Shown here in pieces: positions 1 through 33,134 of a stretch of DNA of 33,134 bases. Below the pieces are notes generated by a model, which did no database searches, had not been told where the DNA came from, and saw nothing but the letters and a program-made list of their open reading frames with translations. Position numbers and translations under genes: made by a program. The number at the start of each line of letters is the position of its first letter. Within the stretch, counting starts at the first letter, position 1. This DNA is from an uncultured Merdimonas sp. (GTDB lineage: Bacteria > Bacillota > Clostridia > Lachnospirales > Lachnospiraceae), in contig CALWAV010000084.1 in the NCBI GenBank assembly GCA_944375745.1, positions 1 to 33,134 on the forward strand, given 5' to 3'.

Positions 1-49
1 TTTTTTGACGGTTATCCGGAATATTATGTAAATACAGATTATTTGAAAT

Positions 50-107
50 ACTAAAAAAATTGAATATTTAAAAAATAATTGACAAAGAGGAAAGTGGTGT
101 TTATAAT
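50..107 (+). promoter_or_regulatory. Consensus sigma-A promoter of the peptide operon
   Basis: TTGACA at 79-84 and TATAAT at 102-107 are separated by exactly 17 bases, so both hexamers and the spacer match the consensus perfectly. Upstream, A-runs at 53-59 and 70-75 sit in an AT-rich stretch that resembles an UP element. Transcription would start near 113-115, giving a leader of about 100 nt before the start codon at 218. Bases 1-49 show nothing that I can assign. A fully consensus promoter on a 13-kb operon suggests that expression is limited by a repressor or by the leader rather than by promoter strength (inference). Confidence 0.9.
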
Positions 108-118
108 AGGCATAACGA

Positions 119-177
119 TTAAGGTGCAAAGGGGCAGATGAAACGTTCTGCCATTTTTTATACCTTTAGCACTTTAA
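119..177 (+). promoter_or_regulatory. Structured 5' leader, possible attenuator
   Basis: TTAAGGTGC (119-127) can pair with GCACTTTAA (169-177) with one G-U, and AAAGG (128-132) pairs with CCTTT (163-167). Inside lies a second hairpin, GGCAGA (133-138) with TCTGCC (147-152), followed directly by six T (154-159). The inner hairpin plus U-run looks like a short intrinsic terminator, while the outer stem encloses it. No known riboswitch class was recognised. It may tune operon expression or stabilise the mRNA. Confidence 0.5.
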
Positions 178-217
178 TAGGTGAAAGCGTCAAAAACAGT
201 GACAGGAGGAAAATGTT

Positions 218-1861
218 ATGAAGAAACTCATGAAACCATTGGCTCTGCTGATGGCCGCCCTGATGGTAACACTGACAGGCTGCGGGGGAAGCGGAGCTGA
301 GGACAACAGCAGCAGTGTGATTATCGGCCAGTCTTCTGAGGTGGCAAACTTAAATCCCATGATTCAGCCCCGTACACCGGACAGCAATGTACAATGTCTG
401 ATTTTTGATTATCTGGTAATCCCGGACGAGAACCTGAATTATGTGGGTGATCTGGCAGACAGCTGGGACATCTCAGATGACGGTACCGTCTATACCTTCC
501 ATCTGAAGGAAGGCGTTAAGTGGCATGATGGAGAAGACTTCAACGCAGACGATGTAATCTTTACTCTTACTTCTCTGGCATCCCCGGAATACACCGGAGG
601 AAACGAGGGACGCGTAATGTCTATCGTAGGTGCTCCCGAGTATCAGGCAGGCACTGCGGACAGCGTATCAGGTCTCAAGAAAATTGACGATTACACAGTG
701 GAAATCACCCTGTCCTCTCCCAATGCGGCATTCCTTTCCAATATGTATGTAGCGATGCTTCCGGAGCATATTCTGGCAGACGAGAGCCCGGCAGACTGGG
801 GCAATGATGATTTCAACCGCGCGCCCATCGGTACCGGAAAGTATAAATTCGTAGAGTGGGAGCCGGGCCAGTACATTTCTCTGGAACGCAATGATGACTA
901 TTTCGGAACCATGCCTTCTATTGAAAATGTGATAGTACAGTTTGGTGCGGACACGACTCTGGTAGCAGCTCTGCTGAACGGAGAGATTGATGTGCTGTAC
1001 AACCTGCCAGCCACAGAGATTGAGAATGTGGAGGCTGTAGATGGAGTAAGCGTATACAACTACGAGATGATGAGCGTTTATTACATCGGACTGAACATGC
1101 TGGATCCTGCCTTAAGCGACCTGAGAGTACGTCAGGCGCTGGCATACGCTCTGGACAAGCAGACCATCGTAGATACCGTATATGGAGACACAGCGACTGT
1201 GGCAAACGATGTTTTCCCGGACAACCACTGGTCTCACAACCCGGATGTGACGGTTTACGAGTACAATCCGGAAAAGGCTAAATCCCTTCTGGAGGAAGCC
1301 GGATATACCATGAACGACTCTACAGGATACTATGAGAAGGACGGCAGAACCCTTCATCTGACCTACGACATGAGCACCAGCACTGACGGACGGCAGGTAG
1401 CCGCTCTGATTCAGCAGTACTGGAAAGCCATCGGCGTGGAGATGGAAGTAATCGAGCAGGATTTCGCGACACTGGCTTACAGCAAGCTGCTTCCGAACAA
1501 CGCCACAGAGGAGACTACAGCAGATTCCTTCCAGTGCTATACACTGGGATTCGGCGTAGAGGCTGACCCGGAGGAGTACAACGCATACCTTTCTACTTCT
1601 ACCGGAGCAGGTTCCTGGAACTTTATCCATTACAGCAATCCTCAGGTAGACCAGCTCTTCCAGCAGCAGCTTCTTGAGACTGATCCGGAGGCAAGAGCAG
1701 ACTGCTTCCATCAGATCGCAGCGATTCTGGCAGAGGACGAGCCCTGGATCCCGCTGTACAACAAGGCGACCAGCGCAGGCTTAAGCGACAGGATCCAGAA
1801 CTTTACCGCGGATTTCCGTGGAATCAACTTCCAGATTGAGAAATGGACCCTTGCTGAGTAA
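218..1861 (+). CDS. Peptide ABC transporter substrate-binding lipoprotein (family 5)
   Basis: This is the extracellular receptor that captures peptides and hands them to the permeases encoded downstream. Residues 1-22 form a lipoprotein signal: two Lys, a hydrophobic core, then lipobox LTGC with Cys22 as the lipidation site. The mature part has the family 5 (SBP_bac_5) signature, including an early LADSW segment and VKWHDGEDFNADDV near residue 105. The length of 547 residues is typical of DppA/OppA proteins. The start is fixed by AGGAGG at 204-209, eight bases before ATG. It is the first gene of the operon, and a strong stem-loop follows it at 1884-1919, which may keep its mRNA more abundant than the rest. 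The exact ligand cannot be read from sequence. Neighbouring X-Pro-type peptidases suggest short, perhaps proline-containing, peptides (inference). Confidence 0.93.
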   Translation: MKKLMKPLALLMAALMVTLTGCGGSGAEDNSSSVIIGQSSEVANLNPMIQPRTPDSNVQCLIFDYLVIPDENLNYVGDLADSWDISDDGTVYTFHLKEGVKWHDGEDFNADDVIFTLTSLASPEYTGGNEGRVMSIVGAPEYQAGTADSVSGLKKIDDYTVEITLSSPNAAFLSNMYVAMLPEHILADESPADWGNDDFNRAPIGTGKYKFVEWEPGQYISLERNDDYFGTMPSIENVIVQFGADTTLVAALLNGEIDVLYNLPATEIENVEAVDGVSVYNYEMMSVYYIGLNMLDPALSDLRVRQALAYALDKQTIVDTVYGDTATVANDVFPDNHWSHNPDVTVYEYNPEKAKSLLEEAGYTMNDSTGYYEKDGRTLHLTYDMSTSTDGRQVAALIQQYWKAIGVEMEVIEQDFATLAYSKLLPNNATEETTADSFQCYTLGFGVEADPEEYNAYLSTSTGAGSWNFIHYSNPQVDQLFQQQLLETDPEARADCFHQIAAILAEDEPWIPLYNKATSAGLSDRIQNFTADFRGINFQIEKWTLAE

Positions 1862-1883
1862 AAACTGAAGAATTGAATTTTTT

Positions 1884-1919
1884 ACACAGGACCCGGGACG
1901 GCAGTCCAGGGTCCTGTGT
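1884..1919 (+). promoter_or_regulatory. Intercistronic stem-loop after the binding-protein gene
   Basis: An 11-bp perfect stem pairs 1884-1894 (ACACAGGACCC) with 1909-1919. It extends by four further pairs (1896-1899 with 1904-1907) after one G-A mismatch, closing on a four-base loop. No T-run follows, so it is not a standard terminator. Such hairpins after binding-protein genes are known to protect the upstream mRNA segment from 3' decay, giving excess binding protein over permease. The position 22 bases after the stop at 1861 fits that role. Confidence 0.65.
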
Positions 1920-1941
1920 GCTGAATGGAGAAGACGAAAGT

Positions 1942-3243
1942 ATGGAACTGGAACCGGTTGGCCTGTTGAAAAGGCTGATAAGAATCAATACGACAAATCC
2001 TCCCGGGAAGGAAAAGCAGCTTCTGGATGTCTTAAAGGAGATTCTGGAGCTGAATCATATCGAATGCGTCTTTCAGGAGACGGCGCCCGGCAGAGGAAAT
2101 CTGCTGGCCTGGCTCCCTGCGGACCCGGCTTTCCGGGCTGCGGAAGGAACGCGGACGCCGCTGATTCTGCTGAGCCATGTGGACGTGGTAGGAGCGCAGC
2201 CGGAGCAGTGGAAGTTCCCTCCTTTTGAGGCACAGGAGGAGGACGGCTATATCTATGGTAGAGGGTCTGTGGATACAAAGCAGCTGACCGTCATGGAGCT
2301 GGCCGCTTTTTTGAATCTTAAGGATTCCGGAATAAAAAGAAAACGGGACGTGTATTTTCTGGCCACCAGTGATGAGGAGAGCGGAAGCGCTCTGGGATTA
2401 TCCTGGTTTCTGGAGCATGAAATTACGCTGGGAGACAGAACCTTTTCAGGAACAGAGCTGTTCCGCGGAAGTGATGTGATAAGTGAGGGAGGCGGTTTCC
2501 CGATTCTTGCCGGAGGGCGGGAATATTATCTCTGCGAGTCCGGACAGAAAGGCTGCGGAACTGTGGAGTTTACTGTACTGGCCAGAAAAGCAAAAGGCGT
2601 GTTCTTTGGAAGCGGAGACGGCATGGAACGGGCCATGGGCCTGGTCCGGGACATCGGAAGGCGGACGCTTGCGGGACGGACACTGAATACGGTAAAGCTT
2701 TTTGAGAGCAGCCTTGCGGGGGCAGAGCTTTCCCCAATGATGAAGAAAATACTGACTGCCATGAAGAGAAACACCATGACAGTTACCATGATAGAAGGAA
2801 AAAACGTAAACCAAGTCCGGGTACTCTGTGATGTACGCCTTCTGCCAGGCTTTGGCAGAGAATATCTTGAGAAGGAGCTTCAGGAGCTTTCAGAAAAATG
2901 GGATTGCTCCTGGAATATTCTTTCCCTGAGCGAAGGCTATGAGAGCAGCCCGGAGAGCGGCTTCCTGGAGCTTCTGGAAAAAGCGGTTCTGGAGGTTCTG
3001 GGAAAGACGAAAGAGGAAGCGCAGATTCTTCCGTTTGTGTCCATGGGTTCCTCCGACGGTCATTTTCTGGCAGGAGTGGCAGCCGGGGTATATGGCTGCA
3101 GCCCGGTCTATGCCTGGGATATGACCTTTGATACGGCGGTGTCCATGGTGCACGGCGTAAATGAAAGGATACACAGAGATTCGGTGGTGTTTGGCTGCCG
3201 GGTACTGACATTGGCTGTGAGACGAGCGGCCGGAGAGGAGTGA
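1942..3243 (+). CDS. M20-family metallopeptidase, first copy, lid His missing
   Basis: This is a cytosolic zinc peptidase of the ArgE/DapE/CPG2 (M20) type, 433 residues. Metal-site residues are visible in order: His79-x-Asp81, bridging Asp111 in GRGSVDTK, catalytic Glu145 and ligand Glu146, Glu182 in SEGGG, and His404 near the C-terminus. The lid domain normally carries GGHAS, whose His completes the active site of the partner subunit. Here residues 217-224 read AKGVFFGS, so that His is absent, whereas the paralogue at 4464 keeps it. The frame is open back to 1873, but that upstream start would place the 1884-1919 hairpin inside the gene. ATG 1942 has GGAG at 1927-1930 and matches the paralogue's N-terminus. 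Substrate is unknown. It may be catalytically altered or work with the second copy. Confidence 0.85.
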   Translation: MELEPVGLLKRLIRINTTNPPGKEKQLLDVLKEILELNHIECVFQETAPGRGNLLAWLPADPAFRAAEGTRTPLILLSHVDVVGAQPEQWKFPPFEAQEEDGYIYGRGSVDTKQLTVMELAAFLNLKDSGIKRKRDVYFLATSDEESGSALGLSWFLEHEITLGDRTFSGTELFRGSDVISEGGGFPILAGGREYYLCESGQKGCGTVEFTVLARKAKGVFFGSGDGMERAMGLVRDIGRRTLAGRTLNTVKLFESSLAGAELSPMMKKILTAMKRNTMTVTMIEGKNVNQVRVLCDVRLLPGFGREYLEKELQELSEKWDCSWNILSLSEGYESSPESGFLELLEKAVLEVLGKTKEEAQILPFVSMGSSDGHFLAGVAAGVYGCSPVYAWDMTFDTAVSMVHGVNERIHRDSVVFGCRVLTLAVRRAAGEE

Positions 3244-3248
3244 CAAAA

Positions 3249-4460
3249 GTGATTAACAGAAATGACGTAGCAAGAGAAAAAATGCAGCGGGCGGCAGAGA
3301 TGCTGCAGGAGAACGGAATCGACATGTGGGTGTTCTACACGAGAATGAAAGTGGATACCGCGCTGGAGCTGATGTTCAACACAGATACTCAGAATGAGGT
3401 CCTCTTTCTGCTGACCAAGGGCGGGGACCGGATCGCGGTTGCCCTTCCGGAGGATGCCGCTGCCTATGAGAAGAGCGGCCTTTACACGAAGGTTATCACC
3501 ACGGACAGCGAGGGCTTTATGAAGGAATTTAAGAAGGCCTTCGATGAGTTTCAGGTTCAGAGCCTGGCTGTCAATGATTCCATGGATGACACCCGCTGTG
3601 ACGGACTGACTATGGGACTTTACAAGAAGCTGGAAAAAGCCATCGGACCGGAGGTTATGGCGAAGGTAAAGCGGTGCAGCTATTCCATGCTGGAGGAGCT
3701 GCGCGCGGTGAAGACTCCCAGCGAGATCGAGATTATGAAGGAATGCAGCCGGATTACGACGGATATTTATGATGCCCTGTTTAAGAGAATCCACGTGGGC
3801 TTAAGTGAGATTGATGTAGCCAAGATCATGATGGAGGAGTGCGAGAAGAGAAATGTGTGCACAGCCTTTGGCAATCCCCCCGAGTATCCGCTGGTTCTCA
3901 ATCCCAAGGGAGGCATGTCCCACAGAGGACCCAACGACAGCAATATCTGCGAGCCGGGCGACATGCTGGTCATTGACTTCAGCATCCGTTATAACGGCTA
4001 TACTTCTGATATTGCCCGTACCATGTATTTCCTGAAGCCCGGCGAGGAGCACGCGCCCCAGGACGCAGTAGACTGTGCCAACGCGGCTATCCGCGCGGTG
4101 GGAGCTGTGATGGAGAAAATCAAACCCGGCATGAAGGGCTATGAAGTGGATGAAATCGGACGTCAGTCTATCATTGACAGCGGTTTCCCGGCTTTTCCCC
4201 ATGCCACCGGCCATCAGGTGGGCCTGGAGGTTCACGATGGCGGAACAACCCTTGGACCGAAGACAGGAAGATACTCCTCCCACGGTGTGCTGCGTAAAAA
4301 TGAGATCTACGCTCTGGAGCCCACAGTTCTTCAGGACAGGGACAAACGCAGCGCCATCATCGAGGACGATGTGCTGCTGACAGATGACGGCTGCGTGCTG
4401 ATCAGCAAGCGTCAGACAGCGCTGATTGAGATCCCCTACCGGACAGGCGAGGAGAGCTGA
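3249..4460 (+). CDS. M24-family Xaa-Pro peptidase/creatinase-like hydrolase
   Basis: The protein has the two-part creatinase architecture: an N-terminal creatinase domain (about 1-140) and a C-terminal pita-bread metallopeptidase domain (about 150-400). All five metal ligands of M24 enzymes are present: Asp243, Asp254, His322, Glu357 and Glu372. Family members remove N-terminal residues before proline or cleave related amidino compounds, using two metal ions. GTG 3249 is chosen because GAGAGGAG at 3233-3240 lies eight bases upstream. A GTG at 3240 overlapping the previous stop is possible and would add three residues. It sits between two M20 genes in the transporter operon, so an intracellular peptidase role is likely. 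Creatinase itself cannot be excluded. Confidence 0.85.
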   Translation: MINRNDVAREKMQRAAEMLQENGIDMWVFYTRMKVDTALELMFNTDTQNEVLFLLTKGGDRIAVALPEDAAAYEKSGLYTKVITTDSEGFMKEFKKAFDEFQVQSLAVNDSMDDTRCDGLTMGLYKKLEKAIGPEVMAKVKRCSYSMLEELRAVKTPSEIEIMKECSRITTDIYDALFKRIHVGLSEIDVAKIMMEECEKRNVCTAFGNPPEYPLVLNPKGGMSHRGPNDSNICEPGDMLVIDFSIRYNGYTSDIARTMYFLKPGEEHAPQDAVDCANAAIRAVGAVMEKIKPGMKGYEVDEIGRQSIIDSGFPAFPHATGHQVGLEVHDGGTTLGPKTGRYSSHGVLRKNEIYALEPTVLQDRDKRSAIIEDDVLLTDDGCVLISKRQTALIEIPYRTGEES

Positions 4461-4463
4461 TGG

Positions 4464-5753
4464 ATGATGAATCTGACAGAGAGTAAAGAGGCGTTTATCC
4501 GGCTGATACAGATTCCTTCTGTCACCGGAAGCAGCCAGGAAGAAAAGGCCTGCGCTTTTCTGGAAGAGATTCTGAAGTGCAGCGGCATAGAGAGCAGGCG
4601 TATTGCAAAGATTCCTGAGCGTCCTAATCTTCTGGCCTGCATCCGGGCAGAAAAGCCGGAAAAGGAGCCGGTGGTCCTGATTTCCCATATCGATGTGGTG
4701 GATGGAGATCCGAAGCAGTGGAGCCATCCGGTCTTTGGAGGCGAGATTGCGGAAGGACGAATCTGGGGACGCGGCACACTGGATACCAAGCAGCTTACCA
4801 TGATGGAGCTTTACAGCTTCCTGCGCCTGAAAGAGCGGGAAAAGGACCTGAGCCGGGATGTGTGGTTTCTGGCCACAATCGATGAGGAGGGCGGAAGCAG
4901 CTTTGGCATGGAATATGTAAAAAGCGTATGCCCGGAGCTTTTTGGGAATGCGGTGGTCTTCAATGAAGGCGGCGGCTTTCCTCTCCATATTAACGGCAGA
5001 AATTATATGATGCTGACGGTGGGAGAAAAAGGAGTCTGCCGGGTCCGGGTCCGCGCAGAGGGCACGGGAGGCCATGCCAGCGCACCGGGAGATGACCAGG
5101 CTGTACAGAAGCTTGCAGAAGGCCTGCGGCGGATTTTCGCCGCGGAGCAGACGCTTGTCTGCGGAAGCCGCCATACCCAGGATACCATGAGAGAGATCGT
5201 CGGGAGCAGTGACTGGGACAACGCGGCAGGCGCCGATATCTTCGGCTATGCCGGCCAGAACAGCATCGGTATGAGAAATTACCGCATCGGCGAACGCAGC
5301 AATGTGATTCCCGCGGAGGCGGAGACGGTTCTGGAGTTTAAGCTTCTGCCCGGTTCCCGGGAAGAGGATGTGAAGGAATTCCTGGACCGGGAGCTGCAAA
5401 GCCTTCCGGTGCAGTATGAGATCTTAAGCTTTGAGCCGGGCTTTGAGAGCCATTTCGAAAATTCCCGCTTAAAAGATCTGGTCAAGGAACTGAACGAGGC
5501 CTGCGCCCGTTACGGCTTTGAGGGAGAGGTACTCCCTATGCTGGCTCTCGGACGCACGGACGGCCGTTTCTTTGGAAGCGAGGGCAGCTTTGTGTATGGC
5601 TGTTCCCCGCTGCTGATGGGAGATTCCTTCGACGTGGTGCTGCCGAAGGTTCATGGAAATGATGAGAGCATTCTGGAGGAGTCCTATCTGTTTGGCTGCC
5701 AGGTGCTTGATGAAATCCTGCAGAAAGACTGTCTGCGGGGAGAAGAAAAATAA
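4464..5753 (+). CDS. M20-family metallopeptidase, second copy, complete active site
   Basis: This second M20 enzyme of 429 residues keeps all expected catalytic positions: His75, Asp77, Asp107, Glu141/Glu142, Glu168, lid-domain His204 in GGHAS, and terminal His397. It shares distinctive stretches with the copy at 1942 (GRG-x-x-DTKQLT and EGGGFP), so the two arose by duplication and then diverged, mainly in the lid domain. GAGGAG at 4449-4454 supports ATG 4464; the adjacent ATG 4467 is an alternative. The start lies three bases after the M24 gene's stop, so translation is probably coupled. The family includes dipeptidases, aminoacylases and deacylases acting on N-acyl or peptide bonds. The operon favours dipeptidase activity (inference). 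Confidence 0.9.
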   Translation: MMNLTESKEAFIRLIQIPSVTGSSQEEKACAFLEEILKCSGIESRRIAKIPERPNLLACIRAEKPEKEPVVLISHIDVVDGDPKQWSHPVFGGEIAEGRIWGRGTLDTKQLTMMELYSFLRLKEREKDLSRDVWFLATIDEEGGSSFGMEYVKSVCPELFGNAVVFNEGGGFPLHINGRNYMMLTVGEKGVCRVRVRAEGTGGHASAPGDDQAVQKLAEGLRRIFAAEQTLVCGSRHTQDTMREIVGSSDWDNAAGADIFGYAGQNSIGMRNYRIGERSNVIPAEAETVLEFKLLPGSREEDVKEFLDRELQSLPVQYEILSFEPGFESHFENSRLKDLVKELNEACARYGFEGEVLPMLALGRTDGRFFGSEGSFVYGCSPLLMGDSFDVVLPKVHGNDESILEESYLFGCQVLDEILQKDCLRGEEK

Positions 5754-5764
5754 GGAGGAGCGAC

Positions 5765-6223
5765 ATGAAGGATTATAGTTATCATAAAAAAGTAATCGAG
5801 GATGTGACGGAAAAGCTCAGGGAGCTGGATATTGATCTGTATCTGATTATCACAGCGGAAGGATGCGATCCCATGACATCCTTTATTCCGGGTGTGGACA
5901 CGGTAGGATCCAGCGCGTTTATGTTTGCGAAGGATGGAAGACGGCTTGCCATCGCTTCCAGCATTGATGCCCAGGATGTGGAAGAGTCCGGCCTTTTCGA
6001 TCAGGTGATCCGCTATGACACCTATGACGATACGCTGGCAGAGACTGTAATCAGCCTTCAGCCGAAGAAGATCGCGCTGGATTATTCGGAGGATGTGCCT
6101 TTCTGTGACGGACTGACGATGGGCAAATATGAGAAGTTTGTGAAATTTATGGGAGATTATTCCTTTGAGATCTGCAGCGCGGATCTGTTTATTCCGGAAG
6201 TACAGCGCATGAACGCAAGATAG
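5765..6223 (+). CDS. Stand-alone creatinase N-terminal domain protein
   Basis: The 152-residue product resembles only the N-terminal domain of creatinase/M24 peptidases. It shares the CDGLTMG-x-Y motif with the first ~140 residues of the M24 enzyme at 3249 and has the same domain-sized layout. The pita-bread catalytic domain is absent; the protein stops at the domain boundary, just where the linker would begin. AAGGAGGAG precedes ATG 5765. The stop TAG (6221-6223) is built into the ribosome-binding site of the permease gene, so this is a properly integrated cistron, and no catalytic-domain remnant follows. In M24 enzymes this domain helps form dimers and shapes the substrate pocket. A partner or regulatory role for the neighbouring M24 enzymes is inferred, not shown. 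Confidence 0.75.
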   Translation: MKDYSYHKKVIEDVTEKLRELDIDLYLIITAEGCDPMTSFIPGVDTVGSSAFMFAKDGRRLAIASSIDAQDVEESGLFDQVIRYDTYDDTLAETVISLQPKKIALDYSEDVPFCDGLTMGKYEKFVKFMGDYSFEICSADLFIPEVQRMNAR

Positions 6224-6233
6224 GAGAGTCAAT

Positions 6234-7193
6234 ATGGGAAAATACATTAGAAAACGTCTGCTTCAGGTCATCCCTGTGGTATTCGGAATTACAATCCTGA
6301 CCTTTTTCATTATGCAGCTTGCCCCCGGAGGTCCTTTGACCGGCATGCTGAGCCCCCGTTCTTCACCGGAGGCTCTTCAGAGAGCCAGAGAGGCGCTGGG
6401 GCTGGATAAACCCATTCTTGTGCAGTATTGGAACTGGCTGAAGGAACTGGTGCAGGGCAACTTCGGCTACAGCACCTACAATGGACAGCCGGTTCTGGAG
6501 CAGATTCTGGAGCGTCTGCCGGCGACTCTGCTTCTTACAATTACCGCTTTTGTAATCAGCTTTGTGGTGGGAATTCCTCTGGGTGTGTATTCCGCTACGC
6601 ATAAGTATTCCAAGGGGGATTACGGCCTTACCGTATTCTCTTTTATCGGTATTTCAATTCCCAGCTTCTTTTTCGGCATGGGACTCATCTATATCTTTGC
6701 CCTGAAGCTGAACTGGCTGCCCACCTCGGGCTTTGGTTCCGCCACCTTCCGGGGAACGGGAATGGCGCTTGTGCTTCACAAGCTGAGATATCTGATTATG
6801 CCGGCGATTGTTATGTCCCTGAGCAATCTGGCCACCGTTATGCGGTTTGCCCGATCCAGTATGATTGAGACACTGAATCAGGATTATATCAGGACTGCCC
6901 GGGCCAAGGGACTTTCCGAGAAGGTGGTCATCTACCGCCATGCGCTGAAAAATTCCATGATTCCGGTTATCACGATTTTCGGACAGTCCATTCCGAACCT
7001 GTTTGGAGGCGCTTACATTACGGAAAAGGTGTTTGGCTGGCCGGGCATGGGCCTTCTGGGCGTGGACGCCATCACCAACCGTGATTATCAGATCCTGATG
7101 GGACTTACGCTGTTTACAGCGATTCTGGTAATGCTGGGAAATCTGCTGGCAGACATTATGTACTCGATTGTAGATCCCAGAATCCGTTATTAA
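6234..7193 (+). CDS. dppB: Peptide ABC transporter permease, DppB/OppB type
   Basis: This is an inner-membrane permease subunit of 319 residues. It opens with the typical short cytosolic start and first helix (residues ~8-28, ending LAPGGP), followed by about five more hydrophobic segments. The EAA loop that contacts the ATPases is visible as RTARAKGLSEKVV, before the final helices. It forms the translocation channel with the product of the next gene. AGGAGAG at 6222-6228 overlaps the preceding stop codon and sets ATG 6234. Twelve bases separate it from the DppC-type gene. It could equally be called OppB; family assignment is firm but ligand class is not. Confidence 0.93.
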   Translation: MGKYIRKRLLQVIPVVFGITILTFFIMQLAPGGPLTGMLSPRSSPEALQRAREALGLDKPILVQYWNWLKELVQGNFGYSTYNGQPVLEQILERLPATLLLTITAFVISFVVGIPLGVYSATHKYSKGDYGLTVFSFIGISIPSFFFGMGLIYIFALKLNWLPTSGFGSATFRGTGMALVLHKLRYLIMPAIVMSLSNLATVMRFARSSMIETLNQDYIRTARAKGLSEKVVIYRHALKNSMIPVITIFGQSIPNLFGGAYITEKVFGWPGMGLLGVDAITNRDYQILMGLTLFTAILVMLGNLLADIMYSIVDPRIRY

Positions 7194-7205
7194 AGGAGCA
7201 GCAGC

Positions 7206-8105
7206 ATGGAAAGAAAGAAAACAAAATGGAAACAGAGACAAAATCTCTTTAAAACGGACGCCTGGAAGCGATTCCGCAAAAATAAGCTGGCTCTTGTGGG
7301 AACCGTAGTGATCCTGATTCTGATCCTGGCCGCGGTTTTGGCGCCGCTTCTGGCTCAGAATGATCCCTATGTGAGCCTGAAGGGGAGTAATGGTCTGGTT
7401 ATGACAGACATGTCTCCCAGTGAGAGCGGCACGATTTTGGGCACAGACAGTCTGGGCCGTGACGAATTCAGCCGCCTTGTCTACGCGGCAAGAGTCTCCA
7501 TGAGCGTGGGACTGGTGGCAGTGGGTATTTCCACAGTGGTAGGTATTGTGCTGGGAGCGATTTCAGGATACTTCGGCGGAGCCGCGGATATGATCATCAT
7601 GCGCTGCGTGGATGTCATCAACTGCTTCCCGGTCATGTTCCTGATTATCATTATCGCGGCAATTTTGAACCCGAGTATTTATAACGTTATGATAGTCATC
7701 GGTCTGTGCAACTGGACCGGTACGGCCCGTCTGGTCCGGGGCGAAATCCTGCGGGTGCGTGAGATGGAATATGTACAGGCAGCCGTCTCTTTGGGAGCGA
7801 CGGATTTCCGGATTATCTTTTCCCATATTATTCCGAACGTCATGGCTCCGATTATCGTAGAAGCTACCATGCAGATGGCCCGGGCTATCCTGACAGAGGC
7901 TTCCTTGAGCTACCTGGGCTGCGGCGTTCAGCTTCCCACCGCAAGCTGGGGAAATATGCTGAATGAAGCAAATAACCTGGCGACCCTGACTTCCCGTCCC
8001 TGGCAGTGGATCCCGGCAGGCGCCTGCATTTTCCTGGCGGTACTGAGCATCAACTTTATCGGCGACGGACTTCGTGACGCTTTCGACGCAAAGCAGAAGA
8101 AATAG
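7206..8105 (+). CDS. dppC: Peptide ABC transporter permease, DppC/OppC type
   Basis: This is the second channel subunit, 299 residues. An N-terminal cytosolic segment with many Lys/Arg leads into the first helix at about 31-52 (ALVGTVVILILILAAV). A periplasm-side region ending GTDSLGRDEFSRL, diagnostic of OppC/DppC proteins, follows, then the remaining helices. The EAA loop reads EYVQAAVSLGATDFRII. AAAGGAG at 7192-7198 sits eight bases before ATG 7206 and overlaps the previous stop. The stop is ten bases before the start of the second M24 peptidase gene, so channel and peptidases are made from one message. Confidence 0.93.
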   Translation: MERKKTKWKQRQNLFKTDAWKRFRKNKLALVGTVVILILILAAVLAPLLAQNDPYVSLKGSNGLVMTDMSPSESGTILGTDSLGRDEFSRLVYAARVSMSVGLVAVGISTVVGIVLGAISGYFGGAADMIIMRCVDVINCFPVMFLIIIIAAILNPSIYNVMIVIGLCNWTGTARLVRGEILRVREMEYVQAAVSLGATDFRIIFSHIIPNVMAPIIVEATMQMARAILTEASLSYLGCGVQLPTASWGNMLNEANNLATLTSRPWQWIPAGACIFLAVLSINFIGDGLRDAFDAKQKK

Positions 8106-8115
8106 GGAGGAAACT

Positions 8116-9198
8116 ATGGACAGAAGCAGGACTTATGAAAAACGGCTGGCGGGTGTGCGCAGCTATATGAAAGAGCATGATCTGGATGGAGCAATGTTCA
8201 CCTCCTATGAAAACCGCCGTTATTACTGCGGATTTACCGGCAGCAACGGTTACCTGATCATTACCGAAGACAAGGCGGCTATGGTGACGGACAAACGGTA
8301 TACGACCCAGGCTCAGCAGCAGACTTCGGACGTGGAGATCATTGAACATGCGGCAAACCACCTGGATCTGGTGGCGGAGACCATCAGACGTATGGGAATC
8401 ACCCGGATGGTGATGGAGGCCTGTATGACAGTGGACGAATATTTCCCGCTGAAGGAAAGACTTCCGAAGGTACAGGTATGCTTTGAGCAGGAATATTTTC
8501 TGGAGCAGAGAATGGTAAAGGACGAGGAAGAGATCGCCTGTACCAGAGCGGCCATTGCGGCGGCTGAGGCAGGATTTGACAAGCTGCTTCCCAGGCTTCA
8601 GATTGGTATGACAGAGAAGGACCTGGCGGACGAGCTCCACTATCTGGTTTCCAAGGAGGGAGCAGAGGCCATGAGCTTCGGCACCATTGTGGGAAGCGGG
8701 GCAAGAGGCGCTCTGGCCCATGCGTTCCCGACAGAAAAGAAGATTGAAAACGGAGACATGGTGGTCGTGGATTTCGGCGTGATGAAGGACGGCTACTGCT
8801 CCGATATGACCCGTACTCTGTTGTTCGGTGATGTGACGCCGGAGCATATGCGGATTTTCAATCTGGTGCAGGAATCCCAGGACAAGGCGATTGCGGCTAT
8901 CCGTCCGGGAGTGCTGGCAAAAGAGGTGGAAGATGCCCACAGGGCAGTTTATTTAAGGGAAGGCCTGGATGACTATGCTCTCCGGGGACTGGGACACGGA
9001 ATCGGTCTTCAGATTCACGAATGTCCGCGGATCGTCATCGGAAATGAGACGGTGCTGCGCCCGGGCATGATTTTCACGGTAGAGCCCGGACTTTATTTCC
9101 CCGATGACTGCGGTGTACGCACGGAGGATGACGTGCTGGTGACAGAAGACGGCGTTGAAAATCTGTCCCATACTCCTCATGAGATAGATATCGGTTAG
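8116..9198 (+). CDS. M24-family Xaa-Pro aminopeptidase
   Basis: A cytosolic metallopeptidase of 360 residues that probably releases N-terminal residues preceding proline. The N-terminal creatinase domain spans about 1-125 and the pita-bread domain about 135-355. All five metal ligands are present: Asp219, Asp230, His294, Glu323 and Glu337, in the contexts VVDFG, CSDMTRT, GLGHGIG, TVEPG and RTEDDV. The frame is open from 8074, but GGGAGG at 8105-8110 fits ATG 8116, and the upstream part would overlap the permease gene with no family similarity. It is shorter and more PepP/PapA-like than the M24 enzyme at 3249, so the two probably differ in substrate. Its placement between permease and ATPase genes ties it to the imported peptides. 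Confidence 0.9.
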   Translation: MDRSRTYEKRLAGVRSYMKEHDLDGAMFTSYENRRYYCGFTGSNGYLIITEDKAAMVTDKRYTTQAQQQTSDVEIIEHAANHLDLVAETIRRMGITRMVMEACMTVDEYFPLKERLPKVQVCFEQEYFLEQRMVKDEEEIACTRAAIAAAEAGFDKLLPRLQIGMTEKDLADELHYLVSKEGAEAMSFGTIVGSGARGALAHAFPTEKKIENGDMVVVDFGVMKDGYCSDMTRTLLFGDVTPEHMRIFNLVQESQDKAIAAIRPGVLAKEVEDAHRAVYLREGLDDYALRGLGHGIGLQIHECPRIVIGNETVLRPGMIFTVEPGLYFPDDCGVRTEDDVLVTEDGVENLSHTPHEIDIG

Positions 9199-9209
9199 GA
9201 GGACAGACC

Positions 9210-10175
9210 ATGAGCTTATTGGAAGTAAAAGATTTAAAGACTTATTTTTATACAGATGCCGGCGTGGCAAAATCCGTGGATGGCGTAACCTTTTCCGTAG
9301 ACCGGGGCAAGGTGCTGGGAATCGTGGGCGAGTCAGGCTGCGGAAAAAGCGTAACCAGCCTTTCCATTATGAGGCTGGTGGATCCGGCTACGGGAAGATA
9401 CGAAGGAGGAAGCATTCTGTTTGACGGGCAGGATATCCTGAAGCTGCCGGAGAAGGAAATGCAGAAGCTCCGGGGCAATAAAATCTCCATGATTTTTCAG
9501 GAGCCCATGACTTCCCTGAATCCGGTATTTACCATCGGTTATCAGATCGAGGAATCCCTGATGCTTCACAAGGAGATGGACAAAAAGGCTGCCCGGGCCA
9601 GAGCCATCGAGCTGCTGGAACTGGTAGGAATTCCTGAGGCAGGCAAGCGGGTGGATGAGTATCCCCATCAGCTTTCCGGCGGCATGCGCCAGAGAGTCAT
9701 GATTGCCATGGCCCTGGCCGGCGATCCGGAGCTTCTGATCGCGGATGAGCCGACGACAGCGCTGGATGTGACGATTCAGGCCCAGATTCTGGATCTGCTG
9801 AAGGAGCTTCAGGAAAAGCTTAACATGTCTATCATCTTTATCACCCATGACCTGGGTGTAATCTCCGAGATGGCAGATGAAGTGGCCGTAATGTACGCGG
9901 GAGAGATCGTGGAAAAGGCCAGTACGCGGGAGCTGTTCGAGGATCCGAAGCATCCCTATACAGTGGGTCTGATGGATTCCATCCCGGATATCAACGAAGA
10001 GGTGGACCGGCTGAAGACGCTGGAAGGCCTGGTTCCCAGTCTTTATGATATGCCGAAGGGATGCCATTTCGCGCCCCGTTGCAAATACGCCTGCCCGGAA
10101 TGTGAGAAGGAGCATATCAAGCTTACCAATCTGGAAGGCGGAAGACAGGTCAGATGCAGGAGGTATGAAAAATGA
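9210..10175 (+). CDS. dppD: Peptide ABC transporter ATPase, DppD/OppD type
   Basis: This is the first of two cytosolic ATPase subunits, 321 residues. Walker A is GESGCGKS with Lys46, the ABC signature is LSGGMRQRV, and Walker B is LLIADEPT. The C-terminal oligopeptide-transporter extension holds Cys residues in the pattern C-x5-6-C-x3-C-x2-C ([14 protein letters not shown]), with one more Cys near the end. In some DppD proteins this cluster binds an iron-sulfur centre, which is possible here. The ribosome-binding site TAGGAGG (9196-9202) uses the previous gene's stop codon. The stop overlaps the next ATG in ATGA (10172-10175), indicating coupled translation of the ATPase pair. Confidence 0.94.
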
Positions 10176-11131
10176 GCGAAGTGCTGGTGGATGTAAAAAA
10201 CCTGAAAAAATATTTTCCTACCAGTGAAAAGCATAAAGTAGTGAAAGCGGTGGATGATATCAGCTTTCAGATCTACAAAGGCGAGACACTGGGAGTCGTG
10301 GGAGAGTCCGGCTGCGGAAAATCCACGACAGGACGGCTGGTTCTGCGGCTGATCGAGCCTACATCCGGCACGGTGGCCTTTAAAGGGCAGGATCTGAGCA
10401 GTCTGAAGCGGAAAGAAATGCGGGGTATGCGCAAGGAAATGCAGATCATTTTCCAGGACCCTTATGCGTCTCTTGATCCGAGAAAGACGGTGTTCCAGAT
10501 TCTGGCGGAGCCCTATCAGATTCATCATCCGGAAATGAGCCGGGAAGAAATCTACAGTCATGTCACAAAGCTGGTTGACTGTGTAGGCTTAAGGCCGGAG
10601 CATATTTACCGTTATCCCCATGAGTTTTCCGGCGGACAGCGCCAGCGTGTGGGAATCGCCCGGGCCATTGCGCTGAATCCGGAATTTGTGGTCTGCGATG
10701 AGCCGGTCAGCGCTTTGGACGTATCCATTCAGGCACAGGTCATCAACCTGATGCAGGATATTAAGAAGGAATTTAACCTGACTTACATGTTCATTTCCCA
10801 CGATCTGCGGATTATCAAGCATTTCTGTGACCGTGTCATGGTTATGTACCTGGGGAACATCGTGGAACTGGGAACCAGAGAAATGATTTATGAGAAAAGA
10901 CGTCATCCCTACACGAAAGCTCTCCTTTCTGCGATTCCGGATATCCGGAATGAGGAAGGCCATGAGAGAATTCTGCTGACGGGAGATATCCCCAGTCCGG
11001 TAAATCCGCCTTCAGGCTGTCCCTTCCATCCCAGATGCAGCTACTGCATGGACATCTGCAAAAAGGAGAAACCAAAGCTTCGTACTCTGAAGGACGGCAC
11101 GCAGATCGCCTGCCATCTGGAAATGGAATAA
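10172..11131 (+). CDS. dppF: Peptide ABC transporter ATPase, DppF/OppF type
   Basis: This is the second ATPase subunit, 319 residues, pairing with the DppD-type protein to power transport. Walker A is GESGCGKST with Lys50, the signature is FSGGQRQRVGIARA, and Walker B is FVVCDEPVSALD, the usual DppF/OppF variant. The C-terminal extension has Cys residues (SGCPFHPRCSYC and later). The ATGA overlap with the preceding gene supports the start. With the binding protein, DppB, DppC and DppD it completes a full five-component importer. No terminator is seen after its stop. A 58-base gap leads to ridA, with only a poor promoter candidate (TTGCAC at 11134, 17-base spacer, TAAAGT). Confidence 0.94.
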   Translation: MSEVLVDVKNLKKYFPTSEKHKVVKAVDDISFQIYKGETLGVVGESGCGKSTTGRLVLRLIEPTSGTVAFKGQDLSSLKRKEMRGMRKEMQIIFQDPYASLDPRKTVFQILAEPYQIHHPEMSREEIYSHVTKLVDCVGLRPEHIYRYPHEFSGGQRQRVGIARAIALNPEFVVCDEPVSALDVSIQAQVINLMQDIKKEFNLTYMFISHDLRIIKHFCDRVMVMYLGNIVELGTREMIYEKRRHPYTKALLSAIPDIRNEEGHERILLTGDIPSPVNPPSGCPFHPRCSYCMDICKKEKPKLRTLKDGTQIACHLEME

Positions 11132-11189
11132 ATTTGCACCTTGTGAAAAAATATGATAAAGTAAAATAAGATTTTTGGAGGAAAAAATC

Positions 11190-11570
11190 ATGAATAAGAT
11201 TTCTACAACAAACGCACCTGCAGCTATCGGTCCCTATTCCCAGGGAATGGTTATCGGAAACCTGGCCTTTGCGTCCGGCCAGATCCCGGTGGATCCGAAG
11301 ACCGGAGAGATCGCGGGCCCCACAATCAACGAGCAGGCAGAGCAGTCCTGCAAAAATGTGAGTGAGGTACTGAAGGCTGCGGGTTCTTCTATGGAAAAGG
11401 TGATCAAGACCACCTGCTTCCTGGCTGACATGGGAGATTTTCCGGCATTCAACAGCATTTATGAAAAGTATTTTGTCAGCTGTCCGGCCCGTTCCTGTGT
11501 GGCAGTCAGAGAGCTTCCCAAGGGAGTGCTGTGTGAAATCGAAGCTATCGCTTATCTGGAGGAGGAGTAA
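11190..11570 (+). CDS. ridA: RidA family enamine/imine deaminase
   Basis: This is a 126-residue Rid-family protein that hydrolyses reactive enamines and imines, such as 2-aminoacrylate, produced by PLP enzymes. Family marks include GPYSQG near the N-terminus, FASGQIP, and the active-site segment PARSCVAVRELPKG with substrate-binding Arg101 and Cys103. The frame is open from a TTG at 11175, but that lies upstream of the ribosome-binding site. GGAGG at 11177-11181 is eight bases before ATG 11190, giving the normal N-terminus. The PLP enzyme gene follows after three bases, and pairing RidA with a PLP enzyme is a recurrent arrangement that protects the cell from leaked intermediates. Confidence 0.93.
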   Translation: MNKISTTNAPAAIGPYSQGMVIGNLAFASGQIPVDPKTGEIAGPTINEQAEQSCKNVSEVLKAAGSSMEKVIKTTCFLADMGDFPAFNSIYEKYFVSCPARSCVAVRELPKGVLCEIEAIAYLEEE

Positions 11571-11573
11571 TTT

Positions 11574-12773
11574 ATGGCATCCTTTGACAACAGCCAGATT
11601 AAGCTGGACGTACTGAAAAAACGCGCTTACAACTACCGCTGGGCGGAGGTGGATGACGGGGTGATCCCGCTGACCGCGGCTGACCCGGACTATCCGGTGG
11701 CGCCTGAGATCCAGGAAGCCATGATCGATTACATAAAAGACGGATATTTTTCCTACACTCCCAAGCTGGGATACCCGGAATTCCGTGAGAGTATTTCCAG
11801 GGGACTGAAAGCAAGAAAGGGAGAGGAGATTGATCCGAATCTGATTCTTCCCATTGACAGCGCGGCCCGCGGCATGTATGTGATTGCGGAAAGCGTGTTA
11901 AAGCCCGGAGACGAGATGATCGTCTTCGACCCGGTGGATTACCTGTTCCGGGAATCCTGCCTGGCTGCGGGAGGAGTCCCGGTTCTGTTTCCGGCAAAGC
12001 TGAAGGACGGCTATATCGATCTGTCTGAGCTGGAGAGTTATATTACGCCGAAGACAAAAATGATCGGCCTGTGCAATCCCCACAATCCTTTCGGCGTCCT
12101 GTACCGTCCTGAGGACCTGGAGCATATCATGTCTCTGTGTGAGAAATATGATTTGTATATCATGAATGATGAGATTTGGTCCGATATCGTTTTCCCGGAG
12201 GAGAAGTACCGGAGTATCTATTCTCTTGGGAATGAACGCTGCCGCAGGGTCATGTCTGTATTCGGCTTTTCCAAGAGCTTCGGGCTGGCCGGGCTGCGTA
12301 TCGGCTGCGTTTATACCACCAATGAGGAGCTCTTTGAGAAAATAGTGGAGAATTCTGATGTGATGTCCACCGCTGGCGGCATCGCTTCCATTTCCCAGGT
12401 GGCTGGCCAGGCCTGCATGGACAAGGCCTATTACTGGGTAGACGAATTTCTGGTTCATCTGAAGAAAAACAGAGATTACGCTGTGGAGCGCCTGAATCAG
12501 ATGCCGCTGATCAAAGCCTACAAGCCTCACGCAACCTATCTGCTTTACGTGGATATCCGGGCCTTTGGCATGGTGAGTGAAGATTTCGTGGAATACATGA
12601 AGAAAAATGTAAAGCTGGCTGTGGTGTCCGGCGGAGAGAAGTTCTTCGGGGCGGGATCCGAAGGCTATATCCGCATCTGCTTTGCCACCAGCCGGGCAAT
12701 CCTGGAGGAAGGACTGAATCGTCTGGAAAAGGGCATCGGGATGCTGATACAGGAGAAAAATCTGACAGAATAA
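11574..12773 (+). CDS. PLP-dependent aminotransferase/lyase, MalY/PatB-like fold type I
   Basis: A cytosolic PLP enzyme of 399 residues. The N-terminal stretch IPLTAADPDYPVAPEI resembles the MalY/PatB beta-C-S lyase branch of class I/II aminotransferases. The cofactor Schiff-base Lys is Lys234 in FSKSFGLAGLRIG. Other marks are CNPHNPFG (the usual NPxNPxG) and NDEIWSD, whose Asp contacts the PLP nitrogen. It may transaminate, or eliminate from a Cys-, Ser- or cystathionine-like substrate released from peptides. The RidA partner fits an enamine-producing lyase slightly better (inference). The start has GGAGGAG at 11561-11567 overlapping the end of ridA. Aspartate-type aminotransferase activity remains possible. 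Confidence 0.85.
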   Translation: MASFDNSQIKLDVLKKRAYNYRWAEVDDGVIPLTAADPDYPVAPEIQEAMIDYIKDGYFSYTPKLGYPEFRESISRGLKARKGEEIDPNLILPIDSAARGMYVIAESVLKPGDEMIVFDPVDYLFRESCLAAGGVPVLFPAKLKDGYIDLSELESYITPKTKMIGLCNPHNPFGVLYRPEDLEHIMSLCEKYDLYIMNDEIWSDIVFPEEKYRSIYSLGNERCRRVMSVFGFSKSFGLAGLRIGCVYTTNEELFEKIVENSDVMSTAGGIASISQVAGQACMDKAYYWVDEFLVHLKKNRDYAVERLNQMPLIKAYKPHATYLLYVDIRAFGMVSEDFVEYMKKNVKLAVVSGGEKFFGAGSEGYIRICFATSRAILEEGLNRLEKGIGMLIQEKNLTE

Positions 12774-12788
12774 CAGAGGTACTATCTT

Positions 12789-13457
12789 ATGGAGGGAAAC
12801 AATGAAAGGGAGATGCATCCATATCTAAAAGCTGTTCTGCAGAGCACGGAGGGTCTCTCTCTTATGCTGGGAAGCCGTTATGAGGTGATCCTGCACGATT
12901 TGAGCCATGTGGAAAGCTCGATTGTGGCTGTTCACGGGAATGTGACGAACAGAAGTGTGGGAGGTCCTGCTACCAATTATCTGCTTCAGCTTTTAAAAGC
13001 CTATGGCGACGAGGCGCCGAACAGTCTGAATTACCGGAATGTGATGCCGGATGGCCGTATCTTACGTTCTTCCACTATTTTTATCCGTGATGAAGAAGGG
13101 CATATTATCGGCAGTCTCTGCATCAATCAGGACCTGACGGATTTTATTGTGGCGTCCAAGCTGACAGAAGAACTGACAGCTTTCCAGCAGCCTTCTACAG
13201 AAGAGGAACACGCGGAAGAGATTTTTGCCCATGATATCAATGACGTTATGGAAGATATGGTCCGGACTGAACTGGAGCTTCTGCAGAAGCCTGTGGCCTA
13301 TATGCAGAAAGAGGATAAGCTCGCTGTGGTTCAGAGAATGGAGAGAAAAGGAATTTTCGGCGTGAAAGGCGCTGTGGAGTATGTGGCAGAGCGTCTTGGA
13401 GTGACCAATTACACCGTATACAATTACCTGAAAGAGATACGCTCGGCGAAACGCTGA
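12789..13457 (+). CDS. YheO-type transcriptional regulator (PAS-like + HTH)
   Basis: The 222-residue protein has a YheO-like PAS domain (PF08348 type) at about 10-120, marked by YEVILHDLSHVESSIVAVHGN and the FIRDEEGHIIGSLCIN segment. A C-terminal helix-turn-helix (HTH_22 type) at about 165-220 ends AERLGVTNYTVYNYLKEI. Related regulators, such as DauR, control amino-acid catabolic operons, usually sensing a small molecule through the PAS part. It is the last gene of the peptide operon and directly follows the RidA/PLP genes, so it likely controls this operon. CAGAGGT at 12774-12780 supports ATG 12789; an in-frame ATG at 12813 is possible but has poorer spacing. Confidence 0.88.
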   Translation: MEGNNEREMHPYLKAVLQSTEGLSLMLGSRYEVILHDLSHVESSIVAVHGNVTNRSVGGPATNYLLQLLKAYGDEAPNSLNYRNVMPDGRILRSSTIFIRDEEGHIIGSLCINQDLTDFIVASKLTEELTAFQQPSTEEEHAEEIFAHDINDVMEDMVRTELELLQKPVAYMQKEDKLAVVQRMERKGIFGVKGAVEYVAERLGVTNYTVYNYLKEIRSAKR

Positions 13458-13460
13458 GCC

Positions 13461-13504
13461 AAAACTGCCCCATCGGAATCGATTTCCGGTGCGGCAGTTT
13501 TTTT
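13461..13504 (+). terminator. Strong intrinsic terminator of the peptide operon
   Basis: AACTGCC just after the stop at 13457 pairs with GGCAGTT, and the inner bases CATCGGAA and TTTCCGGTG pair further to leave a TCGA loop. A run of seven T (13498-13504) follows the right arm. The long GC-rich stem and U-tract make this a clear end for the 13-gene transcription unit that begins near 114. Confidence 0.93.
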
Positions 13505-13556
13505 CGCGCAAATGGCGGTTTTCCCGCGCGATTTTCCACGCGGAAAGCGATTTTTG

Positions 13557-13585
13557 TTGACAGGAGGCGCTCCTTGTCATAAACT
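13557..13585 (+). promoter_or_regulatory. Promoter with embedded near-palindrome, upstream of the CmpB-like gene
   Basis: TTGACA at 13557-13562 is followed after 17 bases by TAAACT at 13580-13585, four of six matches for the -10. The -35 and spacer form an imperfect palindrome: GACA-GGAG (13559-13566), three-base centre, CTCC-T-TGTC (13570-13578), with one unpaired base. A second dyad, TTTCC-ACGC-GGAAA, lies just upstream (about 13534-13547). The overlap of palindrome and promoter suggests a repressor operator (inference). Confidence 0.6.
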
Positions 13586-13613
13586 GGACAAAAACACAGG
13601 CTGAGAGGGGAAC

Positions 13614-14153
13614 ATGAAAAAAGTACAGGACTATTTTTTATATTTTATGTTTTATTCGGTGATTGGATGGATTTATGAGGTCTTTCTGGAGGTTGTGGTA
13701 TACCGCTGGGGCTTTTCCAACCGCGGTGTGCTTTTTGGCCCATATTGTGTGGTCTACGGTTTCGGAGGAGTGATTCTGCTGCTTACCCTGTCCGGGCTGA
13801 TGAAAAAGAGGATCAAGCTGGGCCCTGTAAATGCCGCGCCTGTTCTGGTTTTCGCGGGTATTGTGTTGATCACCACAGTCATTGAACTGATTGCCAGCTA
13901 TATTATGGAATTCACCATGGGCGGATGGATGTGGGATTATACCAGATTTGCTTTTGATTTTCAGGGACGGATTGCCCCAAATCCAAGTATCCGGTTCGGG
14001 ATTGGCGGCATGGTAATTCTTTATCTGCTGCATCCGCTGATAAGAAAATTCACGGATGGAGCTGACGAAAGGGTGCAGAAGACTGCCGCGCTGATCTGCC
14101 TTGTGATTTTGGCCGCGGACTGTATCTGGCTGATTTTGAAAAACCGGCTCTGA
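13614..14153 (+). CDS. CmpB-family (PF06541-like) putative ABC transporter permease
   Basis: An integral membrane protein of 179 residues. The N-terminal segment YFMFYSVIGWIYEVFLE and the following FSNRGVLFGPYCVVYGFGG are hallmarks of the small CmpB family common in Clostridia and often annotated as a putative ABC permease. Four to five membrane helices are predicted by eye at about 7-27, 43-63, 76-100, 125-145 and 158-176. Function is not established, and no ATPase partner is adjacent. GAGAGGGGAAC precedes ATG 13614. Its own promoter (13557-13585) and a terminator overlapping its stop codon (14147-14171) make it mostly monocistronic, with possible read-through into the Nudix gene. Confidence 0.78.
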   Translation: MKKVQDYFLYFMFYSVIGWIYEVFLEVVVYRWGFSNRGVLFGPYCVVYGFGGVILLLTLSGLMKKRIKLGPVNAAPVLVFAGIVLITTVIELIASYIMEFTMGGWMWDYTRFAFDFQGRIAPNPSIRFGIGGMVILYLLHPLIRKFTDGADERVQKTAALICLVILAADCIWLILKNRL

Positions 14154-14171
14154 CGGCTGTCAGAGCTTTTT
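14147..14171 (+). terminator. Terminator overlapping the CmpB-like stop codon
   Basis: GCTCTGAC (14147-14154) pairs perfectly with GTCAGAGC (14159-14166) across a GGCT loop and is followed by five T (14167-14171). The stop codon TGA (14151-14153) lies in the left arm, so translating ribosomes may hinder folding and modulate read-through to the Nudix gene 25 bases downstream. Confidence 0.85.
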
Positions 14172-14196
14172 GCATGGAAACTGGGAGGAAGAAAGT

Positions 14197-14706
14197 ATGA
14201 AACAGGAGACAGGCACACTGACAACTCTCTGCTATCTGGAGCAGGATGACCGTCTTTTAATGCTCCACCGGGTCAAAAAGAAACATGACGTAAATCAGGA
14301 TAAGTGGATCGGCGTAGGCGGTCATGCCCTCGCCTATGAGAGCCCGGAAGACTGTCTGCTCAGGGAGGTCCGGGAAGAAACGGGCCTGACGCTTACGGAT
14401 TACCGGTTCCGGGGAATCGTGACCTTTGCGCTGAAAGGCGTAGAGACGCAGTATATGTGTCTGTATACGGCCTCCGGCTGGGAGGGGGAGCTGGATTACA
14501 ACTGTCCCGAGGGTGTTCTGGAATGGGTGCCGAAGGAAAAAATCGGCAGTCTGGAGCTGTGGCCGGGAGATAAGGTGTTTTTCGAGCTCATACGGGAAGA
14601 GCATCCCTTCTTTTCGCTGAAGCTGTCCTACGATGGGGATGTGCTGGAGGAGTGTGTGCTGGACGGAAAGAAGCTGGAGTGGGAAGCGTTTTTGAAAGAG
14701 GATTAG
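14197..14706 (+). CDS. Nudix hydrolase, MutT/8-oxo-dGTP diphosphatase-like
   Basis: A 169-residue cytosolic hydrolase that cleaves nucleoside-diphosphate-linked compounds. The complete Nudix box begins at GHALAYE and runs through REVREETGL, fitting G-x5-E-x7-REU-x-EE-x-GU, so the metal-binding Glu residues are intact. The pattern LCYLEQDDRLLMLHR at the N-terminus resembles 8-oxo-dGTP diphosphatases of Firmicutes. The frame extends up to 14170, but GGGAGGAAG at 14183-14191 sets ATG 14197. No separate promoter is visible in the 25 bases after the preceding terminator, so it probably depends on read-through. The true substrate is unproven. Confidence 0.88.
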   Translation: MKQETGTLTTLCYLEQDDRLLMLHRVKKKHDVNQDKWIGVGGHALAYESPEDCLLREVREETGLTLTDYRFRGIVTFALKGVETQYMCLYTASGWEGELDYNCPEGVLEWVPKEKIGSLELWPGDKVFFELIREEHPFFSLKLSYDGDVLEECVLDGKKLEWEAFLKED

Positions 14707-14781
14707 CGCCGGTGGCCAGGGGAACCGTGTTTTCTTTTGGTATACCAGTGCTGGACGGAATAGAGATCAATGAAATTGTGA

Positions 14782-14811
14782 TGATTTTTATAAAATCAAA
14801 TAAATTATAAT
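14782..14811 (+). promoter_or_regulatory. Likely promoter of the LytTR signalling operon
   Basis: TATAAT at 14806-14811 is a perfect -10 element. The best -35 at an 18-base spacing, TGATTT (14782-14787), is weak. A perfect inverted repeat, GATTTT-TAT-AAAATC (14783-14797), covers the -35/spacer zone. A good -10, poor -35 and overlapping dyad suggest dependence on or repression by a regulator, perhaps the LytTR protein itself. Confidence 0.5.
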
Positions 14812-14852
14812 GATTCAAAAAAGGATACATATAAAGGAGAGTTGGCTTACCT

Positions 14853-15560
14853 ATGAGAGCAGCTATCTGCGATGACCAGCCACAGGCACTGGAAGAACTG
14901 AAGAATCTGCTTCTGCGGATTCCGGCTGTAAAGAAAGTACATGCCTACTCAGATATGGAGAATTTCTGGGCAGCGCTGCAGGCAGGAACCTGTTACGATG
15001 TGGTATTTATGGATATCGACTGGAGACAGGAAGAGACAGGGATCGATTTTGCCGAAAAGCTTTATAAATTAAGTCCCTATACAAAACTGATATATGTGAC
15101 TGCGTATACTCTGGACTATGTGGAGGACGCCCTTTTAAGCCATGTAAATCTCAGCGGTTTTCTGAAAAAACCGGTCAGTCTGGAGCAGCTGGAACGAAAT
15201 GTGGAAAAAGTCTGGGAAGAACAGTCCGTATCCAAGGGAAAGGTGCTGATTTATTATCAGGGCAGCCATATGGCAGTACCCTTTCGGGATATTTTCTATC
15301 TGGAAAGCAGGCTCCATAAAACGAGCATCATCCTGAAAAATCTGGAGTATGTCTGCAGCGAAAAGCTGGAAAGCCTGAGAGAACGGCTGGATGACCGGTT
15401 TCTGAAATGCCATAAAAGCTACCTGGTGAATATGCAGTACATCAGGGAATTCCGGGGGCGGGAAATTGTGCTGGAAGACGGCCGGACCGTACCAGTCAGC
15501 AAGGCCAGGGCTAAAGAAGCGAAGGAAAGGTTTTGTGATTACATCTCAAACTGGATGTAG
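14853..15560 (+). CDS. LytTR-family response regulator (AgrA/VirR-like)
   Basis: A DNA-binding response regulator of 235 residues. The receiver domain (about 1-118) has the acidic pair Asp7/Asp8, phospho-acceptor Asp54 in VVFMDID, and the conserved Lys in GFLKKPV. The LytTR DNA-binding domain (about 130-232) is marked by IFYLESRLHKTSI and FLKCHKSYLVNMQYI. Regulators of this type pair with AgrC-like HPK10 kinases, and two such kinase fragments are encoded immediately downstream. AAAGGAGA at 14833-14840 precedes ATG 14853 at somewhat long spacing. No AgrD-like peptide or AgrB processing gene is visible in the window. Confidence 0.9.
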   Translation: MRAAICDDQPQALEELKNLLLRIPAVKKVHAYSDMENFWAALQAGTCYDVVFMDIDWRQEETGIDFAEKLYKLSPYTKLIYVTAYTLDYVEDALLSHVNLSGFLKKPVSLEQLERNVEKVWEEQSVSKGKVLIYYQGSHMAVPFRDIFYLESRLHKTSIILKNLEYVCSEKLESLRERLDDRFLKCHKSYLVNMQYIREFRGREIVLEDGRTVPVSKARAKEAKERFCDYISNWM

Positions 15561-15642
15561 AAAGATTGCTTTAAAAAACGGTATCTGAGATATTTACGGA
15601 GAATGCCGGCGCTGAGCGGCAGACAGGAGGTGAGTCCGGTCC

Positions 15643-16500
15643 ATGTATGTGATGATTTTGAATATTCTTGCATATGGCCATGACGCTCTGATGGGAATGC
15701 TGTATTACTCCAGAACGCTGGGCCGGCGTTATTCTCTGAAAACCACGGCGTTTGCGGCCGCAGGCTGGTGGGCGGTGCAGAGCGCATGCAAGCTGCCTGC
15801 CATGTATCTGGCGGACGACTATAATATGACAATGATTATGGCAGGCCAGAGTGTGCTGATGATAGTCTATCTTCTCATCTTTTACGGCTCCTCCCCGGCC
15901 AGAAAGCTGCTGTCTTTTATGCTGATGGCCGCTTCCCTGGGAATGGCTGAGTTCACTTCCATTCTTATTGCCGCAAATATTTTTGAGATTGGAGACCGTC
16001 CTCTTCAGTTCGGGTCGGAGTTTACCGTGGCAGGACTGCTGATCATGCGGCCCCTTGCGACGCTGGCTTATTATATTGCTTTTCAGATCTGGAATGTGCT
16101 GCAGCGTTCCTCCTGGGTCCGCGGAAGCCGCCAGTGGCTGTGCGTGATCCTGCCGCTCAGCCAGGTATTTCTTCTGTGGTATCTGACAGAAGCCTATACA
16201 GATGCCCTGGAAATACTTCCGGCGCCTGTCCTTGGAGGCGTCTTTCTGGCCGCCGCTGCTGATATTTATATGTTTGTAGTGTTTGACCGGGCACAGGAAC
16301 GTGAAAATATGGAAAATGAGCTGCGTCTGAAAAAGCACCTGTTTCAGCTGGAGCAAATCCGCTATGAAAAGCTCCGCAGCTCTCTGGAGGAGACGGCCCG
16401 TCTGCGGCATGATTACCAGAATTATCTTCTGGCGCTCCGGGGAATGCCGGCAGCGGAGCCGGAAACGGAGACCGGAGGGAAGGGCGGAGAGTGCGTATGA
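15643..16500 (+). CDS. AgrC-like sensor with H-box but no ATPase domain (split kinase, part A)
   Basis: A 285-residue membrane protein with about seven hydrophobic segments (roughly 1-20, 30-50, 63-84, 88-116, 128-152, 162-184, 194-216), then a coiled stretch to residue 250. It ends with an HPK10-type H-box, RLRHDYQNYLLAL, whose His256 is the expected phospho-acceptor. Only 29 residues follow, so the second DHp helix and the whole GHKL ATPase domain are missing. A near-perfect ribosome-binding site AGGAGGTGA (15625-15633) sets ATG 15643. The stop overlaps the next gene's start in ATGA (16497-16500). The partner gene carries the ATPase domain with Ser in place of the His, so the two look complementary (see findings). 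The ligand is unknown. Confidence 0.82.
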   Translation: MYVMILNILAYGHDALMGMLYYSRTLGRRYSLKTTAFAAAGWWAVQSACKLPAMYLADDYNMTMIMAGQSVLMIVYLLIFYGSSPARKLLSFMLMAASLGMAEFTSILIAANIFEIGDRPLQFGSEFTVAGLLIMRPLATLAYYIAFQIWNVLQRSSWVRGSRQWLCVILPLSQVFLLWYLTEAYTDALEILPAPVLGGVFLAAAADIYMFVVFDRAQERENMENELRLKKHLFQLEQIRYEKLRSSLEETARLRHDYQNYLLALRGMPAAEPETETGGKGGECV

Positions 16501-17300
16501 AGAAGGAAAATCTGCTGTTCCTTGTGATTCCGGCCAGCCAGTTTCTGATGCTTTTTGGCAATCTGACAGAGAAACGGGAGCTGGATTTCTGGGGTTACGG
16601 AGGAATTATATTGAGCGCTGCGGCGGATCTCCTCCTGTTTCACATCCTGCTCTGGGGCTCCAGGCGGGAAAAGCTGCAACGAGAGCTTCAGGAGATTTCC
16701 TACCTTCAGGAGACAGAGCGGGCGCAGAATGAAATGCTGGAGAAAAAACAGGAAGAGCTTCTGAGTATGCGTTCTGATTTTGAGAAGCGCCTGGGGCAGA
16801 TCCGGGAGAAGCTGAAACAGGGAGAAGAAGCAGCAGCCCAAAGAGAGATGGATGCCCTGCAGCAAAGCCTTGATGGGACCAGGCCTGCAGTTTACTGCCA
16901 GAACACGATTGTAAACGCAGTTTTGAGCGAAAAAGAAAAGAAATTCCACAGCCTGGCCATCAAGACAGAAATTCAGCTTCTGATTCCCCGCGGACTGAAG
17001 CTGGATCCGCTCCACCTGTGCAGCCTGTTTTCCAATCTGCTTGACAACGCGCTGGAGGCGCTGGCAGAACTGCCGGAAGAGGAAAGAAAGCTGGAATTGA
17101 AGGCGGAGATGAAAGGGATGTATCTCTTTGTCAAAAGCCGGAACAGGGCTGCCGGAAGCCATGCCTTAAGGAAACGCCGGAAAGGCAGGGGATACGGCAT
17201 CCAGATCCTTCAGGAACTGGCGGAGAATTATGAAGGGACGTATCAGGCAGACTACGAGAAAGGCTGGTATACGGCCGCGGTAATGGTGAAGGCGGGATAA
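16497..17300 (+). CDS. GHKL ATPase partner kinase lacking the phospho-acceptor His (split kinase, part B)
   Basis: A 267-residue protein with two membrane helices (about 5-23 and 33-53), a coiled coil (about 56-90), a DHp-like region and a full AgrC-type ATPase domain (about 130-265). The ATPase shows NTIVNAVLSEK, N-box SNLLDNALEA (residues 179-188) and glycine loop GRGYG (230-234). At the H-box, MRSDFEKRL aligns with LRHDYQNYL of part A, with Ser93 at the His position, so self-phosphorylation at this site is not possible. GGAG at 16486-16489 supports ATG 16497; a GTG at 16491 would add two residues. The ATGA overlap implies coupled translation with part A. It could phosphorylate part A in trans, or be a degenerate kinase or modulator. 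Confidence 0.82.
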   Translation: MKKENLLFLVIPASQFLMLFGNLTEKRELDFWGYGGIILSAAADLLLFHILLWGSRREKLQRELQEISYLQETERAQNEMLEKKQEELLSMRSDFEKRLGQIREKLKQGEEAAAQREMDALQQSLDGTRPAVYCQNTIVNAVLSEKEKKFHSLAIKTEIQLLIPRGLKLDPLHLCSLFSNLLDNALEALAELPEEERKLELKAEMKGMYLFVKSRNRAAGSHALRKRRKGRGYGIQILQELAENYEGTYQADYEKGWYTAAVMVKAG

Positions 17301-17357
17301 AAAATGGAATGAGGAGGGAAGACTGGAGCGGTCTTCCCTCTTGCATTTCCATTTTTT
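17301..17357 (+). terminator. Terminator of the split-kinase operon, probably bidirectional
   Basis: GAGGGAAGAC (17314-17323) pairs perfectly with GTCTTCCCTC (17331-17340) around a seven-base loop. Outer bases AAAATGGAA (17301-17309) pair with TTCCATTTT (17347-17355). T6 ends the right arm at 17352-17357, and an A-run at the left base would read as T on the minus strand. It closes the operon starting near 14820. Confidence 0.9.
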
Positions 17358-17369
17358 CTGTGCTATACT
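17341..17369 (+). promoter_or_regulatory. Extended -10 promoter overlapping the terminator
   Basis: TTGCAT at 17341-17346, a 17-base spacer and TATACT at 17364-17369 preceded by TGC give an extended -10 promoter for the DUF134 gene. The -35 lies inside the right arm of the upstream terminator, an unusually compact junction. Confidence 0.6.
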
Positions 17370-17409
17370 TATTTCCGACATATGACGGAAACTATCTGGA
17401 GGTGATAAT

Positions 17410-18252
17410 ATGGGGCGTCCCAGCCGATGCAGAAGAATCTGCTCAGAACCGGCCTACGACCGCTTTGTTCCGGAAGGGATTCCCTGTGAGGACAGGGTGA
17501 TTCTGACGGTGGATGAGTATGAAGTAATCCGCCTGATCGATCTGGAAAAACTGACCCATGAACAGTGTGCCAGACAGATGGATATTTCCAGAACGACTGT
17601 GACGGAGATTTACGAGTCAGCCCGTGAAAAGACAGCGGACTGTATCGTAAACGGGAAACCGCTTCTGATAGCGGGCGGGAATTACCGCCTCTGCGATGGT
17701 TCGGCTGTCCGCTACTGCCGGAAAATATGCCGAAGAATGTGCGCGGGATCCGGAAAAGGAGAAACAGCCGGAGGTACAGACTCCGGATTTTCTCAGACGG
17801 TCCCGGCGAAAGGAGAGAATGAAATGAGAGTAGCAGTAACCTATGAAAACGGAGAGGTATACCAGCATTTTGGCCATACGGAGCAGTTCAAGCTCTATGA
17901 CGTGGAAGACGGGAAGATCACAAAGGAACAGGTCGTGGACACGAATGGCAGCGGACACGGTGCTCTGGCTGGCTTTCTGAAGGATATGCAGGTGGATACG
18001 CTGATCTGCGGCGGCATCGGCGCGGGAGCCCAGGATGCTCTGGCGGAAGCGGGTATCCGGCTTTACGGCGGTGTATCTGGAAACGCAGACGAGGCTGTAA
18101 AGGCTCTGGCAGCGGGAACTCTTTCTTATAATCCCAATGTTCAGTGCGGCCACCATGGAAATCATGAGCATGGGGAAGGACACAGCTGCGGACACGGCCA
18201 TGAACATGGCCATGGAGAGCATGAATGCCGCCACGGGGATTGTGGACGTTAG
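17410..18252 (+). CDS. DUF134-NifX fusion protein with His/Cys-rich tail
   Basis: The 280-residue protein joins two families. Residues 1-100 match DUF134: GRPSRCRR at the start, then VDEYEVIRLIDLEKLTHEQCA and a helix-turn-helix-like MDISRTTVTEIYESAREK, implying DNA binding. Residues ~139-240 match the NifX/dinitrogenase iron-molybdenum cofactor-binding fold (RVAVTYENGEVYQHFGH; LICGGIGAGAQDALAEAGI). The last 35 residues hold 11 His and 4 Cys, a probable metal-binding tail. GGAGGTGAT (17398-17406) supports ATG 17410. A second strong ribosome-binding site, AAAGGAGA (17809-17815), precedes in-frame ATG 17824 (Met139) exactly at the domain boundary, so the NifX part may also be made alone. A metal- or Fe-S-responsive regulator is a reasonable inference; the target is unknown. 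Confidence 0.82.
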   Translation: MGRPSRCRRICSEPAYDRFVPEGIPCEDRVILTVDEYEVIRLIDLEKLTHEQCARQMDISRTTVTEIYESAREKTADCIVNGKPLLIAGGNYRLCDGSAVRYCRKICRRMCAGSGKGETAGGTDSGFSQTVPAKGENEMRVAVTYENGEVYQHFGHTEQFKLYDVEDGKITKEQVVDTNGSGHGALAGFLKDMQVDTLICGGIGAGAQDALAEAGIRLYGGVSGNADEAVKALAAGTLSYNPNVQCGHHGNHEHGEGHSCGHGHEHGHGEHECRHGDCGR

Positions 18253-18328
18253 GCAGTAATCTTTATCTGCTTTGACTGCTTTGTCTGTGCGGCGGAAGCG
18301 GCAGAAAATATAATTTTGGAATAAGGAA

Positions 18329-18376
18329 CAGGGCCAGATACCGGCAGAACAGATTTATGCCGGTAATCTGGCCCTG
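18329..18376 (+). other. Long GC-rich hairpin downstream of the DUF134-NifX gene
   Basis: CAGGGCCAGAT (18329-18339) pairs with ATCTGGCCCTG (18366-18376), and CCGGCA (18341-18346) pairs with TGCCGG (18358-18363), leaving an 11-base loop. This 17-bp stem is one of the strongest in the window but is followed by GGCTGTTTC, not a T-run. It may act as a U-poor terminator or an mRNA 3' barrier. The rest of 18253-18442 shows no gene or other clear site. Confidence 0.6.
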
Positions 18377-18442
18377 GGCTGTTTCTGTGAGATAAGCAGG
18401 ATTTCTGTTTTTTATTTCAAGGAACAGGCAGGAGACGAATTC

Positions 18443-18472
18443 TTGACAAATCAGAATGGCTATATTTATAAT
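18443..18472 (+). promoter_or_regulatory. Consensus promoter of the hipB-hipA locus
   Basis: TTGACA at 18443-18448 and TATAAT at 18467-18472 are both perfect, with an 18-base spacer. The first, degenerate copy of the 39-bp repeat starts at 18450 and covers the spacer and -10. A repressor bound there would block RNA polymerase directly. Confidence 0.85.
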
Positions 18473-18590
18473 TAGAATTACAAAAATAAGCCGAACGGCT
18501 AAAATTAAGTCTTGGCTTACAAAAACAAGCCGAACGGCTAAAATCTAGTATTGGATTATAAAAACAAGCTGAACGGCTATATTTGATTTT
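18450..18590 (+). repeat. Four 39-bp tandem repeats with a palindromic core (likely operator array)
   Basis: The core AGCCG-AA-CGGCT is a perfect 12-bp palindrome at 18489-18500 and 18528-18539. It has one change at 18567-18578 (AGCTG...) and is degenerate at 18450-18461 (ATCAGAATGGCT). All four are spaced exactly 39 bases apart. Units two and three match along nearly their full length; the flanks (AAAATTAAGT, TTGGCTTAC, AAAAACA) recur with few changes. The first unit covers the promoter, while the other three lie in the leader just before the HipB-like gene. HipB proteins bind repeated palindromes in their own promoters, so autorepression is the likely role. There are no unique spacers, so it is not a CRISPR array. 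Confidence 0.85.
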
Positions 18591-18599
18591 GGAGGTTTT

Positions 18600-18812
18600 A
18601 TGAGGATTACAGATACTGTGTCATTGGGAAAAGCAATCCGTCAGAGAAGAAAGGAATTAAACTATACACAGGCTTATCTGGCGGAATTTACAGGGTTCAG
18701 CACTAGCTTTATTTCAGATCTGGAGCGGGGAAAAGCTACAGCAGAAATAGGAAAAACTTTGTTTTTAATCCAAACTCTGGGAATGGATTTCTGTTTAGAG
18801 AAAAGGGGATAA
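18600..18812 (+). CDS. hipB: HipB-like XRE-family antitoxin/repressor
   Basis: A 70-residue protein that is almost entirely a Cro/CI-type helix-turn-helix: LGKAIRQRRKELNYTQAYLAEFTGFSTSFISDLE, then an ERGKATAEIGKTL segment typical of HipB. In HipBA systems it neutralises the HipA kinase and represses the operon. TTGGAGG at 18588-18594 precedes ATG 18600. The gene is intact, five bases ahead of a hipA homologue that is clearly broken, so it may now serve only as an autorepressor. The locus is more AT-rich than its surroundings, consistent with transfer from elsewhere. Confidence 0.85.
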   Translation: MRITDTVSLGKAIRQRRKELNYTQAYLAEFTGFSTSFISDLERGKATAEIGKTLFLIQTLGMDFCLEKRG

Positions 18813-18816
18813 AAGG

Positions 18817-19837
18817 TTGAGAGTATTATCAGTGTATATCGAAATAAAAGGCTGTCAGGTCTATGTGGGAGAAATCTGCGGAAATACTCCGGAGGATGCC
18901 CGGTTTTCTTATGCAGAATCGTATATGGAAAACCCAGAGACAGTACCGGTTTCACTCAGCCTGCCATTTTCAGACGGTGCCTTCTCTCCTGTACAGACAA
19001 AGAACTTTTTTGAAGGATTGCTGCCGGAAGGGTTTACCAGAAGGTGTGTGGCAGAATGGATGCATGTGAATGAAAATGATTATCTGTCGATCCTGTCAGG
19101 GCTGGGATGTGAATGTCTTGGGGCACTTAGAATTACAGAAGGAGAAAATCCTCAGGTCTTGCCGGATTACAAGAAATTATCTTTTGCCGAGGTTCGAAAT
19201 CTGGCAAAAGAAGGGGCTTCGGAATCTGCGCAACAGCTCTGCCTTTTGACAGCTTCCTATCTCGGGATCGATACGCCGGATAGTTTTGTGGTAGATACCG
19301 GAAATGCGGAAGATGGAGATGTGCTGCTTGCTACAAAAAGGTACGATCGGATGAATGACAGCTCCAAAGAGCGTTTTATTCATCACCTTCCTGTTCCCCT
19401 GAGGCTTCACCAAGAAGATTTTGCTCAGGCTTTGGGATATGAGCATCTTCAACTATCTGATTGGAAATACCGATAATCACATTAAAAATTTTTCTCTGCT
19501 GTACAGTCCGGATTTAAAACATATAAGGCTGGCTCCTGCTTATGATATGATAAGCACTGCCATCTATGAAAGCAGCACCAGAGAGATGGCCTTAAGCATA
19601 GGTAATTTGTATACATTGGACAAGATTACACGCAGACATTTTGAAATAGAGGCAAAAAATGCAGGACTCGGATTAAGGCTGGCCATGAAAAAATTTGATA
19701 CCATGGTATCAGGGTTTGAAGAAGCGCTTTAAAAGGCATCTTCCTTTCTGGAGAATCAGGGCTTTGCAAATGCGGAAGGGATACGAAAAAGAATTCTTCG
19801 AAATGGAGGATTTCATTATCTGCTGCAGGAAAAATGA
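18817..19837 (+). pseudogene. hipA: hipA-like toxin kinase, broken by deletions, frameshift and stop
   Basis: The N-terminal part (TTG 18817 to TAA 19476) has the HipA N-domain (SLPFSDGAFSPVQTKNFFEGLLPEG) and part of the kinase (LLATKRYDR, RLHQEDFAQALG). The phosphate-binding loop and following strand expected between ASESA and QLCLLTA appear missing, an apparent in-frame loss of about 50 residues. At about 19430-19440 the frame breaks: ALG is joined out of phase to LWDMSIFNYLIGNTDNHIKNFSLL, probably by deletion at the short repeat CTTTGGGA. The remaining kinase core, with catalytic NTDNH and metal-binding APAYDM, is in the other frame. That part ends at TAA 19730-19732, yet the same frame continues with family-like sequence to TGA 19835-19837. 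At least three lesions make a working toxin very unlikely. Confidence 0.88.
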
Positions 19838-19863
19838 ACAACAAAAGGCCTGCCCCTGGAATA

Positions 19864-19893
19864 TTGACTTTCCCTTTTGGCCCATTATATAAT
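19864..19893 (+). promoter_or_regulatory. Promoter of the lipoprotein gene
   Basis: TTGACT at 19864-19869 and TATAAT at 19888-19893 with an 18-base spacer form a strong promoter for the gene at 19981. The overlapping TATATA at 19886 gives a 16-base alternative. The leader of about 80 bases shows no convincing fold. Confidence 0.75.
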
Positions 19894-19980
19894 AGCGGTA
19901 ATGCGGTGCCATAGACGGAGAAGCGCGGCTGGCGCTAATACTGACAGAGGCCTGGAAAAAGGGAAAGGGAGAATACAGAC

Positions 19981-20781
19981 ATGAAAAAATATTTGGTGAC
20001 AGCTTTATTTGGAATTCTTTTGACAGCGGCTGCGGGATGCGGCGGTACACAGGCTCAGGAAGAGACGACTGAAGAGGAAACAGCGGAAAATGAAACGGCT
20101 GCTGAAACGACAGAGGAGAAGATAGAAGAGGAAGCTGTTAATAGTCTGTCTTCAGAGGCGAAAAGCGCTTACCACTCTGTCCTCTATGATGTCTATTTTA
20201 ACCATCTGTTTCCGGACGGAAGGGATTATGGATTCCTGGAGGGCGCGGATGTCTCTGAAAACGAATTTGCTGTCTGTGACATCGATCAGGATGGTTCCCA
20301 GGAGCTTCTGATTTCCTACACAACGACGGATCAGGCGGTGGAAGTGGTCTATGATTTTATCAGCGCCTTTGACGCGGTCCGGGAGGAGTTTGTGGAATAT
20401 CCGGGTGTGGTCTTCTATGGCAACGGCTATGTGCGGGCAGCCTGGTCCGGAAATCAGGGACTGTCAGGAGAAAGCTTCGAGCCCTATACGTTATATCAGT
20501 ATGACCCGGAAAGTGATGCCTATACAGCGGCTGCGCAGGTGGACGCCTGGGAGCGGACTGTCTCTGAGACTGATTCTGCGGGAAATGCGTTTCCGGAAGA
20601 GGTGGATGTGAGCGGCGCCGGTATGGTGTATTATATTACTCCCGAGGGAGAGGAGATCGGGGAACCGGTCGATCAGGCGGAATATGAGGAATGGGAGGCT
20701 TCCTGGAGGGGAGACGCGGAAGAACTTACGGTTCCCTGGATGAAGCTGACAGAGGAAAATATGGATCTTGTGAAACAGTAA
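19981..20781 (+). CDS. Lipoprotein of unknown function with acidic linker
   Basis: A 266-residue secreted lipoprotein. The signal peptide ends in AAAGC with Cys20 as the lipid anchor. A low-complexity Glu/Thr-rich linker (about residues 25-52) follows, then a soluble domain. Residues 100-105 (DIDQDG, in a VCDIDQDGSQELLI context) resemble a calcium-binding loop or FG-GAP-type strand seen in many Clostridial lipoproteins. No enzyme family was recognised. AAGGGAG at 19965-19971 precedes ATG 19981, and the gene has its own promoter. It stands between two decayed genes but is itself intact. Confidence 0.75.
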   Translation: MKKYLVTALFGILLTAAAGCGGTQAQEETTEEETAENETAAETTEEKIEEEAVNSLSSEAKSAYHSVLYDVYFNHLFPDGRDYGFLEGADVSENEFAVCDIDQDGSQELLISYTTTDQAVEVVYDFISAFDAVREEFVEYPGVVFYGNGYVRAAWSGNQGLSGESFEPYTLYQYDPESDAYTAAAQVDAWERTVSETDSAGNAFPEEVDVSGAGMVYYITPEGEEIGEPVDQAEYEEWEASWRGDAEELTVPWMKLTEENMDLVKQ

Positions 20782-20821
20782 ATCCGGTGTTCCTGACGCA
20801 TAGAGGTATGGGAGGGAAAAG

Positions 20822-21269
20822 ATGAAAAAGATTCTGATTATCCAGGGCGGCGGCCGCCCGAAGGGAAATACAGCCCGGCTGGTGGAGAGCTTTGAAAAGG
20901 GCGCCAAAGAGGCAGGCCATGAGACGGAAGTGATTTCTCTTCTGAATCTGGACACTGTCGTCCCGGATCAAGGCGTTTATTGAGCGGTTTTACTGCATTG
21001 CGGAGGAGGACCCGAATCCTTCCCTTGGAAGATATGAAAGCTATCCGGTGAAGGACTGCGCTCTTCTGATGACCTCTGCTGATAACTTTTTCTGGACCTT
21101 TGAGCAGGCTGTGTCCTATTATCAGTTTATCCTGGTAAACTATATCGGCTTTCATGACCGTGGCATGCTGCTGGCCGGAGGCTGCGGGGATACCAATGGA
21201 AAGCCGCAGATTGACAAGACAGACTGGCTTTCAAAGGCTTACGAATTCGGAAAACATATCTATGACTGA
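20822..21269 (+). pseudogene. NADPH-dependent FMN reductase/flavodoxin-fold protein, internally deleted
   Basis: The 5' part (ATG 20822, after GGGAGGG) encodes a typical flavodoxin-like start, KKILIIQGGGRPKGNTARLVESF, with the FMN-phosphate loop. It runs to a stop at about 20980. The 3' part in another frame continues KAFIERFYCIAEEDPNPSLGRYE and ends DTNGKPQIDKTDWLSKAYEFGKHIYD before TGA 21267-21269. Intact relatives have a Cys-rich segment and an FMN-binding ASPLYFW-type region between these parts. Both are absent here, so an internal deletion near 20950-20975 has removed them and shifted the frame. No full-length product can be made. Confidence 0.85.
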
Positions 21270-21289
21270 GCGGAAAAGGGGAAGAAGCT

Positions 21290-21961
21290 ATGTACCGGAT
21301 ATTCATTATTGAGGATGATCCCACGCTGGCTCAGGCCATGAAGAAGCAGATAGAATCCTGGGGCCATGAGGTGCGGTGTGTCAGCGATTTTCAGAATGTG
21401 ATTCCGGCTTTTGCGGAATACGATCCTCATATGGTACTTGTGGATATTATGCTTCCGTTTTTCAACGGATACCACTGGTGCAGCGAGATCCGGAAGATTT
21501 CGGAGGTCCCTGTCATTTTCATTTCTTCTGCTGCTGACAACATGAATATCGTCGTGGCCATGAATATGGGCGGTGATGATTTTATCGCAAAGCCCATTGA
21601 TCTGGATGTGATGATGGCGAAGATGCAGGCATTGCTTCGGAGAACCTATGATATGGGCAGCCGGGTCCCGGTGCTTGAGCACAGAGGCGCCGTCCTGAAT
21701 CTGAATGACGCATCGCTTCTGTATGAAGGACAGAAAATCGATCTCACGAAAAACGAGTTCCGGATTCTGCAGACTCTGATGGAGCAGAGAGGAAAGGTGG
21801 TAAGCCGGGACACGCTGATGACAAAGCTCTGGCAGATGGATGCTTATGTGGAGGAAAATACGCTGACGGTCAATGTGAACCGCCTGCGGAAAAAGCTGGA
21901 ATCTGTGGGGCTTCATGATTTTATCACTACAAAGGTAGGAAGCGGTTATCTGGTAGAATGA
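21290..21961 (+). CDS. bceR: Bce-type response regulator
   Basis: An OmpR/PhoB-family regulator of 223 residues. The receiver (about 1-115) has Asp9/Asp10, phospho-acceptor Asp52 in VLVDIML and Lys in FIAKPID. The winged helix (about 130-222) ends NTLTVNVNRLRKKLESVGL and KVGSGYLVE. The motif FFNGYHWCSEIRKISEVPVIF is typical of BceR-like regulators, which respond to cell-wall-active peptides through a flux-sensing transporter. It heads a bceR-bceS-bceA-bceB cluster. A BceR-box-like site lies before bceA (23031-23044). The flavodoxin remnant ends 20 bases upstream, and no clear promoter was found there. Confidence 0.9.
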   Translation: MYRIFIIEDDPTLAQAMKKQIESWGHEVRCVSDFQNVIPAFAEYDPHMVLVDIMLPFFNGYHWCSEIRKISEVPVIFISSAADNMNIVVAMNMGGDDFIAKPIDLDVMMAKMQALLRRTYDMGSRVPVLEHRGAVLNLNDASLLYEGQKIDLTKNEFRILQTLMEQRGKVVSRDTLMTKLWQMDAYVEENTLTVNVNRLRKKLESVGLHDFITTKVGSGYLVE

Positions 21962-22003
21962 CGGGCTGGCAGAGCAAGTGCCTGCCGGGGCAAGGAGGAA
22001 GCT

Positions 22004-23014
22004 ATGGGAGACAGAGAAAGATGGCTTACTGTTCTCGGGCGTTATCTGCGCCGGCGGTGGAAGACAGGGGCGCTGCTTCTGGCATGCGCTTTTATCTTTG
22101 CGCTGATTTTTTCGCTGTATGATCTGGAGACGGAAGCGGTGCTGTATGCGGGAGTTTTATGTCTGCTCCTGCTTTTCTTTGTTCTGGCGGCAGATTTTGT
22201 GCGCTGTCTGGGACGCCACCGCAGATATGAAGAAGTATTCCGGAACCTTCCGCTGCTGCCGGATGGGCTGCCGCCGGCAGGCACGGTGGATGAGGCAGAT
22301 CTGCAGGAACTTTTTGCGGAGCTGGGACGCCGGATGGAAGCCGCGCTTACAGAGTGGGAAAACCGCAGGCAGGAGAGCATGGATTACTATACCACCTGGG
22401 TACATCAGATTAAGACTCCGATTTCTGTGATGCGGATGACGCTGGCGGGTGAGGACACGGAAGAGCATCGGGAATTGTCTGCGGAGCTTTTCCGTATCGA
22501 ACAGTATGTGGAGATGGTTTTAAGCTATCTGCGGCTGGACAGTGATTCCTCGGATTATGTGTTTCAGGAATATGATTTGGACAGCATCATCCGGCAGGCT
22601 GTCCACAAATATGCGCCTCTCTTTGTGCGGAAGAAGCTGAAGCTTTCCTGGGAGCCTTCCGGGATCCGGGTACTCACCGATGAGAAATGGCTGCTCTTTA
22701 TTCTGGAGCAGATTCTTTCCAACAGCATCAAATACACTCCGGAAGGAACCATTACGATTGCGGTGACACGGGAGAAAGTTCTGAAAATATCGGATACGGG
22801 AATTGGAATCGCGCCGGAGGATCTGCCCCGTATTTTTGAAAAGGGCTTTACGGGCTACAACGGCCGGGCTGATAAGAAGTCCACAGGGCTTGGCCTGTAT
22901 CTCTGCAAAAAGGCGTCTGGACGGCTTTCCCATGAAATCAGCGTACAGTCAAAGCCTGGGGAAGGTACGACCATCTCCGTTGATCTGAGTACAGAAAAGC
23001 TGCAGACAGAATAA
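22004..23014 (+). CDS. bceS: Bce-type intramembrane-sensing histidine kinase
   Basis: A 336-residue kinase with two membrane helices (about 21-41 and 45-66) and almost no external loop, the hallmark of intramembrane-sensing kinases that rely on the partner ABC transporter for sensing. The H-box is TWVHQIKTPISV with His134. The ATPase domain shows the N-box EQILSNSIKYT, the G1 box DTGIGI, FTGYNGR and the G2 box STGLGLYL. CAAGGAGGAAGC precedes ATG 22004. In this family kinase activity is driven by the BceAB transporter encoded next. Confidence 0.92.
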   Translation: MGDRERWLTVLGRYLRRRWKTGALLLACAFIFALIFSLYDLETEAVLYAGVLCLLLLFFVLAADFVRCLGRHRRYEEVFRNLPLLPDGLPPAGTVDEADLQELFAELGRRMEAALTEWENRRQESMDYYTTWVHQIKTPISVMRMTLAGEDTEEHRELSAELFRIEQYVEMVLSYLRLDSDSSDYVFQEYDLDSIIRQAVHKYAPLFVRKKLKLSWEPSGIRVLTDEKWLLFILEQILSNSIKYTPEGTITIAVTREKVLKISDTGIGIAPEDLPRIFEKGFTGYNGRADKKSTGLGLYLCKKASGRLSHEISVQSKPGEGTTISVDLSTEKLQTE

Positions 23015-23030
23015 CCTTTACAAGAGGATC

Positions 23031-23105
23031 TTACAAAAATGTCACATCAAAGGGCTGGAATGTCACCTGCTTCCATGGCGGTGTCCCGGCCTTTTCTGTT
23101 ATGCT
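23031..23105 (+). promoter_or_regulatory. Bce-box-like operator and promoter of bceAB
   Basis: TTACA-AAAA-TGTCA at 23031-23044 matches the known Bce-type site TNACA-N4-TGTAA with one mismatch. The octamer AATGTCAC occurs at 23038-23045 and again at 23059-23066, 21 bases apart, which places both on the same DNA face. Downstream, an extended -10 (TGT-TATGCT, 23097-23105) lacks a good -35, as expected for an activator-dependent promoter. Confidence 0.7.
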
Positions 23106-23139
23106 TTCCATACAGAGATCCAAAAGGAGGTATGAAAAA

Positions 23140-23907
23140 ATGGCAGTTTTGGAGGCAAAATGCCTGAAAAAGATTTACACGACCCGTTTCGGCGGGAATC
23201 AGGTGCAGGCTCTTACAAATGTGTCCTTTTCTGTGGAAGAGGGCGAATATGTGGCTATTATGGGTGAGTCCGGATCCGGAAAGACTACGCTTTTGAATAT
23301 TCTGGCGGCCCTCGACAGGCCCACAGCCGGTGAGGTGATTCTAGACGGAAGGAATCTGGCTTCTGTAAAGGAAAAAGAAATCTCGGCATTCCGCCGGGAC
23401 AATCTGGGATTTGTGTTTCAGGAATTTAATCTTCTGGATACCTTTTCCATTCAGGACAATATCTTTCTTCCCCTGGTGCTGGCGGGAAAAGGCTATCGGG
23501 AAATGGCAGATCGCCTGGAGCCTCTGGCGGAGAAGCTTGGGATTACTGATATTTTAAAGAAATATCCCTATGAGGTGTCCGGCGGGCAGAAGCAGAGGGC
23601 GGCTGTGGCCAGGGCCTTGATTACGAAGCCGAAGCTTCTGCTGGCAGATGAGCCCACAGGAGCTCTGGATTCGAGAGCCACGGACAATCTGCTCCGAATC
23701 TTCAGCGAGGTCAACCGGGAGGGCCAGACAATTCTGATGGTTACCCACTCCACGAAGGCGGCCAGCCATGCGGGACGGGTGCTCTTTATCCGGGACGGAC
23801 AGGTGTTCCATCAGATTTACCGGGGAGACGCGACAGAAGAACAGCAGTTTCAGAAGATTTCCAATACGCTGACACTGCTTGCGGCAGGTGGTGAGCGTCA
23901 TGCGTAG
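23140..23907 (+). CDS. bceA: BceA-type ABC transporter ATPase
   Basis: A 255-residue ATPase of the MacB/LolD-like group used in peptide-resistance transporters. Walker A is GESGSGKTT with Lys48, the Q-loop is FVFQEFNLLD, the signature is VSGGQKQRAAVARAL, and Walker B is LLLADEPTGALD. The frame is open from 23101, but AAAGGAGG (23123-23130) fits ATG 23140 and the upstream part covers the promoter. It powers BceB and, with BceS/BceR, forms a detoxify-and-sense module against bacitracin- or lantibiotic-like peptides. Its stop lies inside the next gene. Confidence 0.92.
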   Translation: MAVLEAKCLKKIYTTRFGGNQVQALTNVSFSVEEGEYVAIMGESGSGKTTLLNILAALDRPTAGEVILDGRNLASVKEKEISAFRRDNLGFVFQEFNLLDTFSIQDNIFLPLVLAGKGYREMADRLEPLAEKLGITDILKKYPYEVSGGQKQRAAVARALITKPKLLLADEPTGALDSRATDNLLRIFSEVNREGQTILMVTHSTKAASHAGRVLFIRDGQVFHQIYRGDATEEQQFQKISNTLTLLAAGGERHA

Positions 23908-25885
23908 AGGATTTTTTGCAAGGCTGGCCGCCGGAAATATCAAAAAGAACGGAAACACCTATTTCCCCTATATTCTGACCTGCATTGTGACAGTCATGCT
24001 CTATTATATCGTCAAGTCCCTGTCCCTGAACCCGGGGCTCAAGGAGATGACAGGGGACCGTACGCTGCTCTCCCTGATGGAGATGGGAGCGAGAATCATC
24101 GGCCTGTTTGCGCTGATTTTTCTCTTTTATACAAACAGTTTTCTTCTGAAGCGGAGGAAGAAGGAATTCGGCGTCTTTCACATTTTGGGACTGGGAAAAG
24201 GACATCTGGCAAAGACTCTGGCCTGGGAATCGCTGTATGTCTTTCTCATCAGTATGGCGGCCGGCCTGCTGTTTGGAATAGCCCTTGATAAGGTCATGTT
24301 CCTGGTGATTGCGAAGATTGTCCGCTCAGAGGTCTCGCTCGGCTTCTTTCTATCCGGAGAGGCGGTCTGGAGCACGGTCCGGCTTTTTGCGGTAATTTTT
24401 CTGCTGATTTTCCTGAACGCAGTGCGGCAGATTCAGGTGGCGACTCCTGTGGGCCTTCTGCGGGACAGCCAGGCAGGAGAGCGGGAGCCCAAGACGAAAT
24501 GGCTTTCGGCACTCTTAGGTCTTTTTTGTGTGGGAACCGGGTATTATCTGGCGGTCACAACGAAGAACCCGATTACCTCTATCTATATCTTTTTCATAGC
24601 AGCAGTACTGGTGATCGTGGGAACCTATCTTTTGTTCACGGCAGGAAGCATTGCTTTTCTGAAGCTTTTAAGAAGCAATAAGTCTTATTATTATAAGACA
24701 GGACATTTTATCAGCGTCTCCGGCATGATTTACCGTATGAAGCAGAATGCGGTGGGCCTGGCGAATATCTGCATTTTATCCACAATGGTGCTGGTGATGA
24801 TCTCCGCCACAAGCTCCCTGATGATCGGAATTGACGATGTGGTAAATTCCCGGTATCCCTATGATTTTGTGGTCTATTCCCGGGAAGATACGGAAGAAAA
24901 AAGCGACGAGCTGTATGAACAGGTGCGGGAGCTGCAGCAGAAGGAAGGACTTTCTGTGACAGACGAGGTCCAGTATTCCTACCTGGTGTTTTCCGCCGTG
25001 AAGGAGGGAGATACTTTCCGGGTATCACGGGAGGGAGCTCTTTTGGATGCGGATAAAATTGTAAATCTGTACGTTATCACGGCAGAAGAATACAACAGGG
25101 CTGCCGGCGCAGATGTTTCGCTTTCGGAAGGAGAAATCCTTCTTTATGACAGCTGGGGAGATTATGACGCTCCGTCTCTGAAGCTGTTCGACCGGGAATA
25201 TCAGGTGAAAGATATGCTGGAAGACTTCCCGGGAAAGGGCCTTATGGCCGCCAATATCGCAAGCAGCTATTTTTTAGTTGTTCCCGGACAGCAGGAGATG
25301 GATGAGATTTATGCGAAACAGAAGGAGGCTTTGGCGGATATCGCCAGTGAACCGGACAGCTTTTATGCCTTTGACACGGACGCGGACCAGGGAAAACAGC
25401 GGGAATTTTCGGCAGTTCTGCTGGACCTGCTGCAGAATGGGGAATTGAAAGGCTCTCCGGATTCCAAGGTGGATGCGGACGCCATTTATCTGAAGCTGTA
25501 TGGAGGCTTCTTCTTCCTGGGGCTTTTCCTGGGCGCCCTCTTCCTCATGGCGGCAGTGCTTATCATCTATTATAAGCAGATTTCCGAGGGCTTTGAGGAC
25601 CGGGAGCGCTTTGCGATCATGCGTAAGGTGGGATTGAGCCGCCGAGAGGTCCGGGCTGCCATCCGCTCTCAGGTTTTGACGGTATTTTTCCTCCCGCTGA
25701 TTGTGGCCGGAATCCATGTGGCCGCGGCCTTTCCGCTCATGTCCCGGCTGCTGGCCCTTCTTTACCTGTCCAATACGAAGCTTTATATGGCATGCACGGC
25801 CGTCAGCTTCCTGGTGTTCGCGGTATTTTATGTGATTGTGTACTTGCTGACGGCCAGGGCCTATTACCGGATTGTAAGCAGATAG
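23900..25885 (+). CDS. bceB: BceB-type permease with large extracellular domain
   Basis: A 661-residue FtsX-family permease. Several helices lie in the N-terminal half. A large external domain of about 220 residues (about 308-530) follows the helix ending SSLMIGIDD, and further helices form the C-terminal bundle (GGFFFLGLFLGALFLMAAVLIIYY region onward). This 10-helix layout with an external domain between helices 7 and 8 is diagnostic of BceB. ATG 23900 has AGGTGG at 23886-23891 and overlaps the bceA stop by eight bases, so the pair is translationally coupled. The external domain is the likely peptide-recognition part; the specific drug cannot be told. Confidence 0.92.
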   Translation: MRRGFFARLAAGNIKKNGNTYFPYILTCIVTVMLYYIVKSLSLNPGLKEMTGDRTLLSLMEMGARIIGLFALIFLFYTNSFLLKRRKKEFGVFHILGLGKGHLAKTLAWESLYVFLISMAAGLLFGIALDKVMFLVIAKIVRSEVSLGFFLSGEAVWSTVRLFAVIFLLIFLNAVRQIQVATPVGLLRDSQAGEREPKTKWLSALLGLFCVGTGYYLAVTTKNPITSIYIFFIAAVLVIVGTYLLFTAGSIAFLKLLRSNKSYYYKTGHFISVSGMIYRMKQNAVGLANICILSTMVLVMISATSSLMIGIDDVVNSRYPYDFVVYSREDTEEKSDELYEQVRELQQKEGLSVTDEVQYSYLVFSAVKEGDTFRVSREGALLDADKIVNLYVITAEEYNRAAGADVSLSEGEILLYDSWGDYDAPSLKLFDREYQVKDMLEDFPGKGLMAANIASSYFLVVPGQQEMDEIYAKQKEALADIASEPDSFYAFDTDADQGKQREFSAVLLDLLQNGELKGSPDSKVDADAIYLKLYGGFFFLGLFLGALFLMAAVLIIYYKQISEGFEDRERFAIMRKVGLSRREVRAAIRSQVLTVFFLPLIVAGIHVAAAFPLMSRLLALLYLSNTKLYMACTAVSFLVFAVFYVIVYLLTARAYYRIVSR

Positions 25886-25907
25886 CTTCCGGACTGATTT
25901 TATGTTC

Positions 25908-25936
25908 TTCAAAATCGGCGGAACCTGCGGTATAAT
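25908..25936 (+). promoter_or_regulatory. Promoter of the helicase gene
   Basis: TTCAAA at 25908-25913, a 17-base spacer and a perfect TATAAT at 25931-25936 form a good promoter. In the short leader GGAACG (25953-25958) pairs with CGTTCC (25965-25970), a small hairpin just before the ribosome-binding site. Confidence 0.7.
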
Positions 25937-25992
25937 AACAGATATACAGCCAGGAACGGTTAAGCGTTCCGAAGGGAAGAGGGTATCACAGC

Positions 25993-28707
25993 ATGAAAAA
26001 TATCTATGAAAATGTACTGCGGTTCAAAGGTACCTGGAGAAACTATCAGGAAAGAGTTCTGGAAAATTCACAGAAATATCTGGCGGATGGAAAACTGCAT
26101 ATCGTGGCGGCGCCGGGCTCCGGAAAGACGACGCTGGGAATCGAGCTGATTCGGCGGCTGGGGGCTCCCTGCCTGATTCTGTCGCCAAGCATTACCATCC
26201 GCCAGCAGTGGCTGGAGCGGATCACAGATGGTTTCCTGGAAGAAGAAATCCGGCCGGAGGAAATCCTGTCCAATGATCTGAAGCAGATGAGGCAGATCAC
26301 AGCCGTTACTTATCAGGCTCTTTACAGCGCCATGAAGCAGTATCAGGGAGAGCTGACGGATGCCAGAGAGGACGGCGCGGAGGAAAAAGAGCCGGATGAG
26401 ATGGAAAGCCGGGAAACTGAAAATGTGGATTTCCGGGGATTCGATATTTTTGAGGCGGTGAAGGCTGCGGGGGTAAGGACAGTCTGCCTGGATGAGGCTC
26501 ATCACCTGAGAAGCGAGTGGTGGAAGGCGTTGGAAGCTTTCCTGAAAGAAATGAAGGAAGTAACAGTGATTTCCCTTACCGCGACCCCTCCCTATGACAG
26601 TACCCCGGGGCAGTGGAAGCGCTATATTGATCTGTGCGGCCCCATTGATGAAGAGATTTTTACGCCGGAGCTTGTGAGGGAAGGAAGCCTCTGTCCCCAT
26701 GAGGATTATGTATATTTTAACTGGCCTGTAAAGGAAGAACTGGATGAAATAGAAAAGTATCAGAAGAAGACAGAAGAAATAAGGAACGCGGTTCTGACAG
26801 GAGAAGCTTTTACCCGCATGATAGCCTCCCACAAAGGGCTGGCAGACCCGGAAGGATACAGCGAGCAGTTTCTGGAAAACCCGGCATATTTTTCCGCGCT
26901 CCTCATTTTCTGCCAGGCACAGAAGATCCCGCTTCCGGTCTGTCTGAAAGAGCTGATCGGAACGAAGGGCAGGCTGCCGAAGCTTAATGACAGCTGGCTG
27001 GAAATACTGCTGCAGGGCTTTCTGTATGAAGATGCCCAGTCCTATCAGGTCTCGGAAGAGGAGCGGAAACAGCTTCTGGACAAACTGAAGGAAGCCGGAT
27101 GCATCTACAGGGGAAAGGTATCCCTGACTCATAAGGATGCCATGCAGAAGCTACTCGTTAAAAGCCGGGGAAAGCTGGAAAGCATCGGGAAAATTGCGGA
27201 GGCAGAATATCAGTCCCAGGGCGAAGCTCTGCGGCTGCTGGTCTTATGTGACTTTATTAAAAAGGACAAGCTGCCGTTTGTGGGAAGTGACAAGCCTCTG
27301 ACAGCGGAAATCGGAGCAGTGCCCATCTTTGAATATCTGAGAAGAAAGCAGAGAGAAGGGCTCCGCCTGGGCTGCTTAAGCGGATCTGTGGTGATCGTCC
27401 CGCTGGCCGCAAAAGAGAAGCTAGAGCATATGCTGGCAGAGAAAGGCTGTGAAGGAAGCCTGCTGCCCCTGGGAGATACCGGATATGGGCGTCTTCAGGT
27501 AAAGGGGAAAAGTACTCACGTGGTGTCTGTGGTGACGACTCTTTTCGAACAGGGGGAAATCCAGGCGCTGATCGGAACAAAATCTCTGCTGGGAGAGGGC
27601 TGGGACGCGCCCTGCATCAATTCTCTGATTCTTGCCACCTATGTGGGTTCCTTTATGCTGAGCAATCAGATGCGGGGCCGGACGATCCGGACAGACAAGA
27701 ATCATCTGGAAAAAACAGGAAACATCTGGCATCTTGCCTGCATTTTTCCCCAGAAGGACGGACAGACAAAGAAGGCTGACTTTTCCGGTGATTATGAGAC
27801 CCTGGTCCGCAGATTTGATTCTTTCCTGGGCGTATCCTGGAAGGAGCCTGTGATAGAGAGCGGGATCGGAAGACTGAACATCCCGGAATTTGACACCCTG
27901 AAGCAGATGGAAGAGATCAACCGGATAATGCTGGAGCGGGCCGCGGACAGAGAGGGCTTAAGAAACCGGTGGCAGGCTTCCCTGGCTGAGATTCATGGCA
28001 GCATGGAGGTAGAGCAGGTGGAAGAGGTGCCTGCAGAGGAGCTGAAAACCAGTTATCTGTTTATCCATGCGCTGGGAATGGAGATTCTGAATCTGGTTCT
28101 GACCGTTCTTCTGCAGCTCGGACGGGCCGTGCTTCAGGTGAATGGAGGGGGCTTTGTGCAGGGAAAGCTCTTGGGAATTTTGATGCTGGTGACTGCCGCT
28201 TTGATTGTCCGGTATGGCATCCGCCTGTTTCGGTTTGGTACGCCTGAACGGCGGATGAAGCATATCAGCCAGGCTGCCGTCAGAGCGCTGGGAGAAATCG
28301 GTGAGCTGGAAGATCCGGATCACTGCAGGGCAGAGGTGGAATCCGCGGACGGAATGATAATTCAGACCTATCTGAAAGGCGGAACCATGCGGGATAAGAC
28401 CACCTTTGCCAGCTGCATGGAAGAACTCTGGGGCATCATTGACAATCCCAGATATCTGCTGACCAGGGAAAAAACCAGCCGGAGAACCGGCGAATATTAC
28501 GCGGTTCCTGAGATCTTTGGAAAACAGAAAGAGAGGGCTGCTATTTTTGAAAAGCACATACGCACGGCCATGGGGCGGTTCCGTCTGGTCTATACCCGCA
28601 CCCCTGAGGGAAGAAAGCTTCTGCTGCGGGCACGGACGAAATCCTTTGTAAATAAGAATCAGAGGGCGCTGCTGGGAAAGAAAGTGGCAAAGGGCAGATA
28701 TGAGTGA
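25993..28707 (+). CDS. SF2 DEAD/DEAH-type helicase with two C-terminal membrane helices
   Basis: A 904-residue superfamily 2 helicase of ResIII/DEAD-like build. Motif I is AAPGSGKTT with Lys45, motif II is DEAH (167-170), motif III is TATPP (196-200), motif V is GEGWDAP (534-540) and motif VI is QMRGRTIR (559-566). An acidic linker lies at about 125-145. Unusually, two hydrophobic segments follow at about 688-714 and 725-746, then a 150-residue soluble tail rich in Lys/Arg. The nucleic-acid substrate and partner are unknown, and no methylase or nuclease gene is adjacent. AGAGGG at 25977-25982 supports ATG 25993. It could be a membrane-tethered DNA- or RNA-handling enzyme. Confidence 0.8.
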   Translation: MKNIYENVLRFKGTWRNYQERVLENSQKYLADGKLHIVAAPGSGKTTLGIELIRRLGAPCLILSPSITIRQQWLERITDGFLEEEIRPEEILSNDLKQMRQITAVTYQALYSAMKQYQGELTDAREDGAEEKEPDEMESRETENVDFRGFDIFEAVKAAGVRTVCLDEAHHLRSEWWKALEAFLKEMKEVTVISLTATPPYDSTPGQWKRYIDLCGPIDEEIFTPELVREGSLCPHEDYVYFNWPVKEELDEIEKYQKKTEEIRNAVLTGEAFTRMIASHKGLADPEGYSEQFLENPAYFSALLIFCQAQKIPLPVCLKELIGTKGRLPKLNDSWLEILLQGFLYEDAQSYQVSEEERKQLLDKLKEAGCIYRGKVSLTHKDAMQKLLVKSRGKLESIGKIAEAEYQSQGEALRLLVLCDFIKKDKLPFVGSDKPLTAEIGAVPIFEYLRRKQREGLRLGCLSGSVVIVPLAAKEKLEHMLAEKGCEGSLLPLGDTGYGRLQVKGKSTHVVSVVTTLFEQGEIQALIGTKSLLGEGWDAPCINSLILATYVGSFMLSNQMRGRTIRTDKNHLEKTGNIWHLACIFPQKDGQTKKADFSGDYETLVRRFDSFLGVSWKEPVIESGIGRLNIPEFDTLKQMEEINRIMLERAADREGLRNRWQASLAEIHGSMEVEQVEEVPAEELKTSYLFIHALGMEILNLVLTVLLQLGRAVLQVNGGGFVQGKLLGILMLVTAALIVRYGIRLFRFGTPERRMKHISQAAVRALGEIGELEDPDHCRAEVESADGMIIQTYLKGGTMRDKTTFASCMEELWGIIDNPRYLLTREKTSRRTGEYYAVPEIFGKQKERAAIFEKHIRTAMGRFRLVYTRTPEGRKLLLRARTKSFVNKNQRALLGKKVAKGRYE

Positions 28708-28763
28708 GCTCAAAACAGCCCGTCTGCCTGCGCCTGAGAAAACAAAAATACGAGGTGAAGAAA

Positions 28764-29396
28764 ATGAGATACCTGTTTTCGGCAGAGTATTTAAGAGAAC
28801 TGCTCTACATGATCCCTGCAGTCCTGATCGCAATTACAGTCCATGAGTTTGCCCATGGATACGTCTCCTATAAGCTGGGGGATCCCACGCCGAAGCTGGA
28901 AGGGCGTCTGACGCTGAATCCCTTCGCCCATCTGGAGCTGTGGGGAACCATCTGTCTGCTTTTGTTCCGAATGGGCTGGGCAAAGCCGGTCCGGATTAAT
29001 ACCGCGTACTATAAGGATCAGAAGAAGGGGATCATTCTGGTATCCCTGGCAGGGCCGGGTATGAACTATCTGACAGCGTTTCTGGGGATGCTGATTTACG
29101 GCGTCTGTCTGAGGTTTGGCAGTGGCCTCGCAATCTGGTTTTTGTATCTGGCTGTGCTCAATATCGGCCTTGGCACCTTTAATCTGATTCCGCTGCCTCC
29201 TCTGGACGGCTCCAATGTGCTGCTGGAGCTGGCACCGGGAGTGCGGCGCTTTTACGCGAAAATCCGGAGATTCGCGGTTCTGATTCTTTTCCTTTGTCTG
29301 GTGTCCGGAATTTTGTGGAGACCGCTCAATATTATCAACACGGGAATTTTGAACGGAATGTGGGCATTGGCAAAAAGAGTGGTATTATTAATTTAA
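28764..29396 (+). CDS. Site-2 protease family intramembrane metalloprotease (M50)
   Basis: A 210-residue integral membrane protease. The zinc site is HEFAH (His27-Glu28-His31) in the first helix and the third ligand is Asp148 in PLPPLDGSN, both standard for the M50 family. About four to five helices are visible. GAGGTG at 28752-28757 precedes ATG 28764. A GTG at 28704 overlapping the helicase stop is in frame and would add 20 basic residues, but it has a poorer ribosome-binding site. The gene follows the helicase by 56 bases with no terminator or promoter seen, so both are probably one transcription unit. Members of this compact subfamily are widespread and usually lack a PDZ domain; their substrates are mostly unknown. 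Confidence 0.88.
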   Translation: MRYLFSAEYLRELLYMIPAVLIAITVHEFAHGYVSYKLGDPTPKLEGRLTLNPFAHLELWGTICLLLFRMGWAKPVRINTAYYKDQKKGIILVSLAGPGMNYLTAFLGMLIYGVCLRFGSGLAIWFLYLAVLNIGLGTFNLIPLPPLDGSNVLLELAPGVRRFYAKIRRFAVLILFLCLVSGILWRPLNIINTGILNGMWALAKRVVLLI

Positions 29397-29441
29397 GGAA
29401 AACGGAGCCGGCAAAGGGTGATATAAAAAGAGAAAAGGTAC

Positions 29442-29470
29442 TTGACAGATTCCCGGAGGCGCAGTATATT
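29442..29470 (+). promoter_or_regulatory. Strong promoter of the GPP34-MerR-ArsC operon
   Basis: TTGACA at 29442-29447 and TATATT at 29465-29470 are separated by exactly 17 bases. Transcription would start near 29477, at the edge of the heptad repeat. Confidence 0.85.
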
Positions 29471-29478
29471 TAAATCAT

Positions 29479-29513
29479 AAGTAGTAAGTAATAAGTGATA
29501 AGAGATAAGTAGT
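29479..29513 (+). repeat. Five 7-bp tandem repeats in the leader
   Basis: AAGTAGT, AAGTAAT, AAGTGAT, AAGAGAT and AAGTAGT follow each other without gaps, starting at the predicted transcription start. The first and last units are identical, the others differ by one to two bases. They fill most of the leader before the ribosome-binding site at 29529-29536. Confidence 0.8.
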
Positions 29514-29543
29514 ATGCTGTGTTGGAATAAGGAGGAAACGAGA

Positions 29544-30197
29544 ATGAAGGATCTGTCGCTCACCCAGGAGTATCTGCTCTGTATACTGCGCAATAAAGGA
29601 AAACTTTCGACTTTCGACATTGAGAAAGGCATGTGTCTGACAGGGGCCTGTGTGCTGGAGCTCCTGATGGTCGGCATCATCACCCGGGAGGAAAAAGATA
29701 AGCTGTCAGTAAGAACCCATCTTCCGAACAGAATGAGTTATCTTTGGCCGGTCTATTCCTATATCAAGCAGAAGCAGCCGGTCAGATTCAAAAAGATCGT
29801 GGAACGCAATTCTGTCACCTTTACGAATCAGAATGTCAATGAAATGATTGACGCAGTCGGAAAATCACTGGTGGAGGCAGGCTGCGCCACAGAGGAGAAA
29901 GGCGGACTTTTCGGCGGGAAAACCATTTATGTTCCGGATGAAAAGGCGCTTGATCGTGTGATTCAGAATATCCGTGCGGAGCTTCTGGAGGACGGCGAAT
30001 TGTCTGAGGACATTATAGCGCTGACAGCTCTTCTCGATAAAAGCGGCGAGCTGTCCCGGTATTTTTCTGCTTATGAAAAAAAGGCGCTGAAAGCCAGACT
30101 GAAAGAGATCAAGGAGAATCCTCAGGTGGAGGCTCTTCAGAAAGTGCTGGAAGACATCGACAATCTGTTTGTCCTGTTGATTGTCGCAGCCACCTGA
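29544..30197 (+). CDS. GPP34/GOLPH3-VPS74-like protein
   Basis: A 217-residue, mostly helical cytosolic protein. The opening LSLTQEYLLCILRNKGKLSTF, the LVEAGC...GLFGGKTIYV strand pair and the following LLEDGELSEDIIALTALLDKSGELSRYF match the GPP34 fold, known in eukaryotes as a phosphoinositide-binding Golgi protein and also found in bacteria, where its role is largely unknown. AAGGAGGA at 29529-29536 sets ATG 29544; an upstream in-frame ATG at 29514 overlaps the repeats and has no ribosome-binding site. It heads a five-gene run with a mini-MerR regulator next. Identification rests on pattern memory and is moderately sure. Confidence 0.6.
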   Translation: MKDLSLTQEYLLCILRNKGKLSTFDIEKGMCLTGACVLELLMVGIITREEKDKLSVRTHLPNRMSYLWPVYSYIKQKQPVRFKKIVERNSVTFTNQNVNEMIDAVGKSLVEAGCATEEKGGLFGGKTIYVPDEKALDRVIQNIRAELLEDGELSEDIIALTALLDKSGELSRYFSAYEKKALKARLKEIKENPQVEALQKVLEDIDNLFVLLIVAAT

Positions 30198-30212
30198 CAG
30201 GGAGGCGCGGTT

Positions 30213-30479
30213 ATGTCAAGACAGAGAAGTATGGAAGCGATTCTGGCTTCCGAATACGTGACCATCGGAGAGCTTACGCGCCTGACGGGAGTCCGGTACA
30301 GCACTCTGAAATTTTATACGGAAGAAGGGTTCCTGCCCTTTGAGCAGGAAGAAGAAAAGCTGACCAGACGCTATCCAAGAGAAAAGACTCTGGAGCGTAT
30401 CGCTTATATCAAGGCGCTCCGGGAAGAGGAAAAAACCATTCCCCAGATCCGTGAGATACTTGGCGCGTCACATTTATAA
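30213..30479 (+). CDS. MerR-like helix-turn-helix protein without effector domain
   Basis: An 88-residue protein containing only a MerR-type winged helix: YVTIGELTRLTGVRYSTLKFYTEEGFLPF, then RRYPREKTLERIAYIKALREEEKTIPQIREIL. Full MerR regulators have a longer dimerisation helix and a ligand-binding domain, both absent here. AGGGAGG at 30199-30205 precedes ATG 30213, 15 bases after the GPP34 gene. It may control its own operon or act with a partner protein. The ligand is unknown. Confidence 0.8.
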   Translation: MSRQRSMEAILASEYVTIGELTRLTGVRYSTLKFYTEEGFLPFEQEEEKLTRRYPREKTLERIAYIKALREEEKTIPQIREILGASHL

Positions 30480-30501
30480 GATGTAAAAGGAGAAAAGAAC
30501 T

Positions 30502-30855
30502 ATGAGTATTCTATTTTTACAGTATCCGCCCTGTTCTACCTGCCAGAAGGCAAAAAAGTGGCTGGACGCCCATGGCGTGTCCTATGAGGCCCGTCACATC
30601 AAGGAGCAGAATCCCACTGCCCGGGAACTGAAAGAATGGCATCAGAAAAGCGGGCTGCCTTTAAAAAAATTTTTTAATACCAGCGGGCAGCTTTATAAGA
30701 GCATGAATTTGAAGGAGAAGCTTCCGGCTATGAGTGAGGAAGAGCAGTACGCTCTCCTGGCCACGGACGGAATGCTGGTGAAGCGCCCGATTGTGGTGAC
30801 GGATACGCAGGTGCTGGTGGGATTTAAGGAAGCCGAATGGCAGAAACTGCTTTAA
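30502..30855 (+). CDS. ArsC/Spx-family thioredoxin-fold protein
   Basis: A 117-residue member of the ArsC/Spx/MgsR family. It begins with a CxxC redox pair (Cys11-Ser-Thr-Cys14 in PPCSTCQKAKKWLD) and carries LVKRPIVV near the C-terminus, the family's conserved Arg-Pro. Members either reduce arsenate or, like Spx, bind RNA polymerase alpha under disulfide stress. The sequence does not decide between these. AAAGGAG lies before ATG 30502. It is part of the same compact operon as the MerR-like gene. Confidence 0.85.
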   Translation: MSILFLQYPPCSTCQKAKKWLDAHGVSYEARHIKEQNPTARELKEWHQKSGLPLKKFFNTSGQLYKSMNLKEKLPAMSEEEQYALLATDGMLVKRPIVVTDTQVLVGFKEAEWQKLL

Positions 30856-30876
30856 GATACGAAAGGAGATTTTACA

Positions 30877-31476
30877 ATGCGCAGACCGCAAAAAGGAGAG
30901 TGGGGCTATACCAATGCGCATAAGCACTCTCAGCTTCTCAAAACCTTTCTGTTTTTTCTGATTCCCATTGCCATCTTTGTGCTGGGCTATGTGACCACGG
31001 GCACAAGGAGAAATTATTTTACGATTCTGGCCATTGTAGGCTGTCTTCCGGCCTGCAAGGAAATGGTAAATGTGCTCATGTTTTGGAAACGGCGTTCCAT
31101 GCCGAAAGAGCTGTATGAGGAGATTGAGCTCCATGCGGGAAAGCTGACAAGGGCATATGAGCTGGTGCTGACCACCTATGAGAAAAATTATCCCGTTCAC
31201 AGTCTGGTGATCCGCGGAAATGAAATAGCCGGATATACTACCATGAAAAGCACCGATTTGAAGCCTTTACAGGAGCATGTTGTGAAGATGCTGAAGGAAA
31301 ACGGCATTTCCGGCGCGCATGTACATATTTTCCCGGATTTAAAGGTGTATCTGGACCGGGTGGATGTTCTGGCGGAACGGGAGCCGGAGGAAATTCCCTT
31401 TACTCCGGATGAAAGATATCCGAATTTGAACCGGGAGCAGCTGATCCGCCAGGTGGTTCTGTCGCTGTCCTTATAG
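30877..31476 (+). CDS. Membrane protein of unknown function
   Basis: A 199-residue protein with two membrane helices at about 22-42 and 47-66 (FLFFLIPIAIFVLGYVTTG, YFTILAIVGCLPACKEMVNVLM), followed by a soluble cytosolic domain of about 130 residues. The soluble part has alternating strands and helices (YPVHSLVIRGNEIAGYTT; GAHVHIFPDL) but no recognised catalytic motif. GAAAGGAGA (30861-30869) precedes ATG 30877. It lies between the ArsC/Spx gene and the pseudouridine synthase gene. I do not recognise its family. Confidence 0.75.
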   Translation: MRRPQKGEWGYTNAHKHSQLLKTFLFFLIPIAIFVLGYVTTGTRRNYFTILAIVGCLPACKEMVNVLMFWKRRSMPKELYEEIELHAGKLTRAYELVLTTYEKNYPVHSLVIRGNEIAGYTTMKSTDLKPLQEHVVKMLKENGISGAHVHIFPDLKVYLDRVDVLAEREPEEIPFTPDERYPNLNREQLIRQVVLSLSL

Positions 31477-31501
31477 AGAAGACAGCAGGAGAGGAGATTT
31501 T

Positions 31502-32551
31502 ATGCGTCTTTTGACGGTAGGAGAAAATGAAGCCGGACAGCGCCTTACGCGTCTGCTGGAAAAATATATGGATCAGGCTCCGAAAAGCTTTTTTTATAAA
31601 ATGCTGCGCAAAAAAAATATCACTCTGAACGGAAAAAAAGCCCAGGGAAACGAACGGCTGAATCCGGGAGATGAAATTCGTCTGTTTCTGGCAGACGAGA
31701 CCATAGACGGTTTTTCTTCCGCAGGTGCAAAGCGCGCGCCCGGGGCAGATTCCGGCAGAAGCCGCGCGGCAGGCAGGGAAGAGAATGGCAGCGGTTCCCG
31801 AAAAGCCGGGGAAAAGCTGCGCCCGGAGATCGTCTATGAAGACCGGCATATGATTCTTTTTAACAAGCCTGCGGGACTGCTTTCCCAGAAAGCCGGCCCT
31901 GCCGATATATCGCTGGTGGAATATCTGACGGCATATCTGCTGGAATCCGGTCAGATTACAGAAGAGGAGCTCCGCAGCTTCCGACCGGGCATCTGCAGCC
32001 GCCTGGACCGGAATACCAGCGGCCTTGTGGCAGCAGGAAAAAGTCTCCGGGGTCTTCAGGAGCTGAACGAGCTTTTTCGAACACGGAGCCTGCACAAGTT
32101 TTACCACAGCATCGCTGTGGGAACCATTACAGAGACCAGGCGGGCGGAGGGCTGGCTTCTGAAAAACGAGCGCACCAATCAGGTGCAGATCCTGAAGGGA
32201 AAAAAAGAGGGTGCTCTTCCAATCTGTACGGAATACCGGCCTCTTGAGCAGTTCCGCCTTTTTGAAAAGCCATTTACTTATTTGGAAATTAATCTGCTTA
32301 CCGGCCGTTCTCATCAGATACGGGCGCATCTGGCTTCCCTGGGCCATCCTCTGATCGGGGACGCAAAATACGGAAAACCGGAAATAAACAGGCTTTTTCT
32401 GAAGGAGTTTGGTCTGAGGCACCAGCTTCTGCATGCGTACCGCCTGGAGTTCCCGGAGCTTTCGGGAGTGCTGGCAGAGGTTTCGGGCAGGTCGTTTACT
32501 GCGCCGCTTCCGGCTGTGTTCGCTGAGATTCTGCAAAACAGGCAGAGATGA
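31502..32551 (+). CDS. RluA-family pseudouridine synthase
   Basis: A 349-residue RNA-modifying enzyme that converts uridine to pseudouridine, probably in 23S rRNA or tRNA. An S4 RNA-binding domain (about 1-65) leads through a low-complexity, Gly/Ala/Arg/Ser-rich linker (about 75-105) to the catalytic domain. The RluA active site is RLDRNTSGL with catalytic Asp169, and GRSHQIRAHLASLGHPLIGDAKYG is the other family signature. GAGGAG at 31491-31496 precedes ATG 31502. The linker is longer than in RluD, and the exact target uridine cannot be inferred. It ends the operon that starts near 29477. Confidence 0.92.
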   Translation: MRLLTVGENEAGQRLTRLLEKYMDQAPKSFFYKMLRKKNITLNGKKAQGNERLNPGDEIRLFLADETIDGFSSAGAKRAPGADSGRSRAAGREENGSGSRKAGEKLRPEIVYEDRHMILFNKPAGLLSQKAGPADISLVEYLTAYLLESGQITEEELRSFRPGICSRLDRNTSGLVAAGKSLRGLQELNELFRTRSLHKFYHSIAVGTITETRRAEGWLLKNERTNQVQILKGKKEGALPICTEYRPLEQFRLFEKPFTYLEINLLTGRSHQIRAHLASLGHPLIGDAKYGKPEINRLFLKEFGLRHQLLHAYRLEFPELSGVLAEVSGRSFTAPLPAVFAEILQNRQR

Positions 32552-32577
32552 GAAACACTGCGTATGGACTCTGCCTG
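32539..32577 (+). other. Stem-loop around the pseudouridine synthase stop codon
   Basis: CAGGCAGAG (32539-32547) pairs perfectly with CTCTGCCTG (32569-32577) across a 21-base loop that contains the stop codon TGA (32549-32551). No T-run follows, so it is a possible 3' barrier or weak terminator. The stretch 32578-32661 is AT-rich and holds a CTTAAT/ATTAAG dyad but no gene. Confidence 0.5.
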
Positions 32578-32661
32578 GAAACGAAACTTAACTGACTGGA
32601 GCATACTGCACAAAAAATCTTAATGAAATTTATAAAACTTTCACAAAAAATTAAGAAACTG

Positions 32662-32690
32662 TTGCATTCTGTTCCGTTTTGTGCTACAGT
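32662..32690 (+). promoter_or_regulatory. Promoter of the PTS gene
   Basis: TTGCAT at 32662-32667, a 17-base spacer and TACAGT at 32685-32690 preceded by TGC form an extended -10 promoter. Transcription would start near 32697, about 35 bases before the antiterminator target. No convincing CcpA (cre) site was found. Confidence 0.6.
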
Positions 32691-32730
32691 ATGTTCAAGT
32701 TGAAAGACAGATACATATTGGTTTCACAGA

Positions 32731-32832
32731 CGACGTGTTACTGGTCATGCAGGCAAGATCGGATGGAAATGATGATGAAGAGATTGTGGAGAGCAGTCTT
32801 GGATTATATTCATTTTTGTCGGGTCTTTTTTT
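32731..32832 (+). promoter_or_regulatory. LicT/BglG-type antiterminator (RAT) and terminator leader
   Basis: Positions 32732-32760 closely match the ribonucleic antiterminator target of BglG/LicT proteins, including the core TGTTACTG and GCAGGCAA half-sites, and CGA/TCG pairing closes the base. Further on, AAGATC (32755-32760) can pair with GGTCTT (32822-32827), with AAATGA/TCATTT pairing inside, and a run of seven T (32826-32832) follows. The RAT and terminator stems share bases, so they exclude each other. When the sugar is present, a dephosphorylated antiterminator protein would bind the RAT and allow transcription into the PTS gene (known mechanism). The remaining leader to 32959 has only the hairpin 32913-32932. 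Confidence 0.75.
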
Positions 32833-32912
32833 CATGCCGTTCCCTGTATCTCTGCCTTTCAAGATACATCCCGGCCGGGTGTAAAAGCACCATGTAAGGA
32901 ACTCCCAGCAGA

Positions 32913-32932
32913 CAAAAAGCAGATGCTTTTTG
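32913..32932 (+). other. Small hairpin before the PTS gene
   Basis: CAAAAAGC (32913-32920) pairs with GCTTTTTG (32925-32932) around an AGAT loop. It lies 27 bases before the start codon and is AU-rich. No function is clear. Confidence 0.4.
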
Positions 32933-32959
32933 CGGCGGGAAAAGAAGGAGAGACGAGTT

Positions 32960-33134
32960 ATGGATTACAACAAGGTAGCCCAGGACATTATTGATAATGT
33001 GGGCGGCAAAGCAAATGTAAAACAGGTTACACACTGTTTCACACGTCTGCGCTTTATCCTGAAGGATGAGAGCAAGGCAAAGAAGGACGTGGTAGAGCAT
33101 CTCGAAGGCGTTATCTCCGTCGTGGTTTCCGGCG
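32960..33134 (+). CDS. Beta-glucoside-type PTS enzyme II, EIIB domain (partial, cut by window end)
   Basis: Only the first 58 residues are in the window. They match the EIIB domain of glucose/beta-glucoside/sucrose/trehalose PTS permeases: NKVAQDIIDNVGGKANV, then THCFTRLRFIL with phospho-acceptor Cys26, then EHLEGVISVVVSG. GAAGGAGAGA from 32944 precedes ATG 32960. The RAT leader upstream favours a beta-glucoside or related sugar. The full gene would normally encode EIIBCA of about 600 residues; the rest lies beyond the window. Confidence 0.9.
   Translation, partial: MDYNKVAQDIIDNVGGKANVKQVTHCFTRLRFILKDESKAKKDVVEHLEGVISVVVSG

Follow-up and report, generated by a model that had tools for sequence, protein, structure and literature searches.

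The usual picture of a histidine kinase is a homodimer whose phospho-acceptor His and ATPase domain lie in one chain. AgrC of Staphylococcus aureus has its sensor, His, and ATPase in a single chain and works with AgrB and AgrD; its partner, AgrA, is a LytTR regulator. The classic split kinase is CheA3/CheA4. For these Rhodobacter sphaeroides proteins, the accessible part of PMC3591291 states that neither autophosphorylates alone, it counts 1556 of 42417 HisKA proteins without an ATPase domain, and it argues that kinase splits can yield ultrasensitive or bistable responses if the free His protein is a phosphatase. Hik36-Hik43 of Synechocystis is a split histidine kinase reported to act with one regulator, Rre6 (PMC7656254, partial text). 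By analogy, the nearest tested precedent for the locus described here is FasB/FasC/FasA of group A Streptococcus. According to the sections of PMC12675982 at hand, H246 of FasC is required, FasC works without its ATPase domain, plasmid-borne FasB works without its membrane part, the FasB ATPase suffices, and two-hybrid assays gave FasB/FasC heterodimers and no homodimers; the authors concede that a His of FasB might be phosphorylated. Split kinases of the CheA type and the functional division in FasBC with a ComE-like regulator are thus already known. The open-licence literature searched yielded no account of naturally truncated AgrC-type (HPK10) pairs or sensor arrays, and the accessible portions of PMC6593409 and PMC8895600 contain nothing on either. 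Nor did that literature yield a report of an AgrC-like pair reduced physically in this way, of the recurrence of such a pair with many substitutes for the His, or of the arrays.

Anatomy of the locus

The stretch of DNA that was analyzed (33,134 nucleotides, termed the window) is from an uncultured Merdimonas sp. genome of 162 contigs that is 83% complete. It contains a regulator gene followed by genes for two proteins, termed A and B, with the following features.

14853..15560, + strand: LytTR response regulator, 235 aa (Pfam LytTR, E 1.8e-22; Response_reg, E 8.2e-13)
within 14853..15560, + strand: receiver Asp54 of the regulator, MDID motif, read from the sequence
15643..16500, + strand: protein A, 285 aa, multi-pass membrane protein with an H-box, no ATPase domain, and probably no second DHp helix
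16408..16410, + strand: His256 codon of A, predicted phospho-acceptor, in the H-box LRHDYQNYL
16485..16489, + strand: candidate ribosome-binding site of B, CGGAG, within the 3' end of A, read from the sequence
16497..16500, + strand: ATGA overlap of the A stop (16498-16500) and the B start (16497-16499)
16497..17300, + strand: protein B, 267 aa from the ATG at 16497, with two membrane helices, coiled coil, pseudo-H-box, DHp hairpin, and GHKL ATPase
16773..16775, + strand: Ser93 codon of B, aligned at the phospho-acceptor His position
17034..17051, + strand: intact N-box of B (NLLDNA), whose N, D, and N do not vary in two alignments
17184..17198, + strand: G2 box of B, GRGYG, intact

The original prediction, made from the letters of the window, held that A has a normal H-box with His256, ends 29 residues later, and has no ATPase domain; that B has a GHKL ATPase domain with Ser93 at the aligned His position; and that the two genes overlap in ATGA behind a LytTR regulator. 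The open reading frame coordinates and the Pfam domains agree with this description. No ATPase domain was found in A by Pfam at E values up to 10, the sole match being a sub-threshold, unrelated DUF, and NCBIfam returned nothing; annotation keyed on the ATPase domain therefore misses such His subunits. In B, HATPase_c_5 matched residues 171-264 (E 3e-14), and a GHKL ATPase of this type occurs in B only. The His256 column of A was His in 17 of 17 aligned rows, and in a second alignment, also of 17 rows, it was the sole invariant column. At the Ser93 column of B, 112 distinct ATPase-bearing frames from the loci examined had 90 His and 22 non-His entries (three of these being gapped fragments), and a profile of B proteins aligned this column with the His of the RHDY motif of AgrC (6e52). 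Neither chain thus combines an H-box His with an ATPase, A having the His and no ATPase and B the ATPase and a Ser. Membrane segments of A numbered five by a crude hydropathy count and seven as helices of a low-confidence model, and B has two. By reading, GGAG lies 7 nt upstream of the ATG of B, and translational coupling of A and B through the ATGA overlap is likely.

As in the Fas system, two sensor-kinase-like genes stand together with a LytTR/ComE-like regulator gene, and the working truncations FasC 1-286 and FasB 216-448 resemble A and B, respectively. In contrast to A and B, both FasB and FasC retain membrane, DHp, and ATPase domains (PMC12675982, partial text); a FasBC-type pair in which both proteins keep DHp and ATPase is not what we observed, since A is without the ATPase. 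FasB also retains two candidate His residues, H241 and H284, whereas in A and B the domains have been physically lost and the spare His replaced. The Fas gene order is fasB-fasC-fasA, and the part of PMC12675982 available describes no sensor arrays. The pair resembles CheA3/CheA4 in placing His and ATPase on separate proteins, and a free CheA-type His protein can be a phosphatase, but CheA3 and CheA4 are chemotaxis kinases (P1, P3, P4, P5) of a cytoplasmic cluster (PMC3591291, partial text), whereas A and B are of the membrane AgrC type; Hik36-Hik43, a split CheA/PilL homologue (PMC7656254, partial text), differs from them as well. Pfam detected no CheA domains (Hpt/P1, P5) in either protein at E values up to 10. 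For AgrC (PDB 6e52/6e95, 4bxi), a profile of B-type DHp-ATPase regions matched 6e52 with an E of 1.6e-06, and the window's regulator had a weak AgrA match. A search for the AgrB maturase gave no PF04647 match in this one genome (83% complete). Downstream of B, positions 17410-18252 of the window hold one frame with DUF134 and Nitro_FeMo-Co (NifX-like) domains and a His-rich tail; by eye, a frame with a similar start adjoins B in five of the seven loci of the genus described below (G000, G001, G009, G010, G011).

Conservation, homology, and structure models

Sixteen genomes of the genus were searched with A, and eight matched; one of these (G003) had only a weak match, to ordinary His kinases. 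The A-B pair was present in the other seven (G000, G001, G008, G009, G010, G011, and G015), which include the named strain Lachnoclostridium sp. An138 and a Merdimonas metagenome-assembled genome, while the nine genomes without it include assemblies that are 83-85% complete. Its presence in seven of 16 genomes indicates that the arrangement is more than chance. Identities to the window's proteins were 57-92% for A and 58-90% for B. In all seven loci the regulator, A, and B lie on the same strand in the same order, with a 4-base A-B overlap when the ATG of B that aligns across relatives is used. Every A has the His, and every B has the N-box and the G2 box with Ser in place of the His in six and Ala in one (G015); relatives with an ATPase in A or a His in B, which would have spoken against the original prediction, were sought and none occurred among these seven. 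In G011, two consecutive A genes lie upstream of B, and the product of the second shares 45% identity with A of the window. Compared with its nearest relative, G010, the window gave Nei-Gojobori dN/dS values of 0.112 for the regulator, 0.113 for A, and 0.108 for B, so all three genes are under purifying selection, which argues against decay of the strain.

Residues 7-103 of B aligned with residues 166-266 of A at 30% identity over 102 columns (E 2e-08). Its six gap positions, in two stretches, precede the last membrane helix, and from that helix up to and including the H-box the alignment is gapless. From this homology, the two membrane helices, coiled coil, and pseudo-H-box of B correspond to the last two helices, coiled coil, and H-box of A. 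We reject a frameshift of one ancestral kinase, already considered unlikely in the original prediction, and an assembly error, because the pair occurs in seven genomes and B has membrane helices and a pseudo-H-box of its own. The alignment fits duplication of a whole kinase with reciprocal loss rather than one gene having been cut, and we infer a tandem duplication after which the ATPase was lost in one copy and the sensor and His in the other.

AlphaFold2 models, built from four sequences for A and three for B, were of low confidence (pLDDT 57.9 and 58.1, respectively) and too poor for reading contacts. The model of A had seven helices, the last spanning residues 194-266 with nothing regular beyond; that of B had a long helix over residues 31-107, another over 111-127, and the alpha/beta ATPase part. 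Together with the tails of eight A proteins of the genus, the model suggests that A of this genus probably has no second DHp helix, a feature that the original prediction did not contain. If so, the bundle in this genus cannot be the standard one of two hairpins, and, should the model of A hold, the second DHp helices have to come from B. The tails of A proteins in most other lineages look, on our reading, long and regular enough for a second helix. In Foldseek searches with the model of B, DesK and AgrC were the top matches (6e95 and 6e52 close) with low TM-scores, matches that weigh little given the poor model.

Split pairs in other genera

Two wider samples were examined, one of 397 genomes of the family, searched with A, a profile of A, and a profile of B, and one of 341 genomes of the class, searched with the profile of A, after which loci were read. 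Because the searches considered the best 6 to 12 candidates per genome among the best-listed matches, and the loci read were those with short frames or high scores, the prevalence figures are lower bounds. The split was found in at least 12 of the 397 family genomes (at least 11 of 334 genera) and in at least three of the 341 class genomes (the window's own, G482, and G680). The same division thus recurs, beyond what the original prediction had covered, in at least 12 genera besides that of the window, arranged as follows (residue at the His position of B in parentheses).

G280: regulator, B (Gln), A, A
G423: regulator, B (Ala), A, A
G276 (L070), 3614-9386: LytTR regulator, A, A, A, A, B (Arg, full sensor), the A genes encoding four tandem ATPase-less His proteins
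G325: regulator, B (Asp), A, the C-terminus of B appearing frame-shifted
G271 (L114), 101-3951, minus strand: regulator, small A, B (Gln), B (Gln)
G181 (L113): regulator, small A, B (Gln)
G142: regulator, A, B (Gln), A
G214: regulator, B (Asn), A
G273: A, B (Asn), regulator
G150: regulator, A, B (Leu), here too with a 4-base overlap
G482: regulator, B (Arg), A
G680: A, regulator, B (Asp), the regulator reading as two frames

Across the 13 genera, 26 ATPase-less His proteins adjoin 20 His-less ATPase proteins, in which Ser, Ala, Gln, Arg, Asp, Asn, or Leu replaces the His; the A proteins were recognized partly by their His, and the B proteins were not picked by this residue. In the 26 A proteins, the chain stops 24 to 47 residues past the His. 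All 20 B proteins have the N-box, and 18 have the GxG of the G2 box, which is missing from G423 and G325. There can be many sensors per ATPase, with two A genes per B in G011, G280, G423, and G142 and four in G276. The division is reversed in G271, where a 148-aa His protein with two membrane helices accompanies two full sensor-ATPase proteins with Gln. The G680 and G325 systems, with the two-frame regulator and the shifted end of B, may be broken or misassembled. In G181, the kinase at 3339-4631 of L113 (minus strand), located behind the LytTR regulator and the small His protein, is an apparent fusion, possibly a chimera, in which Flagellin_N (E 7.4e-42) replaces the sensor and is followed by the Gln pseudo-H-box and the GHKL ATPase.

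A one-chain fusion of A and B was found in G142 (L115, 4770-6539), where a 589-aa protein encoded behind a LytTR regulator contains membrane helices and an IRHDFNNQL H-box, then another two hydrophobic helices, a Glu pseudo-H-box, and an ATPase domain. The separate A-B-A system of the same genome is on another contig. Such a fusion is a classical hint that the separate A and B proteins act together.

The 200 loci examined contained 119 distinct ATPase-bearing proteins, of which 94 had the His, 22 did not, and three were gapped fragments; the B of G150 lies outside this count, probably owing to an E-value cut. An ATPase-less His protein was encoded within 3 kb on the same strand for 19 of the 22 His-less ATPase proteins versus one of the 94 with His, a contrast whose Fisher p is no fair probability, as the loci were non-random, seven of the 19 were from one genus, and A was recognized by its His. 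Six systems found by profiles built without them, three from B with A then found adjoining (G142, G214, G273) and three from A with a His-less B then found (G482, G680, G150), are somewhat cleaner evidence, their loci still having been picked by short frames or high scores. The three His-less exceptions were the G142 fusion, the kinase of G675 beside a contig end, and G579 (L183, 4172-5242), where Asn takes the place of the His (FRNDYKNHM) and the locus contains no ATPase-less His protein. The lone His-bearing case was G368 (L105, 4463-6661), in which a complete His kinase is followed by an ATPase-less His protein; this arrangement is perhaps an intermediate toward the split.

A batch of 17 class loci included ATPase-less His proteins without a His-less B in G647, G513, and G534. 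G647 (L168) has two A-like proteins beside a regulator split between frames, and the 30 kb examined there contain no ATPase gene; G421 (L106) has a lone A-like protein with no partner in the 30 kb examined. In G513 (L170, 3682-4976), a 312-aa frame with the His and DHp region is followed by a 116-aa ATPase-only frame; it looks like a broken or fissioned kinase cut between DHp and ATPase and was left uncounted, as was G428 (L167), which looks like one kinase in two frames. Also outside the split count are G534 (L177), cut by a contig end, G675 (L173), where a kinase with Arg lies beside a His kinase cut by a contig end, and G647, G421, G368, and G579.

In a quick tree of ATPase domains (112 rows), the 19 His-less rows, which include the G142 fusion and the G675 kinase, required nine changes between His and non-His labels, and a single clade of these rows was rejected (AU test, p 0.00043). 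The deeper forks were weakly supported and several rows were long; in an initial tree of 114 rows, only one (His) or two (non-His) changes were forced by the starred branches taken alone. These sequence comparisons favor more than one origin of the His-less ATPase proteins.

A probable two-subunit kinase and the alternatives

We consider it likely, in support of the original prediction, that the two proteins make up an obligate complex, with B phosphorylating the His of A in trans; phosphorylated A would then pass the phosphate to the regulator. The three genes would encode a two-subunit AgrC-like kinase with its regulator. A would sense the signal by its membrane domain and bear the sole phospho-acceptor His, and B would be anchored beside A through its two membrane helices and the in-register coiled coil, bind ATP, and phosphorylate His256 of A, from which the phosphate would move to Asp54 of the LytTR regulator. 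Either protein alone would be nonfunctional, with Ser93 blocking signaling by a B homodimer. The strongest outside support for this reading is the FasB/FasC precedent, which falls short of full proof of a strict trans flow because phosphorylation of FasB is possible and its two candidate His residues are kept. Within our data, it is supported by the recurrent complementary losses, the nearby ATPase-less His proteins of most His-less ATPase proteins, the intact B motifs, the G142 fusion, the purifying selection, the A-B homology, and the retained gene order and overlap; the partnerless A-like proteins of G421 and G647, the His-less kinase without an A in G579, the apparent lack of a second DHp helix in A of this genus, the poor structure models, and the possibly broken G680 and G325 systems speak against it.

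Twelve loci of the window's genome match the ATPase family, so a kinase from one of the 11 besides B could phosphorylate A. On this basis, A might be mainly a receptor-controlled phosphatase or phosphate sink for the regulator, with B a tuning accessory and net phosphorylation coming from other kinases. The HDxxN motif kept in the H-box of A, which the accessible part of PMC3591291 ties to phosphatase activity, is consistent with such a role; within the preferred reading, the motif would allow ultrasensitive or bistable responses with free A as the phosphatase. We nevertheless regard this scheme as unlikely, since a mere tuner would not need the ATPase motifs that B retains intact in a gene under purifying selection, and both the G142 fusion and the Fas system point to a kinase. 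That the pair acts exactly as a one-chain kinase, divided by neutral gene fission without functional consequence, appears quite improbable: the one-chain fusion of G142 and the plain DHp/ATPase fission that G513 resembles are compatible with it, but the pair is no cut kinase, as B brings membrane helices of its own and an altered H-box, and the five loci with two to four A genes per B could not be imitated by one chain. An artefact of sequencing, assembly, or strain decay, to which the fragmented assembly of the window's genome might lend some color, is hardly credible in view of the same structure in seven genomes, the named strain An138 among them, and the dN/dS of about 0.11 in the closest pair.

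With the obligate A-B complex as the preferred reading, this naturally split membrane AgrC-type kinase makes trans-phosphorylation and heteromer formation testable by mixing two proteins. That the split recurs with different substitutes for the His suggests that selection has favored obligate heteromers more than once, and sensor arrays would let a single regulator receive additional inputs. More tentatively, and at somewhat less than even chances, Clostridia may have repeatedly made AgrC-type kinases modular, with one His-less ATPase subunit common to several receptors and one regulator integrating their signals through competition among the receptors, and, in the reversed arrangement of G271, with two sensor-ATPase proteins sharing one small His protein.
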